From: Radiobacillus kanasensis
GTDB lineage: Bacteria; Bacillota; Bacilli; Bacillales; Amphibacillaceae
Length of the DNA: 64,000 nt
Assembly: GCF_021049245.1 (NCBI RefSeq)
Contig: NZ_CP088020.1
Coordinates: 1,122,001-1,186,000 of the forward strand
Direction: 5' to 3'
The notes beneath the pieces were generated by a model, which saw only the letters and a list, made by a program, of their open reading frames with translations, ran no database searches and was not told the DNA's origin. Within the stretch, counting starts at the first letter, position 1; each line of letters starts with the position of its first letter. A program made the position numbers and the translations under genes. This document shows, in pieces, positions 1 through 64,000 of the stretch.

Positions 1-786
1 AATTTGTTTCAGATCTTCAAATTCATCTGGATGTAAATAGCGCTCTACCTTTAAATGTTTTTTGGTTGGTTGCAAGTATTGCCCAATTGTTACAATATCA
101 ACTTTGTGGGCACGCAAGTCATCCATTGTTTCGATTAGTTCTTCTTTCGTTTCGCCAAGACCGACCATGATACTTGATTTCGTTGGGGTATTTGGAGCAA
201 TTTCTTTCACTCGCTCTAAGAGCTGAAGGGACCGGTCATACATAGCAATCGCTCTTACTTTTTTTGTTAATCTCCTCACGGTTTCGATATTGTGATTAAA
301 AATATCTGGTTTACTATCCATGAGAGTATGTAAGCTTTCGTAGTCTCCCTTCATGTCAGAGGGAAGGATTTCAATTGTACAGCCAGGGTTTCTTTTACGG
401 GTAGCACGAACGGTTTCAGCAAATACGGCAGCACCACCGTCGTTTAAATCATCCCGAGCAACAGCTGTTACTACTACGTGTTTTAGCCCCATGATTTCGA
501 CTGATTCAGCAACACGGTTTGGTTCATCCCAATCTAATTCATTCGGTAGTCCTGTTTTTACTGCGCAAAAGCGGCAGCCGCGTGTACAAGTATCACCGAG
601 AATCATAAAGGTAGCTGTTTTTCTTTCACTCCAGCATTCATGAATGTTTGGACATTTTGCCTCCTCACAAACCGTGTTCAGCCGTTTATCGCGCATTAGC
701 TTTTTCAAGCGGTTGTACGATTTGTTTGTATTGAGCTTAATCTTAAGCCATTCGGGTTTCCTTACATGTTCCTCCTGCTTAGTCAT
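1..786 (-). CDS. lipA: Lipoyl synthase LipA (C-terminus beyond window)
   Basis: Radical-SAM enzyme that inserts two sulfur atoms into protein-bound octanoyl groups, the last step of lipoate synthesis. The 262 visible codons include the auxiliary 4Fe-4S cysteines C40, C45 and C51 (CEEAKC then C) and the radical-SAM motif CTRGCRFC with C67, C71 and C74. The family is about 300 residues, so roughly 40 C-terminal residues lie off the left edge. The ATG at 786 follows an AAGGAGTG ribosome site, 15 nt after the stop of lipM, so the two form an operon. Identity is firm from the cysteine pattern and surrounding sequence. Confidence 0.97.
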
Positions 787-801
787 TGTAGACACTCCTT
801 T

Positions 802-1620
802 TTAACGAGAATAGTTCCACTTGTCTGATTTATATTTGGTTTCCATTAGCTCATGTACTTCGTCAAGCATTTCAAGTGGGGGAGTATATGACTCAAGGTT
901 TACTTGTAGTCCGTCCGAAAACCCTTCCTTAAATGCTTCTTTTGCTCGTTCAAACGTAATCTTTGTCTTCGATAATTGGTTAATAGCAACTGCTTTATCA
1001 CCGAATGCACGAATTGCCCTTGCCTTTAACTTGTCATTCGGATAGACAAACATGTCGTAAAGCTTGTTGTTATCCACGTTGAGTGGAATAGAGCCGTGTT
1101 GTAAGATGACCCCTTTTTGTCTTGTCTGTGCACTTCCTGCTGCTTTTTTTCCTTCTACAATTAGTTCGTACCACGAAGGCTCTTCAAAGCAAACCGCAGA
1201 GTCTGTCGATTGTAACTTACCTTCTGGAATAGCGAAGTCTGCCTGTAATTCTAGATTCCGAAAACCCTCCAATAATCCTTTTGAGATAACAAGATAAGCT
1301 TCTTTTACGGTTTTCGGCATTTTCCCATGGCTTTCCGAAACTATTACGCTATATGTAAGTTCTTGATCATGAAGGACAGCCCTACCACCAGTTAGTCTCC
1401 GGACAAGCTCAACTCCATGCTTTTTTGCACCTTCCACATCAATTTTTCCCTCTACTCTTTGAAAATATCCAAGGGATAAACCAGCAGGCTGCCAGCCATA
1501 AAAGCGAATGATTGGTGGAAGCTTTCCTTTACTGTGCCATTGTAATAAGGTTTCATCCATTGCCATGTTAAAGGCGGGATGACATCGTCCAGAATCGATA
1601 AAGTACCATGTATCTTCCAT
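802..1620 (-). CDS. lipM: Octanoyltransferase LipM
   Basis: BPL/LplA/LipB-fold protein of 272 aa that moves octanoate from acyl carrier protein to the glycine cleavage H protein, the entry step of endogenous lipoate assembly in Bacillus. Visible signatures are [18 protein letters not shown] near residues 74-91 and Cys144 in [14 protein letters not shown], which sits where the catalytic Cys150 of B. subtilis LipM lies. Length matches the family (about 278 aa). The ATG has a GGAAGGAG site. It is first in a lipM-lipA operon. A second lipoate-ligase-fold protein (lplJ) lies at 32.6 kb but lacks this cysteine context. Confidence 0.93.
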
Positions 1621-1808
1621 TTTTGTCTCCTTCCGTACAGAGCATTCAAAGTAATTCTACATGTGTCCTTCTGGAAAAGTAAAGGTAAAATAGTAGGATA
1701 TTTCCAAATGTTATGAATAAAAAATACTATCTCAACTTCTGGTTTTAAAAGTATAATGAAGAGTGGAACATGCACGTCTATCTATTATATTTAAGGAGTT
1801 CACACACC

Positions 1809-3077
1809 ATGAAATGGAAAGATTGGGATCGAAACTTAAGGATTCGATTATTTGGGGAAGGAACGATGAATTTACTGTTCTGGGCTTACTTCCCGTTTAT
1901 GACGATATATTTTGATGATGCTTTTGGAAAAGGGAAAACCGGAATGTTAATCATTCTATCCCAAGCTTTTTCTGTCATCGCTAGTTTAGTTGGCGGATAT
2001 TGTGCGGATCGTTTTGGTAGGAAAAGAATGATGGTACTTGCTTCAAGCTCTCAGTTTCTTACCTTTCTGATATTCGCTTATGCCAATTCACCGTGGTTAG
2101 ACTCCCCTGTCCTTACGTTTATTTCTTTTAGTCTACTAGGGGTATGGGGCGCTTTATATTGGCCAGCATCTCATGCAATGGTTGCGGATGTCGTGCCAGA
2201 AAAACATAGAACCTCTGTATTTGCTGTCTTTTACACGTCCATTAATATTGCGGTTGTCGTTGGTCCTATCCTGGGAAGCTTTGTTTTTTATAGCTATCGA
2301 TTTGAAATGCTAGTCGTTGGAGCGATATTGAATGGGATTGTGGCCTTTGTATTGCAAAAATATTTAAGTGAAACGACCGTATTAAAGGAAAGAAAAGCGT
2401 CCCAAAAGACTAGTTGGTATAAAGCGGTATGGGAAGAGCTAAGTGATTATCGTGTCATTGCCCGAGATAAAACTTTTCTATTGTTTATTATAGCAGGTGT
2501 ACTAGTAGCGCAGACGTTTATGCAGCTGGATTTACTCATTGCGGTGTACACAAGTGAAGTGGTAGAAAATCAACAGTTGTTCGCGATTGGAGATTGGGAT
2601 GTCACGGTAAGTGGGGAAGGTGCTTTTGCCCTAGTACTTGCTGAAAATGGATTATTAGTCGCTTTATTCACCGTCTATATCTCGCGTGTGATTAGTAGAT
2701 GGAAGGAAAGAAACGTCTTTATTCTGTCGTGTTTGCTCTATGCACTTGGAATTTCCTTGTACGGACTGACAGAAAGCATTTGGGTATTTATGATTGCGGT
2801 CTTGTTGTTTACGATAGGAGAGCTTATCGTCGTGGGAAGTCAGGAAAGCTTTGTTGCCAAGCTGGCACCAGATCATATGCGTGGGCAGTACTTTTCAGCG
2901 GCAAGCTTGCGGTTTACCATAGGGAAATTAATCGCCCCAATTAGTCTTGTTTTGACGAATTATTTTTCTTATTCGCAAGTATTTGCTTTCCTAGGCTTTT
3001 TGTCCTTACTTAGTGCAGGAACCTACTACATCATGTTTAAGCGTATCGATAAAGAAACAGAAGCTGCTGTTAGCTAA
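1809..3077 (+). CDS. MFS multidrug-type transporter
   Basis: A 422-residue polytopic protein of the major facilitator superfamily, probably a drug/H+ antiporter. The loop between helices 2 and 3 reads GGYCADRFGRKRMM, the classic MFS G-x-x-x-D-R-x-G-R-R/K signature. About twelve hydrophobic segments are visible, and YWPASHAMVADVVPEKHR is typical of the MDR-type exporters of Bacilli such as YttB. The ATG at 1809 is chosen over the in-frame ATG at 1770 because TTAAGGAG lies 9-14 nt upstream. It is divergent from lipM. The substrate cannot be read from sequence. Confidence 0.85.
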   Translation: MKWKDWDRNLRIRLFGEGTMNLLFWAYFPFMTIYFDDAFGKGKTGMLIILSQAFSVIASLVGGYCADRFGRKRMMVLASSSQFLTFLIFAYANSPWLDSPVLTFISFSLLGVWGALYWPASHAMVADVVPEKHRTSVFAVFYTSINIAVVVGPILGSFVFYSYRFEMLVVGAILNGIVAFVLQKYLSETTVLKERKASQKTSWYKAVWEELSDYRVIARDKTFLLFIIAGVLVAQTFMQLDLLIAVYTSEVVENQQLFAIGDWDVTVSGEGAFALVLAENGLLVALFTVYISRVISRWKERNVFILSCLLYALGISLYGLTESIWVFMIAVLLFTIGELIVVGSQESFVAKLAPDHMRGQYFSAASLRFTIGKLIAPISLVLTNYFSYSQVFAFLGFLSLLSAGTYYIMFKRIDKETEAAVS

Positions 3078-3157
3078 TGGCGAAGACTTGTCCCTTATAA
3101 TCATATTTTAAATATTTGGACATACATTTAGTAAAAAAGGGACAAGGAGGCCAAATA

Positions 3158-3364
3158 ATGATTTTAGGAATCCCTTGGTGGGTTTATATGTTTATTGGAT
3201 TTATTTTCTTTAGTGGATATATGTCTTTTCGCGCTATGAGGGCAGAAAAAAAACTAGAGCAGCGATACATTGAACAGGAAGGCAAAGTGTTCATGGATCG
3301 GATTTCTGAAAGGCGAAACGAGAAGGACGAAGAGTTCGAACAGAAAAAAGTTATTTCAGGATAA
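3158..3364 (+). CDS. yhaL: YhaL-family sporulation membrane protein
   Basis: A 68-residue protein with one N-terminal membrane segment (GIPWWVYMFIGFIFFSGYMS) and a charged tail containing the family motif EQEGKVFMDRISERR. In B. subtilis yhaL lies beside prsA as it does here, and is annotated as sporulation-linked; its function is unclear. The start is the ATG at 3158 behind a perfect AGGAGG; an upstream in-frame start at 3116 has no ribosome site. It faces prsA convergently, and each gene has its own terminator in between. Confidence 0.85.
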   Translation: MILGIPWWVYMFIGFIFFSGYMSFRAMRAEKKLEQRYIEQEGKVFMDRISERRNEKDEEFEQKKVISG

Positions 3365-3370
3365 ATAGAG

Positions 3371-3402
3371 AAAGCCGGAGTAGATACTCTGGCTTTCTTT
3401 TT
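3371..3402 (+). terminator. Intrinsic terminator of yhaL
   Basis: An 11-bp stem (AAAGCCGGAGT / ACTCTGGCTTT, one G-T pair) with a 4-nt loop, followed by CTTTTT, starts 6 nt after the yhaL stop codon. Confidence 0.85.
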
Positions 3403-3426
3403 ATTCACTTGAGCAATCTTGTCCAT

Positions 3427-3456
3427 AAAAAAACCCAACAACTTGGTTGGGTTTTA
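3427..3456 (-). terminator. Intrinsic terminator of prsA
   Basis: On the minus strand AACCCAAC / GTTGGGTT pair and are followed by a run of seven T. It lies directly after the prsA stop codon. Confidence 0.88.
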
Positions 3457-3460
3457 ATGG

Positions 3461-4330
3461 TTAGCTAGCCGCTTTTTCTGTTTTGAATAGATCTTTAAAA
3501 TCTTCAATTTTAACATCTACATCTGCATCTTCGATTAGCTTATTGAGCTTTTCTTGTGCTTTTGCATTGTCTACTTTGCTATTCGCAATTTCACGCTTAA
3601 CATCATCTTTAATGTCTTCAAGTGGCTCTACATCTTCCACTTCACGCTTGTCCGTTACTTTGATGATGTGCCAGCCGTTATCAGTTTGGACAGGGTCACT
3701 AACTGCTCCAACTTCCATGCCATAAGCAGCATCTTCAAATTCAGGAACCATTGCACCTGTACCAAAGAAACCTAGATCTCCACCATTTTCAGCACTTGCT
3801 GTATCCGTAGAGAAGTCTTTTGCCAATTGAGCAAAGTCTTTCCCTTCATCCAATTGTTTTTTCACTTTTTTAGCTGTTTCTTCGTCACTTACTAGAATAT
3901 GACTCGCTTTTACTTCTGTTTGCATACGCTCATATTTTTGGTTGATTTCTTCATCTGTTACTTCAATGCCTTCTGTGATGGCTTTTTCTTGAAGCATATT
4001 TAAGCGAAGTACCTCTTTAAAAGCATCCTCATCAGAAAAACCACTTTGCTGTAAGACGGATTCAAATTGGTCTCCGTATTGCTCTTTTAATTGTTTTAGT
4101 TGATCATCTACGTCGGAATCCTTCACGTCGTAGTTGTCTTCTAGAACTTTTTTCATTACGAGTTCCTGAAGAACAGTTTCACCGGATTCCTTTTGTAGTG
4201 CATTATAAAATTCTTCTTTTGTTACATTACCAGCTTTTGTTTCCACGACTGCTTCTGAGTCATCTTGGGAAGAACATGCTGCTAAAGTAAGTACCCCTGT
4301 TGCCATAACTGCGATTGCGAACTTCTTCAT
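3461..4330 (-). CDS. prsA: Extracellular foldase PrsA (peptidyl-prolyl isomerase lipoprotein)
   Basis: A 289-residue lipoprotein that folds secreted proteins on the outer face of the membrane. The signal peptide ends in the lipobox LAAC with lipidated Cys19. A SurA-like N-domain follows, then a parvulin rotamase domain (VKASHILVSDEE...GGDLGFFGTGAMVPEFEDAAY...VQTDNGWHIIKV) in the middle, and a helical acidic tail. The ATG at 4330 is preferred to the in-frame GTG at 4342, because that GTG overlaps the AGGAGTG ribosome site. The tail and surface are rich in Asp and Glu, as in salt-adapted relatives. Confidence 0.96.
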   Translation of the reverse strand: MKKFAIAVMATGVLTLAACSSQDDSEAVVETKAGNVTKEEFYNALQKESGETVLQELVMKKVLEDNYDVKDSDVDDQLKQLKEQYGDQFESVLQQSGFSDEDAFKEVLRLNMLQEKAITEGIEVTDEEINQKYERMQTEVKASHILVSDEETAKKVKKQLDEGKDFAQLAKDFSTDTASAENGGDLGFFGTGAMVPEFEDAAYGMEVGAVSDPVQTDNGWHIIKVTDKREVEDVEPLEDIKDDVKREIANSKVDNAKAQEKLNKLIEDADVDVKIEDFKDLFKTEKAAS

Positions 4331-4471
4331 TATATTTAACACTCCTAATCACGTTAATGTTTCTCCAGGACAAGGCCCTTGAAATAATATAACATATTTT
4401 ACTAGCAAAAAAATAGTCCCTATCAAAATTACACACTTTTTATATATTTTGTGAAAATGTGCATTTTATAC

Positions 4472-4531
4472 AAAAAGAGCAGGAGGATGGGGCCGATTTA
4501 TCTAATCGTGTTCCATTCTCCTGCTCTTTTT
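4472..4531 (-). terminator. Long hairpin terminator between small ORF and prsA
   Basis: The arms AAAAAGAGCAGGAG and CTCCTGCTCTTTTT are perfect complements with an imperfect inner stem (TGG/CCA). On the minus strand the T-run follows the small gene that ends at 4550. It would work in either direction. Confidence 0.85.
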
Positions 4532-4549
4532 ACTCTACTTCGTCAGTAC

Positions 4550-4729
4550 TTAAATAAGAGATATCTCTACATAAGAAGATAGCAATAAGATCGTAATAAG
4601 TATATTAATCGTTCGAAACACACTTGGCTGTTTTTCTTGAGGCATCTCGGTTTGGACACAAAGCCTATGTGTTAATGAATTAAATAAGAACAAAATAAAC
4701 AATGCAAAGACAGCAAAAAAGATTGGCAT
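4550..4729 (-). CDS. Small two-helix membrane protein, unknown function
   Basis: A 59-codon ORF encoding MPIFFAVFALFILFLF at the N-terminus and a second hydrophobic stretch (TINILITILLLSSYV) near the C-terminus, joined by a polar loop. The ATG is 9-10 nt behind a strong AAGGAGG and the stop is followed by a perfect terminator, so expression is likely. It lies upstream of prsA on the same strand but is separated from it by that terminator. I do not recognise the family. Confidence 0.65.
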   Translation of the reverse strand: MPIFFAVFALFILFLFNSLTHRLCVQTEMPQEKQPSVFRTINILITILLLSSYVEISLI

Positions 4730-4814
4730 AACCTATAGACCTCCTTATCACTAAGACTACTTTATCAAAAAAAAGGTGGGTTGAACAGTTAAAGCTATAG
4801 ATTAAGAGGTTTCG

Positions 4815-4860
4815 ACAAAAATAGTGAAGGCACATCTCCATAGGTCGTGGATGTGCCTTC
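4815..4860 (-). terminator. Intrinsic terminator of the DUF3267 gene
   Basis: GAAGGCACATC and GATGTGCCTTC form an 11-bp stem. On the minus strand it is followed by ACTATTTTTG, just after the stop at 4871. Confidence 0.82.
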
Positions 4861-4870
4861 TATCTGTGAT

Positions 4871-5407
4871 TTAACTAATTAAAATGTCGTATCCATCTTG
4901 TGCGTTTTCGATCATGCATTTTCTCGGTGCTTTAATAAGGTGTGCTGTATATAGAAAATCCTCTAATGAAAAGGCAATATTTATGGCTGCAAATAATAGA
5001 AAGTACGCAAAGAAATCTGCAATGAAATAGCTTCCTACGATACATGGAAAGGTAATCATGACCGTTGGTGATAGCAAAACGAATAAGGATGTGCTCTTAG
5101 ACATTTTTCCATGTGTTCGAAAACTGAAATTCGGTAGGTTTTTCTTTTTGTTTTTCCACTTTACTTTAATTTTTTTGTTCATAATTAGTAACGGGATAAG
5201 ATGCGTTACTTTATGAGCCAGTGGTAAAATCAATAATCCAAATAGCAATGGGAATAGACCATAGTCTCTTACATTACTGGAATCATGAATAATAGATAAG
5301 GGTAGATATAAGATAATAAATGATAGCAATCCCATGATCATGGAAATAAGATAAATGCGATTATTTCCAAAGTCTTTTGAAATATTGATGCTTTTCCAGC
5401 AATTCAT
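4871..5407 (-). CDS. DUF3267-family membrane protein
   Basis: A 178-residue protein with four or five hydrophobic segments. The order resembles the DUF3267 'putative zincin' membrane proteins that lie near prsA and hpr in Bacilli. The usual HExxH metal motif is represented by LAHKVTHL, so Glu is replaced by Lys and peptidase activity is doubtful. The C-terminal sequence APRKCMIENAQDGYDILI looks conserved from memory. The ATG follows AAGGGGGA. It is the second gene of a likely pair, 17 nt after the ORF ending at 5425. No substrate can be inferred. Confidence 0.7.
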   Translation of the reverse strand: MNCWKSINISKDFGNNRIYLISMIMGLLSFIILYLPLSIIHDSSNVRDYGLFPLLFGLLILPLAHKVTHLIPLLIMNKKIKVKWKNKKKNLPNFSFRTHGKMSKSTSLFVLLSPTVMITFPCIVGSYFIADFFAYFLLFAAINIAFSLEDFLYTAHLIKAPRKCMIENAQDGYDILIS

Positions 5408-5424
5408 TCACAAGTCCCCCTTGC

Positions 5425-5625
5425 TTACAATGTTGTTAATGTGAATGGTTCGTGTTCATTGTCCCTCAACGAATAATAGTATGATTCATATGAAAAATCA
5501 ATAGGTTTTTTAAACTTTTTTGTAAAGAATTTCTTAACGATCTGTATGTTGTTTAAACTGCCTAGAAGTACGGTGAGAATCCCATACATTAGATATATGA
5601 GAGAATCAACAATCCGGATGGGCAA
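5425..5625 (-). CDS. Possible small membrane protein upstream of DUF3267 gene
   Basis: A 66-codon ORF with a TTG start (or an ATG at 5589) and no clear ribosome site. It has a hydrophobic N-terminal part (SLIYLMYGILTVLLGSL) and a basic then tyrosine-rich tail. It ends 17 nt before the DUF3267 gene, consistent with translational coupling. No family is recognised, and it may be a decayed gene. Confidence 0.35.
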   Translation of the reverse strand: MPIRIVDSLIYLMYGILTVLLGSLNNIQIVKKFFTKKFKKPIDFSYESYYYSLRDNEHEPFTLTTL

Positions 5626-5683
5626 ATAGCTTAAATGGGGCAGATTCTTCTATAGCAATATTTAGCAATAGGGGAGCGTTTAC

Positions 5684-5721
5684 AAAAAAAGTTACCATTT
5701 TTAAATATGGCAACTTTTTTT
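5684..5721. terminator. Terminator downstream of gbsR-like gene
   Basis: AAAAAAAGTTACCAT and ATGGCAACTTTTTTT form a stem with one mismatch, and T-runs follow on both strands. It starts 6 nt past the gbsR-like stop on the minus strand. Confidence 0.85.
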
Positions 5722-5726
5722 GTTAC

Positions 5727-6185
5727 TTATGAGGATTTTATTTCTTTAAAGGTCTTCTCCAAGTGTTGATGAAAGTCAATCATATCCTGTAATCGATTGG
5801 GGAGTTCTTGCTTGCCTTTCATAGATGTAAGTCTGTCGTTAATCTCAAGTAGAGTCTTCTTTTGTCGTTTCATTGCTTCCAACCATTTATGAATAAAATT
5901 GGACATGAACTTGTGATAAAGGTTCACATCAGCTTGGTATAAGTCTTTTCTTACCCCTTTTATCCAGACTCTTTCCACCAGGTTTAGATCTAATAGGCTT
6001 CTAATCCCATTGCTGACTGAAGTTTTACTTTTTCCCAACCAATCTGCCATTTCATCCAAGGTCATCGGTTTTCCTTCTATATATAAGAGAGAAAACAATT
6101 TAGCTTCTGATGGGGATATATCGAACATTTCCACTGTTTTTGAAAACTCCAGTATAATTTGTTCTTGTACTTTTTGTTCTGCCAT
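5727..6185 (-). CDS. GbsR/OpcR-family MarR-type transcriptional regulator
   Basis: A 152-residue winged-helix regulator. The HTH reads MTLDEMADWLGKSKTSVSNGIRSLLDLNLVERVW (about residues 36-69) and matches the GbsR group, which represses choline or glycine betaine uptake and synthesis genes in Bacilli. It is divergent from opuAA-AB-AC, so it probably controls that transporter in response to choline or osmotic state. The second half is a coiled helical dimer/effector region. The ATG follows AGGGAGGATTC. Regulation of opuA is inference from position. Confidence 0.85.
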   Translation of the reverse strand: MAEQKVQEQIILEFSKTVEMFDISPSEAKLFSLLYIEGKPMTLDEMADWLGKSKTSVSNGIRSLLDLNLVERVWIKGVRKDLYQADVNLYHKFMSNFIHKWLEAMKRQKKTLLEINDRLTSMKGKQELPNRLQDMIDFHQHLEKTFKEIKSS

Positions 6186-6225
6186 AGAATCCTCCCTTGT
6201 AACACAGTCATTAATAACAAGGGTA

Positions 6226-6244
6226 CAACAAATTAGTTTTGTTG
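6226..6244. promoter_or_regulatory. Palindrome upstream of gbsR-like gene (possible operator)
   Basis: CAACAAATTAGTTTTGTTG has 7-nt inverted arms (CAACAAA/TTTGTTG) around a 5-nt centre. It lies 40 nt upstream of the regulator start, a position suited to autoregulation. No consensus is known to me, so this is inference. Confidence 0.4.
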
Positions 6245-6313
6245 AAAAATCAGATGGAGACGTAAAAAAAGGAGGAAAAGGAAGAAATAAAGAGAAAACC
6301 TCCTTTAAAGTTT

Positions 6314-6344
6314 GTACAGAATAAACTGTACGTACTATTTGTAC
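6314..6344. promoter_or_regulatory. Cluster of GTAC palindromes in the gbsR-opuA intergenic region
   Basis: Four GTAC words occur in 31 nt. They include the perfect inverted repeat GTACAG-6 nt-CTGTAC (6314-6331) and the 8-nt palindrome GTACGTAC (6328-6335). The cluster lies just upstream of the best opuA promoter and is a candidate operator for the divergent regulator or another osmotic-control protein. Confidence 0.45.
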
Positions 6345-6365
6345 GAAATTATCCGTTTTTATGGT

Positions 6366-6395
6366 TTGAATTATATAGACAAAAGGGGATATAGT
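6366..6395 (+). promoter_or_regulatory. Candidate SigA promoter of opuA operon
   Basis: TTGAAT and TATAGT are separated by 18 nt, about 95 nt before the opuAA start. The match is moderate; other AT-rich hexamers are nearby. Confidence 0.45.
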
Positions 6396-6489
6396 ATTAA
6401 AGGTAATTCAAAATTCCTATTTCCATGTTTGAGGTATTTAAATAGAGGTACTAACTTACTAGAAAATAATTAATTGAGAGGTGAATCAA

Positions 6490-7689
6490 GTGCCTGTAAT
6501 TAAGGTTGAGGGTTTATCGAAAGTATTCGGTAAAAACCCAAAGCAAGCATTATCATTACTTAGTGAAGGAAAGTCAAAGGATGAAATTCTAAAGAAAACA
6601 GGAAACACGGTAGGGGTCAATCGTGCCTCTTTTGAGGTAGAAGCTGGAGAGATATTCGTAATTATGGGGCTTTCTGGAAGTGGGAAGTCCACTCTTGTGC
6701 GTTTAATTAACCGTTTAATTGATCCAACAGAGGGTAGTGTACTTATCGATGGAGACGACTTAGCCAAAATGGATAAGCAAAGTCTTCGTCAAGTGAGAAG
6801 AGATAAGTTAAGTATGGTATTCCAACGCTTTGCTTTGTTCCCACATCGAACAATTCTAGAGAACGCCGAGTTCGGATTAGAAATCCAAGGAGTCGATAAA
6901 GAACAAAGACAAAAGAAAGCGAAGGAATCTCTTGAGCTCGTGGGATTAGGGAATTACATTCATCAATATCCAGGACAGTTATCTGGGGGAATGCAGCAAC
7001 GTGTTGGGTTAGCAAGAGCATTAGCCAATGATCCAGAAGTATTGCTTATGGATGAAGCATTTTCTGCTCTAGATCCACTGATTCGGAAAGAAATGCAGGA
7101 TGAATTACTGGATTTACAGGAATCCATGAAGAAGACCATTCTTTTTATTACGCATGATTTAGATGAAGCATTACGGATTGGGGATCGAATTGCTTTAATG
7201 AAAGACGGTTCAATTGTACAAATTGGAACACCGGAAGAAATCCTCGTAAACCCGGCCAATGACTATGTGGAGAGATTCGTGGAAGACGTAGATCGCTCCA
7301 AAGTATTAACCGCTGAGCACATTATGAAACGTCCTGAAACGATTAATATCGAGAAGCATGGCCCGAGAGTAGCCTTAGAAAGAATGAAAGAAGAAGGGTT
7401 ATCAAGTATTTATGTAGTCGACGGAAAACGAAACTTAAAGGGCTATGTAACAGCAGATGATGCATCGGAAGCACGTAAAAATGATGTGCGTGATTTAAAT
7501 CAGATCTTGAAAACAGATGTACCGACGGTTACAAGAGAGACGACGATGCATGAAATTTTTGATGTAATACACAATTCACCAGTACCAATCGCAGTAGTAG
7601 AGGATCATAAGTTAAAAGGTATTATTGTAAGAGGGGCTGTCATAGCAGCACTAGCTGGTGAGGGTGAGGTGAACGTAGAGAATGCTTAA
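6490..7689 (+). CDS. opuAA: Glycine betaine ABC transporter ATPase OpuAA
   Basis: A 399-residue ATPase that powers osmoprotectant import with OpuAB and OpuAC. Walker A is GLSGSGKST, the signature is LSGGMQQR, and Walker B is [13 protein letters not shown]. The distinctive N-terminal stretch before Walker A and two C-terminal CBS domains (from about residue 275) are typical of OpuA/ProV and sense ionic strength. The GTG at 6490 is chosen because GAGAGGTG lies 6 nt ahead; the in-frame GTG at 6481 is part of that ribosome site. The gene overlaps opuAB by 8 nt. Identity is strong against B. subtilis OpuAA. Confidence 0.96.
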
Positions 7690-8533
7690 TTTTATGGAAA
7701 ATGTACCGACGATACCGATAGCTGATTGGGTTGAAAAGTTAACGGAAAATATAACAGACATTTTTTCTTTTATTTTCACACCGATTGAAGAGAACTTTGG
7801 GGATTTTATTGAAAATACTGCGGACTTACTAGCGGAGGTACCACCGCTTATTGTCATTGTCATTCTTACACTACTAGCTTTCTTTATTAGTGGAAAGAGA
7901 ATTGGACTTTCTATTTTTACAATAGTAGGGCTTTTGTTAATTTGGAACCAAGATTTATGGGAAGCGTTAATTTATACGCTGACCCTAGTTATCACAGCGA
8001 GTCTCTTGTCAGTGATTATTGGTGTACCAATTGGGATTTGGATGTCTAAAAGTGATTTAGCAAAATCGATTATTACCCCTATTCTAGACTTTATGCAGAC
8101 AATGCCGGCATTTGTTTATTTAATCCCGGCAGTTGCGTTCTTTGGAATTGGGATGGTACCAGGGATATTTGCTTCTCTAATCTTTGCGACACCACCAACC
8201 GTTCGTTTTACAAACTTAGGGATTAGACAGGTGTCGAAGGAATTGATAGAAGCCTCCGAAGCATTTGGTAGTACGGGATCACAAAAGCTCTTTAAAGTAG
8301 AGCTACCGATGGCAAGGGGAACGATTATGGCAGGTATTAACCAAACGGTTATGCTGTCCCTGTCTATGGTTGTTATTGCGTCCATGATTGGTGCTCCGGG
8401 TCTTGGAAGAGACGTATTATCAGCCCTACAAAGAGCAAATGTAGGGAATGGATTTGTTGCAGGGTTAGGCATCGTTATTTTAGCGATTATTATTGATCGT
8501 ATGACGCAAAGCATAAATCGAGAAAAAGCATAA
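7682..8533 (+). CDS. opuAB: Glycine betaine ABC transporter permease OpuAB
   Basis: A 283-residue inner-membrane permease with an N-terminal amphipathic region followed by about seven helices and the MetI/ProW-type EAA loop ([25 protein letters not shown]). It conducts glycine betaine (or proline betaine) with OpuAA. Its start overlaps the end of opuAA by 8 nt, indicating translational coupling. Length and motifs agree with OpuAB of B. subtilis (282 aa). Confidence 0.96.
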
Positions 8534-8603
8534 ATTTGCTGGCAACTTTTCACAAAAGAAAAGTTCACCATATATAAAATCTATAAAAAGGGAGTTTTTA
8601 GTT

Positions 8604-9542
8604 ATGTCATTACTTAGTCTAAAACGTCTAGGCTTAGCAGCTGGTCTTTCACTTACATTGGTTGCTGCAGGTTGTGGAAGTGGAGATGAAGGTAATTCGG
8701 ACGGTGGAGATGCCGAAGGTGGAAGTGACTCTGCTTCTACAAACTATGGCGAAGAATTGAACTATGAAATTACAGGTATTGAACCTGGTGCAGGTGTAGT
8801 TGGAGCTGCAGAATCGGCAACAGAAGAATATGAAAACCTAGCAGACTGGGAAGTTGTAACTTCTTCAAGTGGCGCGATGGCAACTGCGTTAGGGGAAGCA
8901 GTTGAAAACGAAGAACCTATTATTGTAACAGGCTGGAGCCCGCACTGGAAGTTCCAAAAATATGACCTGAAATATTTAGAAGATCCAAAAGGTGTATTTG
9001 GGGAAGCTGAACAAATTAAAACAATGGTGCGTAAAGGTTTAGAAGAAGATATGCCAAATGCAAATACAATCCTAGATCAGTTCCAATGGGAGTCTGCGGA
9101 TATCGAAGGTGTCATGCTTGAAGTTCAAAACGGAACAAGTCCAGAAGAAGCTGCTAAAGCTTGGGTAGAAAACAATCCTGACAAAGTTTCCGAATGGACA
9201 AAAGGTACAGAAAAAGTCGATGGGAAAGAAATTGAACTTGTATATGTAGAATGGGATACAGAAGTTGCTTCTACAAATGTAGTAGCAGAGGTGCTTCGTA
9301 ACCAAGGCTTTGATGTAACGGTAACACCACTAGACAATGCTGTTATGTGGGAATCCATTGCTAGTGGCGAAGCTGACGGCATGGTTGCTGCATGGTTACC
9401 GGGAACACACGGCGATCTTTATAAAGAGCATAAAGATAACCTTGTAGACCTTGGAGTAAACCTTGAAGGTGCAAAAATTGGTCTTGTAGTGCCAAAATAC
9501 ATGAAAGTTGATTCTATCGAAGATTTACAACCAGCTGAATAA
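8604..9542 (+). CDS. opuAC: Glycine betaine-binding lipoprotein OpuAC
   Basis: A 312-residue substrate-binding lipoprotein. The signal peptide ends AAGC with Cys24, followed by a Gly/Ser/Asp-rich linker. Two OpuAC-type lobes follow, with conserved Trp residues (GWSPHWKFQKYD, VMWESIASGEADGMVAAWLPGTHG) that build the aromatic cage for the trimethylammonium group. It is third in the opuA operon, 70 nt after opuAB, with its own GGGAG ribosome site. The mature protein is highly acidic, as expected in a salt-adapted organism. Confidence 0.96.
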   Translation: MSLLSLKRLGLAAGLSLTLVAAGCGSGDEGNSDGGDAEGGSDSASTNYGEELNYEITGIEPGAGVVGAAESATEEYENLADWEVVTSSSGAMATALGEAVENEEPIIVTGWSPHWKFQKYDLKYLEDPKGVFGEAEQIKTMVRKGLEEDMPNANTILDQFQWESADIEGVMLEVQNGTSPEEAAKAWVENNPDKVSEWTKGTEKVDGKEIELVYVEWDTEVASTNVVAEVLRNQGFDVTVTPLDNAVMWESIASGEADGMVAAWLPGTHGDLYKEHKDNLVDLGVNLEGAKIGLVVPKYMKVDSIEDLQPAE

Positions 9543-9552
9543 TAACTTTACG

Positions 9553-9591
9553 AGAAGTTACTCTCTAAGACGAGGGTGACTTCTTTTTTTT
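9553..9591 (+). terminator. Terminator of opuA operon
   Basis: AGAAGTTACTCTC pairs with GAGGGTGACTTCT (13 bp including G-T pairs) and is followed by seven T. It starts 10 nt past opuAC. Confidence 0.9.
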
Positions 9592-9660
9592 ATGATATGA
9601 ACAGGATATAATGAACGTGAATTAGATTTATCTCGAAATCAAAGTAAGGAGGAAGTCACA

Positions 9661-10695
9661 TTGTCTGAACAGAACGAAGGTGCAAGTTGTGAAATGAAAT
9701 TTGAAAAGAGCTTTTCTCCTACAGGTAAACCTCAGGAAATTAGAGGGGATGGCTCTTTTCAAAGACAAATCAATCGATTTACAACACCGTTTGGAAGCAA
9801 AGAAGGTGAGCTCCCGGTAGAAGAGGGTCGATATAGATTAATTTGGTGTCCAGCATGTCCTTGGGCCCACCGTTCCGTCATTGTACGTAGAGTGTTAGGT
9901 TTAGAGGATGCAATTAGCTTAGGTACTGTGAGTCCGTTACGACCTAAATTAGACAGAGTGGACTGGGAGTTTTCGTTGGATGAAAATGGCGTGGATCCGG
10001 TTCTTGGAATTCAGTATTTGAGTGAAATCTATTTAAAAACCGCTCCTGACTATGCAGGTCGTCCAACGGTTCCTGTAATTGTCGATTTGAAAAAAGGTGA
10101 AGCGGTGCAGAATGATTACTTCCATCTAACCAATTACTTCGAAACAGAATGGGTACCATTCCATAAAAAGAACGCTCCTAATCTATATCCAGAAGAACGA
10201 AGAGAGGATATCGACGCCTTAAGTGATGTCATTTTTCATGAAGTCAATAATGGAGTGTACAAATGCGGCTTTGCTCATTCACAGGAGGCTTATGAGGAAG
10301 CCTATGATGTCCTATTTAATCGTCTGGATGAACTAGAAAAAAGACTGGCAACTAAACGCTTTTTGTTTGGGGATTATATTACGGATTCCGACGTACGTCT
10401 TTACACGACGTTAGCACGCTTTGATGCAGCATATGTTACAGCATTTAATACGAATCGAAATGTGCTACGTGAGTTTCCGAATCTCTGGGGCTATGCTCGT
10501 GACCTTTATCAAACGCCTGGTTTCGGGGACACAACGGATTTTGATGCGATCAAACGTCACTATCATCTATCTATAACGATTCATCCAAATAAAGAAGAAG
10601 TAAAAATTCTTCCAAAAGGACCAGTTGCTTCGGAATGGAATACTCCCCATCATAGGGAGGCACTTAGTGAAAAAGAAGACAAATTTTTACGATAA
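9661..10695 (+). CDS. Glutathionyl-hydroquinone reductase-like GST (Xi class)
   Basis: A 344-residue protein with an N-terminal thioredoxin-fold domain containing CPACPWAHR, where Cys66 in CPWAHR is the catalytic position of Xi-class GSTs. A C-terminal all-helical GST domain follows (FLFGDYITDSDVRLYTTLARFDAAY). Known members reduce glutathionyl-hydroquinones with glutathione. Bacillaceae usually make bacillithiol instead, so the thiol used here is uncertain. The start is TTG at 9661 behind AAGGAGG. A TATAAT lies at 9607 without a good -35. It lies between opuAC and a GNAT gene 15 nt downstream, with which it probably forms an operon. Confidence 0.85.
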   Translation: MSEQNEGASCEMKFEKSFSPTGKPQEIRGDGSFQRQINRFTTPFGSKEGELPVEEGRYRLIWCPACPWAHRSVIVRRVLGLEDAISLGTVSPLRPKLDRVDWEFSLDENGVDPVLGIQYLSEIYLKTAPDYAGRPTVPVIVDLKKGEAVQNDYFHLTNYFETEWVPFHKKNAPNLYPEERREDIDALSDVIFHEVNNGVYKCGFAHSQEAYEEAYDVLFNRLDELEKRLATKRFLFGDYITDSDVRLYTTLARFDAAYVTAFNTNRNVLREFPNLWGYARDLYQTPGFGDTTDFDAIKRHYHLSITIHPNKEEVKILPKGPVASEWNTPHHREALSEKEDKFLR

Positions 10696-10710
10696 CAGGA
10701 GGGACTAAAG

Positions 10711-11211
10711 ATGATCATTAGAGAGGCTTTAGAACAAGAACTCCCTTTTGTGAGGAAACAACGAGTAAGAGCTTATGAGGAACACGCTGGTTCGGTAAAA
10801 GAGGATCATTGGCTCGCTTTAAAAAAGGCTGTTTCTTCGGAAGCGGATAGAGGTCCTGGGGTAGAAGTGCTTGTCGCGGAAGTAGATAATCAAATCGTAG
10901 GTAGTGTTGTTCTTTTTCCAGCCTATACGGATGCATATGAAGGTCAAGTAGAAGAAGTAGATTATCCGGAAATTCGCATGTTGTCTGTTTCTCCTGAAGC
11001 TAGGGGGAGAGGGATTGCCTCTGAGCTTATCAAGGAATGTATACAGCGCTCGAAGGAAAAGGGTCACACCCATATTGGGTTACATACTGGTTCTTTCATG
11101 ACCGGTGCGATGAAGCTTTATGAAGGCTTTGGTTTTGAACGTTTACCCGAGTATGATTTTGAACCTGCGAATGATGGTATCGTAGTAAGGGCCTATCGCC
11201 TTAAGCTATAG
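10711..11211 (+). CDS. GNAT-family N-acetyltransferase
   Basis: A 166-residue GNAT-fold enzyme using acetyl-CoA. The motif A region reads IRMLSVSPEARGRGIASELIKECIQRSKEKG, with the pyrophosphate-binding R/QxxGxG/A pattern (RGRGIA) near residues 97-102. The C-terminal MKLYEGFGFERLPEYDF is the usual motif B. Its substrate is not evident. The ATG follows AGGAGGG and starts 15 nt after the GST gene, so co-transcription is likely. A bidirectional terminator follows. Confidence 0.85.
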   Translation: MIIREALEQELPFVRKQRVRAYEEHAGSVKEDHWLALKKAVSSEADRGPGVEVLVAEVDNQIVGSVVLFPAYTDAYEGQVEEVDYPEIRMLSVSPEARGRGIASELIKECIQRSKEKGHTHIGLHTGSFMTGAMKLYEGFGFERLPEYDFEPANDGIVVRAYRLKL

Positions 11212-11220
11212 GCACAATAA

Positions 11221-11252
11221 AGAATCCCGATATTGATTTATATCGGGATTCT
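11221..11252. terminator. Bidirectional terminator between GNAT gene and yhaH
   Basis: AGAATCCCGATAT and ATATCGGGATTCT form a perfect 13-bp stem with short T-rich tails on both sides. It serves the two converging genes. Confidence 0.85.
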
Positions 11253-11255
11253 TCT

Positions 11256-11618
11256 TTATTCCTCTTTCTTTGATTTCTCTTCAAGCTCCTTCAAGCTTGC
11301 TTCAATCTCAGATAGATGCTTTTGTATTTTTTTTTGGTGTGGTTCAACGGTTTTTCTCCAACTATCGATAGATGTTTTCATATCTTCGGAGAGATCTTTA
11401 ATCAAGGAAACACCTTCCTTAGATGTTTGCGTGATTTGGTCTTTTAGCTGAGAGCCATCTTTTTTTAATTGATCTAATGTTTTTGCCCAGTCTTGACTGC
11501 GCTCTTTGACTTGTGTTCGAAGTTCTTTTCCCGAAGATGGAGCGGTAAGTAGGGTAGCAGCTGCACTAGCAACACTACCGACAATCATTCCTAATAGTAT
11601 GGATTTAGCATTTGCCAT
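11256..11618 (-). CDS. yhaH: YtxH-domain protein YhaH
   Basis: A 120-residue protein with an N-terminal glycine/alanine-rich membrane-associated segment (SILLGMIVGSVASAAATLLTAPSSGKELR, the YtxH signature) and a long charged coiled coil. In B. subtilis YhaH lies next to trpP and is a general-stress type protein of unknown role. The ATG at 11618 is 6 nt behind GAGGTG; the in-frame GTG at 11627 is part of that site and is rejected. Confidence 0.85.
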   Translation of the reverse strand: MANAKSILLGMIVGSVASAAATLLTAPSSGKELRTQVKERSQDWAKTLDQLKKDGSQLKDQITQTSKEGVSLIKDLSEDMKTSIDSWRKTVEPHQKKIQKHLSEIEASLKELEEKSKKEE

Positions 11619-11664
11619 TTGAAACACCTCTTTTTTCGTCTATTCTTCTTTTTTCACTTTCCAT

Positions 11665-12234
11665 CTAAGCTTTAAACCTTCCATTCTTATATTCCGTTTT
11701 CATAGGGAAAGCTTCTAATCGCTCCAACACTCTTTGTGTCAGAGGAAAAAGCACAACGATGAAAATCGTATTAAACAATGCAGTTGGAACGACAATCGTC
11801 ATAAAGAGTACGAAAAAGCTTCCTTCGAAAATACCAACTATGAAAAGAGACAGAAATAAAAAGATGGCACCACTTATCATCGTACTGCAAGCAGCTAGGA
11901 TTGGTGCAGCGATGTGGACGTTAATCTTTTTCGTTAAGACGAGATAAGTTCCGAAGAAAAACAGCGCTGTTATCGGCTTATCTACTAGATTTGCGATCTC
12001 CCCACCAGGGACGGTTGTAGTTAATGCAGATACAAGACCCGTTAAGACAGATAACAAAAAAACGTAAGGAAGAGAAGGAAATAACATAATGCCAAGAAAC
12101 ATCATTGCTAGCATCATGTCTGGTCTCATTCCTAACAAAACAGGTGGTACGAGGGCATGAAGAATAGCCCCAAGACCAACGATGATAACAAGACAACTTA
12201 AAATTCTCGTTTGTAGATTCACTATTTTTCCCAC
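11665..12234 (-). CDS. trpP: Tryptophan transporter TrpP
   Basis: A 189-residue membrane protein with about five helices. HALVPPVLLGMRPDMMLAMMFLGIMLFP and LTTTVPGGEIANLVDKP match TrpP (YhaG) of B. subtilis, which imports tryptophan. It starts at GTG 12234 or at GTG 12222; neither has a strong ribosome site. In B. subtilis translation is controlled by TRAP at the ribosome site. NAG triplets occur here around the start but are irregularly spaced, so that control is not supported. It sits between hit and yhaH as in B. subtilis. Confidence 0.88.
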   Translation of the reverse strand: MGKIVNLQTRILSCLVIIVGLGAILHALVPPVLLGMRPDMMLAMMFLGIMLFPSLPYVFLLSVLTGLVSALTTTVPGGEIANLVDKPITALFFFGTYLVLTKKINVHIAAPILAACSTMISGAIFLFLSLFIVGIFEGSFFVLFMTIVVPTALFNTIFIVVLFPLTQRVLERLEAFPMKTEYKNGRFKA

Positions 12235-12324
12235 ACTTATCTAAATTTGAAAAAGCTTTCATTCTCTTTCTATTGTATCAAAAAGGATGATGGAGAAAAA
12301 TCAATTTTTTAGTCTTATTTCAGA

Positions 12325-12762
12325 TTAATTTTTGATCTTTTTATTGATGTCACTTGCTATTTGTTGCAGGTCTTCGGAGTTGTATTCCTTTGTATGAGTC
12401 TCCCATACCGCTCCAAAGCCATCCCCTTTTCCGTAACGCGGAATTAGGTGCATATGTAAATGAAATACCGTTTGTCCAGCTGCTTCTTCGTTATTATTAA
12501 GAACGTTTAATCCAACTGGTGAATAAGCGTCTTTGATTGCGGTCGCAACCTTAGGGATACTTGAAAAAAGTTTTTCTGCAATTGGCGCAGGTGTTTCATA
12601 AATGTTTTTGTGGTGTTCCTTTGGAATAACTAGTGTATGTCCTTTCGTCACTTGACTAATATCTAAAAAAGCAAAGACATTGTCGTCCTCATATACTTTT
12701 GCAGATGGGATTTCTCCTGCTACAATCTTGCAAAAAATGCAATCATTCGTTTCCTGACTCAT
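12325..12762 (-). CDS. hit: HIT-family nucleotide-binding protein Hit
   Basis: A 145-residue histidine-triad hydrolase, probably acting on nucleoside phosphoramidates or adenylylated substrates. The catalytic HLHMHLIP (H-x-H-x-H) lies near residue 100 and DCIFCKIVAGEIPS is the N-terminal HIT signature. The ATG at 12762 follows AGGAGTGG; an upstream in-frame start at 12804 falls within the promoter region. It is divergent from ecsABC, as in B. subtilis. Confidence 0.95.
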   Translation of the reverse strand: MSQETNDCIFCKIVAGEIPSAKVYEDDNVFAFLDISQVTKGHTLVIPKEHHKNIYETPAPIAEKLFSSIPKVATAIKDAYSPVGLNVLNNNEEAAGQTVFHLHMHLIPRYGKGDGFGAVWETHTKEYNSEDLQQIASDINKKIKN

Positions 12763-12808
12763 CAAACCACTCCTATTCACACATATTTTGATATTTCTTT
12801 GCATCTAT

Positions 12809-12836
12809 TTTATATAGGATGGACTAGGATTGTAAA
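12809..12836 (-). promoter_or_regulatory. Candidate SigA promoter of hit
   Basis: On the minus strand TTTACA and TATAAA are spaced by 16 nt, about 45 nt upstream of the hit start. Confidence 0.55.
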
Positions 12837-12926
12837 GGGAATTGGAAAAGCGTGAGGGTATGTTTGAGGTGAGGGAAGTCTCGCTAGTCTCTGGGCACTG
12901 GAGCTAAACATCGAAGTTTTAGAAAA

Positions 12927-12992
12927 GAAGCGGGTTTATCCGATTAGCTCAAATCATCGAAGTGATTTTCACTAAAGGATAACCCGCTCTTC
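12927..12992. repeat. Large two-part hairpin in the hit-ecsA intergenic region
   Basis: The outer arms GAAGCGGGTTTATCC and GGATAACCCGCTCTTC pair over about 14 bp with single-base bulges. An inner hairpin AAATCA-6 nt-TGATTT (12951-12968) fits inside. There is no T-run on either strand, so it does not look like a terminator. The gene-free stretch 12837-13267 otherwise holds only the direct repeats listed separately. Confidence 0.55.
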
Positions 12993-13071
12993 GAAGGGAA
13001 AGGAGAGTTACTGGACTACTTTTTCTTTCGTAATGAAACAGAACCAGGGGAATGATTCCATTGAATTACTT

Positions 13072-13164
13072 AAGTGAGTAATCTTTCGTCAACACCTCAT
13101 TTATGAGTTAGTTAAACAAAGTCGATTACAAAAAAGTGAGTCTTCTCCGACCAACACCTCATTT
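13072..13164. repeat. Pair of 31-nt direct repeats, period 62
   Basis: 13072-13102 and 13134-13164 both begin AAGTGAGT and end CAACACCTCATTT, with a diverged middle. The exact spacing of 62 nt suggests a tandem duplication or paired binding sites upstream of ecsA. Function unknown. Confidence 0.6.
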
Positions 13165-13267
13165 CGTGGATAACCACGCTTGTTCGTTGTGAAGAACTAC
13201 CATAAATCTTCCTTGCCCCTTCAAGAACTATTGTGTGCGGGAATCGTGTTTTTCATACAGACTATCT

Positions 13268-13296
13268 TTGGCAAAAGAACTGGAAAATGGTACTAT
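13268..13296 (+). promoter_or_regulatory. Candidate SigA promoter of ecsABC
   Basis: TTGGCA and TACTAT are separated by exactly 17 nt. This would give a leader of about 128 nt before ecsA. The leader contains short GC-rich pairings (GGGCGCCC; CCCC-TAGCC-GGGG; GTCC/GGAC). Confidence 0.55.
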
Positions 13297-13430
13297 TTTA
13301 ATTGGAAAGCTTAGGGCGCCCGTTGTTATGGATTACAGACTAAAACCGTCCTATGGGGACAATGCCTGCAGACCCCTAGCCGGGGCCTTTGCTATAGCGT
13401 TCTTTAAATATGAAAAGGGAGGACAATGGA

Positions 13431-14177
13431 TTGAATCCTTTACTACATATAAATCAATTAGTCGGAGGATATACGAATAAAAACGTGTTACATGGTATCT
13501 CCTTTGATGTTTTTCCAAATGAAATTGTTGGTTTAATCGGTCTCAATGGGGCTGGGAAAAGTACAACCATCAAACATATCATCGGCATGATGCAAGCAAA
13601 AAAAGGAAAGATTGAAATCGATGGAAAGACGTTTCAAAAATCTCCCGAAACCTATCGAGGAAAGTTCTCCTACATTCCGGAAATGCCATTACTTTATGAA
13701 GAGTTGACGTTATATGAACACTTAAAATTAACAGCAATGGCCTACGGGGTAGATGAAGCAACATTTGAACAACGTCTTCAGCCGTTATTAAAGGAGTTTC
13801 GTCTAGAGAAGAAACTGAAATGGTTTCCGGTTCACTTCTCAAAAGGGATGAGACAAAAGGTAATGATCATGTGTGCTTTTCTTGTGGAACCTGCCTTGTA
13901 TATAGTGGACGAGCCATTTGTTGGCTTGGATCCGTTAGGTATTCAATCCTATCTTCAACTTATGAACGAAATGAAGGAAAAGGGTGCAGGCGTATTAATG
14001 TCGACGCATATTTTGGCAACAGCAGAACGTTATTGCGATCGATTTGTTATTTTGCATGATGGAAAAGTGAAGGCACAAGGAACATTGGAAGAATTACGAG
14101 TCCAGTTTGCTATGCCACAGGCTACATTAGATGACTTATATGTTCAATTGACGAAGGAAGAAGATGCTCATGTTTAA
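13431..14177 (+). CDS. ecsA: ABC transporter ATPase EcsA
   Basis: A 248-residue ABC ATPase with Walker A GLNGAGKST (37-45), a degenerate signature (FSKGMRQKV) and Walker B LYIVDEPFVGLDP. Ecs is needed for protein secretion, site-2 intramembrane proteolysis by RasP and competence in B. subtilis; what it transports is uncertain. The start is TTG at 13431, 8-10 nt behind AGGGAGG; the in-frame ATG at 13410 lies ahead of that site. It overlaps ecsB by 14 nt. Confidence 0.95.
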   Translation: MNPLLHINQLVGGYTNKNVLHGISFDVFPNEIVGLIGLNGAGKSTTIKHIIGMMQAKKGKIEIDGKTFQKSPETYRGKFSYIPEMPLLYEELTLYEHLKLTAMAYGVDEATFEQRLQPLLKEFRLEKKLKWFPVHFSKGMRQKVMIMCAFLVEPALYIVDEPFVGLDPLGIQSYLQLMNEMKEKGAGVLMSTHILATAERYCDRFVILHDGKVKAQGTLEELRVQFAMPQATLDDLYVQLTKEEDAHV

Positions 14178-15384
14178 TGCCCAAGAATTTTTTCGGAAGC
14201 GGTTTTCCGAGCATTTTAAAGAGCTTAGTCGTTACTTAAAATATATTTTCAATGGTCACATCGTAATTGTCATGCTGTTTATCATTTCAGCGCTTGTGTT
14301 TTACTATCAACAATGGCTGATGGACATACCAGAAGGCTTTCCTTCTATTTGGGTTATGGCCATATTAATGGGATTCGTGGCAAGCTATAGTCCGATTCAA
14401 ACGTTGTTGAAGGAGCCAGATTTGGTGTTTTTACTACCAGCCGAGCATAAAATGGGTCCATACTTTCGTTATACTTTAATCTATAGCTTCGTTATTCAGC
14501 TTTATTTAGTTTTACTCGTTTTTGCAGGATTAGGTCCGTTATATTTTACGGAATTCACGAACCATACTTCTCAGGAGTATATCCTTCTACTTGTCCTTGT
14601 ACTGGTATTTAAAGTTTGGAACCTATTCGCAACTTGGTGGATGTTGAAAATAAGAAATCCTCAGTCCCGGGTGTTGGACCAGATTGCCAGAACGTTGTTA
14701 TCGATTGTGACTGTATTTTTTTATTTGCAAGGTGAGCTTGTATTAGCAGTAATTACGACAGGGCTTTTACTACTTTTAATGCTTTATGCTTATTCATTAT
14801 CGAAGCGTCAAGCTGGATTGTGCTGGGACTTGCTTGTGGAAAAAGATCGATTAAAAATGCATACGTTCTATCGAATCGCAAATTTGTTTACGGATGTTCC
14901 GCACTTGAAGAATCAAACGAAAAAGCGCCATTGGCTAGTAGCGTTACTCATTCGTTCGATACCTTTTCGACAATTGAAGTCCTATGATTATTTATATCGG
15001 ATTACGACAGTACGTAGTGGGGATTATTTAGGGATGTACGTACGGCTATTGATTATAGGAAGCCTATGTATTATCTATATTCCATCTATTTGGATCAAAA
15101 TGATATTCGCGATTTTATTTATCTATCTGTCTGGATTCCAATTGACGACGCTTTGGCAGCATCACCGAACTGTAGCTTGGATCGATTTGTATCCGATCCC
15201 GAAAAACGTAAGACAACAATCCTTCATTACGTGGTTGCTTCAGCTAATGATTGCGAATACGTTTGTTTTTGGTCTTGTTTTTCTTCTAATCGAAAGCTGG
15301 ATAGGAGTAGCGGTGATTTGGCTTGGGGGCAGTATCTTTAGTTATTTGTTCGTACATGGATATGTACGTAAACAGCTTGCTTGA
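14164..15384 (+). CDS. ecsB: ABC transporter membrane subunit EcsB
   Basis: A 406-residue integral membrane partner of EcsA with about ten hydrophobic segments in pairs, and a basic cytoplasmic stretch around residue 240-270 (HLKNQTKKRHW). It is placed by order ecsA-ecsB-ecsC and by similarity to the EcsB family. ATG at 14164 overlaps ecsA; a second in-frame ATG at 14170 is possible. Confidence 0.93.
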   Translation: MLMFNAQEFFRKRFSEHFKELSRYLKYIFNGHIVIVMLFIISALVFYYQQWLMDIPEGFPSIWVMAILMGFVASYSPIQTLLKEPDLVFLLPAEHKMGPYFRYTLIYSFVIQLYLVLLVFAGLGPLYFTEFTNHTSQEYILLLVLVLVFKVWNLFATWWMLKIRNPQSRVLDQIARTLLSIVTVFFYLQGELVLAVITTGLLLLLMLYAYSLSKRQAGLCWDLLVEKDRLKMHTFYRIANLFTDVPHLKNQTKKRHWLVALLIRSIPFRQLKSYDYLYRITTVRSGDYLGMYVRLLIIGSLCIIYIPSIWIKMIFAILFIYLSGFQLTTLWQHHRTVAWIDLYPIPKNVRQQSFITWLLQLMIANTFVFGLVFLLIESWIGVAVIWLGGSIFSYLFVHGYVRKQLA

Positions 15385-15394
15385 AGGAGCGTAA

Positions 15395-16105
15395 ATGATG
15401 GATGAAAAGGAATATGAACGCCAAGCTCGGAAGGAAGCACAACGATTTCAACACTCTATGCTGAAAAAATCCTCCTTGCTTCAGCGTTCCTCGAAGAAAC
15501 TACAGAATAAGTTGAATGGAATGATTCCGGACAGGGTACATCAAGTGGTAACGGAAAGCATTAAAAGAATGATTCAGCTGTCGTTAACGTCATCCGAATA
15601 TATTTATTCGATACAAGTAGAAGAAAACTGGACACTGGAAAAAAGAGAACAGGAAGTCCAGGCAAGAAAAAAGGTGTATAAAAAAACAGCCATGATGGAA
15701 GGAGCAGGCACTGGTGCAGGAGGGATTGTCTTAGGGTTGGCAGACTTTCCACTTCTACTAGCAATCAAAATGAAGTTCCTTTTTGATGTGGGTCAGCTGT
15801 ATGGGTATGATGTCCAATTAAGGGAAGAACGGTTGTTTTTGCTACACGTTTTCTTACTCGCTTTTTCCAGTGATGAAAAACGGCAAGAGGTTGTCCAGCA
15901 GATTGTTGCTTGGGATCAGGTAGAGCACGATGATATGGACTGGAAGACGCTTCAGCTCGAATACCGGGATACGATTGATTTAGTGAAAATGCTTCAGCTT
16001 ATACCCGGCTTTGGAGCGATTGTCGGTGCGGTAGCAAATGGAAGGTTTTTAGAACAATTAGCAGAGACGGCACAAAACTGTTACCGTCTCCGTATGCTTA
16101 AGTGA
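15395..16105 (+). CDS. ecsC: EcsC family protein
   Basis: A 236-residue protein of the EcsC family. It has a glycine-rich amphipathic segment (MEGAGTGAGGIVLGLADFPLLLAIKMKFLFDVGQLYG) near residues 100-136 and a second one near the C-terminus (IPGFGAIVGAVANGRFL). The role is unknown, and in B. subtilis it is the dispensable third gene of ecs. ATG follows GGAGCG, 10 nt after ecsB. It ends directly against the convergent amidohydrolase gene with no intervening base. Confidence 0.9.
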   Translation: MMDEKEYERQARKEAQRFQHSMLKKSSLLQRSSKKLQNKLNGMIPDRVHQVVTESIKRMIQLSLTSSEYIYSIQVEENWTLEKREQEVQARKKVYKKTAMMEGAGTGAGGIVLGLADFPLLLAIKMKFLFDVGQLYGYDVQLREERLFLLHVFLLAFSSDEKRQEVVQQIVAWDQVEHDDMDWKTLQLEYRDTIDLVKMLQLIPGFGAIVGAVANGRFLEQLAETAQNCYRLRMLK

Positions 16106-17275
16106 TTATTTTGTTTCGTAGCTCTTTAAAATTTCAATAAATGTCTTGGCAGCAAGGACCATGGACCGTTCGTCAATATCAAATTTAGGATGATGATGCG
16201 GATAAATGTGTCCTTCTTTTTGTGCCCCAGTGAAGAAGAATGCTCCTGGTTTTTCCAAGAGATAGTAGGAAAAATCTTCTCCCGTCATGCTTGGTACGAT
16301 TTCTTCAGCTTTTTCTACACCATCGATCTTTTCCGCAGCCTGTAAAACAATATTTGCTTGTTCAGGGTGGTTTATGACTGGCGGATAGCCTTTCTCATAG
16401 TTAAAGGTGTAGGTCGCATTGTAACTCGTACAAGTGCCTTTAATCACTTTTTCCATCTCTTCGATGATGAAGTCCTGGAGTTCTGGATCAAAGGTTCGTA
16501 CCGTCCCGGTAATATGAGCTTTATCTGCAATAATATTAAAGGTATTGCCTGCTTGGAAGCTCCCAATCGTTAAGACGGCTGTCGCTAATGGGTCAATACG
16601 TCTACTCACAATTTGTTGAAGATTTGTTACTAGTTGAGAGCCAATGACAATGGCATCCTTCGTTTGATGCGGAATTGCCCCGTGCCCGCCTTTTCCTTGG
16701 ATCGTAATTTCAAATCGATCCGCCCCAGCCATAAACTCTCTCGGTGCGGTTTGCACGACGCCATAAGGGGTGTTGGTCCAGAGATGGTTGCCATAGGCAA
16801 CATCTATATCATCTAACAAGCCGGTCTCGATGATTGATTTGGCGCCACCTGGTGCTAATTCTTCCGCATGCTGATGGATGAAAATGATTTCTCCAAAAAG
16901 CTCCGCTTGGGCTTCTTTTAAGACTTTCGCAACCGTAAGCAAAGTAGCGGTATGACCATCGTGTCCACAAGCGTGCATAACTCCATCTACTTTTGACTTA
17001 TAAGGTACATCCTTTTCATCTTGAATCGGAAGTCCATCGAAATCAGCTCGAAACGCAATTTTTGGTCCGGGCTTTGCACCTTTTAGTCTTGCGATAACCC
17101 CATTTCCACCAACATTGGCTTGGTAAGGAATGTTTAATTTTTCATATGTATCTGCAATAAAGGCAGCTGTTTTGCTCTCATGGAAAGATAATTCTGGATA
17201 CTGGTGTAAGTATCTTCTTATTTCCACCATTTCTTCATAAAGGTCATCTATTCGTTGGTGTAATTGGTTCCACAT
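16106..17275 (-). CDS. yhaA: M20-family amidohydrolase (YhaA-like)
   Basis: A 389-residue metal-dependent N-acyl-amino-acid/hippurate hydrolase. Metal-site motifs are HACGHDGHTA, the HQHAEELAPGG glutamate pair, and GNHLWT, with the lid domain starting ADRFEITIQGKGGHGAIP. The ATG at 17275 follows GAGGAGGG; longer in-frame starts at 17341 overlap the neighbouring terminator. In B. subtilis yhaA also follows ecsC. The substrate (N-acetyl amino acid or similar) is inferred from the family. Confidence 0.92.
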   Translation of the reverse strand: MWNQLHQRIDDLYEEMVEIRRYLHQYPELSFHESKTAAFIADTYEKLNIPYQANVGGNGVIARLKGAKPGPKIAFRADFDGLPIQDEKDVPYKSKVDGVMHACGHDGHTATLLTVAKVLKEAQAELFGEIIFIHQHAEELAPGGAKSIIETGLLDDIDVAYGNHLWTNTPYGVVQTAPREFMAGADRFEITIQGKGGHGAIPHQTKDAIVIGSQLVTNLQQIVSRRIDPLATAVLTIGSFQAGNTFNIIADKAHITGTVRTFDPELQDFIIEEMEKVIKGTCTSYNATYTFNYEKGYPPVINHPEQANIVLQAAEKIDGVEKAEEIVPSMTGEDFSYYLLEKPGAFFFTGAQKEGHIYPHHHPKFDIDERSMVLAAKTFIEILKSYETK

Positions 17276-17312
17276 AATGAATCCCTCCTCAACGCGTATT
17301 ATATCATAGAAA

Positions 17313-17339
17313 GAGCCCACTTCCCTCGGAAGTGAGCTC
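17313..17339 (-). terminator. Terminator of ferritin-like gene
   Basis: GAGCTCACTTCC and GGAAGTGGGCTC (one G-T pair) form a 12-bp stem, followed by TTTCT on the minus strand. Confidence 0.7.
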
Positions 17340-17355
17340 AAGTTGTCTACATGTA

Positions 17356-17814
17356 TTAGAATCTAGAATCCATTAATAAACGGTCGATTTCTTCTTTATG
17401 TCCAGTTTCATCTGCAATCATATCATCGAGCTTAACGCTAAGTTCTGTAAAGCCTAACTCTTCTGCTTGTTCTTTACGTTTTTCGTAGCGTGTTATCGTG
17501 TCTGCTTCTGCTTTACGAGTCTCTTCAAGCATTTCTTTTACATCAGTAAGCTGTTTTACTTGGACAGGTGTTGTTGTAGGTGTTCCACCGAGTGTCGTTA
17601 TTTTGTCGGAAAGGTATAAAGCATGACCGATTTCATCACTAATTTCATTTTCAAAGAAAGGCTTAAGTATAGAACGATACAATCCAGATACGACAGACGC
17701 GTTGTACGTGTACATGATTGCTGCAGCATATTCGTTTGCAAGATCTTCATTTAATCCATCAATTAAAGCCTCTAATTTGCTATCTTTTTTAATGTTGTGT
17801 ACATTGTTAGCCAT
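17356..17814 (-). CDS. Ferritin-like (bacterioferritin/Dps-type) protein
   Basis: A 152-residue four-helix protein. It carries di-iron ligands in the usual order: Glu in NEYAAAIMY (helix A), ExxH as DEIGHA (helix B), Glu in RKAEADTITRYEKR (helix C) and ExxH as DETGHKEEID (helix D). It probably stores or detoxifies iron, or is a related ferritin-like redox enzyme. The ATG follows GAAAGGATGATG. It is transcribed alone, with its own terminator. Confidence 0.85.
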   Translation of the reverse strand: MANNVHNIKKDSKLEALIDGLNEDLANEYAAAIMYTYNASVVSGLYRSILKPFFENEISDEIGHALYLSDKITTLGGTPTTTPVQVKQLTDVKEMLEETRKAEADTITRYEKRKEQAEELGFTELSVKLDDMIADETGHKEEIDRLLMDSRF

Positions 17815-17915
17815 ACATCATCATCCTTTCTTTTTTATCATCTATTAGTTTAATACCCGATTATGTAGTTGCATAAACTTTAAGGAAGGTATAAAGAGAT
17901 TGGTGGACTGGTGCT

Positions 17916-18566
17916 ATGAAGAAACAAGTTGTTTGGGTAGGGTTGACGTTTACTATAGCTGTACTTATTAGTTCTATCTTAACGTATCGGGTCATGAATC
18001 GAACCGTTCCTGTAATGGATCAATGGACTGCTCCGGTCGTGGCTGATTTAGATGACTCTTTTATATTTCTTGTTTTTCGTTGGATTACTGAATTAGGTTC
18101 AGGCAGCTTTTTAACGCCATTAAGTATCGTTATGGGAATCGTACTCGCAATGTACTATAAAAATTTTTTAGTAGGGTTTTTTTGTATTTCGGGAACGATA
18201 TTAGGCTATCGTGTCAATCATTGGATTAAGCTGCTGGTGGAACGGGAGCGACCTCGTATCCTTGAAGCGGCGGAAGGTCAGGGGTATAGTTTTCCTTCTG
18301 GACACGCGATGGTCGCGTTGATTGGCTATGGCTTATTGGTGTACTTTTTTTCTCGTTATGTTCAAAAGGAGTCCGCAAAGCACTGGATTCGCTGGTTTGG
18401 AGCGATTTTAATTTTGTTGATAGGGATTAGTCGTTACATCATTCGTGTCCATTATTTGTCGGACGTAATTGCAGGATTTGCATATGGAATCCTGTTTCTA
18501 ATCGTCTGGATCGGACTCTATCATTTGATTGCGAGCTTGCAAAAACGTATGTACTTCTCAAACTAG
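17916..18566 (+). CDS. PAP2-family membrane phosphatase
   Basis: A 216-residue protein with about six membrane helices. The three acid-phosphatase motifs are complete: KLLVERERPR (KxxxxxxRP), SFPSGHAMV (PSGH) and SRYIIRVHYLSDV (SRxxxxxHxxxD). The likely substrate is a lipid pyrophosphate such as undecaprenyl diphosphate, or phosphatidylglycerophosphate. A terminator follows at once, so it is a single-gene unit. Confidence 0.9.
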   Translation: MKKQVVWVGLTFTIAVLISSILTYRVMNRTVPVMDQWTAPVVADLDDSFIFLVFRWITELGSGSFLTPLSIVMGIVLAMYYKNFLVGFFCISGTILGYRVNHWIKLLVERERPRILEAAEGQGYSFPSGHAMVALIGYGLLVYFFSRYVQKESAKHWIRWFGAILILLIGISRYIIRVHYLSDVIAGFAYGILFLIVWIGLYHLIASLQKRMYFSN

Positions 18567-18602
18567 AACATCTTTTCTCGGTCTCTAGTCGGAGACAAAA
18601 CC

Positions 18603-18635
18603 AAACTACCGGTCGTTCAGGCCGGTAGTTTTTTC
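18603..18635 (+). terminator. Terminator of PAP2 gene
   Basis: AAACTACCGG and CCGGTAGTTT form a perfect 10-bp stem with a 9-nt loop, followed by TTTT. Confidence 0.92.
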
Positions 18636-18681
18636 TATTAAAATGGAATCAACTAGAGGAAAGTGGAAGGGGAAGGTGTAT

Positions 18682-19959
18682 GTGAGTACAGTCGATATCA
18701 TGCCAGATAAGGACAAATCAGTAGCTCCTAATGTTTTTAAAAATAGAAATTATTTATTTCTATTAATCGGGGCTTTTTTCTCAGCACCCGGTTATTACGT
18801 TTATTTAATTGGTGCGGAATGGTTGATGCTCAGCATTACCGATGATCGTTTTTTCTTTGGGATGTTATTCTTTGCTGCATCTGTTCCAAGGTTATTGCTT
18901 CTAACATCTGGAGGCGTTATAGCTGATCGTTTTAATAAACGAACTGTTTTGTTTTTATCAGACATGTCTCGAGCTGTCTTACTTCTCCTCTTAATTATTT
19001 TAGTTTGGACAGATACAATTGCGGTTTGGCATCTAATCGCAATGGCCGTCTTGTTTGGTATCTCAGATGCATTTAGCCATCCAGCGATGAACTCGTTAAC
19101 CCCAACATTATTAGAAGATGAACAGCTACAACGCGGAAACTCATTAATGCAGATGGCCCAACAAATCAGTCCTATTTTAGGGCCTGCCCTCGGTGGGAGT
19201 ATGATTTTTTTGCTAGGGTTTAAGGGTGTCTTTATCGTCTCCTTTATCATGTTGTTTCTTGCATCCTTGACAGTCTTACAAATCAAGATCAAGGAAACCG
19301 TTGAAAAATCAACAAAGAAGCCATTAGAGGAGTTAAAGGAAGGCTTTATGTATATGAAGCAAAATAAGCTCCTTCTACACATTATGATTATGGCTCTATT
19401 CATTAATTTTTTCTTTTCTGGCCCATTGTCGATTGGGTTACCGATTATTGTAAAGGATATTTTTGAATCCAATGCATTAGGACTGACTATCTTAGAATGT
19501 GCTTTAGGAGTTGGGGCTTTATCTGGGGCCATTGTGTTAGCTTCCCGCAAAAACCTGAAACGACCAGGGGTGGTTCTTCTTCAATGTACGTTTGGTCTAG
19601 GACTGCTGTACATTTTAACCGGAGCTTCGTTTAATCTGATTGCAAGTGCTTGTTTTGTTGCTATAATGGGCTTTATGACACAACTCGTGAATATTCCATT
19701 AGTTACGATGCTTCAACAATCTACAGAAAAGAAAATGCTAGGTCGTGTCATGAGTGTATTAATGACTGTATCAACTGGTTTAATTCCTGTGTCTTACGCA
19801 GTGACTTCTTCCCTAATCGCCATGGGGATGAACATTCAAATCATCATTGCTACGGGTGGTGCCATGGTTATGCTGATTGCATTAGCTAACAGCCGAAACA
19901 AGCTCATTTTGGGTTACCAATTTGCAAAACGGGAAAAGCAAGAAGAAGCGAGTGCATGA
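18682..19959 (+). CDS. MFS transporter (MFS_3/EntS-like)
   Basis: A 425-residue transporter with twelve hydrophobic segments. The helix 2-3 loop is GGVIADRFNKRTVLFLSD and the helix 4-5 region reads SDAFSHPAMNSLTPTLLEDEQLQRGNSLMQ, which is characteristic of the MFS_3 group of exporters (enterobactin exporter EntS and macrolide-type efflux). The GTG at 18682 is chosen because GGGGAAGGTG lies just ahead; the ATG at 18643 has no ribosome site. It precedes liaFSR by 110 nt. Confidence 0.85.
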   Translation: MSTVDIMPDKDKSVAPNVFKNRNYLFLLIGAFFSAPGYYVYLIGAEWLMLSITDDRFFFGMLFFAASVPRLLLLTSGGVIADRFNKRTVLFLSDMSRAVLLLLLIILVWTDTIAVWHLIAMAVLFGISDAFSHPAMNSLTPTLLEDEQLQRGNSLMQMAQQISPILGPALGGSMIFLLGFKGVFIVSFIMLFLASLTVLQIKIKETVEKSTKKPLEELKEGFMYMKQNKLLLHIMIMALFINFFFSGPLSIGLPIIVKDIFESNALGLTILECALGVGALSGAIVLASRKNLKRPGVVLLQCTFGLGLLYILTGASFNLIASACFVAIMGFMTQLVNIPLVTMLQQSTEKKMLGRVMSVLMTVSTGLIPVSYAVTSSLIAMGMNIQIIIATGGAMVMLIALANSRNKLILGYQFAKREKQEEASA

Positions 19960-19988
19960 GTCTATTAAAACTATTGCCAAAAGAAATA

Positions 19989-20003
19989 AGTAAGTAACTT
20001 ACT
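19989..20003. promoter_or_regulatory. Perfect 7-1-7 inverted repeat upstream of liaF
   Basis: AGTAAGT-A-ACTTACT lies 67 nt before the liaF start. It could be an operator for LiaR autoregulation; I cannot match it to the known LiaR box with certainty. Confidence 0.4.
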
Positions 20004-20069
20004 AGAATAAAAGGGTTTTCCCATTTTATGACGAATCTATGTAATCAGAAAAGCAAAGGGTGAAGAAAC

Positions 20070-20846
20070 ATGAAAAGCAACCACTTTTTTCGAAATATCG
20101 TTGCAATAATTGTGATTTTAGCGGGGGTAGCTTTAATTTTGGCAAACCTCGGTGTTATAGAATGGAATATTCAAGAAGCATGGGTCTATGTCTATCCTGC
20201 GTTTTTCGTTCTCTTAGGCCTGAAATGGTTACTCGATGCAGTAAGAGGACGTGGCGGGGTTTGGGGAGGCTTATTTCTCGTTATTTTTGGTGGGTTGCTT
20301 TTACTAGACCGCTTCGATGTTCTCGACTTTACATTTTTTGATTTTTATAAACTATGGCCACTGTTGATTGTCTATTTAGGCTTTAGTATCTTTGGTACTT
20401 CACACAAACGTAAACGGAAGCGTAATTTTCAATTTATTTTCGATACGGACGATCATAAAGGCAAAGAGGAAGCTATAAAGAATAAGCAAAAATTTGTGAT
20501 CGGTGATCATAAGTTTAATAGCCCAAACTGGAAAGTGGAACCGATGGACCTATGGAATGCGGTGGGGGATTATCATATCGACTTCACTAAAGCGTTTATT
20601 CCAGACAAAGAGATTCCCATTACGATTCAGGGCTGGGCTGGAGATATTCGCGTTCTTATGCCGGAGAATTTGGAGTTCCGTCTAAAAGCTCAAGTGAAAG
20701 CGGGCGATATTAAGTTATTTGGGCATTCCGTCGATGGGGTAAACCGTGAACTTAACTTTGAAACGGAAAATTACGAAACGGCAACACGTAAACTAGACAT
20801 CTATTTAAATCTAAAAGCTGGATCTATAAAAGTGAATAAGGTATAG
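20070..20846 (+). CDS. liaF: LiaF, membrane inhibitor of the LiaRS system
   Basis: A 258-residue protein with four N-terminal helices (residues about 8-115), a basic stretch KRKRKRN and a C-terminal soluble domain of the cell-wall-active-antibiotics-response family (ITIQGWAGDIRVLMPENLEFRLKAQVKAGDIKLFG). LiaF keeps LiaS inactive until the lipid II cycle is disturbed. It is first of liaFSR, 10 nt before liaS. ATG follows AAAGGGTG. Confidence 0.93.
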   Translation: MKSNHFFRNIVAIIVILAGVALILANLGVIEWNIQEAWVYVYPAFFVLLGLKWLLDAVRGRGGVWGGLFLVIFGGLLLLDRFDVLDFTFFDFYKLWPLLIVYLGFSIFGTSHKRKRKRNFQFIFDTDDHKGKEEAIKNKQKFVIGDHKFNSPNWKVEPMDLWNAVGDYHIDFTKAFIPDKEIPITIQGWAGDIRVLMPENLEFRLKAQVKAGDIKLFGHSVDGVNRELNFETENYETATRKLDIYLNLKAGSIKVNKV

Positions 20847-20856
20847 AGGTGCCCTT

Positions 20857-21894
20857 ATGTTAAACCGTCTGAATACGATTCGATACACGTATATTCGCTC
20901 CCATTTGTACGGGTTGTTTTTAAACACTGTCACGTTGCTCGCCATTCTTTTATCCATTCATGTTATTTTTGAACCGGGTTGGTTGTCTGCAACAAGTATT
21001 TTTGTTTTTGTGCTATCTTATATGTTGATCGGATTTATTTTTTCATTTTATGTTGGATTTAAATCGAGTGGAGATATGAAAGACCGTATGGATTATTTAT
21101 CGGTTTTGATTACTCAGCTTTCTAGAGGGAACTATTCCTCCAGAGTTTATTTTAATGAAGACGATGAAATTGCACGTATTGGTAACGAATTAAATGAGCT
21201 AGGGGAAAAGTTACAAAGCCAAGTAAAATCGTTGCAAAGAATGGCCGATGAAAAATCTGAATATGCTAAATCCGCGCATAAAGCGGCCACGATTGAAGAA
21301 AGGCAAAGACTTGCTCGTGATTTACATGATGCGATTAGTCAACAACTGTTTGCTTTAACCATGATGACGCAAGCAACCTTGAGAGTAATGGAGAAAGACC
21401 CGGTACTAGCAAAGACACAATTAGAAGAAATCTCATCGACTGCTATAAAAGCTCAAACGGAGATGCGAGCACTACTCCTTCACTTACGTCCTGTTGATCT
21501 ATCTGGGGAGCCATTGATTTCCGGTATTCATAAATTAGTAGAAGAATTAAAACAAAAATGTCCGATTGAGTTTCATCTTCAGTTAGAAGAAGTAGATGGA
21601 ATTTCTCAGTCTACAGAAGAGCATCTTTTCCGTATTGTACAGGAATCCTTATCCAATACGCTGAGACATGCGAATGCATCAGAAGTATCTATTGAGATAA
21701 CAAGAAGTAAAGGTGAAATGTTCGTTCACATCGGCGATAACGGGCAAGGATTTGATTTAGAAACCGACGAAAGAAAGAAAACTTCATACGGTTTAAAGAC
21801 GATGAAAGAACGTTGTGAAGAATTAGGTGGTACGTTTGCTATTCGAACAAAGCAAGGGGAAGGAACACACATTGATATTAGAATTCCACTTTAG
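20857..21894 (+). CDS. liaS: Sensor histidine kinase LiaS
   Basis: A 345-residue intramembrane-sensing kinase. Two helices (about 15-70) are separated by a very short extracellular loop. A HAMP linker, a HisKA_3 box with the phosphorylated His (RQRLARDLHDAISQQLF) and an HATPase domain (DNGQGFDLETDERKKTSYGLKTMKERCEELGG) follow. It senses envelope stress with LiaF and phosphorylates LiaR. It is in the middle of the operon. Confidence 0.94.
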   Translation: MLNRLNTIRYTYIRSHLYGLFLNTVTLLAILLSIHVIFEPGWLSATSIFVFVLSYMLIGFIFSFYVGFKSSGDMKDRMDYLSVLITQLSRGNYSSRVYFNEDDEIARIGNELNELGEKLQSQVKSLQRMADEKSEYAKSAHKAATIEERQRLARDLHDAISQQLFALTMMTQATLRVMEKDPVLAKTQLEEISSTAIKAQTEMRALLLHLRPVDLSGEPLISGIHKLVEELKQKCPIEFHLQLEEVDGISQSTEEHLFRIVQESLSNTLRHANASEVSIEITRSKGEMFVHIGDNGQGFDLETDERKKTSYGLKTMKERCEELGGTFAIRTKQGEGTHIDIRIPL

Positions 21895-21952
21895 TGGATG
21901 GTCAAGTACCAATTAAAATCGCTTTGAACTTATACATGTAGAGGTGAAGGTA

Positions 21953-22585
21953 ATGATTCGAGTTGTCGTAGTTGATGATCATGAAGTGGTTCGTAAAGGG
22001 GTTATTGCCTATTTGCGAACAGAGGAAGACTTAGAGATTGTGGGAGAGGCTTCTAGTGGAAATGAGGGTGCAAAAGTTGTCCTTGAGCATAAACCAGATG
22101 TCGTCCTTATGGATCTAATCATGGAAAGTGGGACAGGAATTGAAGCGACAAAGCAAATTATGGCAAGCTATCCAACCTGTAAAATAATCATTTTAACAAG
22201 CTACTACGATGATGAACAAGTATTTCCTGCTCTTGAAGCAGGAGCCTTTAGTTACATATTAAAGACGTCGACTGCAGAAGAAATTGTTGCGGCGATAAAA
22301 AAAGCCTATAAAGGTGAAAATGTTATCGAGCCGAAGGTAGCAAGTAAAATGATGACAAGCTTCCGAGACACGAGTTCCAAACCACATGAGCAATTAACAG
22401 AGCGAGAGCTAGAGGTCTTGATGTGTATTGGGGACGGTCTAACGAACCAAGAAATCGGAGAAAAGCTTTTTATTGGCATTAAAACGGTGAAAACACATGT
22501 AAGCAATATATTAAGTAAGCTCGATGTTCATGACCGCACGCAAGCTGCTGTATATGCCCATAAAAACGGGTTATTTCGAAAATAG
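21953..22585 (+). CDS. liaR: Response regulator LiaR
   Basis: A 210-residue NarL/FixJ-type regulator. The receiver has acidic residues VVDDHEVVRKG and phospho-acceptor Asp in VVLMDLIMESGTG. The C-terminal LuxR HTH reads LTERELEVLMCIGDGLTNQEIGEKLFIGIKTVKTHVSNIL. The ATG at 21953 is chosen over GTG at 21944, which is part of the GAGGTG ribosome site. No liaIH genes, its main targets in B. subtilis, occur next to it. Confidence 0.94.
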   Translation: MIRVVVVDDHEVVRKGVIAYLRTEEDLEIVGEASSGNEGAKVVLEHKPDVVLMDLIMESGTGIEATKQIMASYPTCKIIILTSYYDDEQVFPALEAGAFSYILKTSTAEEIVAAIKKAYKGENVIEPKVASKMMTSFRDTSSKPHEQLTERELEVLMCIGDGLTNQEIGEKLFIGIKTVKTHVSNILSKLDVHDRTQAAVYAHKNGLFRK

Positions 22586-22653
22586 GTATCATTTCCTTTC
22601 GTTTTTGGGACGAGACTAGTATAATACTCGTGAAATAAGTGTAAGGAGTGGAA

Positions 22654-23094
22654 ATGATGGCAAACGGGCAAGACAAAAAAGAAACGATTCTTTTTCTAGT
22701 TTGGGCACAATCAGTCATAGCGACGCTAGGAAGTTTGTTCTTCTCAGAGATTATGCATTTTATACCATGTGAATTGTGCTGGTATCAACGTATCTTAATG
22801 TATCCGTTAGTGGTGATATACGGCTATGCTGTCTTTAAAAAAGACATACAATTTGCATTGCCTGGTTTAATTATGAGTGGTATAGGAGTACTTGTTTCGA
22901 GTTATCACTATACATTACAAAAGGTGCCTACATTACAACAAGCTGGCGAATCTTGTGGGATTATCCCATGTACAACGGAATACATAAATGTATTTGGTTT
23001 TATTACCATCCCTTTCTTAGCCCTAGTAGCGTTTCTCATCATCTTTTTCTTACACGTAACTCTACTCGTTCAGCAAAGGAGACGTAACGGATGA
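22654..23094 (+). CDS. bdbC: Disulfide oxidoreductase BdbC (DsbB-like)
   Basis: A 146-residue four-helix membrane protein. It has the periplasm-side pair CELC just after helix 1 and a second Cys pair in ESCGIIPCTTEY. These shuttle electrons from a thiol oxidase to quinone. ATG 22654 (or the adjacent ATG 22657) follows TAAGGAGTGG. The ATGA overlap with the next gene couples it to a membrane thioredoxin-like protein, which replaces the usual BdbD partner here. Confidence 0.92.
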   Translation: MMANGQDKKETILFLVWAQSVIATLGSLFFSEIMHFIPCELCWYQRILMYPLVVIYGYAVFKKDIQFALPGLIMSGIGVLVSSYHYTLQKVPTLQQAGESCGIIPCTTEYINVFGFITIPFLALVAFLIIFFLHVTLLVQQRRRNG

Positions 23095-23570
23095 AAAATA
23101 AAATGTTCCTATTTTTAGGTGTCATTATTTTATTATTCGCAGCACTTGCATTTGTTGTGAACTACCAAAACAAGAAAGCATCTGAAGGAAATCCTTATGG
23201 AAAAGATAAATTGGATCAAGCAACGATTGAACAATTAGATGATCCAAACTATCAAAATCAAATTCTTCCGGATGAGCTTGAGGCAAAATTAGAAAATAAA
23301 GAAGACGTGACGGTTTACTTCTATAGCCCTACTTGTGAACACTGTCTTCGTACGACACCTGTTTTAGTCCCGATGATGGAAGATTACGGTGTGGATATGA
23401 AGAAATTAAATGTTCTAGAATTTCAGGATGCATGGAATACGTATAATATTGAAGGAACCCCTACGCTCATCCATTTTGAAAATGGAGAAGAGGTCGCTCG
23501 AACAGATGGGGAGCAACCCGTAGAGGCATGGGATTCGTTTATTAAAGAGAACATTTTGAATAAAGAATAG
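23091..23570 (+). CDS. Membrane-anchored thioredoxin-like protein
   Basis: A 159-residue protein with an N-terminal signal anchor (FLFLGVIILLFAALAFVV) and a thioredoxin domain. The active site CEHC lies in VYFYSPTCEHCLRTTPVL and the cis-Pro is in EGTPTLIHF. It probably acts outside the membrane as oxidase or disulfide carrier together with BdbC, whose stop codon it overlaps by 4 nt. Confidence 0.9.
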   Translation: MKNKMFLFLGVIILLFAALAFVVNYQNKKASEGNPYGKDKLDQATIEQLDDPNYQNQILPDELEAKLENKEDVTVYFYSPTCEHCLRTTPVLVPMMEDYGVDMKKLNVLEFQDAWNTYNIEGTPTLIHFENGEEVARTDGEQPVEAWDSFIKENILNKE

Positions 23571-23577
23571 ACTAAGT

Positions 23578-23616
23578 GGGTACAAGTCGCACAACGATTT
23601 GTACCCCGTTTTTTTT
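23578..23616 (+). terminator. Terminator of bdbC-thioredoxin operon
   Basis: GGGTACAAGTCG and CGATTTGTACCC form a 12-bp stem (one G-T pair) with a 5-nt loop, followed by a run of eight T. Confidence 0.93.
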
Positions 23617-23655
23617 GGAGATGGGAACGACAGCTTTTAAGGAATGATCGCTATT

Positions 23656-24348
23656 CTAATGGAGCCTTCCATTATTCATATTATCATTAATTATTTCATT
23701 CACCTTTTCCTTGGCTTGCTTCACCATTTCGTCCGTAATCATCACAACGTCTGTGTCATACTTTTGATCATTTGATACAGGGAACTGTAGTTTTTCTGCA
23801 TAAGGGGCAGACCTATTCATCATAAATGCAGATGTCACTTCACAATATTTTTTACGGGCTTCCTCTACGTTTAACTTGTCAATAACTATATCGTTCATTA
23901 AATTAAGAGCAAGGATATTGGCAGCTTCCATGTCACACCGAGAGGAAACTTCACCTCTTGTTCTTTCGATCATGACGCTACCATCAAATTTTGCCAGATC
24001 ACTAAATTTCTCTATTGGCACGGTATAATTAATATAATTCTCGATAACATCGGTATGAGGTTGTGGGAAATCGTGCGGAATTTCATCACGATAAACAATG
24101 GTTCTTTTCCAAGGACCATTGTTGTACCAAATCAATCTGCTTTCAGTAGCTTCGTTTGGAGGTCCATATTGATCTATAGTTAGATAGGCAGCTTTTTTAG
24201 ACATTGCATTCCACTCTTTAACAATAGATTGGACCGTATTCATATCTGCAAAAGTTTTGGTTGTTTCCTCAGCACCACCAAGAGTTTGTACTTTAAAATC
24301 ACTTCCCATTGCAATTCCAGCGGTTTTTAATTTATCTTCTTGTTCCAT
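23656..24348 (-). CDS. Conserved protein of unknown function
   Basis: A 230-residue soluble protein without a signal peptide or membrane segment. It has a conserved-looking core: ATESRLIWYNNGPWKRTI, YRDEIPHDFPQPHTDV, FDGSVMIERTRGEVSSRCD and a helical region ANILALNLMNDIV. From memory, similar proteins occur in scattered, distantly related bacteria, but I know no function. The ATG at 24348 follows AGGAGG, so an in-frame extension to 24411 is unlikely. It is monocistronic, and its scattered distribution suggests transfer. Confidence 0.75.
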   Translation of the reverse strand: MEQEDKLKTAGIAMGSDFKVQTLGGAEETTKTFADMNTVQSIVKEWNAMSKKAAYLTIDQYGPPNEATESRLIWYNNGPWKRTIVYRDEIPHDFPQPHTDVIENYINYTVPIEKFSDLAKFDGSVMIERTRGEVSSRCDMEAANILALNLMNDIVIDKLNVEEARKKYCEVTSAFMMNRSAPYAEKLQFPVSNDQKYDTDVVMITDEMVKQAKEKVNEIINDNMNNGRLH

Positions 24349-24750
24349 AGCGCGCCTCCTAAGACTTATTTTATTTTTAAAATGTCCCGGATTCTTAGTT
24401 ATATGAGTCAATGATTTATGGGAATTTTTTATATAGCGAAGGATTACACTTTCGAGGGCGGTGAACTAAAAAGGGATTCATGCTCATTTCGTTTTACTTA
24501 CTTTAAAATTACCGATAGGTGGGCATATCCAGTCACTTTTCTTATGGAGAAAGCATCAAAGAAATATGACAGCTTATTAAGCTGTCGGGGAATAAGTCAA
24601 ATTTTATATATAGGGAAGGGAGATTGTGAGAATCCTTTTGGAAGAGGGGTGACGGGACCCGCAAAGAGTAATTCTTCCACCTTTTTACTCCTTTAAGCAA
24701 CGGGCCCATAACTCCCCAAAAGCGGACCTACAGCTAAGCACAGAAACCCT
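24349..24750. other. Gene-poor intergenic stretch
   Basis: About 400 nt between two minus-strand genes. It holds a 9-bp hairpin GACAGCTTA-TT-AAGCTGTC near 24570 without a T-run and a G-rich then C-rich section near 24640-24730. A 92-codon plus-strand ORF here has no ribosome site and no recognisable sequence. I see no supported gene. Confidence 0.5.
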
Positions 24751-25248
24751 TTACCTTTCTTCAATCATGTTGTATGTACTAACATAAGGAGCTCCAGAAA
24801 AGAATGCAGGAGTTTTTTGTGTGCCGGCCATTTGATGCGACTTCTTAAAAGAATCTGACTGCTTCCATTTCTCATAGTTCTTTTCGGAATCCCATTGAAC
24901 CATAACAATATACGTGTTTCCTTGTGTAGGTCGAAGCAATCGAAACGCTTGGAAGCCAGGCTCTGATTCAATATAAGAAGCTCGATTGTGGAACTGGTCT
25001 TCAAATACTGGTTTTCCTTCGTCGGTTACAGGGATGTTGTTCATCACCACAAATCCGTTTTCTTTCAAGGCTCCGGTTGATAAAACCACATCGAATTTGC
25101 GCGGTGCCTCAAACATCTTCTTTTCTGTACCTTCGTAATAAGCTACGGTGCTCCCGCCTCCTTGCATGAGTAAAATATGTTTGTCCGAATGCTTTTGTTT
25201 ATATTTTTCTAGAAAATCAGCGGTACCATTTGTCATAAATGCAAACAT
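24751..25248 (-). CDS. hmoB: Heme-degrading monooxygenase HmoB
   Basis: A 165-residue protein whose C-terminal half is an ABM (antibiotic biosynthesis monooxygenase) domain with the heme-ligand position His138 in SFKKSHQMAG and aromatic residues VQWDSEKNYEKWKQS. It oxidatively opens heme to release iron. In B. subtilis this gene (yhgC) also lies divergent from pbpF next to hemEHY. The ATG follows AAGGTGAG. The position of His138 equals that recalled for B. subtilis HmoB. Confidence 0.93.
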   Translation of the reverse strand: MFAFMTNGTADFLEKYKQKHSDKHILLMQGGGSTVAYYEGTEKKMFEAPRKFDVVLSTGALKENGFVVMNNIPVTDEGKPVFEDQFHNRASYIESEPGFQAFRLLRPTQGNTYIVMVQWDSEKNYEKWKQSDSFKKSHQMAGTQKTPAFFSGAPYVSTYNMIEER

Positions 25249-25387
25249 CTTCTCACCTTTTTCCTTCCAAAATAAATTCTGTTCTTCTTCTAGTTTACCA
25301 ATCGTAGAAAAGTCTAATCAAGCAAGACCTGATTTTGAAGGGTTTGTGACGAAGAATGAATATCGTTCATCATCGTTTTTTTTCCGT

Positions 25388-25402
25388 GTATAATGATTAC
25401 CA
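25388..25402. promoter_or_regulatory. Fur/PerR-like box over the -10 region of pbpF
   Basis: GTATAATGATTACCA matches the 7-1-7 Fur consensus (TGATAAT-N-ATTATCA) at 11 of 14 defined positions. It contains TATAAT (25389-25394), the probable -10 of pbpF. It lies between divergent hmoB and pbpF. It may be only a promoter resemblance. Confidence 0.3.
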
Positions 25403-25430
25403 TGCACCAATTAGAAAAGAGGGAAATACC

Positions 25431-27596
25431 GTGAAATGGAAAGAATACATGTCGAGGGTTTCAGGGAAGTGGACATGGCCGATATATGTGTTAGCTAGTA
25501 TTGTCGTATTAGGAATTATCGGATATTTATTTATATTATTTGGCGGAAGGTTTGTTGTTGATGAGGAGGATTTAATTTTAAAAGAAACGACAACCATCGA
25601 AACAGAAGATGGGGTTGTTGTGAAGACGATTTACGATGAAAATCGTTCCTTAGTATCATTTGATAATATTCCGGAGCATGTTTCCAATGCTTTCGTCGCT
25701 ATTGAGGATAGTCGATTTTATGACCATGCAGGGGTCGACTTTAAATCGGTTATGCGTGCATTATCAAGGGATATTTTATCAATGAGTAAAAAAGAAGGGG
25801 CTAGCACCATCACTCAGCAGCTCGCCAAGAACCTTTTTTTGACAAATGACAAGACATGGATGAGAAAAACAAAAGAAGTAATGGCAGCTATTTATTTGGA
25901 CCGAAACTTTACGAAGGAAAAAATTCTCGAATATTACCTTAATGAGATTTACTTTGGACATGGGAATTATGGAATTCAAGAAGCGTCCCGCTACTATTTT
26001 AGTAAGGATGTAAAGGATTTGACAGTGAGCGAAGGTGCATTACTGGCAGGCTTAGTAAAAGCGCCAAATTCCTATTCTCCAATCGATCATCCCGAGAAAG
26101 CATTAGACCGTCGTAACCTCGTATTACAAGAGATGAACCAATTAGGAATGCTAGAAACAGAGCAGATGATTCGGTTGCAAGGTAAGACACTAGAGCTAAA
26201 TGTAAAGCAAGAAAAGACAGAACCTTGGATGGACTCTTATGTTGACCTTGTCTTGCAAGAAGCGACGAATACGTTTGATATATCATTTAACGAGTTAAAA
26301 AGAGGCGGATATCGAATCGTTACCAATCTTGACCTACAGGTACAAAAAAAGGCTTATGAGCAGCTGCAAAAGGATGAGGAGTTTTCTGGATCAGAAGCTG
26401 GCATTGAGGCGGCATTCGTTGCAATGGATCAAGCATCCGGTGGAATAATCGCTGCGATTGGGGGAAGGAATTATAAGCTTGGTGATTTAAATCGCGTGCT
26501 TGTTAAACGGCAGCCAGGTTCGGTGATGAAGCCTTTAGCTGTATATGGACCAGCGATGATGTTAGAGGACTATCAGCCGTACACGCTTATACCAGATGAA
26601 CAAAGAACCTATGGGGAATATACAGCCCATAACTATGATGGACAGTATGAAGGAACTGTTTCCATGTTTGAAGCGATCCAAAAGTCTAAAAACGCACCAG
26701 CAGTGTGGTTGCTCAACGAAATCGGCATTTCCTATGCCAAGGAATATTTGGAAAAAATGAACCTTTCCATTCCAGACCAAGGGTTATCGATTGCGCTTGG
26801 GGGCTTGAAAGAAGGTTTGACCCCGTTACAGTTAGCGGAAAGTTATCGAGCTTTCGTTCATAAAGGAGAAACGGTGAAAGGTTACACCATTGATAAAATA
26901 TATGATCGGAACAAGGAAGTTGTCGCCGAAGCAGGCTATGAAACAGCAAAAGTATTTAGTGAACAAGTAGCCTGGAATATGACGAGAATGCTAGAAGGAG
27001 TTGTGCAAAATGGTACCGGAACAAGTGGGGATTACACTCAAGCATTAGCCGGTAAAACAGGTACGACCCAGCATCCGCAGGCTAAGGGTATGGTCAAGGA
27101 TGCCTGGTTTGTCGGATATACGCCTGAAATAGTGACAGCCATGTGGGTAGGCTATGACCAATCTGATGAAAAGCATTATGTAACGAAGGGGAGCGAAGTA
27201 CCGACGAAGCTAACCAAAGACATTCTAAGAGAGGTTGCTAGTAATAGAGAACTATCTTCCTCGTTTACGAAGCCGGATTCTGTGGAAGAATTACAGGAAC
27301 CGATTACGTTACCAGTTATTGAAGATTTAACGGTAGATTACAAGCTCGGCGGTTTTTCCATCCTGCAAGGAGAGTTAACATGGACGCCAAGCTCAGATGA
27401 TCGTGTTATCTATCATATTTATAAGGTAACAGAAGATGGAGACGAAAAGATTGGGGAAGTAGAAGGACAAGGATCTTATCGAGTAAAACGGGTGAATGTT
27501 TTTGGAGAAACTACGTATTATGTGCAGCCTTATAACCCACTTATCAATGAAATGGGAACTGTATCGAATCATGTCACTTTGTCTTTTAGAAATTAG
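25431..27596 (+). CDS. pbpF: Penicillin-binding protein 1F (class A)
   Basis: A 721-residue bifunctional peptidoglycan synthase. One membrane anchor (about 16-38) is followed by a GT51 glycosyltransferase domain (AIEDSRFYDHAGVD near 90, GASTITQQLAKN) and a transpeptidase domain with SVMK near 364, SKN in QKSKNAPAVW, and KTGTT near 541. A C-terminal fibronectin-like segment ends the protein. The GTG at 25431 is preferred to an ATG at 25356, which would add 25 residues upstream of GAGGG and the TATAAT. As in B. subtilis it precedes hemEHY; there it is expressed in spores and forespores. Confidence 0.95.
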   Translation: MKWKEYMSRVSGKWTWPIYVLASIVVLGIIGYLFILFGGRFVVDEEDLILKETTTIETEDGVVVKTIYDENRSLVSFDNIPEHVSNAFVAIEDSRFYDHAGVDFKSVMRALSRDILSMSKKEGASTITQQLAKNLFLTNDKTWMRKTKEVMAAIYLDRNFTKEKILEYYLNEIYFGHGNYGIQEASRYYFSKDVKDLTVSEGALLAGLVKAPNSYSPIDHPEKALDRRNLVLQEMNQLGMLETEQMIRLQGKTLELNVKQEKTEPWMDSYVDLVLQEATNTFDISFNELKRGGYRIVTNLDLQVQKKAYEQLQKDEEFSGSEAGIEAAFVAMDQASGGIIAAIGGRNYKLGDLNRVLVKRQPGSVMKPLAVYGPAMMLEDYQPYTLIPDEQRTYGEYTAHNYDGQYEGTVSMFEAIQKSKNAPAVWLLNEIGISYAKEYLEKMNLSIPDQGLSIALGGLKEGLTPLQLAESYRAFVHKGETVKGYTIDKIYDRNKEVVAEAGYETAKVFSEQVAWNMTRMLEGVVQNGTGTSGDYTQALAGKTGTTQHPQAKGMVKDAWFVGYTPEIVTAMWVGYDQSDEKHYVTKGSEVPTKLTKDILREVASNRELSSSFTKPDSVEELQEPITLPVIEDLTVDYKLGGFSILQGELTWTPSSDDRVIYHIYKVTEDGDEKIGEVEGQGSYRVKRVNVFGETTYYVQPYNPLINEMGTVSNHVTLSFRN

Positions 27597-27693
27597 GTAC
27601 AAATTCGTGACATTTGGTATCAATTGCTATACAGAATGGGAATAAATAGTTATAGTGGTTAATGGAATGGACTAGAAATGAAGGGTGAAAATC

Positions 27694-28722
27694 ATGTCGA
27701 GACAAATAAACGACACTATCTTGAAGGCGTTTCGTGGGGAAGCGACCCATCATGTACCAGCATGGTATATGAGACAAGCGGGAAGATCTCAAAAGGAATA
27801 CAGAAAATTAAAAGAAAAATACTCCTTATTTGAGATAACCCATCAACCAGAACTATGTGCTTACGTCACTCGATTACCGGTCGAGCATTACGGAGTAGAT
27901 GCTGCAATTCTATATAAAGATATTATGACCCCTCTACCAGCGATTGGAGTAGACGTAGAGATTAAAAAGGGAATCGGTCCCGTAATCGATAAACCGATTC
28001 GTTCCCTACAAGATGTTGAGAGATTAGGCGAAATTGACCCGGAGTCAGATGTTCCTTACGTATTGGAGACCATTCGTCTTCTAACAGAGGAACAGTTGGA
28101 TGTCCCGTTGATTTCGTTTAGTGGCGCGCCGTTTACAATCGCAAGCTACATGATTGAAGGTGGGCCTTCTAAAAATTATCATAAGACAAAAGCAATGATG
28201 TACAGTGATCCAAAAGCATGGTTCCTACTTATGGACAAATTAGGGGACATGGTGATCACGTATGTTAAATCACAAATTAAAGCAGGTGCTCGTGCCATCC
28301 AAATTTTTGATTCTTGGGTAGGTACGTTAAATGTTGCTGACTATCGTACGTATGTTAAACCGGTTATGCATCGAATTTTTTCGGAGTTAAAAGAAGAAGG
28401 AGTTCCATTGATCTTGTTCGGCGTGGGAGCCCGTCATTTGATTCTGGAATGGAACGATCTACCGGTTGATGTACTAGGATTAGATTGGCGTATGTCGGTT
28501 ACAGAAGCTCGCAACCTTGGGATTACGAAAACTTTGCAAGGTAACTTGGATCCAGCTATTTTACTTTCCGACTGGGCTACCATAGAAAGCAGAGCACAGG
28601 CCATCCTGGAGGAAGGTACAGAGAAACCTGGATTTGTATTTAATCTTGGACATGGGATCACCCCGGATATTAAACCAGCAACATTAAAAAAATTAACAGA
28701 ATTCATTCACGCCTATAAATAG
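27694..28722 (+). CDS. hemE: Uroporphyrinogen decarboxylase HemE
   Basis: A 342-residue cytosolic enzyme that decarboxylates uroporphyrinogen III to coproporphyrinogen III. The N-terminal signature is [16 protein letters not shown], with catalytic Asp in [12 protein letters not shown] and the second signature [19 protein letters not shown] 27694 follows AAGGGTG; the in-frame GTG at 27685 is part of that site. It is first of hemEHY, 42 nt before hemH. Confidence 0.97.
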
Positions 28723-28764
28723 AAAGTTAGAATGAAAAAACAACACATGTAAGAGGTGGAAATC

Positions 28765-29709
28765 TTGACTAAGAGAAAAGTAGGATTACTCGTAATGGCA
28801 TACGGTACTCCTTATAAAGAAGAAGATATCGAGCGTTATTACACCGATATTCGTCATGGACACAAGCCAACTCCCGAAATGCTTGCAGATTTAACAGAGC
28901 GTTACCAAGCAATCGGTGGGATTTCGCCGTTGGCTAAAATTACGCAAGAGCAAATGGAAGCATTGGAAGCTAGATTAAACGAAAGACAAGATGAAGTAGA
29001 ATTCGTTTCATACTTAGGTTTGAAGCATATCGAGCCATTTATTGAAGATGCGGTGAAACAAATGGCCGGCGACGGGATTGAGGAAGCGGTATCCATCGTG
29101 TTAGCCCCTCATTATTCTACATTCAGCGTGAAGTCCTACAATGGAAGAGCACAAAAAGAAGCGGACAAGTACGGCGTAACAACGATCACATCTGTGGAAA
29201 GCTGGTTTGATGCTCCTGGCTTTATCAAGTATTGGGCTGATGAAATTTCTGCTATCTTTAATGGGATGGAAGATGCAGAACGTGAAAAAGCAGTTTTAGT
29301 CGTATCTGCTCATAGCTTACCGGAAAAGATTTTACAAAACGGCGATCCGTACCCAGATCAATTAAAAAGAACGGCAGAATTGATTTCCGAAGCAACGGGT
29401 GTTACGAGCTATGCACTTGGCTGGCAAAGTGAAGGAAACACACCAGATCCTTGGCTAGGACCAGATGTGCAAGATTTGACGAGAGATTTGTATGAGCAAA
29501 AAGGTTACCGCTCTTTTGTTTACGCTCCTGTTGGCTTTGTAGCAGATCACTTAGAAGTTCTTTACGATAATGATTATGAATGTAAAGTCGTATGTGACGA
29601 GTTAGGTGCGAACTATTATCGCCCAGAAATGCCAAACGTTGCACCACCATTCATCGATACACTAGCAGATGTTGTTTTATCTAAATATAAAAGCTCTGAT
29701 CTATCATGA
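28765..29709 (+). CDS. hemH: Coproporphyrin ferrochelatase HemH/CpfC
   Basis: A 314-residue enzyme that inserts Fe(II) into coproporphyrin III in the Gram-positive heme route. Motifs are [32 protein letters not shown] with the metal-site His, and [17 protein letters not shown] with the conserved Glu. The start is TTG at 28765, behind AGAGGTGG; the GTG at 28756 is inside that site. It overlaps hemY by 4 nt (ATGA). Confidence 0.96.
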
Positions 29710-31115
29710 GTCATAAGAAACAAATTGTAGTAATAGGTGGCGGTATCACAGGACTTACCGCCGCCTATTATTTGCAAAAAGAGATAGATACAAACCAGCT
29801 TCCATATGAAGTAAAACTTATCGAGGCTAGTGATCGATTAGGTGGAAAAATTAAATCCCTTAAGCGGGATGGGTTCACCATTGAAAGAGGACCAGATTCT
29901 TTCTTAATTCGAAAAAAGTCTGCGGCTGAATTAGCAAAGGATGTCGGTTTGGAAGACAAGCTAATCAAAAATGGAACTGGCCAATCCTATATCTTAGTAA
30001 ACGACCACCTTCACAAGATGCCGTCCGGATCCTTTATGGGAGTTCCAACTCAAGTGAAGCCATTTTTAAGTTCGTCGTTATTTTCCTGGAGAGGGAAGAT
30101 CAGAGCTGGATTGGACTTTGTGTTACCAAAAGGAAAAGAACAGTCAGATCAATCGCTAGGTTTATTTTTCCGTCGTCGTTTAGGTGATGAGATTGTGGAA
30201 AATGTGATTGAGCCACTGCTGTCTGGTATCTATGCTGGAGATATTGACGACCTAAGCTTAATGTCTACCTTCCCTAATTTTTACGAATTAGAGCAGGAGC
30301 ATCAAAGCTTGGTAAAAGGGCTTCAGAAGACGACGCCTAAGCCACAAAAACCGCAGCCAAATGCGAAAAAGCCCAGTATGTTTTATTCGCTAGAAAATGG
30401 ATTGGAGTCCTTGATTCATGCGATTGAATCAAAACTTCCTGAAGGAACGGTATTGAAAAGTACCCAAGTGGACGAGGTAAATCTCCATGATTCACAGTAC
30501 GCCTTAGTCTTGAAAAATCAAAAGACAATACAGGCAGATGCTGTCGTGATGGCGACACCGTACTTTGCTACGGCTAAGATGCTAGGCTCTTATCCGTTTG
30601 TGGAACCATTGAACCAAATGAAAGCAACCTCTGTCGCCAATGTGGCTCTCGCATTTGATGCATCTGCGATTGAAAAGGACATAGACGGTACTGGTTTTGT
30701 CGTTTCCCGAAATAGTAGTTATCGAATTACGGCTTGTACGTGGGTACACAAAAAATGGCCAAATTCGACACCAAAAGGGAAAGTATTACTTCGTTGCTTC
30801 GTTGGAAAACCAGATGATCAGGAAGTGGTAGATTTATTGGATGAAGAAATTATAGATATTGCTTTGAAGGATTTAAAGCGGATTATGAATATAACTGCAG
30901 AGCCTAATTTCTCTGTGGTAACACGTTGGAAGCAAGCTATGCCGCAATATTCTGTTGGACATAAACTACGTTTGGAATCTGTTCGAGAAGGTATAAAGCG
31001 GGAACTTCCCGGCCTATTCCTTGCAGGAAGCTCGTACGACGGGATCGGAATCCCAGATTGTATAGATCAGGGGAAAGTTGCTGTCGAACAAGTGTTAGCA
31101 TTTTTAAAAGAATAG
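29706..31115 (+). CDS. hemY: Coproporphyrinogen III oxidase HemY/CgoX
   Basis: A 469-residue flavoprotein. The N-terminal FAD motif is [18 protein letters not shown] and the C-terminal FAD-binding end is [27 protein letters not shown]. In Firmicutes it oxidises coproporphyrinogen to coproporphyrin, before HemH acts and before a HemQ-type step. It overlaps hemH by 4 nt, giving a compact hemEHY operon. Confidence 0.96.
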
Positions 31116-31128
31116 ATTAGAATATATA

Positions 31129-31159
31129 GGGGTGCAATTTAATGGGGAATTGCTACCTC
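31129..31159 (+). terminator. Probable terminator of hemEHY
   Basis: GGGGTGCAATT pairs with AATTGC-T-ACCTC (one bulge, one G-T) and is followed by TATTTTCTATTTTTA. It lies 14 nt after hemY and abuts the stop codon of the tiny minus-strand ORF. Confidence 0.6.
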
Positions 31160-31254
31160 TATTTTCTATTTTTAATACTGTGGAAAATGACAAAGAGAAA
31201 CAAAATGAAAAAAACCAATCCGATGTTTAGTAATAAGTCAATGATCTCCTCCAT
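31159..31254 (-). CDS. Tiny single-helix membrane protein (31 aa)
   Basis: An ORF starting at ATG 31254 behind GGGAGGG. It encodes MEEIIDLLLNIGLVFFILFL and a basic end (HSIKNRK), the layout of a single-pass peptide. It lies 13 nt after a similar 34-codon ORF on the same strand. Below normal gene-finder limits. Ribosome site and composition support it, but no homolog is recalled. Confidence 0.45.
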   Translation of the reverse strand: MEEIIDLLLNIGLVFFILFLFVIFHSIKNRK

Positions 31255-31267
31255 GGTATCCCTCCCG

Positions 31268-31372
31268 CTATCTCATTCTATCGTCTTCCTCGCTTTTAAA
31301 ATAAGAACCCGATGCTGCTAAATAACCAATAAGAGACAACACGACTACAACGATAGTTAACCAAACTGGCAA
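31268..31372 (-). CDS. Tiny single-helix membrane protein (34 aa)
   Basis: TTG-initiated ORF with a strong GAGGAGGGG site 5 nt ahead. The peptide has a hydrophobic stretch (LPVWLTIVVVVLSLIGYLAA) and a charged tail (FKSEEDDRMR). It is the first of two tiny membrane ORFs and could be a small-subunit or regulatory peptide. Unknown family. Confidence 0.45.
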   Translation of the reverse strand: MPVWLTIVVVVLSLIGYLAASGSYFKSEEDDRMR

Positions 31373-31496
31373 GGCAGCCCCTCCTCATTTATGTTTATAC
31401 CCATACTAACATAATATTCCAACTTTTTGGTAGGACTTCTAATGGTTCAGAAGGGGGACCAAAAACGTTCACTCAATATCTGTACTATAATAGATG

Positions 31497-31526
31497 AAAA
31501 AAAGCAGCTTATAGATAAGCTGCTTC
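31497..31526 (-). terminator. Terminator of yhfH
   Basis: AAGCAGCTTA and TAAGCTGCTT form a perfect 10-bp stem with a 4-nt loop. On the minus strand a seven-base T-run overlaps its end. Confidence 0.92.
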
Positions 31527-31540
31527 GGGTACAATGATTA

Positions 31541-31669
31541 TTATATAGCGGGATGATCACAGTCGTCACATAAATTCCCGTAGCAATCAGCTTTCTCTAA
31601 TATGCTGTTGCCACACTTTGAGCATTTCTTTTTAGGCAGATTACGAAAAAACTCAACGATGCTAATCAA
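31541..31669 (-). CDS. yhfH: Zinc-ribbon microprotein YhfH
   Basis: A 42-residue protein starting with TTG at 31669 behind AGGAGGGG. It has the family opening ISIVEFFRNLPKKKC and two Cys pairs (CSKCGN and CDDC, plus C29 in DCYGNLC), fitting a single zinc ribbon. B. subtilis YhfH has the same layout and also lies divergent from yhfI. Function unknown. A perfect terminator follows the stop. Confidence 0.8.
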   Translation of the reverse strand: MISIVEFFRNLPKKKCSKCGNSILEKADCYGNLCDDCDHPAI

Positions 31670-31765
31670 GTGAACCCCTCCTGTTTTGTAGTAATTCCAT
31701 TGTATTATAACAGTTCGGAAAATACAACAGTTTGTTTTATAACAATTAAAAATGAGGTGAATGTC

Positions 31766-32497
31766 ATGAAGTTAACAGTAATTGGATTTTGGGGAGCTTA
31801 TCCAGAGGCGGGAGGAGCCACGTCTTCCTATTTATTAGAAAAGGAAGGCTTTTCCTTGCTGATTGATTGTGGAAGCGGAGCATTATCTAGGCTACAAGCT
31901 TTTAAACCTGTCAAAGATCTAGATGCAGTGTTGTTATCCCATTATCATCAAGATCATATCGCAGACATTGGAGTGCTACAGTACGCATGGCTCGTTCAAA
32001 ATGCCATACATGGAACCAAGGATGTGTTACCGATTTATGGACATCAAGACGATCCAGAAGGGTTTGATAAACTGAATCATGATTATACGAAAGCCATTGC
32101 TTATAATCCTAAAAAAGCATTAGAAGTTGGCCCGTTTACGATTACATTCATACCCACCAAGCATCCTGTCCCGTGTTATGCGATGCGAATTACAGATGGT
32201 GAGAAGGTCATCGTGTACACAGCAGATTCCTCCTATAAACAAGAATTTATTGATTTCGTACAATCAGCCGACTTGTTAATCACGGACTGTAACTTTTATG
32301 AGGACCAAGATGGATCGAAAGCGGGTCATATGACGAGCAAAGAAGGAGCGGAAATTGCCAACCAAGCTAGTGTCAATGCATTACTTCTTAGTCACTTGCC
32401 ACATCATGGAACGCATGACCAGTTAAGTTCCGAAGCAAGGAAATATTTTAGTGGGAGCATCGAGCTCGCTTACGAAGGATACACGTTTAAAACCTAA
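31766..32497 (+). CDS. yhfI: Metallo-beta-lactamase-fold hydrolase YhfI
   Basis: A 243-residue MBL-fold protein with LLIDCGSGALSRL, the metal motif LSHYHQDHIAD, GHMTSKEGAEIA and the final His in LLSHLPHHGTHDQL. It resembles RNase Z-type phosphodiesterases, but the substrate is not known. The ATG at 31766 follows GAGGTGAATG; the longer in-frame ORF overlaps yhfH and is rejected. It precedes lplJ as in B. subtilis. Confidence 0.88.
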   Translation: MKLTVIGFWGAYPEAGGATSSYLLEKEGFSLLIDCGSGALSRLQAFKPVKDLDAVLLSHYHQDHIADIGVLQYAWLVQNAIHGTKDVLPIYGHQDDPEGFDKLNHDYTKAIAYNPKKALEVGPFTITFIPTKHPVPCYAMRITDGEKVIVYTADSSYKQEFIDFVQSADLLITDCNFYEDQDGSKAGHMTSKEGAEIANQASVNALLLSHLPHHGTHDQLSSEARKYFSGSIELAYEGYTFKT

Positions 32498-32509
32498 CAT
32501 GCAAGAAAA

Positions 32510-32538
32510 TTGTCGATAGGACAGGTTTGTTTTACAAT
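32510..32538 (+). promoter_or_regulatory. Candidate SigA promoter of lplJ
   Basis: TTGTCG and TACAAT are separated by exactly 17 nt, 34 nt upstream of the GTG start. Confidence 0.6.
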
Positions 32539-32572
32539 AGAGAAGGAATAAAATGTTAAAGGAGGATTTCTC

Positions 32573-33568
32573 GTGAAATTTATTGATAACAAAGGGATTA
32601 ATGACCCTCATATTAACTTAGCAATTGAAGAATATGTCTTAAAGAATTTTGGCGCCGATGATACATATTTACTTTTCTACATTAATGAGCCTTCTATTAT
32701 TATTGGGAAAAACCAAAACACCACGGAAGAAATTAACACAAAATATGTAGATGATAACGGTATTCACGTGGTTCGTCGTTTATCAGGTGGTGGAGCGGTT
32801 TATCATGACCTTGGGAACTTAAACTTTAGCTTTATTACAAAAGATGATGGTGATAGCTTCCATAATTTTGCTAAGTTTACAGAACCAGTTGTAGAAGCGT
32901 TGAACAAGCTTGGGGTACCAGCTGAACTGCAAGGGCGAAATGACCTAGTAGCAAATGGAAGAAAGATTTCCGGAAATGCTCAATTCTCTACGCGTGGACG
33001 TATGTTTAGCCATGGGACATTGATGTATGATTCCGAGATTGAACATGTTGTTTCCGCCTTAAATGTACGGAAAGAAAAAATCGAGTCCAAAGGAATTAAA
33101 TCGATTCGCAGTCGTGTTGCGAATATCTCCGAATTTATGGAAGAAAAAGTATCGATGGATGAATTCAAGAATATTATTTTGCGTAGTATCTTCGATGTAG
33201 AAAGTGTAGAAGATGTACCAACTTATGAGTTAACAGATGAAGATTGGGATAACATTAAGAAACTATCGGAAGAGCGTTATCAAAAGTGGGATTGGAATTA
33301 TGGGAAATCCCCTGCCTCCAACATCCAGCAATCTCATAAGTTCCCGGCTGGTCTCGTCGATATTCGCTTAGATGTGAAAAAAGGAATTATTGAAAACGCA
33401 AAAATTTACGGAGACTTCTTCGGAGTAGGAGAAGTAAAAGACATTGAAGAACGACTCATCGGGATTCGTTACGAGCGGAAACAAATCGAAGAAGCGTTGA
33501 CAGATGTCGATATGAAGCACTATTTTGGGAATATTTCTAAAGAAGAGTTCATTGATTTAATGTACTAA
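32573..33568 (+). CDS. lplJ: Lipoate-protein ligase LplJ
   Basis: A 331-residue ATP-dependent ligase that attaches scavenged lipoate to E2 and GcvH domains. VVRRLSGGGAVYHDLGNLNFSF carries the lipoate-binding loop, and GRNDLVANGRKISGNAQ contains the catalytic Lys. A C-terminal LplA accessory domain is present. The length equals B. subtilis LplJ. The start is GTG at 32573, after GGAGGATTTCTC. Confidence 0.96.
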   Translation: MKFIDNKGINDPHINLAIEEYVLKNFGADDTYLLFYINEPSIIIGKNQNTTEEINTKYVDDNGIHVVRRLSGGGAVYHDLGNLNFSFITKDDGDSFHNFAKFTEPVVEALNKLGVPAELQGRNDLVANGRKISGNAQFSTRGRMFSHGTLMYDSEIEHVVSALNVRKEKIESKGIKSIRSRVANISEFMEEKVSMDEFKNIILRSIFDVESVEDVPTYELTDEDWDNIKKLSEERYQKWDWNYGKSPASNIQQSHKFPAGLVDIRLDVKKGIIENAKIYGDFFGVGEVKDIEERLIGIRYERKQIEEALTDVDMKHYFGNISKEEFIDLMY

Positions 33569-33577
33569 GAATAGAAT

Positions 33578-33612
33578 GCCTCTAGCTTGAACCAGGCAGA
33601 GGCTTTTCTTTT
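33578..33612 (+). terminator. Terminator of lplJ
   Basis: GCCTCT and AGAGGC pair across a 14-nt loop and are followed by TTTTCTTTT. Confidence 0.65.
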
Positions 33613-33631
33613 CAGAAAAGGTGTGGTTTTC

Positions 33632-34231
33632 GTGCAACGTCTCATTACTGGATCACTCATTATATCACAGGTTGTCTTCATCCTTGTGTTTCCTTTTCTG
33701 AAAGACTTAACCTCCTACCTACACCCAATTGTACTCTTGGTTACTTGGTTTTGTTGGACGGCAGCTATCCTCTTTCTAGTCCTTTGGGTAAAAGGAGTGT
33801 CGCTTTACATACCACAAAAATTATTGCTCATCGCATTTTCTTTGTACAGTTTGGGTCTCATTCTTCTTTTGTTTTTCCGTCCTTCTGGCCCAGCAGGCTC
33901 TGCAGTAAATCTCAACCCCTTTCAAACAATCCAGTTTTATCTAAGTGGGCGTGTCCCTTTTCTGATTGCGTTTTATAACTTAGCTGCAAATATCGGGCTA
34001 TTTATTCCGATAGGTGTGTTTTGGAAAGCGTGCTTTTCTAAGAGAGCTAAGAGTCCATTTAGAAGTTTTCTGTTTCCTTTAATCCTGATAGTTTGTATAG
34101 AAGGGATTCAATTTGTAACAAATACAGGGGCTTTAGATATAGACGACTTAATTCTGAATATACTAGGTGTGTACATAGGCTATGGAATCACGCCATTATG
34201 TAAAAGAATCATTCGCACGCATCGAAGGTAG
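33632..34231 (+). CDS. VanZ-family membrane protein
   Basis: A 199-residue protein with about five helices. The VanZ signature NLNPFQTIQFYLSGR ... YNLAANIGLFIPIGVFW ... CIEGIQFVTNTGALDIDDLILNILGVYIGYG is clear. VanZ-like proteins are linked to glycopeptide tolerance in some bacteria; the role here is unknown. GTG 33632 follows AAAAGGTGTGG; upstream in-frame codons lie inside the lplJ terminator. It ends 10 nt before the M48 gene. Confidence 0.87.
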   Translation: MQRLITGSLIISQVVFILVFPFLKDLTSYLHPIVLLVTWFCWTAAILFLVLWVKGVSLYIPQKLLLIAFSLYSLGLILLLFFRPSGPAGSAVNLNPFQTIQFYLSGRVPFLIAFYNLAANIGLFIPIGVFWKACFSKRAKSPFRSFLFPLILIVCIEGIQFVTNTGALDIDDLILNILGVYIGYGITPLCKRIIRTHRR

Positions 34232-34241
34232 GAGGGGAAGA

Positions 34242-35417
34242 ATGAAGAAATTACTCATTGGATATGGACTCTTTGTTGCCCTAATATGGAGCTACTTTTT
34301 ATTTGCGTATCCACTTGATAGCTTTGGGAAGAGCAATTTTGCAAGTCTCAGTCATGCGATGTTTTTCACAACTGTTCCGTTGGATTGGTTCCTACTATTA
34401 GGGATTATTCGTTACCAAAGTAGTCAGAGTCGATACAGTCTAACCACGAATGATGGGTCATTCTCATTTATGATATGGTTTTGTATTAAGCTGTTTGGTT
34501 TATACCTCATTATTAAGCTTCCTTTTGATTTCATTTGGTATGAAATTTGTAAGGCCTATGGAATTAGTCAACAGCCTTATGCTGATTGGTTCTTTGATTT
34601 CGGCTTAAGTTATATCCTGTTTTGTCTAGGGCTTCTTTTTATAATTATCTTGACGAGATATTTGATGAAAAAGTTTAAGAAAGCATGGTGGTTTGCTTTA
34701 TGGCTACTGACAATTCCGATTGCATTGTTTCTCGTTTATATCCAACCGATATGGATTGATCCATTATATAATGACTTTCAACCAATGGAGGATGGGGAGT
34801 TAAAACAGGAAATTTTAAAGCTAACAGAGGATGCAGGAATTGAAGATGTCACGCTTCTCCAGGTCAACAAAAGTACGGAAACAACAACATTTAATGCTTA
34901 TGTGAACGGCATTTTTGGCAATGCCCAGATCGTCGTTTGGGATACGACGATACAAGGAATGGAAAAGGATGAGATATTATTTATTCTTGCGCATGAAATA
35001 GGGCATTATGTGAAGCATCATGTCCTGCTTGGTGTTTCTGGTTACTTGCTTATGAGCTTTGTAGTCTTGTGGCTTCTTGCGGTCATTTTCCGTAAATGGT
35101 GGGGAATGAGGGAGAGTAGTGAACCTACGAACGTTCGAGCCATTCCATATTTATTATTGATTGCTTCCTTGTTGTTGTTTTTATTTCAGCCTATCTCGAT
35201 GTGGGTATCAAGGGAAATCGAAACATCTGCTGATCAATATGCGATGGATCACACGGAAGAATTACAACCAGCAGCAGATAGCTTCCAGAGACTTGCGATC
35301 CAGTCCCAAAGTGACATTTCTCCTGCCTGGTGGATTAAATGGCTTCGTTTCAGTCATCCTACGATTCAGGAACGGATTGAAATGGTAGAAAACGAAATGA
35401 AGTCCCGAGACAACTAA
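34242..35417 (+). CDS. M48-family membrane metalloprotease (YhfN-like)
   Basis: A 391-residue Ste24/CAAX-prenyl-protease-like enzyme. It has N-terminal helices, the zinc motif HEIGH near residue 251 (LAHEIGHYVKHH), a third ligand Glu in SREIETSADQYAMDHT and helices in between. It probably degrades damaged membrane or lipoprotein substrates. The ATG at 34242 follows GGAGGGGAAG; an earlier in-frame ATG at 34182 lies inside the VanZ gene. B. subtilis YhfN is the likely ortholog. Confidence 0.9.
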   Translation: MKKLLIGYGLFVALIWSYFLFAYPLDSFGKSNFASLSHAMFFTTVPLDWFLLLGIIRYQSSQSRYSLTTNDGSFSFMIWFCIKLFGLYLIIKLPFDFIWYEICKAYGISQQPYADWFFDFGLSYILFCLGLLFIIILTRYLMKKFKKAWWFALWLLTIPIALFLVYIQPIWIDPLYNDFQPMEDGELKQEILKLTEDAGIEDVTLLQVNKSTETTTFNAYVNGIFGNAQIVVWDTTIQGMEKDEILFILAHEIGHYVKHHVLLGVSGYLLMSFVVLWLLAVIFRKWWGMRESSEPTNVRAIPYLLLIASLLLFLFQPISMWVSREIETSADQYAMDHTEELQPAADSFQRLAIQSQSDISPAWWIKWLRFSHPTIQERIEMVENEMKSRDN

Positions 35418-35445
35418 CCTCGAGCATTTGCCTCGGGGTTTTTTT
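35418..35445 (+). terminator. Terminator of M48 gene
   Basis: CCTCGAG and CTCGGGG pair (one T-G) around a 7-nt loop and are followed by seven T, directly after the stop codon. Confidence 0.88.
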
Positions 35446-35499
35446 CATGGTTAAAAATGCTCCAAATTGTTCAGAATAGAAAGAAAAGGAGGTCATGTA

Positions 35500-35622
35500 A
35501 TGGACAAGGAAGAAGCGGTGGAGTTAGAAGTCTATTCTCTCTTAAATCCTGATTTTGGATTAGAAGATGGCAGGTTTTATGAACAAGTTTCCCCGGTAAA
35601 GGGAGAGGAATATCCTTTGTAG
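35500..35622 (+). CDS. Short acidic protein (40 aa), unknown
   Basis: ATG at 35500 lies 8 nt behind AAAGGAGG, a near-perfect ribosome site. The peptide begins MDKEEAVELEVYSLLNPDFG, is strongly acidic and has no membrane segment. It sits alone between the M48 terminator and comK. I recognise no family. The ribosome site is the main support. Confidence 0.5.
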   Translation: MDKEEAVELEVYSLLNPDFGLEDGRFYEQVSPVKGEEYPL

Positions 35623-35728
35623 TTTTAATGGATAATTTGGAAAAATATGGACAGTTATGAAGAAATATGGTACATTTGTAATAGGTCTTTCGCTTTTCAT
35701 TGAACTTTGTATGAAAGGATGAAAAATA

Positions 35729-36235
35729 TTGAAAAAAGAATATGAAATTACGCCTCATACGTGTGCTATTGTGAAGGAAAAGGTAGACGGCCAATCAGTT
35801 TGCCTAGTATTAGAAGTAGAAGATAGCTTCTATGTTGCCTCCTCCCCAAGTAAGTTAGTTGATCAAGGGTGCAAGTTCTTTGGGAGCAGCCTAAAAGGTA
35901 GACAAGACGGCACCAAAGAAGTGTGTGGAATCACGCACAAAGCACCAATTTCTATGGATCCTTCTAGTGGGATGTATTTCTTTCCAACAACCTCACCTCA
36001 GAATCCAAATTGCTCATGGATTGCTCACTCCCATATTGATCGACTTGAAAAAACTTCTTTTCAACAGACGATCGTTCACTTCAAAAATGGAACTTCTATT
36101 AAAGTCGACGTTTCCTACGGATCAATGATGAATCAAGTTCAGCGAACAGCACAATTTCGATACTTATTGGATAATCGTGTGAAATATTTTTCGAAAAATA
36201 AAGGAGACATGGTTGCCGAGCCTTTTCCAAGTTAG
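35729..36235 (+). CDS. comK: Competence transcription factor ComK
   Basis: A 168-residue ComK. Conserved blocks are SPSKLVDQGCKFFGSSLKGR, THKAPISMDPSSGMYFFPT, CSWIAHSHI and a motif near the C-terminus NQVQRTAQFRYLLDNRV. ComK activates DNA-uptake and recombination genes, including addAB in B. subtilis. The start is TTG at 35729, after GAAAGGATG. The protein is about 24 residues shorter than B. subtilis ComK (192 aa) and ends without the FMLYPK segment used by MecA/ClpCP there. It stands alone between the short ORF and a membrane-protein gene. Confidence 0.9.
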   Translation: MKKEYEITPHTCAIVKEKVDGQSVCLVLEVEDSFYVASSPSKLVDQGCKFFGSSLKGRQDGTKEVCGITHKAPISMDPSSGMYFFPTTSPQNPNCSWIAHSHIDRLEKTSFQQTIVHFKNGTSIKVDVSYGSMMNQVQRTAQFRYLLDNRVKYFSKNKGDMVAEPFPS

Positions 36236-36377
36236 TTAATACCTACCTATCAATGAATCTAATTTTGTAATGAAAAGCGGAAGACCCGAATTTCATGTAG
36301 AAGCAATGTTTAAAATGGCGAATAATAATGGATACTAGTACATAATGAGTCGACATCTATGAAAGGAGTCTTGTAGG

Positions 36378-36785
36378 ATGCAAGAAACAATGGATTACCT
36401 ATTGGATCATCCTCTCCTCGGGGTGCTAGTAATTGGGGTAGCCTGGGTTGTGGTTACTTCTATCGTGAAATCATTATTTAAAGCAGCTACGATTTTAGTC
36501 GTGGTGGCGCTCGCACTCGTCGTGTTTTTTGATTTTACGCCGAAAGAGGTATTGGAAAAAGGGTCCAATGTGGCTAATATTGGAACTTCTCTGTTTCAAA
36601 AAACGCTCCAACCTATGTTAACGAATGAATCCGAGGGTGAAGCGTTTTTTATTCAAGAAAAAAATGGGGACACAGTAATCTCTTTGGATTCTCTTGGCAT
36701 TACATACAATCTGTCTGAATTGTTTGAATCAGAAGAAGAGAAATCCCCGATGCAGCAAAAAAATGATGCATCCATTCCACACTAA
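36378..36785 (+). CDS. Small membrane protein, unknown function
   Basis: A 135-residue protein with two adjacent helices (about 12-54, rich in Val and Ala) and a polar acidic C-terminal half (LFESEEEKSPMQQKNDA). The start is ATG 36378 with AAAGGAGTC 8-14 nt ahead. Its stop overlaps the end of the convergent SDR gene by 4 nt. No family recognised. Confidence 0.65.
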   Translation: MQETMDYLLDHPLLGVLVIGVAWVVVTSIVKSLFKAATILVVVALALVVFFDFTPKEVLEKGSNVANIGTSLFQKTLQPMLTNESEGEAFFIQEKNGDTVISLDSLGITYNLSELFESEEEKSPMQQKNDASIPH

Positions 36786-37531
36786 TTACGGAGGAAGCCA
36801 CCCTCTGAGTCAATTACTTGTCCAGTAATCCATGCCGCTTCTTCGCTAGCTAGAAAATTCACAAGACGAGCAGCATCATCTGGGGTACCGATTCGGCCGA
36901 AGCCAAACTTCGGCTTTAAGTATGTCTTAATGTCATCCGTCATCCAACCAGAGTCTGTGGGGCCCGGATTAACTGCATTTACTGTGATGCCTAAAGTTGC
37001 AATTTCTGCGGATAACGTGGAAGTAAAAGCGGTAATGGCACCTTTTGTAGAAGCATAAGCTAATTCTTCGACCATAGGTCCTTTTGCTTGTCCAGAGGTC
37101 ATATTAATGATTCTTCCAGACGTTAAGTTTGTTTGTTCAAATCGTTTAGCAAACTCCACACTTAGTAACATTGTTCCTCGCATGTTCACTTCATAGTGGC
37201 GATCCAATAAGTCCGCAGTTAGTTGTTCGTAGCCATCATTTACCGAGTAGGCCGCATTGTTTACGAGAATGGCTGGGAAACCTAGCTTTTCTGTAACGGC
37301 ATCTAGTAATCGAGCAGGTGCGTCTCGTTGTGCTAAATCAATCGTTGCTTTCTCACAACGAACCCCAAAGGCACGTAATTCCTCTTGAAACGTATTACTC
37401 CAGCCCTTACTTCCCCAGTCGGTAAAGAAAATATCATGGCCAGCCTTGGTTAATCGACGACATATAGCTGTCCCGATATCTCCTTGATGACCAACTCCGG
37501 TTACTACGGCAATGGAACCTTTATGTACCAT
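36782..37531 (-). CDS. Short-chain dehydrogenase/reductase
   Basis: A 249-residue Rossmann-fold oxidoreductase. The nucleotide motif is TGVGHQGDIGTAI, NNAA is present (VNNAAYS) and the catalytic set is S (NMTSGQ), Y and K (LAYASTKGA). It ends AWITGQVIDSEGGFL, typical of classical SDRs. NAD(P) specificity and substrate are unknown. ATG follows GAGGAGG. Confidence 0.88.
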   Translation of the reverse strand: MVHKGSIAVVTGVGHQGDIGTAICRRLTKAGHDIFFTDWGSKGWSNTFQEELRAFGVRCEKATIDLAQRDAPARLLDAVTEKLGFPAILVNNAAYSVNDGYEQLTADLLDRHYEVNMRGTMLLSVEFAKRFEQTNLTSGRIINMTSGQAKGPMVEELAYASTKGAITAFTSTLSAEIATLGITVNAVNPGPTDSGWMTDDIKTYLKPKFGFGRIGTPDDAARLVNFLASEEAAWITGQVIDSEGGFLRN

Positions 37532-37574
37532 ACGTATTCCTCCTCTCTTTTCCTTATTTATATTATACAGCGCA

Positions 37575-37958
37575 TTAGGTAGCGGAAGGAAGTTCGATAT
37601 GGGCGAACGCTTTTTTCATAAGCTCTTTTACGATAATTTCTACTTTTTTTCGAATAGCAGGGTTAAAATAGTTTCTTTCTTCTTCTCTTCCTTTGCAAAT
37701 AAAGAGAAAAGAAGTAAAGGAGTCATTTTTCGTAGAAGAAACAACTTGTAATTGCATGCGACGCATACGTTGTCGAAGTGATCTTCTTTCGCTCGTTGCA
37801 ATTCGTTCCATCTCCTCTAATAACTCAAGGTAAGGCTCTTTAATTTTGAAAACCCCTTTCTGACATTGGTCGAGGTCTTGGCGAATGACAAGGATAGCCA
37901 TCGAAAGGAATAAAAAACGGGAAGCCAGATCAAACTCTTCTTGGTTGAGATAACGCAA
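37575..37958 (-). CDS. yhjD: YhjD-like protein
   Basis: A 127-residue, basic, mostly helical soluble protein, placed by its sequence pattern and by position ahead of yhjE-sipV as in B. subtilis. It opens with TTG behind GGAGGGGAAC. Function is unknown; in B. subtilis yhjD is a sporulation-period gene. Confidence 0.7.
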   Translation of the reverse strand: MRYLNQEEFDLASRFLFLSMAILVIRQDLDQCQKGVFKIKEPYLELLEEMERIATSERRSLRQRMRRMQLQVVSSTKNDSFTSFLFICKGREEERNYFNPAIRKKVEIIVKELMKKAFAHIELPSAT

Positions 37959-38148
37959 TGATGTTCCCCTCCTTATATACGAACGTGTGTTCTATTATAC
38001 AACATTAGTATATGCGAGTAAATCAAAAAAATGATTATGAAATGGTAAAATAGAACAGGATAGGCAATTTTCTAAGTTTACATTACAATAAATATAGGGA
38101 AACTAGAGATAAGAGTCTAAAGGGGAAACCAAGAGGAGTTATGGAAGC

Positions 38149-38814
38149 ATGTATTTATTCGACATAGATATGCAAGAGATTCAGCAAATGGTAGAAAATG
38201 ACCGACTAGACGATTTCATCATGCAGTTATTAAATAGCTATGAAAGCTTAGGACCACTACCAGGCATTGTGCTCCCGTTTTTAGAAGCCTTTTTGCCATT
38301 CCTTCCGCTTGTCGTTTTTGTGTTAGCGAATTCAGCGGCATACGGGCTATTAGAAGGGTTTATTTTTTCTTGGATTGGGGCGAGCGTCGGTGCTATTTGT
38401 GTATTTCTTCTCGTTCGAAGGCTAGGCCAAAAACGCTTCTTTGTTTGGTTAAGAAATCATAAACAAGTGAAAAAAGTAACGAGTTGGTTAGAGCGTCACG
38501 GCTTTGGACCACTATTTTTACTCATGTGTTTTCCGTTCTCGCCTTCTTCGGTTATTAACGTCGTGGCCGGATTAACGAAAATTAGCTTTCAACAGTTTTT
38601 ATTGGCTGTTGTCCTTGGTAAATCTGTGATGATTTTTACGATTGCTTATGTCGGGGATAGTATCGTATCCTTTGCCCAAAAACCGGTGAAAACGATCGTA
38701 GTTGGTGTATGTATCATTCTGTTCTGGGTATTCGGTAAATTCTTAGAGAAGAAGCTCCAAAAGCGTGCAGATAGGACGGAGCAGACAAATGTTCAAAAAC
38801 GAAAAGATGATTAA
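38149..38814 (+). CDS. yhjE: TVP38/TMEM64 (DedA-like) membrane protein YhjE
   Basis: A 221-residue membrane protein of the SNARE-associated/VTT superfamily. It has the re-entrant motif PGIVLPFLEAFLPFLPL, the central GASVGAICVFLLVRRLGQKR and the second FPFSPSSVINVVAGLTKISFQQF. Such proteins scramble or handle lipids. It precedes sipV by 53 nt, as in B. subtilis, so the two may be transcribed together. Confidence 0.87.
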   Translation: MYLFDIDMQEIQQMVENDRLDDFIMQLLNSYESLGPLPGIVLPFLEAFLPFLPLVVFVLANSAAYGLLEGFIFSWIGASVGAICVFLLVRRLGQKRFFVWLRNHKQVKKVTSWLERHGFGPLFLLMCFPFSPSSVINVVAGLTKISFQQFLLAVVLGKSVMIFTIAYVGDSIVSFAQKPVKTIVVGVCIILFWVFGKFLEKKLQKRADRTEQTNVQKRKDD

Positions 38815-38867
38815 AACCATTTCCTACGGGGTAAGATGCTTATAGAAAGACCTTGGAGGAAATGAAC

Positions 38868-39416
38868 ATGAATAAAAAAAGACTATGGAAAATAGGCCGT
38901 GTGGTAGTATTTGCCGTAATTTTGGCGATGATCTTTCGTTCTTTTTTATTTGCCAGCTATGTCGTAGATGGAAAATCAATGGAGCCTACGCTTTATGATG
39001 GGAATTTACTAATGGTTAACAAAGTCGTCTATGAGTGGAAAGATATCGATCGCTTCGATGTTATCATTTTCCACGCAAATAAAAAAGAAGACTATGTAAA
39101 ACGAGTGATAGGTTTACCAGGTGATCATATAGAATATAAGAACGATCAATTGTATGTAAATGGAGAAAAAGTGGAAGAAGAGTATTTGAAACCATTTAAA
39201 GAAGAATTAGATTCATCATTAACCGAAGACTTTACATTAGAAAGTGTGACAGGGAAACAAAAAGTCCCAGAAGGTCATCTATTCGTAATGGGAGACAATC
39301 GAAGAAAAAGCTTAGATAGCAGATCCTTTGGGTTTGTATCCGCGGAAACAGTAGTCGGAAAAGTAGATATCCGCTACTGGCCAATGTCTCAAGCTGGTAT
39401 TAGTTTTAAGTATTAA
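38868..39416 (+). CDS. sipV: Type I signal peptidase SipV-like
   Basis: A 182-residue membrane-anchored Ser/Lys peptidase that cleaves signal peptides. One anchor helix (about 11-30) precedes catalytic Ser37 in DGKSMEPTL. Lys78 lies in KRVIGLPGDH and the GDNR motif in VMGDNRRKSLDSRSFG. The ATG at 38868 is 8 nt from GGAGG; earlier codons from TTG 38853 lie on the ribosome site. Its position after yhjE supports SipV over the other Sip paralogs. Confidence 0.92.
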   Translation: MNKKRLWKIGRVVVFAVILAMIFRSFLFASYVVDGKSMEPTLYDGNLLMVNKVVYEWKDIDRFDVIIFHANKKEDYVKRVIGLPGDHIEYKNDQLYVNGEKVEEEYLKPFKEELDSSLTEDFTLESVTGKQKVPEGHLFVMGDNRRKSLDSRSFGFVSAETVVGKVDIRYWPMSQAGISFKY

Positions 39417-39420
39417 ACCT

Positions 39421-39479
39421 AAGAAAACTTGGTTAAGCCAAGCATTTAGGCGCAGGCTAAGCGTTAGTTGCCTTATACT
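39421..39479. repeat. Short dispersed repeat related to the 59.2-kb element
   Basis: Matches 59241-59299 in order: AAGAAAACTTGGT, the small hairpin CTTGG/CCAAG, AGGCGCAGG, and AGTTGCCTTATAC. It looks like a remnant or partial copy of that element. No coding content. Confidence 0.7.
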
Positions 39480-39557
39480 CGGGACTTAAAAATGTTTGCT
39501 TCATCGAGTTTCTTCTTGCTAAAATTTTATACTTTCCTGATAACGTATAAAGAAACG

Positions 39558-39594
39558 GGATGTCAATTCGGCAGAAGAGTTGACATCCTTATTT
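39558..39594. terminator. Hairpin between sipV and DUF421 gene
   Basis: GGATGTCAA and TTGACATCC form a perfect 9-bp stem over a 13-nt loop with weak T-rich tails on both sides (TTATTTAT; CGTTTCTTT). Confidence 0.6.
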
Positions 39595-39599
39595 ATATC

Positions 39600-40241
39600 T
39601 CATTGTAAATGCTTGGGTGGAGTGTCTTTATGTCCTTTATTTTGAACCTCGGTAAAAAGATCCTCACTATTTTGAACCTTATATTGTTTGTTTAATAAAT
39701 TTAAAGTCTCATTAAAATTAGTGATTTGGGAATTACTAGGAATTGAATTTATGATCGTTTGTTTAAATTCTTCAAAATCTTTATTTGTTACGGGTCGAGC
39801 TTCCTTTTTTAATTCAAATCCTATTTGTCCGTTTGGTTCAAGGGTGGCAAGTTTCACATCGCTTATTTTCGAGACATTCATTTGTCTAAGTTTCATTTCA
39901 AGCTGATCCACCGTCAACCTAAGTTTTTTCAGATTCTTTTCATACGGAGTACCATTGTCAATCACAATCTTTGCTTTGCCTGTAATCAGCTTTTCGAATG
40001 TATCTGATTTCATTTGTAGTAATTCCACGACTAACAGTGTACCAACGAGTATCCCTCCGGCCAATAATGTCGTCCATATATTTTTTCCTGCTACTGGTTG
40101 AATAAGTAAAGTACCTATCGCTATCATAAGAACGGTTTCAGCCAAAGTCATCTGTGAAATGGTTTTTCTTCCCGCAATTCTCAAAAGAACCGTTCCTGCC
40201 AGTACAATCAATACTGCCTTCCAAATAAAATCCCATTGCAT
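39600..40241 (-). CDS. DUF421 (YetF/YrbG-like) membrane protein
   Basis: A 213-residue protein with three N-terminal helices and a cytoplasmic DUF421 domain (LLRIAGRKTISQMTLAETVLMIAIGTL ... KAKIVIDNGTPYEKNLKKLRLTVDQLEMKLRQ). B. subtilis relatives such as YetF affect spore germination or membrane function; the role here is unknown. The ATG at 40241 follows GGTGGTTATAG. It lies opposite addB. Confidence 0.85.
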   Translation of the reverse strand: MQWDFIWKAVLIVLAGTVLLRIAGRKTISQMTLAETVLMIAIGTLLIQPVAGKNIWTTLLAGGILVGTLLVVELLQMKSDTFEKLITGKAKIVIDNGTPYEKNLKKLRLTVDQLEMKLRQMNVSKISDVKLATLEPNGQIGFELKKEARPVTNKDFEEFKQTIINSIPSNSQITNFNETLNLLNKQYKVQNSEDLFTEVQNKGHKDTPPKHLQ

Positions 40242-40417
40242 ATCTATAACCACCAATCCTTTGGAAAAAGTTAAGCATATTATGCCCAACTTAGTTTCTA
40301 CTATCCTTTGCAGTCTCTTACTAGGCTTTCGTTAATTTCCCAAATTTCTACGGACCTATCTATCGAGCAAACATGATAAAATAGAACTAGATGAAAAGAA
40401 TGTAGGAGGAGAGTTCG

Positions 40418-43400
40418 TTGGGGATCCGATTTATGATAGGCAAAGCAGGAGCGGGAAAAAGTAGCGAAGTTCTCCATGAAATAGAAGAGAAATTAAAACA
40501 GGACCCACAAGGGCCACCTATTTTATATATCGTGCCAGATCAAATGACGTTTCAACAGGAGTACGCCTTGCTTAAGAAGGAAGGGATTACGGGAAGTATT
40601 CGCGCACAAGTATTTAGTTTTTCCCGACTGGCGTGGAGAATATTTCAGGAGACGGGTGGAGGAACGAGAAAGCATATTAGCTCAACTGGTATTCAAATGC
40701 TGTTAAGAAAGATTACAGAGGAACGGACAAGCGATTGGAGTATGTTCCAAAAGGCCATTGAAAAACAGGGCTTTATTCAGCAACTGGAGACGATGCTATC
40801 TGAGTTTAAACGGTACAGAGTTACGCCAGAAGTTTTAAGAGAGCAAATGGCAACGATGGATCAGTACAAGCACCCATATCCAGGGGAGCTGGCACTGCGA
40901 AATAAGCTGGACGATTTAACGTACATTTTTGATCATATGTCAGAGGAACTGGCAGGTCATTACATGGATAGTGAGGATCAGTTACAGCTGTTAGCTGAAA
41001 AAATAGACGAGGCTGATTTTTTGGTGGGTTCTGAGATTTATCTGGATGGGTTTCACCGTTTCACTCCACAAGAACTACTTGTAGTCGAAGCGTTGTTGAA
41101 GCGGGCAAATCAAGTGACGGTTACCTTGTCGATGGATCATCCTGAGCAAATGGAGCATATTTCTGAATTAGATTTGTTCTGTCAAACGAAGGAAACGTAT
41201 CAGACGGTAGCTTCGCTAGCCAGAGAATTAGGGATAGAAGTTGAAGCGCCAATTGTATTGGAACCAACCGAAGGGCGCTTTCGTGATCGGAAATATTTTG
41301 CTCACTTAGAAGCAAATTTTGATGTGCGACCAGCACCTGCTTATCAAGAAGCTGCACCTATTCAAATCGCCCAAGCCGTTCATCCCCGCGCAGAAGTGGA
41401 AGGGATGGCTCAAGAAATTCTTCGTCTCGTACGAGAAAATAACTATCGCTACAAAGATATGGCTATCTTTATTCGCCAAACGGAAGTGTACCATGACTTA
41501 ATTGATACCGTGTTTGAGGATTACGGAATTCCCGTTTTTATCGACGAAAAACGGACGATGCTGAACCATCCACTCATCGAATTACTTCGCTCAGGCTTAG
41601 ATGTGGTCGAAGGGAATTGGCGTTATGATACGGTATTTCGTTTATTGAAAACAGGTTTTATTCCGATTACCGACTCCGAACATCCGCTAACACCAGATGC
41701 GATCGACGAGCTAGAAAATTATGTTCTAGAGTATGGGGTTCGTGGAAGAGGGCGATGGTTGGAGGAGAAACCGTGGATTTTTCAACGTTTTAGAGGATTT
41801 GACCAAGCATCGCAAACGGATAAAGAACGGCAAATGCAAGAAAAAATCAACCGTTATCGAAATCAAGTGAAAATGGCTTTACAGGAATTTGATGCCAAGC
41901 TTCGGGATGCCAACACTGTTGTCGAGCGAGCGGAAGCTATTTATATGTGGTTAGAAGAAATGGAAGTCCCTCAGCAGCTAGAAAGAATTCGAAATCGTTA
42001 TGATGATGAAGGAGAAACTGAAGCGGGGCGTGAGCAAGAACAAGTCTGGGATGGGGTCGTTCAGTTACTCGACGAAATGGTGGAAATAATCGGCGAACAA
42101 AACATGTCCTTGTCTATCTTCCGTACCGTACTGGAAACAGGGTTAGAATCCTTGAAGTTTTCTCATGTACCGCCGAGTATGGACCATGTCGTGATTGGGT
42201 CTATTGACCGTTCGCGGATGATGGGAGTAAAGTGCGCCTTTTTGTTAGGAGTGAATGAAGGCGTATGGCCGATGAAGCCACCGAGTGATGGCATGATTAC
42301 CGAAGAAGAACGCTCCTTGTTAGCAGAGCATGGCATGAAGCTTGCGGACGGCACAAAGCGTCAGCTTCTTGATGATTGGTTTTACGTGTACCTTGCTTTT
42401 ACAGCAGCCCGTGACCGGTTATGGGTAAGCTATCCACTCAGTGATGAAGAAGGAAAATCGAAAGTTCCATCGCAGTTGATTCGGAGATTAGAGGCGCTGT
42501 TTCCGAATCTAGACCATATCCTGCTTCAAGATGCAGAGGAAGAAAGAAGTGCCAAGCGTTTTATTACGACACCCATTAAAACGAGATCTGCCCTTACCGC
42601 ACAGTTGGCCAAAAGCTTACGCGGTTATCCGGTAAACCAGGTTTGGTACCATGTATTGAATTGGTACGTGAATCGAGAAGGAAAAGCGAGTACGACGCAC
42701 ACGATTTTACAGAGTCTGTACTATCAAAATGTCCCGACGAATCTATCAAAAGAGACGACGGAACAGCTCTACCCGAAAAAAGTACTGGCGAGTGTTTCTC
42801 GCTTGGAAATGTTCTATCGATGCTCGTACCAGCATTTTGCTCAATATAGCTTAGGACTGCAGGAACGAAGAACGTATAAATTAGATGCGCCGGATATTGG
42901 CCAGCTGTTCCACGAAGCTTTGAAGCAGATTACCGAGTGGATACAACAAGAGGGCAAGGAATTTTCTGATTTACAAAAAGAAGATGCGACTAAATACGCG
43001 GGTAAAGCCATCCAACATCTTGGCCCAATCCTGCAGCATCAAATTTTACACAGCTCAAACCGCTATCAATATATTCAGCAAAAGCTGCAAGAAGTGATTG
43101 CTCGGGCTGCCTTTGTACTAGGGGAGCAAGCCCGTCAAAGTAAGTTCGCTCCTGTAGGATTGGAACTTGGATTTGGGCCGAATCAACAACTTCCCCCGAT
43201 TACACTGGATCTTCCTAATGGATATGAGATTCAGTTAAGAGGTCGAATTGACCGGGTCGATAAAGGGATGCTGGAGGATCAATTATTCCTCCGCATCATT
43301 GATTATAAATCGAGTGCCAAAGGGTTGAATCTGACAGAAGTGTATTATGGATTAGCCCTACAGATGCTTGCTTATTTAGATGTTGTGCTTGCGCATTCTG

Positions 43401-43909
43401 AAACATGGCTTGGGGTAAAAGCATCTCCAGCCGGTGTTTTATATTTCCATGTTCATAACCCGATGATTTCAGATAACAAAAAGCTTTCGGATACTGATAT
43501 TGAAGATGCTTTATTTAAAAAATTTAAAATGCAAGGCTTGCTTTTAGAAGATAAACAAATTGCCCAAATGATGGACGTTAATATGGAAGGCGGAATGAGT
43601 AAAATTATCCCTGCTGGGTTGAAAAACAATGGGGATTTCCGGAAAGGTTCTCATACCGCAGAGCAAGAAACCTTCCAACAGCTCCAAGGTCATATTCGAG
43701 CGTTAATGACCGATGCGGGAATGAATATGACGAGTGGAAAGGTAGATTTAAATCCATTCCAACAAAAGCAACAAACAGCGTGTACATTTTGTTCATTCCG
43801 TTCGGTATGTCAATTTGATTCTACGCTGAAAGAAAATAATTATCGAAGATTGCAAGATATGAAGGATGACGATGTGTTAGAAGCTATTCGAAGAAAGGAC
43901 GATCAGTAA
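40418..43909 (+). CDS. addB: ATP-dependent helicase/nuclease subunit AddB
   Basis: A 1163-residue subunit of the AddAB recombination nuclease. The N-terminal Walker A GKAGAGKS (8-15) precedes an inactive helicase-like core that reads Chi. The C-terminal RecB-type nuclease (LRGRIDRVD, IDYKSS) is bracketed by four Fe-S cysteines: one near 800 (YRCSYQHF) and three near 1122-1131 (CTFCSFRSVC). The start is TTG at 40418 behind GGAGGAG. Its TAA directly abuts the ATG of addA. Confidence 0.97.
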   Translation: MGIRFMIGKAGAGKSSEVLHEIEEKLKQDPQGPPILYIVPDQMTFQQEYALLKKEGITGSIRAQVFSFSRLAWRIFQETGGGTRKHISSTGIQMLLRKITEERTSDWSMFQKAIEKQGFIQQLETMLSEFKRYRVTPEVLREQMATMDQYKHPYPGELALRNKLDDLTYIFDHMSEELAGHYMDSEDQLQLLAEKIDEADFLVGSEIYLDGFHRFTPQELLVVEALLKRANQVTVTLSMDHPEQMEHISELDLFCQTKETYQTVASLARELGIEVEAPIVLEPTEGRFRDRKYFAHLEANFDVRPAPAYQEAAPIQIAQAVHPRAEVEGMAQEILRLVRENNYRYKDMAIFIRQTEVYHDLIDTVFEDYGIPVFIDEKRTMLNHPLIELLRSGLDVVEGNWRYDTVFRLLKTGFIPITDSEHPLTPDAIDELENYVLEYGVRGRGRWLEEKPWIFQRFRGFDQASQTDKERQMQEKINRYRNQVKMALQEFDAKLRDANTVVERAEAIYMWLEEMEVPQQLERIRNRYDDEGETEAGREQEQVWDGVVQLLDEMVEIIGEQNMSLSIFRTVLETGLESLKFSHVPPSMDHVVIGSIDRSRMMGVKCAFLLGVNEGVWPMKPPSDGMITEEERSLLAEHGMKLADGTKRQLLDDWFYVYLAFTAARDRLWVSYPLSDEEGKSKVPSQLIRRLEALFPNLDHILLQDAEEERSAKRFITTPIKTRSALTAQLAKSLRGYPVNQVWYHVLNWYVNREGKASTTHTILQSLYYQNVPTNLSKETTEQLYPKKVLASVSRLEMFYRCSYQHFAQYSLGLQERRTYKLDAPDIGQLFHEALKQITEWIQQEGKEFSDLQKEDATKYAGKAIQHLGPILQHQILHSSNRYQYIQQKLQEVIARAAFVLGEQARQSKFAPVGLELGFGPNQQLPPITLDLPNGYEIQLRGRIDRVDKGMLEDQLFLRIIDYKSSAKGLNLTEVYYGLALQMLAYLDVVLAHSETWLGVKASPAGVLYFHVHNPMISDNKKLSDTDIEDALFKKFKMQGLLLEDKQIAQMMDVNMEGGMSKIIPAGLKNNGDFRKGSHTAEQETFQQLQGHIRALMTDAGMNMTSGKVDLNPFQQKQQTACTFCSFRSVCQFDSTLKENNYRRLQDMKDDDVLEAIRRKDDQ

Positions 43910-46900
43910 ATGCCGCAGTGGACGAAGGAACAAGAAGAAGCGATCTATTCGCATGGCAGTCATATTCTAGTAGCCGCTGCAGCAGGTTCTGGAAAAACGG
44001 CTGTTCTCGTAGAACGAATTATTCAAAAACTTTTAAATAGGGAGAACCCGATTGATATTGACCGTTTACTTGTCGTAACATTCACGAATGCAGCAGCTCA
44101 GGAAATGCGAAATCGGGTTGGAGAAGCGTTAGAAAAAGCGTTAGAGACCAATCCAGGTTCTCATCATTTAAAGAAGCAGCTATCCTTGTTACAGCAGGCT
44201 TCCATATCAACGCTACACTCCTTCTGTTTAGATGTAGTGAAAAAGCATGCCTATTTGCTGGATATTGATCCAGGCTTTCGCATTGCCGATGACATCGAAG
44301 CCGATATGATTCGTCAAGAAGTGCTAGAGGATTTATTTGAGGAGTGGTATGCGAAAGAAGGCGAAGAACAAGCGGCCTTCTTTCAGGTTGTCGACCGATT
44401 TTCCAGTGATCGAAGTGACTTAGAAGTAGAAGAATTAATTTCAACATTGTTTAACTTTGCAATGCAACATCCTTCTCCAGACGGGTGGCTTGACGAAATG
44501 GCAAGCATGTATCAAGTAGAGGAAACAGCTGACGAATCTTCCATCCCGTGGCTGGCTATTATTAAGCGAGAAGTAGAAAGTCAGCTCCATGCCATGCAGG
44601 CAGAAGCGGAAGCAGCATTAGCTTTGACAAAAGAAAGTGATGGACCTTATCAATACGCGGATGCGATTGATGTGGACCTAGCGATGGTTCAGGAAGCTAA
44701 AGCGAAGTTAGCTTTATCCTGGGACACCTTGCGTGATACGATGCTAGAACTAAGTTTTCCAGCATTATCTCGTAAAAAAATGGATTGTTCCGAGGAAAAG
44801 AAAGAAAAAGTGAAAAAACTGCGCGACTCCTACAAGAAAAGATGGAAAGGATTAGCAGAAGATTGGTTTTCACGACAGCTCTCTTCTTACTTACAAGATA
44901 TGAATGAGCTTTACCCAACAATGAAACAGTTGACAGTACTCGTACGAGATTTCAAAGATCGATATACAACCATGAAAAAAGAAAAAGCACTCGTCGACTT
45001 TTCTGATCTAGAGCACTATTGTTTGCGCGTCCTTCTAGATGAAAGTTCCGAACCAGGGAATTGGATTCCATCCAGTGTAGCAAAAGAGTTTAAGCAAAAG
45101 TTTACCGAAGTCCTAGTGGATGAATATCAGGATACGAACTTGGTGCAAGAAACGATTCTATCCCTTATTTCCGATCAAGAGCACGCAGGTAACATGTTTA
45201 TGGTGGGAGATGTAAAGCAAAGTATTTATCGATTCCGCCATGCCGAGCCTAGTCTATTCTTAAACAAGTACAAGTTGTTTGCGGAGGAATCAAACCCAGG
45301 CAAACGAATTGATCTAGCCCGGAACTTCCGCAGTCGGGAACAAGTGCTTTCGGCTACCAATTATGTTTTCAGGCAGCTCCTTAACGAAGAAGTTGGCGAA
45401 ATGAATTACGAAAAGGACGCTGAACTTATTTATGCGAACAAAATCTATGATGATTTAACGATGCACGATGCCGAAGCAGAGTTAGTGATCATTGACAGGG
45501 AAACAAACGAAGAAAAAGAGCAGCAACAAGACGGCGAGGAAGATTTTCAAGACTTAGAGAAAGCCCAACTAGAAGCAAGAGCTTATGGACAACGCATTAA
45601 AGGCTGGATTGGAAATGAGAATAACTCCCCTTTACAAGTTGTTGATAAAGGAACCGGAACACACCGCAATATTCAATATCGTGATATTGTGGTATTGCTT
45701 CGATCGATGACATGGGCACCGACGATTGTGGAGGAGTTAAAAAAACAAGGGATACCCGTTTATGCGGAGCTATCCACGGGATATTTTGAAGCCATTGAAG
45801 TGAAGATATTGCTTAGTGTATTAAAGGTCATCGATAACCCGAAACAGGATATTCCACTGGCTGCTGTATTACGTTCCCCAATTGTCGGGCTAAATGAAGA
45901 GGATTTAGCGCAAATTCGTTTGAACAAGAAACAAGATTCTTATTATGATGCACTTATTACCTTCGATACAGACGATTCCGATAAAAGGGAAAAGCTGAAT
46001 CAATTTTTGAAACAGCTACAGGAATGGAGACGGAGAGCACGCCAAGGCTCTTTATCCGAATTGATATGGCAAATTTATCGGGAAACCGGCTACTATGATT
46101 TCGTCGGAGGGATCCCTGGTGGAAGGCAAAGACAGGCTAATTTACGTGCCCTATATGATCGAGCAAGAAGCTATGAATCTACTTCCTTCCGTGGATTATT
46201 CCGTTTTCTACGGTTCATTGAACGAATGGAGGAGCGCGGAGACGATCTAGGTGCAGCTCGCGCGCTTGGAGAACAGGAAGACGTCGTCCGGATTATGACG
46301 ATTCATAAGAGTAAAGGACTTGAGTTTCCGATTGTTATTCTAGGGGCGATGGATAAGCAGTTTAATGAACAAGACTTAAAGCAAAAATACTTGCTTCATA
46401 AAGACTTAGGGTTTGGAAGTAAATACATTGACCCCTTAAAGCGAATTATGTATCCTACATTGGCTTACCATGCTTTAAAGAAAGAGAAGCAACGAGAGCT
46501 ATTAGCAGAAGAAATGCGCGTTTTATATGTTGCACTGACGAGGGCCAAGGAAAAGTTGGTCATGGTAGGAAATGTTGCTTCCTTCGAAAAGAAACAAGAG
46601 AAGTGGCAGGAAATCATCGATCATCCAGAGTGGGTTTTGCCTCCACATTATCGCTTGGAAACAAAAAGCTATTTAGACTGGGTGGCGCCTTCTTTAATCC
46701 GCCATGCGACTAATGAAAGCCTTCGTAACGTGGATCTTACCATTCAAGTTCCGGAAGAAATTCGCAATGACCCTTCCTCTTGGAAAGTCGAAATCATGCA
46801 CGGAAGTGAGCTTGCTAATTTAGTAGAGGAAGACGATGGGAAAGACTTTGATTTACAAGAAGTGATTACGGAGTGGAAACCGATTCCGAATCTTGACAAG

Positions 46901-47629
46901 GAAACAGATCAAGAGGTGGATCGCATTTTATCCTACAAGTATCCTCACGAAAAGGCGGCGCTACATCGGGCAAAGCAGTCTGTGACCGAACTCAAAAGAC
47001 AAAGACAGCTACAGGATGCGTACAGTGATCACCAGTTAATCGAAGCTTATAAAGCGCCGATTGTGAAGCGGCCACGTTTTATGCAAAAACAAAAAGCTTT
47101 GACTGCTTCTGAGAAGGGAAGCGCTCTTCATACGGTCATGCAACATCTCCCGCTTACGAAAGTATGGTCGGAATCTGAAATTAATGAAATGGTTGCTTCT
47201 TATGTAACAAAAGAAATACTAACTGCGGAAGAAGCGGAAACGATTAACGCCAAAGACATTATCACATTTTTAGAATCAGATCTTGGCCAACGAGTGATTG
47301 AAGCGGATCAAGTACATCGGGAAATTCCATTTAGTTTTGTGCTTCCGGCACATGAAGTATATGCGGATTGGGAGAAATCGACTTCAGAGCAAGTTTTGAT
47401 CCAAGGGGTCATCGACTGTGCGATTCCTTTTAAAGATGGTTGGGTGATTATGGACTATAAAACGGATGCCATGCCGAAACAAATAACGGACGCTGTTATG
47501 GAGAAGTATGGCAATAGGTATGAAACACAGCTCACGTTATACGGAAGAGCTTTAGAAGAGATATGGAGAAAGCCTGTTTACGAAAAGTATTTGTACTTTT
47601 TCAATGGTCCGTTCCAAGTAAAAATGTAG
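43910..47629 (+). CDS. addA: ATP-dependent helicase/nuclease subunit AddA
   Basis: A 1239-residue UvrD-type 3'-5' helicase with nuclease. Motif I is AAAGSGKT (23-30), Walker B is VDEYQDTN near 403 and motif VI is LYVALTRAKEKLVM. The C-terminal nuclease has IQGVIDC near 1165 and MDYKTD near 1180. It repairs double-strand breaks and processes transforming DNA with AddB. The sbcDC genes that follow addA in B. subtilis are absent here; gerP comes next. Confidence 0.97.
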   Translation: MPQWTKEQEEAIYSHGSHILVAAAAGSGKTAVLVERIIQKLLNRENPIDIDRLLVVTFTNAAAQEMRNRVGEALEKALETNPGSHHLKKQLSLLQQASISTLHSFCLDVVKKHAYLLDIDPGFRIADDIEADMIRQEVLEDLFEEWYAKEGEEQAAFFQVVDRFSSDRSDLEVEELISTLFNFAMQHPSPDGWLDEMASMYQVEETADESSIPWLAIIKREVESQLHAMQAEAEAALALTKESDGPYQYADAIDVDLAMVQEAKAKLALSWDTLRDTMLELSFPALSRKKMDCSEEKKEKVKKLRDSYKKRWKGLAEDWFSRQLSSYLQDMNELYPTMKQLTVLVRDFKDRYTTMKKEKALVDFSDLEHYCLRVLLDESSEPGNWIPSSVAKEFKQKFTEVLVDEYQDTNLVQETILSLISDQEHAGNMFMVGDVKQSIYRFRHAEPSLFLNKYKLFAEESNPGKRIDLARNFRSREQVLSATNYVFRQLLNEEVGEMNYEKDAELIYANKIYDDLTMHDAEAELVIIDRETNEEKEQQQDGEEDFQDLEKAQLEARAYGQRIKGWIGNENNSPLQVVDKGTGTHRNIQYRDIVVLLRSMTWAPTIVEELKKQGIPVYAELSTGYFEAIEVKILLSVLKVIDNPKQDIPLAAVLRSPIVGLNEEDLAQIRLNKKQDSYYDALITFDTDDSDKREKLNQFLKQLQEWRRRARQGSLSELIWQIYRETGYYDFVGGIPGGRQRQANLRALYDRARSYESTSFRGLFRFLRFIERMEERGDDLGAARALGEQEDVVRIMTIHKSKGLEFPIVILGAMDKQFNEQDLKQKYLLHKDLGFGSKYIDPLKRIMYPTLAYHALKKEKQRELLAEEMRVLYVALTRAKEKLVMVGNVASFEKKQEKWQEIIDHPEWVLPPHYRLETKSYLDWVAPSLIRHATNESLRNVDLTIQVPEEIRNDPSSWKVEIMHGSELANLVEEDDGKDFDLQEVITEWKPIPNLDKETDQEVDRILSYKYPHEKAALHRAKQSVTELKRQRQLQDAYSDHQLIEAYKAPIVKRPRFMQKQKALTASEKGSALHTVMQHLPLTKVWSESEINEMVASYVTKEILTAEEAETINAKDIITFLESDLGQRVIEADQVHREIPFSFVLPAHEVYADWEKSTSEQVLIQGVIDCAIPFKDGWVIMDYKTDAMPKQITDAVMEKYGNRYETQLTLYGRALEEIWRKPVYEKYLYFFNGPFQVKM

Positions 47630-47631
47630 AA

Positions 47632-47667
47632 AGAAAAGCCTCGCTCTGTACAAAGCGAGGCTTTTCT
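47632..47667. terminator. Bidirectional terminator between addA and gerP
   Basis: AGAAAAGCCTCGCT and AGCGAGGCTTTTCT form a perfect 14-bp stem with an 8-nt loop. It starts 3 nt past addA and touches the gerPF stop codon. Confidence 0.92.
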
Positions 47668-47885
47668 CATGCATTTCCAGCTAGAGGTTGATCCACTCCA
47701 TCTGGATCATTGGTATTCGTCGAACTCCAGCCTATATTCGTATTAATAAAGTCGCCTGTATTAAACCCTCCAGCACCAGCGCTTGTTTTGGAAGTGCTTT
47801 TCGGTGCTAAATAAAAACTATCTCCAAAATTAACGACTCCACCACTTACACTATTTATTTTTAACGGTCCTACTGCGGATGGCAT
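47667..47885 (-). CDS. gerPF: Spore germination protein GerPF
   Basis: A 72-residue protein of the GerPA/GerPF family (VGPLKINSVSGGVVNFGD, then a GAGGFNTGDFIN stretch). The GerP proteins sit in the spore coat and let germinants reach their inner-membrane receptors. Last gene of gerPABCDEF. ATG lies behind TAGGTG. Confidence 0.95.
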   Translation of the reverse strand: MPSAVGPLKINSVSGGVVNFGDSFYLAPKSTSKTSAGAGGFNTGDFINTNIGWSSTNTNDPDGVDQPLAGNA

Positions 47886-47927
47886 AAAAATACACCTACT
47901 TATAATAGATTGTACACTTTAACATAT

Positions 47928-48317
47928 TCAATCCATGACACTTTGTTGCGGACTTAATACGCGAATGTGCTTTATCCTAGATGCACAATCCGCATGGTGT
48001 AACACACCGAATTGGACAAGAGAAGAAGAGGAGACCCCAATAATGTTAACCCGATTGACATGAATGGATGGGCGATGCTGATAGACAGACAATCTGCTTG
48101 GCTCTGACACCATCTTAGAAGTGTCTATCTCCTTTTGGAACAAGGAAAACTGGTGAAAGTCAAATCCTTCATCAGACTGGTGTGGGCGGCCAGACTTCTG
48201 AACGGCAATAGCATAGGTCTTAGGTTCAAATGCATAGGAGTCACCTACTTCAAAAATGGAACTATAGGAAATCGAGTTTAACTCTGCTTGATTTACGTGG
48301 GCCGTTCTTTTATGCAT
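47928..48317 (-). CDS. gerPE: Spore germination protein GerPE
   Basis: A 129-residue coat-associated protein. It has two copies of the GerP-type segment (INSISYSSIFEVGD-like near the start; VNIIGVSSSSLVQFG near the end). The ATG at 48317 is preferred to GTG 48329, which overlaps the GGAGGTGG site. It overlaps gerPD by 8 nt. Confidence 0.92.
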   Translation of the reverse strand: MHKRTAHVNQAELNSISYSSIFEVGDSYAFEPKTYAIAVQKSGRPHQSDEGFDFHQFSLFQKEIDTSKMVSEPSRLSVYQHRPSIHVNRVNIIGVSSSSLVQFGVLHHADCASRIKHIRVLSPQQSVMD

Positions 48318-48498
48318 GCCTAGAGCCACCTCCTAATGGTACTAATGAACCAACAATATAGGAGTCAGGAGGGGTATCGTAATAGGAGGTAAGCTTTGCT
48401 TCCTCCATATCCCCTACTAAAAATAAGGAAGAGGAGGAAACTCCGGTTATTTGTATATCTCCTACTTGTAAATCCCAGTTATGAACCTCCAAATTCAT
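48310..48498 (-). CDS. gerPD: Spore germination protein GerPD
   Basis: A 62-residue protein with the shared GerP core LQVGDIQITGVSSSSLFLVGD and the ending DTPPDSYIVGSLVPLGGG, matching GerPD. ATG 48498 is chosen as third of three consecutive in-frame ATG codons because it stands 8 nt from GAGGAGG. It overlaps both neighbours. Confidence 0.93.
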   Translation of the reverse strand: MNLEVHNWDLQVGDIQITGVSSSSLFLVGDMEEAKLTSYYDTPPDSYIVGSLVPLGGGSRHA

Positions 48499-49054
48499 CA
48501 TCATTTCCTCCTCTTTCCGCTTCTTGGATGAAAAATTGCTGCAAAGAATGATCCACTTCTTGTTTCAGTGTTTGGAACAGGGTATCTCCGGAAAGCTGAT
48601 GTTCCCTTTTATAATAGTCCAAACGGCTTGGGAACTGTTTTCTAATATCCTCGATGATTTCTTTCTCCAAATGATCATTGACAGAAACTTGGTAATCCTG
48701 TGATAGCTGTTGAATTCTATTAGGTAGTTCTTGGCTCGCATAAGTATTTAAGGTTTGAATGAGTGGATCCACTTGCTTTTCACGGAAGGGAACTATTGGA
48801 TTATGTGGGAGCTGAACCGCTGACGGGTCCATTGAGGACAATTCCTCTGGACTTAGTCCGATATGGAGGGTTCCGTCCAATCTTTCAATCTTTAATTGAT
48901 CGAAATTATATTCTAATTTTTCCACGATTGTTTGGTTTTTGTTACTTTCTTCAAATTCTAGTACCCGTTTTTCTAATTCTTGGATTCTTTTCTCCTGTGT
49001 GTTTAGATGGTTACGCATTTGTTGAAGGTAGTCATTCCAATTGTAGTAATGCAT
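48479..49054 (-). CDS. gerPC: Spore germination protein GerPC
   Basis: A 191-residue protein with an N-terminal coiled coil (QQMRNHLNTQEKRIQELEKRVLEFEE) and a domain with LERLDGTLHIGLSPE-like sequence, typical of GerPC. ATG follows AAGGAG. The only GerP protein of this size; it overlaps gerPD by 20 nt. Confidence 0.94.
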   Translation of the reverse strand: MHYYNWNDYLQQMRNHLNTQEKRIQELEKRVLEFEESNKNQTIVEKLEYNFDQLKIERLDGTLHIGLSPEELSSMDPSAVQLPHNPIVPFREKQVDPLIQTLNTYASQELPNRIQQLSQDYQVSVNDHLEKEIIEDIRKQFPSRLDYYKREHQLSGDTLFQTLKQEVDHSLQQFFIQEAERGGNDDEFGGS

Positions 49055-49115
49055 TACTTAACTCCTTCCCATTAAAATCCTGTTACTAGGCTATGCACGG
49101 AACTTCGTTTGGTGA

Positions 49116-49325
49116 TTATGAAGGAGGAGCTAAAGGGACAAGTGGGACTTGTATATCGTCTTCCGTCAATGCTTGTTGTGCCTCACCAAAGAATCCGCCT
49201 GTGTTGTGTAGGTCGGATTGAGCATGAATTTGTCCGGCTGTTCCAATTTGTAATACAGATGAGTTGGAGACATTTTCGACTTTTAATAGGTTAATATGAA
49301 CCGTTTGGTAAACTGTGATATTCAT
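49116..49325 (-). CDS. gerPB: Spore germination protein GerPB
   Basis: A 69-residue protein. INLLKVENVSNSSVLQIGTAGQIHAQSDLHNTGGF is the GerPB pattern and the tail is proline-rich (VPLVPLAPP). Second gene of the operon, 12 nt after gerPA, with GAGGAGG ahead of ATG. Confidence 0.95.
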   Translation of the reverse strand: MNITVYQTVHINLLKVENVSNSSVLQIGTAGQIHAQSDLHNTGGFFGEAQQALTEDDIQVPLVPLAPPS

Positions 49326-49337
49326 CCTGTTGCCTCC

Positions 49338-49553
49338 TCAATCGGTGATAGATTGATCGACGACATCCGAGTCATTGACATAAGTCGTCGAGCGATTTAA
49401 ATCAATATGGATCCCATTTCCCGTATTGAAAGAACCGCCTCCAGCAAAAGTTTTGGCAAAAGACTCTGGCCTCATTGTGTGTACATCCCCGACATTAAAG
49501 ATGCTGGAGGATGAAACACTTATCACTTTAATAGCTCCAACTACTGCTGGCAT
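49338..49553 (-). CDS. gerPA: Spore germination protein GerPA
   Basis: A 71-residue protein, homologous to GerPF (VGAIKVISVSSSSIFNVGD, GGGSFNTGNGIHIDLN). First gene of gerPABCDEF, which is expressed late in the mother cell in B. subtilis. ATG lies behind GGGAGGAA. Confidence 0.95.
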   Translation of the reverse strand: MPAVVGAIKVISVSSSSIFNVGDVHTMRPESFAKTFAGGGSFNTGNGIHIDLNRSTTYVNDSDVVDQSITD

Positions 49554-49573
49554 GCTGATTCCTCCCTTCTAAT

Positions 49574-49602
49574 TAAGCGTATGTAGAGGAATCTGCTTAT
49601 GT
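49574..49602 (-). promoter_or_regulatory. Candidate SigK promoter of gerP
   Basis: On the minus strand AC-17 nt-CATACGCTTA fits the SigK pattern (AC at -35; CATA-N3-TA at -10) apart from one position in the final TA. It lies about 25 nt upstream of gerPA, and the B. subtilis operon is SigK-dependent. Confidence 0.5.
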
Positions 49603-49754
49603 TCAAAACAAGTCTAAGTATAGGAAGGATTGAGAGTAAGTAAGGCTTCTTATGGATCGAAAGTTTCAAGTTTGTTCTATCACCGGAAAGTAAAGCTTCA
49701 CCACAAATAAAATATGAGATACTATAGATTTAGGATGAAATTGGAGGAATGACG

Positions 49755-50942
49755 ATGACACAAGGAACGCCTTTATCGGAAAGGCAACGACTATCTTGGA
49801 TTGATGCCGCTCGTGGTTTAGCTATCTTCGGTATCTTTATGGTGAACACTCCAGCTTTTCATGCTCCCTACTTTTTGTATGGAGAAGCGGAACAGGTATG
49901 GAGTCAGCCTTTTCAAGTTCTTATTCAGAACATCATAGATATTTTCTTTCAAGCAAGCTTCTACACGTTATTTTCCTTCTTGTTTGGTTTTGGAATCCAA
50001 GTGATGGTGGACCGGTTAGGAGAAAAAGAACTTCCGTTCAAGCGGATTATAGCTAGGAGGCTTGGGGTGTTGCTCGGCTTTGGCGTGATCCATGCTTTTT
50101 TGATTTGGCATGGCGATATTTTATTGTCTTATGGAAGCATAGGTTTTTTCCTTTTTGCTTTCTTTCGTCGGAAGGATAATACGTTACTAGCTTGGGGTCT
50201 CGCCTTACTTACCATTCCTACCCTATTATATACATGGCTATTGTTTTTAGTGCGCCGTTATCTAGAAGGGGATATGACAAACCATAGCGCGGTAAATGCA
50301 TCCTTCGATAGCTACGGAAATGGATCATTATTCGATGTATGGACACAAAATTATCAGGATTGGATGTACACCAATTTTGGGATTAATTTTATTTTTCTCA
50401 TTATCAGCTTATTACCGATGTTTTTAATAGGGATCTATTTTGCACGAAAAAAGTGGTTACATGACGTGGCTACACATCGACGCATCCTCGTTCGGGTATG
50501 GTGGGTGACGTTGTTTTTCTTTTTGGTTGGGAAAGTAGCTCCTTATGCGCTAGATAACCCACTTTGGTTATCGTCGTATCAGGATACAATAGGGGGTTCT
50601 GCTTCTGCCATTTTTTATCTGATTACGATAACCCTTTTGTATCAAAAAGTTTCAATCGCTAAATGGTTAAAACCACTCGAGTACGTTGGACGAATGTCTT
50701 TATCCAACTATTTATTTCAATCTATTATTAGCTTTTTCTTATACTATTCAATTGGATTCGGTTTGTATGGCCAAATTACCCCAGGAATTAGTGTTCTGAT
50801 TGTAATCGTCATTTTCTTCTTACAAATTATGATAAGTAGGCTATGGTTCCGCTATTTTTATTATGGTCCGGTGGAATGGTTGTGGAGAAGCTTAACCTAC
50901 AGACAAAAGCAAAAAATGAAGAAAGTACCACTTGGGGGATAA
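49755..50942 (+). CDS. DUF418-family membrane protein
   Basis: A 395-residue polytopic protein with eight or more helices. It opens with LSWIDAARGLAIFGIFMVNTPAF and has GRRLGVLLGFGVIHAFLIWHGDILLSYG (here RRLGVLLG). The C-terminal YVGRMSLSNYLFQSIISFFLYYSIGFGLYGQI is the DUF418 domain. It may be an acyltransferase-like membrane protein; function is not known. The ATG at 49755 is spaced 7 nt from GGAGGA, unlike ATG 49749. Confidence 0.87.
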   Translation: MTQGTPLSERQRLSWIDAARGLAIFGIFMVNTPAFHAPYFLYGEAEQVWSQPFQVLIQNIIDIFFQASFYTLFSFLFGFGIQVMVDRLGEKELPFKRIIARRLGVLLGFGVIHAFLIWHGDILLSYGSIGFFLFAFFRRKDNTLLAWGLALLTIPTLLYTWLLFLVRRYLEGDMTNHSAVNASFDSYGNGSLFDVWTQNYQDWMYTNFGINFIFLIISLLPMFLIGIYFARKKWLHDVATHRRILVRVWWVTLFFFLVGKVAPYALDNPLWLSSYQDTIGGSASAIFYLITITLLYQKVSIAKWLKPLEYVGRMSLSNYLFQSIISFFLYYSIGFGLYGQITPGISVLIVIVIFFLQIMISRLWFRYFYYGPVEWLWRSLTYRQKQKMKKVPLGG

Positions 50943-50946
50943 GTCT

Positions 50947-51582
50947 ATGTTAATCGAACTAGTAAACAAAGAATGTTTACGCAGATGGGACAAGAATGAT
51001 GATATATCGGAACAGGAAGTGAAAAGGATACAAGATCAAATGAGAGGGTTTAAGATTACCCATTTTGCTGCTGTTATGCTTGGATTATTTCTAGGGTTTG
51101 CCATGTTTATCTTACTGTTTACAGCGGGCCTACCAATCTCACGGACAGGGTTGAGTATTGTCGTAGTTATTGCAACGATTGCAGCATGGATCCAAGGGAA
51201 GCATTGGTATCGAACATCTTCCAAGCCATTAGGATTAGGTGTGATGGTTTTTGGATTTATGGGAATGGGGACGATACTTTTTTTCCTAATGGAAAGATTG
51301 GGTCTTCCTGTATCATTTGGCTTTTTTGTTTGGGTCGTGATTGGCATTTTTCTATACGCCATTTTTATTGATTTAACGTTTTACACGCTAACGGTTTGGG
51401 TTGTCACGATTGGACAATTATATGAAGGGTTTGTGGAAAGGGACTTTTCCATTCTTTTAGCACTTGCCTTAGTGTTTGGCTTAGCCCATTTTGCTTGGCA
51501 TCACTTCAATATGTTTTACGCCATTTTGTTTTCGATGGGATTATTTGTCCAAGCATATTTTTTCTTTTCTCTTGGATTGTAA
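50947..51582 (+). CDS. Membrane protein of unknown function
   Basis: A 211-residue protein with a polar N-terminus (about 45 residues, RRWDKNDDISEQEVKRIQDQM) and six or so helices. No family is recognised. The ATG at 50947 follows GGGGGATAAG; the longer ORF would overlap the DUF418 gene and bypass that site. It is 4 nt after the DUF418 stop, so the two are an operon. Confidence 0.7.
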   Translation: MLIELVNKECLRRWDKNDDISEQEVKRIQDQMRGFKITHFAAVMLGLFLGFAMFILLFTAGLPISRTGLSIVVVIATIAAWIQGKHWYRTSSKPLGLGVMVFGFMGMGTILFFLMERLGLPVSFGFFVWVVIGIFLYAIFIDLTFYTLTVWVVTIGQLYEGFVERDFSILLALALVFGLAHFAWHHFNMFYAILFSMGLFVQAYFFFSLGL

Positions 51583-51633
51583 GAATAGAAGAAGCTCGTT
51601 CAAAGTTATATTTCCTACTTTAAAAGACGAATG

Positions 51634-51666
51634 ATTACAGTATAGGAAGTTAAGACTGTAATTTTT
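51634..51666 (+). terminator. Terminator of the DUF418 operon
   Basis: ATTACAGT and ACTGTAAT form a perfect 8-bp stem around a 13-nt loop and are followed by TTTT. Confidence 0.6.
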
Positions 51667-51730
51667 CAATGGTTGAATCTAGATTCATATTTGATATAAA
51701 CTGCGACATAAGGGGTGAAGCTATATGCCA

Positions 51731-51911
51731 GCGCTCCGGCAGAATACTCCGCTTTCCGCGGGCACGGCCTCAGCTTCCTCGGAAGAAACCCACTTCCTTG
51801 AAAAAGAAACCCGCTTTTTCTGCGTGCGATGTTTATTCTAAGAAGCTTTCCTTGTCCTGTGGGATCTTCGGCTCGCGCTGTTCCCACAGGAGTCTCCGTA
51901 TTCTGCCTACG
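51731..51911. repeat. Palindromic intergenic repeat, copy 1
   Basis: A GC-richer block bounded by GGCAGAATAC (51738-51747) and its complement GTATTCTGCC (51898-51907). It contains a strong hairpin TCCTGTGGGA...TTCCCACAGGA (51855-51891) and CGCTTTCCGCGGGCACGGCC (51750-51769). The pattern resembles dispersed non-coding repeats of Bacillaceae. ORFs here are fortuitous. Confidence 0.7.
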
Positions 51912-52007
51912 CTCAGGTACGGTTTTCCGACACTAATGTAGAGCATTGCTAAAAAAACAAGTTGATTGTGATCATTCAGTCACTATTTTTATAAAGGTGA
52001 CAGTTTG

Positions 52008-52094
52008 ATAGGGCGCTGATATTCAATCCTTTATAATTACAGAAACGCAAAGACAAGTGTTCTCTAAGCTTGAATAAAGGAACAGATGCCCTAT
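52008..52094. repeat. Imperfect inverted repeat
   Basis: ATAGGGC (52008-52014) faces GCCCTAT (52088-52094), and CCTTTAT (52028-52034) faces ATAAAGG (52074-52080). This gives a two-segment stem with a large loop. Between two related repeats; function unknown. Confidence 0.45.
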
Positions 52095-52202
52095 ACATGT
52101 TATAACAAGGTGTGGAAAGTTACAGTGGACAGGTGTCCCGTCTGGCTATAACCTTCTTCGCAGGACCATTAAATAATTGTCTACCGCATATAGTATGTTG
52201 AT

Positions 52203-52290
52203 TGGAGTGGAGGGTAATCGACTCCAGCGGAACAGCACGAGTTGAAGACCCCGCAGAAAAGCGATTGCCCGCAACGGAAATCAGCATCGT
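52203..52290. repeat. Palindromic intergenic repeat, copy 2 (inverted, partial)
   Basis: Its reverse complement shares TCTTC-2 nt-CTCG-1 nt-GCTGTTCC and GGAGTC with copy 1. It also contains ATCGACTCCAGCGG and GACCCCGCAG. It is a diverged, shorter, inverted copy about 400 nt away. The 0.9 kb between 51.6 and 52.5 kb otherwise holds no gene. Confidence 0.6.
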
Positions 52291-52388
52291 ACATACACCG
52301 AGCAGTCACTAAACCGATGGTTTTGTAGTATCTTTTATTAATTTGTTACGTCGCAATTTATATATTTTCAGACAAAAGCACTCAAAAG

Positions 52389-52447
52389 AAAAATCCGAAC
52401 TGATTCGAATTCTAATTATGAATTGAATCATAGTTCGGATTTTTTAG
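52389..52447 (-). terminator. Terminator of rocD
   Basis: AAATCCGAACT and AGTTCGGATTT flank a further complementary AT-rich inner stem (GATTCGAATTC/GAATTGAATC). T-rich tails follow (TTTTTCTTTT on the minus strand). Confidence 0.88.
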
Positions 52448-52483
52448 GATTAAAAAACTTTTGTTGTAGTCTCTTAACTTATT

Positions 52484-53680
52484 CTATACGGTCAATACTT
52501 CTTTAATTTTAGAAATCGCCCAATCTAAGTCTTCTTTTTCAATGACTAATGGTGGGGCAAAACGGATTACGTTTTCATGGGTTTCTTTACAGAGCAGTCC
52601 TTTTTCTTTCAGTTGTTCACAATAGGATCTCGCTGGTTCGTTAAGCTCTACTCCAATAAATAATCCTTTTCCTCTTATTTCTTTAATAGCTGGGTTGTTG
52701 ATCTTTTTCAACTCATCCATCATGTACGTTCCAAGTTCCAAGGATCTATCAGCAAGTTTCTCTTCTTCCAACACCTCTAATGAAGCGATAGAAACCGCAC
52801 AAGCTAAAGGGTTTCCGCCAAATGTTGACCCGTGAGAACCGGGATTGAAAACACCTAATACATCACGGTTGGCAACGACACAGGAGATAGGGAATACCCC
52901 GCCACCAAGCGCTTTACCAAGAATAAGTATATCCGGAGAAACGTTTTCCCAGTCACAAGCAAACATTTTTCCACTACGAGCTAGGCCTGCTTGGATTTCA
53001 TCCGCAATAAATAGAACTTTGTTTTCTTTACAAACTTCTGATGCTTGTTTTAGGAAGCCTTCTGGTGGAATAACAATCCCTGCTTCCCCTTGAATGGGCT
53101 CTACTAAAAAGGCAGCCGTGTTTTCCGTAATGGCTTCTTTTAATGCATCTACATCACCGTAAGGAATGAGCTTAATACCTGGAAGCATCGGGCCAAATCC
53201 ACGTTGGTACTCTTCATCAGAAGATAGGGAAACAGCGGTCATCGTTCTGCCGTGGAAGTTTCCGACACATGCAATGATTTCCGCTTGATTATCTGCAACA
53301 CCTTTTACATCGTAAGCCCAACGGCGAGCTGCTTTAACTGCTGTTTCCACCGCTTCTGCTCCTGTGTTCATCGGCAAAGTCATTTCTTTATTCGTCAGTT
53401 TGCAAACCTTTTCATACCAAGGCCCTAATTGATCGTTATGAAAAGCTCTAGATGTTAGCGTTACACGATCCGCTTGGTCTTTTAAAGCTTGGATAATTTT
53501 CGGATGGCGATGTCCCTGGTTAACAGCGGAATATGCACTAAGCATATCCATATAGCGGTTTCCTTCAGGATCTTCTACCCAAACGCCTTCTGCTTTCGAT
53601 ACCACAATTGGAAGTGGGTGATAGTTTTTTGCTCCGAATTCTTGTGTTTGATCAATGATTTCTTGACTATTTAGTACCAT
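52484..53680 (-). CDS. rocD: Ornithine aminotransferase RocD
   Basis: A 398-residue PLP class-III aminotransferase converting ornithine and 2-oxoglutarate to glutamate semialdehyde (arginine/ornithine catabolism, proline supply). The PLP region reads [17 protein letters not shown] and the Schiff-base Lys is in [12 protein letters not shown]. The ATG at 53680 follows GGAGGGG; the in-frame extension to 53734 is unsupported. No other roc gene is nearby. Glutamate semialdehyde could feed osmoprotective proline, but this is inference. Confidence 0.94.
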
Positions 53681-53822
53681 ATTACCCCTCCGTTTCATAA
53701 ATAAGCCATACGCTTTCATTATAACAGGTTTCATCAGTAGTTTCTTTCCTCGCTATGAAATGTTTCACCATATTGGTTAAACATGGTATGATAACCATGA
53801 TAACAAATAAGGAGGACAAGCG

Positions 53823-54191
53823 ATGAATACACATCTACATATTACCTCTTGGGTATTAGCGATTATTTTGTTACTTGTAGCTTTATCTTTTTATAAAAAA
53901 GATAATCAAAAAGTCGGCAAAATTTTACACATGATTTTACGATTAGACTACTTATTGATTCTGTATTCCGGTGGAGCATTATTAACAGGTTATTTTCAAA
54001 CAGGAGAAATGCTGCCAGAGGTCATTACTAAAGTATTAGCAGGTATTTGGGTAATCGCTGCAGTAGAAATGGTACTAACAAAGACAGCGAAGAATAAGCC
54101 AGTTCGTGGAACGTGGATTCAGTTTGCTATAGCTTTAGTGCTTGTGTTAGCACTAGGATTCGGCCGTTTACCGTTAGGTTTATTACCTTAA
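53823..54191 (+). CDS. yisL: DUF1516 membrane protein YisL
   Basis: A 122-residue protein with four helices (HITSWVLAIILLLVALSFY, DYLLILYSGGALLTGYF and two more), a UPF0344/DUF1516 member. Function unknown. ATG follows AAGGAGG. In B. subtilis yisL also lies between gerP and asnO. Confidence 0.88.
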   Translation: MNTHLHITSWVLAIILLLVALSFYKKDNQKVGKILHMILRLDYLLILYSGGALLTGYFQTGEMLPEVITKVLAGIWVIAAVEMVLTKTAKNKPVRGTWIQFAIALVLVLALGFGRLPLGLLP

Positions 54192-54199
54192 TAACTTTG

Positions 54200-54234
54200 A
54201 AAAATCTTATCGCATTTTTGTGATAAGATTTTTT
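54200..54234 (+). terminator. Terminator of yisL
   Basis: AAAAATCTTATC and GATAAGATTTTT form a 12-bp stem with a 10-nt loop, followed by T. Confidence 0.9.
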
Positions 54235-54258
54235 AATATCAGGAGGGTGGAGTAACTT

Positions 54259-54420
54259 ATGAATTCATTTTTTTATGGGCTTTTTGCTGTCGTTTTAGCT
54301 ATTTTATCCTTGTACACAGGGGAAGTCGTGACGTTTCTAATGCTTGGATTTATTCTAATCAGCTTGCAAAATATCAACATGACATTAAAGAAATTAGTGA
54401 AGCAGAAAGAAAGCGACTAG
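54259..54420 (+). CDS. Small two-helix membrane protein (53 aa)
   Basis: ATG behind AGGAGGGTGG. The peptide has two hydrophobic stretches (FFYGLFAVVLAILSLY and VVTFLMLGFILISL) and a basic tail ending KKLVKQKESD. It is an orphan between yisL and asnB. The ribosome site and clean ORF make it credible. Confidence 0.65.
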   Translation: MNSFFYGLFAVVLAILSLYTGEVVTFLMLGFILISLQNINMTLKKLVKQKESD

Positions 54421-54489
54421 GTTTCTGCACGTTTTTGGCGCATCCTGCATAGCCTGTAAGGTGGAAAATAAAGAAAGGATGTTGTCAGC

Positions 54490-56346
54490 ATGTGTGGAAT
54501 TACCGGTTGGGTTGATTTCAATCGTGATTTATCCAAAGAAACTTCCAATATCCGAAAGATGTCGGACGCGATTAAACATAGAGGACCAGATGCGTATGGG
54601 GAATGGATCGAAAAAGATTATGCATTTGGACACCGACGCCTGATTGTAGTAGACCCAGACGGTGGAAAACAACCGATGGAATGTACCGTCGAGGACGACA
54701 GTTTTGTTCTTGTTTATAATGGTGAATTATATAATACAGAAGACATTCGGAAAGAACTACTTAATTTGGGATGGACGTTTAACGGACATTCCGATACAGA
54801 AGTGTTATTGAAAAGCTATGCACAGTGGCGGGAGAAATGTGTGGAGAAGTTTAATGGGATCTTTGCATTCGCAATTTGGGATACGGAAAAAGAACATTTA
54901 TTTGTAGCTCGAGATCGCGTAGGGGTCAAGCCGCTTTTCTATACAGAAAAGGACGGGGGCTTTCTCTTTGGTTCTGAAATAAAAGCATTGCTCGCTCATG
55001 AAGAAATTGAGCCTGTTTTGGATAAAGATGGGTTAAGTGAAATTCTTGCATTAGGGCCTTCTCGTACGCCTGGAAATGGAGTATTTAAAGGGATTTGTGA
55101 GTTGCGTGCTGGCCATGTAGGGGTATTTGATCAAGACGGATTCCAAACGTGGCGCTATTGGAATGTCGTAAGTACAGCTCATACCGATGATGTAGAAGAA
55201 ACAGCAGATACGATCCGTTACTTGTTTCAAGATGCGGTAGAGCGACAGCTCGTGTCCGATGTACCTTTAGGAACCTTTTTGTCAGGTGGGGTAGATTCTA
55301 GTGCAATTACAGCTATTGCCGCAAATTACTTGAAAAAAGATACATCCAAGGAACAGAAGCAGTTAGACACGTTTTCCATTGACTTTGAAGATAATGATAA
55401 ATACTTTAAATCTAGTAGCTTCCAGCCAAACAGTGATCAAGATTTTCTTGGATTAGTTGTGCAAGACAATGATACGAAGCACCACAACTATGTAATGGAT
55501 AATAAGCAACTAGCTGATCTATTAAAACGAGCAGTGGAGCTTCGTGATTTACCGGGAATGGCCGATGTTGATTCTTCGCTTTACTGGTTTTGTGAGAAAA
55601 CGAAAGACGTCGTTACCGTTGCTTTGTCTGGTGAGTGTGCAGATGAAATATTTGGAGGTTACCCATGGTTTTATCGAGAAGATGATTTGCAACGAGAAGG
55701 CTTTCCTTGGATCCGCTCCTCCGAGGTTAGAGAATCTTTATTGACGGACACGTGGAAGGAAAAGCTAGATTTGCACGGCTATATGCTAACAAAGTATCAA
55801 GAAACAATCGATGAAACGCCAGAGTTTGAAGGAGATAACGAGATTGAAAGACAAAGAAGGCAAATGTTCTATTTGAATATGCATTGGTTCATGCCCACTC
55901 TGTTAGATCGAAAGGATCGCATGAGTATGGGAGCAAGCTTTGAAGCAAGGGTTCCTTTTAGTGACCATCGATTGATGGAGTATGTATGGAATATTCCGTG
56001 GGAGATGAAAACATATCGGGGTAAAGAAAAAGGCATTTTACGAAAGGCTTTAGAAGGGCTTCTTCCAGATGAAATACTATATCGGAAGAAAAGTCCGTAT
56101 CCCAAAACACATAATCCAGTTTATACCGAAGCAGTCGTCACATGGATGAATGAAATTTTAGTAGATCCAGATGCACGCTTGTTTGAAATCTTTGATCGAG
56201 AAGCGGTCATAAAGCTAGTAGAAAGCGAAGGCGAAGAAATGGAAGCGCCTTGGTTCGGACAATTGATGACAGGACCACAACTCCTTGCCCACCTTGGTCA
56301 AATCGACCACTGGTTAAGAAAATACCATGTTAAGATTGAAGCCTAG
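54490..56346 (+). CDS. asnB: Asparagine synthase (glutamine-hydrolysing), AsnB/AsnO type
   Basis: A 618-residue enzyme making asparagine from aspartate, ATP and glutamine. The N-terminal class-II amidotransferase has nucleophile Cys2 (MCGITGWVDF), RLIVVD and NGELYN. The synthetase domain has the pyrophosphate motif SGGVDSS and ALSGECADEIFGGY. Length and location match AsnO (YisO), the sporulation-associated paralog of B. subtilis. The initiating ATG must be the one placing Cys at position 2. Confidence 0.95.
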   Translation: MCGITGWVDFNRDLSKETSNIRKMSDAIKHRGPDAYGEWIEKDYAFGHRRLIVVDPDGGKQPMECTVEDDSFVLVYNGELYNTEDIRKELLNLGWTFNGHSDTEVLLKSYAQWREKCVEKFNGIFAFAIWDTEKEHLFVARDRVGVKPLFYTEKDGGFLFGSEIKALLAHEEIEPVLDKDGLSEILALGPSRTPGNGVFKGICELRAGHVGVFDQDGFQTWRYWNVVSTAHTDDVEETADTIRYLFQDAVERQLVSDVPLGTFLSGGVDSSAITAIAANYLKKDTSKEQKQLDTFSIDFEDNDKYFKSSSFQPNSDQDFLGLVVQDNDTKHHNYVMDNKQLADLLKRAVELRDLPGMADVDSSLYWFCEKTKDVVTVALSGECADEIFGGYPWFYREDDLQREGFPWIRSSEVRESLLTDTWKEKLDLHGYMLTKYQETIDETPEFEGDNEIERQRRQMFYLNMHWFMPTLLDRKDRMSMGASFEARVPFSDHRLMEYVWNIPWEMKTYRGKEKGILRKALEGLLPDEILYRKKSPYPKTHNPVYTEAVVTWMNEILVDPDARLFEIFDREAVIKLVESEGEEMEAPWFGQLMTGPQLLAHLGQIDHWLRKYHVKIEA

Positions 56347-56353
56347 TAAGGAG

Positions 56354-56382
56354 AAGCGCCTAGCATTGCTAGGTGCTTTTTA
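56354..56382 (+). terminator. Terminator of asnB
   Basis: AGCGCCTAGC and GCTAGGTGCT form a 10-bp stem (one G-T) with a 3-nt loop, then TTTT. Confidence 0.85.
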
Positions 56383-56426
56383 TACTAATATTAGAAGTTA
56401 ATGATGATTTTCTATATAGATGCCTA

Positions 56427-56451
56427 GCTGAAGACGTGCCCGCGGAAAGCG
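56427..56451. repeat. Fragment of the palindromic intergenic repeat, copy 3
   Basis: Twenty-five bases whose reverse complement matches 51750-51774 of copy 1 (core CGCTTTCCGCGGGCACG). Probably a truncated copy. The stretch between asnB and the GH13 gene (264 nt) holds nothing else. Confidence 0.6.
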
Positions 56452-56610
56452 AACTAGTCTACGTTTTATTTTAAAAGGGACAAGTGGTCTTTGGGATTTT
56501 TATATGAATTTGTCCATTTCCAAACAATTTCCTCAGTAAAATTGACATTCCTTATTACAATAGGATAATAGGAGGGGGACAGACGTAGTAATGACGTAGG
56601 AGGAAAGAAA

Positions 56611-58122
56611 ATGAAGCGGATTTTAGCTGGAATTGTAAGTGTATCATTATTCCTTTTAAGCACAACTAGTGTTTATGGGGAAGAAAAGGTAAATAATCCA
56701 TGGACGAAGGAATCCATTTATTACATATTGATCGATCGTTTTCAAAATGCAAATTCTCAAAATGATTTTGACATAAACGTAAACAATCCAGATGCTTATC
56801 ATGGTGGGGATATTCAAGGCATCATCGAGAAATTAGACCACATTCAAGAACTCGGATTTACGACGATTAATCTGAGTCCTATCATGGCGAACTCTGAATC
56901 TGGCTATCATGGTTACTGGACGGAAGATCTCTCCCAAGTGGAAGAACATTTCGGAACATTAGATGATTTGAAGGCCCTCGTTCAAGAAGTTCATGACAGG
57001 GATATGAAGATTGTGCTTGATTTTTCACCCTGGTATGTGTCAGCCAATCATCCTTGGCTAGATGAGGATGATAAACAAGAGTGGTTTCTTCCAAATCGTA
57101 ATGTGGCTACAGACGATACATTTCAACGGCCGTGGTTAGAAGGGCTGCCGGTTTTGAATACAGATAATGAGCAGGCAGGAGAGTATGTTCTGGAAGCTGC
57201 GGAATATTGGGTAAAAGAAACGGGTGTGGATGGATACCGGTTGTACGTCGATGATGAAGTCTCTAGAACGTTCATTGCGACGCTAACCGAGCGTTTAAAA
57301 GCAGTGGATCCTTCTTTTCTAATTATGACTGAGGTGGAGAACTTAACGAACTATCCGACTGGATATGATGGAACCATTACAAAGGAGCTATACCAGTCGA
57401 TGTCCAATACTTTTCAATCGGCTGGCCAACCCTTAGAGACTTTATATGACCAGTGGATCGAATCCTCCAGCTCTATTGGAGAACAAACAGTACCAGTAGG
57501 TTTAATAGATAGCCATGAAACGGTAAGGTTCACGAGGGAAGCTGTCCTGCAAAAGCAAAACCCAATCACACGTTGGAAGCTAGCCTTGACGTTTTTATAT
57601 ACTACCCCAGTAATACCTGTTGTTTATCAAGGTACCGACATTCCAATGGACAATGGTGTCTCTGAACCAGATCATCGTGTAGCTCAACTGAACGGTGGCG
57701 ATGAAGAATTAAGGGCACATATCGAGCAATTAAATGCAATTCGAAAGCAATTCCCGGTATTAACGAACGGTAGCTTTGAAAAAGTAGCCAGTGAAGGGGC
57801 TATGAGTTTGTTTAAGCGAACTAATGGGAAGCAGACCATTTATATAGCCATTAATAACGATGTAAGTACGAAGGTAATCGAGCTCGAGGAGCTGGATAGT
57901 AACCAGCAATTAAGAGGTTTATTACTGGATAATATTGTTCGACAGTCTGACCAAGGTGTCCACAAGATTGCACTAGAGCGTGAAACTGCTGATATTTTTC
58001 TTGTGCAGGAGGATACTGGGATGAATTGGGCCTTTATTTCATTTGTAATTCTTGTTATGGCTGGGTTTATTGCCGCTGTTATCGTTTTGAGCATTCGAAG
58101 TAAAAAGAAAAACCAAGACTAA
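56611..58122 (+). CDS. Membrane-anchored GH13 (alpha-amylase-like) protein with lost catalytic residues
   Basis: A 503-residue protein with a signal peptide (about 1-23), a GH13 barrel and a C-terminal anchor (about 474-496) with a basic end (RSKKKNQD). It follows the order of the membrane-anchored amylases of Geobacillus/Anoxybacillus (AYHGGDIQGIIEKL, GYHGYWTED). The nucleophile Asp of GxRxD is Tyr212 (DGYRLY). The Asp of NHD is Glu303 (IDSHET). The N and H of DxxxNH are Trp141 and Tyr142. Only the acid/base Glu241 (MTEVEN) is kept. Hydrolysis is therefore unlikely; a binding or structural role is inferred. ATG follows GGAGGAAA. Confidence 0.85.
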   Translation: MKRILAGIVSVSLFLLSTTSVYGEEKVNNPWTKESIYYILIDRFQNANSQNDFDINVNNPDAYHGGDIQGIIEKLDHIQELGFTTINLSPIMANSESGYHGYWTEDLSQVEEHFGTLDDLKALVQEVHDRDMKIVLDFSPWYVSANHPWLDEDDKQEWFLPNRNVATDDTFQRPWLEGLPVLNTDNEQAGEYVLEAAEYWVKETGVDGYRLYVDDEVSRTFIATLTERLKAVDPSFLIMTEVENLTNYPTGYDGTITKELYQSMSNTFQSAGQPLETLYDQWIESSSSIGEQTVPVGLIDSHETVRFTREAVLQKQNPITRWKLALTFLYTTPVIPVVYQGTDIPMDNGVSEPDHRVAQLNGGDEELRAHIEQLNAIRKQFPVLTNGSFEKVASEGAMSLFKRTNGKQTIYIAINNDVSTKVIELEELDSNQQLRGLLLDNIVRQSDQGVHKIALERETADIFLVQEDTGMNWAFISFVILVMAGFIAAVIVLSIRSKKKNQD

Positions 58123-58147
58123 GCGAACGGGCTTCGTCTTGGTTTTT
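58111..58147 (+). terminator. Terminator of GH13-like gene
   Basis: AACCAAGAC and GTCTTGGTT form a perfect 9-bp stem (16-nt loop), followed by TTT. The left arm is inside the end of the coding region. Confidence 0.85.
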
Positions 58148-58212
58148 GATTATTTTTATCCAAATAAACATTTCAATTTTTCGCTCTCCGCATTTTGAGC
58201 ATATACAGAATA

Positions 58213-59073
58213 TTACTTATACGGATGATTTAAAAAGAAAATGGCAATTGTTCCTGGTCCTGCATGTGCTCCAATGGAAGAGCCAACCATTTCAATATGA
58301 ATGTCATCGTTATGGAAGGTTTCTTTTATCATATCGGAGACGAGAGTGGCCGTTTCCAAGTCATCTCCATGGCTAATGCCGATTGGTTGGGTTCTCAAAT
58401 CAACCCCTCGTTCTTCCATGACCTCCAGCATTCGCTTAAATACTTTTTTAGAACCACGAATTTTTTCTAGTGGAATTAATTTTCCGTCTTCCATATGTAG
58501 CAAAGGTTTAATCTTTAGTAGAGTCCCGACAAATGCAGCTGTTTTACTCACACGGCCACCACGATATAAATATTCGAGGTCATCTACCGTGAAGATATGT
58601 TCCATATGTTCTGCATGATATTTGCTCATTTCTAATATGGAGGAGAAGTCTTTTCCTTCTTGTGCCATTTTAGCAGCACGAAGAACAACTAAACCTAACC
58701 CTAAGGAAGCGCCTTTAGTATCTATGATTTCAAATTGCCAATCCGGATAAGCTTCCTTTACTTCTTGTTCCATTAGTTTCGCGGCTTGATATGTACCTGA
58801 TAATTCAGAAGAAAAAGCGGGATAAATACAAGGTTGGTTTTGCTCTGCATATTTGGTGAAAACATCCTTAAACGTTTGTGGCGATACTTGTGAAGTTTTA
58901 GGGGCTTTTCCATTTCGCATAGCATCATATACGGTTTTTGCCGAGATAGTTTTGCCATCCTCGAAGTTTTGATCATCTAACTGTACGGTTAATGAGAGAA
59001 TATCGATATCATACTGTTTGACACTTTCTTCTCCTAAATCACACGCGGAATCTGCTAGGATTTTTACATTCAT
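58213..59073 (-). CDS. DegV-family fatty-acid-binding protein
   Basis: A 286-residue two-domain DegV protein, the FakB-type carrier that presents fatty acids to the FakA kinase for phospholipid synthesis. ADSACDLGEESVKQYDI and TSQVSPQTF (fatty-acid pocket) are typical, as is the C-terminal SSIGAHAGPGTIAIFF. ATG follows GAAGGTGAAGG. Convergent with the GH13-like gene. Corresponds by place to yitS of B. subtilis. Confidence 0.9.
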   Translation of the reverse strand: MNVKILADSACDLGEESVKQYDIDILSLTVQLDDQNFEDGKTISAKTVYDAMRNGKAPKTSQVSPQTFKDVFTKYAEQNQPCIYPAFSSELSGTYQAAKLMEQEVKEAYPDWQFEIIDTKGASLGLGLVVLRAAKMAQEGKDFSSILEMSKYHAEHMEHIFTVDDLEYLYRGGRVSKTAAFVGTLLKIKPLLHMEDGKLIPLEKIRGSKKVFKRMLEVMEERGVDLRTQPIGISHGDDLETATLVSDMIKETFHNDDIHIEMVGSSIGAHAGPGTIAIFFLNHPYK

Positions 59074-59218
59074 TCCTTCACCTTCTTTATATTCTTTTTA
59101 TTCACGTAACATAAATCTGAATAACTACTCTAACTGTATGAAAATATCTATGTAAGTCGATAATGTTACTAATATTGTATGTCCTGGAGATAAGTTAGTC
59201 AAAGTTTTTTCATATTAG

Positions 59219-59538
59219 AGGATGTTCAAAAAGTCTGGTAAAGAAAACTTGGTGAAACCAAGCCATAGGCGCAGGTTGAACCATAGTTGCCCTTATACTA
59301 TTTATCTAATGATAGTGTAAAAATCGCTTTGAACTTCTGCGTTGGCTTTCTTCTCAAAATCGGTGCACCTTCGTCTTCTAGCACTTTCAAGGAAGTAATT
59401 TTCCTCGGTGCAAGGCAGCAAGGAAGATACTTCGCTGAAGTGGCCTTCCTCATGTATCTGAAAACATATATTCCGGTACTCGAAGCTGCGCCGCCTTGAA
59501 TTTCTTTGCGCTTTTTAGCCTCCTTTTTGAACACGCAC
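59219..59538. mobile_element. MITE-like non-coding element
   Basis: About 0.3 kb bounded by inverted ends: ATGTTCAAAAAG (59222-59233) and CTTTTTGAACAC (59523-59534). TATTAG lies just outside both ends, a possible target duplication. It contains small hairpins (CTTGG/CCAAG) and no transposase. The first 60 nt recur at 39421. Apparent ORFs on both strands are products of its palindromic make-up. The rest of the 59.07-59.69 kb gap is AT-rich and without a gene. Confidence 0.65.
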
Positions 59539-59692
59539 TATTAGGAAATAGGATGAAGTTTACTTGAAAATTTGGTTAAACCTCTTTAAAAAGATAACGA
59601 TATGGATTATATTTAACGATTGTTGGGTATTGGAACATAGCTGTGTCTGTTACATAGAGTAACAAAGAAACAAATCAGGAAGGAGGGCACAA

Positions 59693-60541
59693 ATGTTTTT
59701 ATTTGAAGTGAAACGTATAGTCGTTGTGTTGTTCGGAGCATTGTTAGGTGCGTTGTCCTTAAATTTATTTCTCATTAGTGCTAAGGTTTATGCAAGTGGA
59801 TTTACAGGGGTAGCACAGTTGACTTCGAGTATAATGAATGATTTTCTAGGTATTGAAGGGGTAAGTACTGGTATTTTATTATTTATTTTAAATATTCCGG
59901 TTGCTATCCTCGGTTGGTTTAAGGTTGGAAAGGGATTTACGATATATAGTGCCATTTCGGTTGCAGCAACTTCTGTGTTTTTAGAAATCATTCCTGTCGT
60001 ACAATTATCGGAAGATATTATTTTAAATGCTGTTTTCGGTGGTTTAATTGCTGGAATCGGTGTTGGATTTACATTGAAGTGGGGGGCCTCTACGGGAGGA
60101 CTTGATATTATCGCCATGGTGCTTTCCCGAATGAAGGATCGTCCAATAGGAAGCTTTTTTATGGTGATTAACGGTATCATCATTGCATTAGCCGGAATCA
60201 TTTATGAACCGGAAAATGCCTTATATACATTGGTAACATTATATGTAACGACCCGTGTCATCGATGCCATTCATACGCGTCATGAAAAAGTAACCGCGAT
60301 GATTGTGACAAGAGAAGCAGACCGCCTTCAAAAAGCGATTCACGATACGATGGTTCGAGGAATCACCATTTTACCAGCAAGAGGTGCCTACACAAAAGAA
60401 GACAAGGATATGATGGTCCTTGTTATTACAAGGTATGAATTGTATGACTTAGAACGGATTATTAAAGAAGTAGACCCAAATGCGTTTACGAATGTTGTTC
60501 AGACCACGGGAATATTCGGTTTCTTCAGAAGAAATGATTAA
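59693..60541 (+). CDS. yitT: YitT-family membrane protein
   Basis: A 282-residue protein with about five helices (YitT_membrane, DUF161) and a C-terminal cytoplasmic DUF2179 domain (KVTAMIVTREADRLQKAIHDTMVRGITILPARGAYTKEDKDMMVLVITRYE). Transport function is suspected but unproven. ATG follows AAGGAGGGC. A nearby degV matches the B. subtilis yitS-yitT order. Confidence 0.9.
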   Translation: MFLFEVKRIVVVLFGALLGALSLNLFLISAKVYASGFTGVAQLTSSIMNDFLGIEGVSTGILLFILNIPVAILGWFKVGKGFTIYSAISVAATSVFLEIIPVVQLSEDIILNAVFGGLIAGIGVGFTLKWGASTGGLDIIAMVLSRMKDRPIGSFFMVINGIIIALAGIIYEPENALYTLVTLYVTTRVIDAIHTRHEKVTAMIVTREADRLQKAIHDTMVRGITILPARGAYTKEDKDMMVLVITRYELYDLERIIKEVDPNAFTNVVQTTGIFGFFRRND

Positions 60542-60619
60542 AGAATCAAATTGGGTGCTTAGCTGAACTAGGAGCTGGGCGTGGCTATTATAGTAACCAG
60601 GCGAATTTTTCCTAAGATT

Positions 60620-60657
60620 AAAAAAAGGAGCACATTCTACTGTGCTCCTCGTTTTTC
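60620..60657. terminator. Bidirectional terminator between yitT and Nfu-type gene
   Basis: GGAGCACA and TGTGCTCC (AGGAGCAC... extended) form a perfect stem with a 6-nt loop and T-runs on both strands. Confidence 0.9.
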
Positions 60658-60658
60658 C

Positions 60659-60922
60659 TTAATATCCGTGTTTTTCGATAACTTCCTTTACGTTTGCGCT
60701 CAAGCCTTCCCAATCTGCATCCATTTGTTTATTTACGGTAATGAAGTTTTGAAAACCGAAAACGTTATCCACTCCATCTAGTTCCATCAGTTCATTTAAA
60801 ATAGCGTGTTCACTCGTTTGTCCAGGCATAACGGATACACTATTATTACCTTCGAAAATCATAGAATCAGTTGTGAATTTAAGCGCGTTTGGATTTGGTG
60901 TTGTTTCGATATGTACACTCAT
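60659..60922 (-). CDS. Nfu N-terminal-domain protein
   Basis: An 87-residue stand-alone Nfu/NifU N-domain (ETTPNPNALKFTTDSMIF ... LMELDGVDNVFGFQNFITVNK). In Nfu proteins this domain is an accessory to an Fe-S cluster carrier. The CxxC C-terminal domain is absent here, so a cluster-binding role is unlikely and the function is unknown. ATG 60922 follows GTAGGAGGGG. Confidence 0.85.
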   Translation of the reverse strand: MSVHIETTPNPNALKFTTDSMIFEGNNSVSVMPGQTSEHAILNELMELDGVDNVFGFQNFITVNKQMDADWEGLSANVKEVIEKHGY

Positions 60923-61117
60923 GATAGCCCCTCCTACTAACATATTTACGTCCATAATAGCAGAAAACAATAGATTACAAAAGAATATTATATGAAAACT
61001 ATTAGCCTTTAGAGTTATCGGGGCTAAATCAGGTGTGAAAAAGTTCGGAGAAAATACATTTTCAAGCTTGTTAAAAGCATTCTATACTGCAGTTCCCATG
61101 TTAAAATAAAGATTCAC

Positions 61118-61578
61118 TAACCTGGTAATAGAGGAATCGCTAAAGCAAAACAAATTATCACATCAGGTGTAATAACAGGAATTATTCTTGGAATGTTCTT
61201 TTACACCGTGCAACACATGATGGTTTCGGGTCTATACCCTACTATTAAATGTCGATTTTGTCCCAGCAGTTAGTAATGAGGAGTGGCGAGTAACTGTCGA
61301 ATGGATTTTTTACCTAATTATTTCCTGGGGAATAAGTTCGATATTTGTCGTTGCAGTCTATTATAAGAAAAAGGTAGATCAACCAAACTATGAATGGCGG
61401 ATTGCAACGGGGTTAACCATCCCGGCAATACTCAGTTATTGGCCTTTAACTATATTAGCGAAAAAAAACAGGCCATCTATAGTTGTTACAGAAGCGATTA
61501 TATACTGGATTCTTGGGCATGTTTTTTTATGTGCTGTTATTAGTGCTTGTTAACCGATGGTATGTCGGTAAATTTTAA
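61118..61578 (+). pseudogene. Frameshifted small membrane-protein gene
   Basis: Three consecutive reading frames give a continuous membrane protein: (1) RGIAKAKQIITSGVITGIIL from 61121, (2) LLLNVDFVPAVSNEEWRV onward from about 61238, (3) VLLLVLVNRWYVGKF to the TAA at 61576-61578. The first junction lies near 61230-61240. The second is within a seven-T run at 61522-61528. Frame 1 alone ends at TAG 61271-61273. No start codon is in frame at the 5' end, so the N-terminus is also lost. The intact family is recalled only as uncharacterised membrane proteins of Bacilli. A sequencing error at the T-run cannot be excluded. Confidence 0.7.
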
Positions 61579-61598
61579 ATGTTTTGGGAGAGAACACT

Positions 61599-62642
61599 TT
61601 GTCATTTATAACGATATCCAACCTGTTAATACTGAACGGAATATTGTTTGGATTATTATTTTGTTTATTTATTTATTTGCTTATTTTTAAAGTGGTGGAG
61701 TTACGAAAAGAAAAAAATAAGCAGATGTTGATGGAAGAATTGGATCCTCTTTTTTTGGACTTTGTAGTTTCAGGGGTGAATCAGCCAGACTTTTCTCAAG
61801 TGGATGAAAGGATAATAGAGGATGTCCTTAGCAAATACTTAACCTTTTTCAAACAGGGGGATCAAGTTGAGCGAATTCAACACCTTGCCAGTGAGTTGCT
61901 TTCCGATTTTTATAAAGATAAGCTAGAACATAGACGACTTTCTGTTCGGTTGAATGCTCTTTATCAGCTAGAAAATTTTCACTTGATTACATTTCAAGAA
62001 CAGTTGGAAGGCAAACTCAAAAAAGAGGCGTATGAAAATGCTGAAGAAAAGTTCCAGCTTGCACGAGTCTTGTCGACGTTTCAATCTGAATTGCTTTTTC
62101 AGTATCTCATTTTTCATGGTAAAGAACCAATTCCAAAGTTCATATATAAAGAAATTCTCTATCGTTTCGATGCGAGTATTTCGGTAAAGTTTCTGGACTA
62201 TTACGATCAACTTCCAGAAGCTTTTCAAAAAGCAGTGATGGAATGGCTAGGTGAGACAAACACCATTCAGCATTTGCCATTTGTGGAGTCTAAGCTATCG
62301 AATGATAAAGTCGAGGTTCGTATTAGTGCTCTGAAAGCAATAGCCTCAATTGGATACGTGAGTGATGTAGATCAGTTAATTCCGTTCGCGGAATCTAAGG
62401 TAGAGCCAGAAAGAATTTTGTTTGCTCGAATTGCGAAAAAACTTCAACGCGAGCGTTTGAAAAAGTATATCGTCGAGTTAACGTCAGATCCAAGTTGGTT
62501 TGTACGCCAAGCTGCTGGAGAAGCAATTGCCAGTTATCCAGATGCCAACATTCTTTTTTTATACATTCTAGAAAATACAACAGATCCGTTTGCAAAAGAT
62601 TTAGCCTTGCAATGGGTCGAGGAGGTGGGCGACAATGGATAA
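61599..62642 (+). CDS. HEAT-repeat membrane protein
   Basis: A 347-residue protein with one N-terminal membrane helix (about 5-29) and a long cytoplasmic alpha-helical array, including HEAT-type pairs (VEVRISALKAIASIGYVSDVDQLIPF; PSWFVRQAAGEAIASYPDANILFLY). Such arrays usually bind partner proteins. TTG 61599 is 6-7 nt after GGGAGAG; the TTG at 61584 is the ribosome site itself. It overlaps the glycosyltransferase gene by 8 nt, so the two products probably act together. Confidence 0.8.
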   Translation: MSFITISNLLILNGILFGLLFCLFIYLLIFKVVELRKEKNKQMLMEELDPLFLDFVVSGVNQPDFSQVDERIIEDVLSKYLTFFKQGDQVERIQHLASELLSDFYKDKLEHRRLSVRLNALYQLENFHLITFQEQLEGKLKKEAYENAEEKFQLARVLSTFQSELLFQYLIFHGKEPIPKFIYKEILYRFDASISVKFLDYYDQLPEAFQKAVMEWLGETNTIQHLPFVESKLSNDKVEVRISALKAIASIGYVSDVDQLIPFAESKVEPERILFARIAKKLQRERLKKYIVELTSDPSWFVRQAAGEAIASYPDANILFLYILENTTDPFAKDLALQWVEEVGDNG

Positions 62643-64000
62643 TTTATTGGAAGGCTTCAGTTCGTATCTTTTGCCTGTAATCGTGTATGGGTTTATCGGA
62701 TACATGTCCATCAGTATCTGTGTGTATATCGTTATTTTTGTAGTGTCTGCCATCGATTTAAGAAAAAAGTATAAGTTGAATGAAGAGGATGCCTACGAAG
62801 ATTATCTTAATTCAGCAGATACAAAGCCTTTAACGGTCATTGTCCCAGCTTACAATGAGGAAGCAGGGATAATTGGATCTGTGAGATCTTTGTTAAGTAT
62901 GAATTATCCGGAATATGAAATTGTCATTGTGAATGATGGAAGTAAGGATCGAACGCTGGAGTTAGTAGTGGAACGGTTTGAAATGAAACCAGTATCGAAG
63001 CCTATTCGCATGAAGCTGCAGACGAAACCAGTCAAACAATTGTACCAATCAGTAGTCTATCCAAATGTCTATTTAATTGATAAAGAAAATGGTGGGAAAG
63101 CCGATAGCTTAAATGCAGGAATTAATGTTTCCCATTACCCATTTATTTGCTCGATAGATGGGGATTCTGTTCTAGATCGAAATTCATTTGTAAAAGTGAT
63201 GAAACCAATCATCGAATCAGATGAACAAGTGATTGCAACAGGTGGTAGTGTACGCGTGGCCAACGGATCTGTTATCCAGCGTGGAGAAATTATGAAAATT
63301 TTCTTACCAAGGTCTCCTCTCGTCGTGATGCAAGTTATTGAATACTTACGTGCTTTTCTTATCGGAAGAAATGGATTAAGTCAATTTAATCTATTATTAA
63401 TCATTTCAGGTGCTTTTGGTGTATTTAATAAACAATGGGTTCTTATGGCAGGGGGGTATCGAACCGATACAGTCGGCGAGGATATGGAGCTAGTTGTAAG
63501 GCTACACCGATTAAATATCGAAAAAAAAGCCAATCGAAAGATCATTTACATTCCAGATCCAGTTTGTTGGACAGAGGTGCCGGAGTCTCTACAAATCTTG
63601 AGACGTCAACGCGCCAGATGGCAAAGAGGGTTATTTGAATCGTTATGGACCCATCGATCTATGTTATTTAATCCGAAATATGGGTTAGTAGGAATGGTGT
63701 CCATGCCCTTTTACCTCATATTTGAGTTGCTTGGTGTATTTGTAGAAGCGATTGGTTATTTAATCATCCCGTTAGGATTCTTGTTTTCATTTATTAATAC
63801 ACCATTTGCGATTTTAATGACAATTTTAACTATTTTATTAGGTTCTTTTTTGTCGGTAGCTTCTGTACTACTGGAGGAGTGGAGCGTAAAAAGATATCCA
63901 TTGCCGAAGGATCTTGTTTCCTTATTTTTCTTTGGCTTAAGCGAAAGCTTTTGGTATCGTCCGATGACGATTGTATGGCGTTTGCAAGGGCTCTGGGAAG
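62635..64000 (+). CDS. Processive glycosyltransferase family 2 (cut at window end)
   Basis: At least 455 residues of a membrane GT2 of the poly-N-acetylglucosamine/cellulose-synthase group. An N-terminal helix is followed by VIVPAYNEEAG (first Asp region), DGDS near 175, GED with catalytic Asp near 282-283 and QRARW at 325-329, the product-binding QxxRW. Helices follow (about 345-420). It probably extrudes an extracellular polysaccharide. ATG follows GAGGAGGTGGG inside the end of the HEAT gene. The C-terminus is beyond the window. Confidence 0.9.
   Translation, partial: MDNLLEGFSSYLLPVIVYGFIGYMSISICVYIVIFVVSAIDLRKKYKLNEEDAYEDYLNSADTKPLTVIVPAYNEEAGIIGSVRSLLSMNYPEYEIVIVNDGSKDRTLELVVERFEMKPVSKPIRMKLQTKPVKQLYQSVVYPNVYLIDKENGGKADSLNAGINVSHYPFICSIDGDSVLDRNSFVKVMKPIIESDEQVIATGGSVRVANGSVIQRGEIMKIFLPRSPLVVMQVIEYLRAFLIGRNGLSQFNLLLIISGAFGVFNKQWVLMAGGYRTDTVGEDMELVVRLHRLNIEKKANRKIIYIPDPVCWTEVPESLQILRRQRARWQRGLFESLWTHRSMLFNPKYGLVGMVSMPFYLIFELLGVFVEAIGYLIIPLGFLFSFINTPFAILMTILTILLGSFLSVASVLLEEWSVKRYPLPKDLVSLFFFGLSESFWYRPMTIVWRLQGLWE

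Follow-up and report, generated by a model that had tools for sequence, protein, structure and literature searches.

A membrane-tethered amylase ortholog, apparently orphaned from its operon and stripped of its catalytic residues, that may be kept for non-catalytic partner binding

What keeps a secreted, amylase-like protein in a genome once its catalytic residues have gone? The question is raised by a gene in the window (the whole stretch of 64,000 nucleotides analysed here) whose open reading frame encodes 503 amino acids from an ATG start (Table 1). By profile, the protein has the alpha-amylase barrel of the GH13 fold family, with Pfam matches to PF00128 (residues 39-348) and PF22026 (residues 387-463). 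The nearest solved structures are an Anoxybacillus amylase (5a2b, E 7.4e-116) and the Geobacillus amylase GTA (4e2o, E 1.1e-106), in agreement with a preliminary description that had proposed a membrane-anchored amylase fold of the Geobacillus/Anoxybacillus type. The best PDB matches (5a2b, 5a2a, 5a2c and 4e2o) place GH13_45 as the closest subfamily. A scan against NCBIfam returned 38 families below E 0.01, and the 25 matches listed were all far under the cut-offs.

The predicted model retains the fold with high confidence. The N-terminus is hydrophobic, and a helix at residues 473-502 (hydropathy maximum 2.99, tail net charge +3) supplies the C-terminal membrane segment and aromatic tail that mark GH13_45; the signal peptide, barrel and anchor described earlier thus all stand. 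About five aromatic residues per tail are found in all three protein groups compared. The strong ribosome site and the terminator described with them are also present, the latter with a folding energy of -22 kcal/mol over a 58-nt stretch; it is absent from a simple terminator scan because the loop limit of that scan is 8. Pfam likewise bears out the location between an asparagine synthase and a DegV gene. Neighbour names such as yisL go beyond the Pfam family assignments.

Table 1. Features of the gene and its surroundings in the window
Feature	Position	Strand	Basis
DUF1516 protein gene, yisL-like, conserved upstream neighbour	53823..54191	+	Pfam PF07457 E 1e-32; synteny
Asparagine synthase gene (asnO/asnB), upstream flank of the putative old operon	54490..56346	+	PF00733 E 8.5e-100
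Promoter-like TTGACA-N16-GATAAT	56542..56569	+	11/12 consensus matches; sits where malG ends in intact operons
Ribosome-binding site AGGAGG	56598..56603	+	Read from sequence
GH13_45-derived protein without catalytic triad	56611..58122	+	Pfam, structure alignment, family alignment
Signal peptide, residues 1-23	56611..56679	+	Hydrophobic N-terminus; cleavage site placed by eye
(beta/alpha)8 barrel with short domain B, residues 28-386	56692..57768	+	
W141-Y142 replacing region I Asn-His	57031..57036	+	Alignment to 5a2b/4e2o and relatives
Y212 replacing Asp nucleophile, then V213	57244..57246	+	Alignment
E241, acid/base position	57331..57333	+	Alignment
H302-E303 replacing region IV His-Asp	57514..57519	+	Alignment
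Domain C, residues 387-468	57769..58014	+	PF22026; entropy shift vs triad-intact relatives
Juxtamembrane G-x-N-W motif, C-terminal membrane anchor and basic tail, residues 469-503	58015..58119	+	
Stem-loop terminator, overlaps stop codon	58108..58147	+	z -5.97; 0/200 shuffles fold as well
DegV-family gene, downstream flank of the putative old operon	58213..59073	-	Pfam PF02645 E 8.9e-89
yitT-family membrane protein gene, downstream flank	59693..60541	+	Pfam PF02588 E 6.8e-59

Two observations on the neighbourhood can be recorded here. The DUF1516 and YitT proteins belong to conserved families of no assigned function that flank the gene, and as such are candidate partners. The gap before the gene holds, at 56436-56452, a repeat word, GTGCCCGCGGAAAGCGA, that recurs at 51749-51765 with one mismatch at the second place; its 15-base core has 34 copies in the genome against 0 for a reversed control, as expected of an interspersed repeat.

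Alignment to the solved structures confirms the substitutions reported at Trp141-Tyr142, Tyr212 and Glu303 and the retention of Glu241. Where GH13 enzymes have an Asp nucleophile, a Glu acid/base and an Asp stabiliser, the window protein therefore carries Y212, E241 and E303; R210, H302 and the residues GYHGYW are also retained. A same-genus relative with 71% identity has W141, Y142, Y212 and E303 in common with it but differs in carrying Asp at 241. Even between the two genomes of the genus compared, then, none of the triad residues is fixed. Across 88 triad-less rows, position 241 is D in 55, E in 13, S in 5, N in 5, T in 4, K in 3 and G in 2, with one gap. Further signatures of GH13_45 have changed as well. 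The Trp pair of helix alpha-3 reads Y199-W200 (WW in 43 of 52 triad-intact rows, 'intact' here meaning the three triad residues only; YW with 33 and FW with 29 lead the 68 triad-less family rows), and the LPDlx of region V, with LPD in 52/52 intact rows, reads LPVLN. A strongly diverged type at the same locus (L216 from Salimicrobium halophilum, L274 and L275) carries Pro, Lys and Asp at the three catalytic positions; despite this, the membrane anchor is well kept in L274 and L275.

Comparison with relatives establishes that the loss extends far beyond one genome. Of the 159 genomes in the family to which the window's genome belongs, 130 have a match to the protein at E 1e-70 or better, for 137 rows in total, and the triad is absent in 101 and present in 5 of the 106 rows checked. 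These comprise 73 rows first taken (68 triad-less, 5 intact) and 33 later ones, all triad-less, that stand outside the operon/triad, tree, dN/dS, entropy and anchor tables. The loci were selected by similarity to the window protein, and to them were added 60 hand-picked order-level matches across genera (several genera repeatedly) and 7 outgroup loci. Among named records, triad-less proteins occur in Aquibacillus, Virgibacillus, Oceanobacillus, Lentibacillus, Ornithinibacillus, Gracilibacillus and Sediminibacillus, and triad-bearing ones in Pontibacillus, Sutcliffiella, Geobacillus and Metabacillus. Sequencing or assembly errors in the window's genome have next to no probability as an explanation and are already refuted by the shared substitution states, since all four are common to the same-genus genome and the triad is missing in 101 of the 106 family rows checked; the isolated errors that the preliminary description had named as a danger to its reading are thereby disposed of. 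Triad loss is clade-wide, and even Glu241 is Asp in the same-genus relative.

The place and order of the neighbours are shared as well. Homologs at the asnB-degV locus, which the preliminary description had recommended collecting, proved to be the rule: yisL, asnO, degV and/or yitT adjoin 67 of the 68 long-flank triad-less family rows, the exception being L099. The five intact family rows sit elsewhere, next to maltodextrin genes. The likely origin of the gene as a remnant of a maltodextrin operon was beyond the reach of that description. As a side observation, 12 of 13 family genomes without a match to the terminal oxidase COX1 also have no such gene, compared with 17 of 146 genomes with COX1 (129/146 have it), nine of the gene-less genomes having been identified by elimination and relatedness being uncorrected. 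A link to aerobic respiration was considered and nothing was drawn from these counts, since the absences cluster in few genera.

The 60 loci from other families of the order probably show what the locus once was, namely a maltodextrin operon. At L220, where the triad is intact, the order is rocD-yisL-npl-malE-malF-malG-AMY-gh31-malR-degV-yitT, and L257, L262 and L265 have a maltodextrin operon between asnO and degV-yitT, again with the triad intact. At L130, Pfam identifies the operon parts: a maltogenic-type GH13 enzyme, a binding protein, two subunits of a permease and a regulator of the LacI type. The proteins of the window's clade are orthologs of the GH13_45 amylase of this operon (npl-malEFG-amylase-malR). 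Several loci appear to be intermediates. L219 has lost malEFG with the triad intact and malR still downstream, and the last 20 malG codons lie directly upstream of its amylase gene (80% identity, E 3e-4). Similarly, L237 retains 43 residues from the end of malG (46% identity, E 0.001), followed by an amylase whose acid/base is altered, and L225, which has lost the triad, retains malR. In L067 and L240, a GH31 glucosidase gene (gh31) lies directly downstream of the triad-less gene, apparently a pair surviving from the old operon.

Over 140 proteins, the triad is intact in 49 of the 51 with malEFG nearby and lost in 86 of the 89 without (Fisher 1.6e-31, relatedness ignored), where malEFG means two of the three genes on one stretch of up to about 18 kb and can go undetected because contig ends may cut the stretch. 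The exceptions are L258 and L270 (operon without triad) and L219, L230 and L239 (triad without malEFG). A quick tree, with SH-aLRT values in place of bootstrap and the catalytic columns excluded, requires seven state changes, six of them on well-supported branches; it does not distinguish gain from loss. The window's clade of 69 rows is entirely triad-less (SH-aLRT 99), and L219 is sister to 8 triad-less rows (SH-aLRT 99). The changes are read as losses because of the operon, not because of the tree, and the operon state would be the ancestral one. When relatedness is counted, of 6 independent pairs a mean of 3.6 agree, 0.1 disagree and 2.3 show no difference (median p 0.125), so the association between operon and triad is suggestive as a general rule, not proven.

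The promoter-like site upstream of the window gene has counterparts in relatives. TTGAC-N16/17-ATAAT-like elements precede 45 of the 68 triad-less family rows and 13 of the 20 other triad-less rows, against 1.0 and 0.2 in shuffles. The spacing is 16 nt in 57 of 58 such elements, and most lie 61-75 nt before the start. The same search in intact rows gave 14 of 52 (0.8 in shuffles); inspected by eye, 13 of these 14 matches fall on the 3' end of malG, where the codons for LTAGGTKG and the stop spell TTGACG-N16-GATAAT. In the orphan gene, then, the element occupies the place at which malG ended. Resemblance between spacer letters and malG ends exceeds shuffles in 8 rows of the group f7 (35 of 2000 shuffles as high), in 4 of 10 other triad-less rows (0/2000) and in 11 window-side Y212 rows (3/2000), fractions that are not probabilities, the rows being related. 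There is no signal in 35 H/Q212 rows (1607/2000 shuffles as high) or over all 46 family rows together (401/2000). Derivation of the promoter from a malG stump is thus supported by the letters at the intermediate loci; for the window it is no more than plausible.

Two further searches of the upstream region concerned regulation. Matches to a CRE consensus within 2 mismatches occur upstream of 18% of the 68 triad-less rows and in 13% of shuffles, which is no signal, and catabolite-response regulation was rejected as this frequency is near shuffle level. In the H/Q212 sub-clade (L075, L079, L080, L092 and other loci), an element TATGAAg..TTTTcaACAAT is conserved about 14 nt before the -35 hexamer; being nearly private to the gene, it looks like a regulator site. 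Among 155 family genomes, the pattern TTTTCAACAAT-N10-14-TTGACT has 27 sites in 27 genomes (5 for a reversed control), 22 of them immediately before the gene and 5 in other places (G073, G111, G116, G157 and G159). Since the off-gene sites are no more numerous than the control, no regulon for the element was found among these genomes. A stricter form of the pattern, sought in 60 genomes, gave 6 sites, every one of them at the gene, and 0 in the control; both forms are absent from the window's own genome.

Is the gene then simply decaying? The comparison of dN/dS recommended earlier points to purifying selection, with 0.064-0.183 in 9 triad-less pairs and 0.061-0.075 in 3 intact pairs with dS below 1, the pairs having been picked by hand (16 triad-less, 10 intact) and those with saturated dS, the window pair included, yielding no ratio. 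The triad-less values are about twice the intact ones, so that selection on the triad-less proteins, as far as codon comparison goes, is purifying yet somewhat relaxed overall. A functionless relic on its way to a pseudogene would be consistent with this doubling, with a vanished operon, with catalytic sites that drift towards no fixed replacement and with the 29 of 159 family genomes that have no such gene, which show it to be dispensable in some. Such a relic is nevertheless distinctly unlikely, as most family genomes do retain a match, no internal stops occur in the family rows listed, dN/dS is far below 1, the signal, domain C and anchor are kept and, in one sub-clade, a nearly gene-specific upstream element is conserved. 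Comparison bears out the anchor: the C-terminal membrane segment is kept in 88 of 88 triad-less rows, and the positive tail and the hydrophobic N-terminus in 87 of 88 each.

Constraint has moved from the barrel to domain C and the anchor, as judged by alignment entropy. Relative to the 52 intact rows, the triad-less family rows differ by +0.78 bits in barrel and domain B, -0.38 in domain C and -0.66 in the tail. The shift persists after thinning to equal numbers, even though the triad-less set is the more divergent (mean identity 43% vs 55% for intact rows at 70% thinning). The tail residues G470, N472, W473 and F486 are each present in 68/68 triad-less family rows; W473 also occurs in nearby proteins with the triad intact (L135, L217-L219). 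The anchor motif has thus been kept and was not gained after the loss.

These patterns bear on the proposal, made in the preliminary description, of selection for a non-hydrolytic role such as glycan binding. Maintenance outside canonical hydrolysis is upheld by the clade-wide loss and the low dN/dS; glycan binding through the old cleft fares less well. A cell-surface protein or sensor that binds alpha-glucans with the old cleft or with surface sites would fit the confidently predicted fold and the window-side branch, which retains more cleft residues than the remainder of its clade, and surface starch sites are discussed for GH13_45 in the available text of PMC11448133. It is unlikely all the same, because cleft and domain-B positions are among those losing most conservation and because the window-type protein is the sole PF00128 match (E 1e-10; only this family was sought) in 24 of the 130 gene-bearing genomes in the survey of 159, all 24 triad-less (G006, G011, G013, G052, G053, G054, G074, G079, G082, G084, G087, G092, G098, G121, G135-G141, G165, G166 and G171). 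A role in GH13-type alpha-glucan breakdown is hard to see in those genomes. The window's genome encodes two further PF00128 proteins, so its own content is no proof of independence from alpha-glucans.

The protein could also have kept a weak enzymatic activity, hydrolysing or transferring alpha-glucans through E241 together with water or a non-canonical nucleophile, in the manner of BmaN1 from Bacillus megaterium NL3. Both BmaN1 and the window protein are triad-less GH13_45 derivatives, and according to the parts of the two reports available, BmaN1 is active: 8.4 U/mg when partially purified (PMC5347038), 1.54 U/mg for the refolded full-length protein and 1.69 U/mg for a truncated, soluble one (PMC11448133). 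It has Lys at the nucleophile position, Glu, and His for the third acid, and the adjacent Asp203 was proposed as nucleophile (PMC11448133); the corresponding residues of the window protein are Tyr followed by Val, Glu and Glu. One locus from another genus, L276, has K202-D203, Glu, His and the BmaN1 anchor letters quoted in the available text of PMC11448133, and adjoins asnO and malR. As it belongs to a different triad-less group of the tree from the window, its signature and locus suggest that BmaN1 probably arose separately by the same process. Together with the E241, R210, H302 and GYHGYW that the window protein retains, these points favour continued catalysis. The position of Asp203 is Val213 in the window protein, however, and the five residues most often found there (61 of 68 triad-less family rows counted) do not include Asp; position 241 holds seven residue types, and variability among the triad-less proteins extends to the LPD motif and to many positions of the cleft. 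We therefore regard an enzymatic role as improbable. Amylase activity was among the findings that the preliminary description held against its own reading. We infer that the window protein no longer breaks down starch in the GH13 manner; a full loss of activity is less certain, given that a triad-less relative is reported active.

The explanation that we favour, at slightly better than an even chance, is that of an amylase ortholog orphaned from its operon, catalytically stripped and membrane-tethered, and kept for non-catalytic partner binding. A gene for a membrane-anchored GH13_45 alpha-amylase would have begun as part of a maltodextrin uptake operon, placed between asnO and degV-yitT as it is in other Bacillaceae. 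Transporter and helper genes would then have been lost from the locus while the amylase gene stayed in place, and a promoter-like site may have arisen where malG used to end. The amylase would have lost its catalytic residues and been retained as a secreted, membrane-tethered protein, whose ectodomain could act through domain C and the juxtamembrane and transmembrane segment. In the manner of 4F2hc/rBAT, it might bind and steady a partner that resides in the cytoplasmic membrane or next to it. Partner binding is our best guess, by reason of this analogy and of the location of the constraint. A broader account is doubtful as a whole: that Bacillaceae have at least six times kept an anchored amylase without catalysis, mostly at the loss of the operon, and that the window's clade has a promoter made from a malG stump and a membrane partner like that of 4F2hc/rBAT.

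The triad-less proteins match amylase models and would readily pass for alpha-amylases, so that, if the favoured explanation is true, many amylase calls in the window's family are misleading. The series of loci would also form a stepwise record of an enzyme turning into a non-enzyme, from an intact operon (L220) through operon loss with the enzyme intact (L219) and enzyme loss with operon parts left (L225, L240 and L067) to the orphan of the window. Furthermore, it would offer a testable case of coding sequence turned promoter.

Triad-less GH13_45 proteins are already in print. Sarian 2017, in the text available, describes a BmaN1-like group with an aberrant triad and a smaller group with irregular substitutions of the whole triad (PMC5347038), and the aberrant subgroup is restated in the accessible part of a 2024 subfamily paper. 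In the irregular group (Nos 28-34), all triad positions are substituted without regularity and the proteins are nearer to BaqA than to BmaN1; the window protein fits this text when compared by description only, and context, selection and role are not treated in that part of the source (PMC5347038). The evolutionary story was not found in the literature examined: the available parts of the GH13_45 and BmaN1 literature, including PMC5347038, PMC11448133 and PMC11239784, hold no account of an operon origin, a role, repeated triad loss or retention without other GH13 genes. Compared with the GH13_45 amylases of the BaqA, GTA and Anoxybacillus type, the window protein is without the triad, the region I Asn-His, LPD and the Trp pair, and its gene lies outside any maltodextrin operon. 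It could make a case for a role of a secreted, tethered GH13 fold without sugar cutting, as with 4F2hc and rBAT. The GH13-like ectodomains of these eukaryotic proteins serve amino-acid transporters; their transporter partner is known, and their span is N-terminal where that of the window protein is C-terminal. The available text on these SLC3 heavy chains describes a GH13-type ectodomain carried on a single membrane span (PMC8537225), an architecture like that of the window protein.
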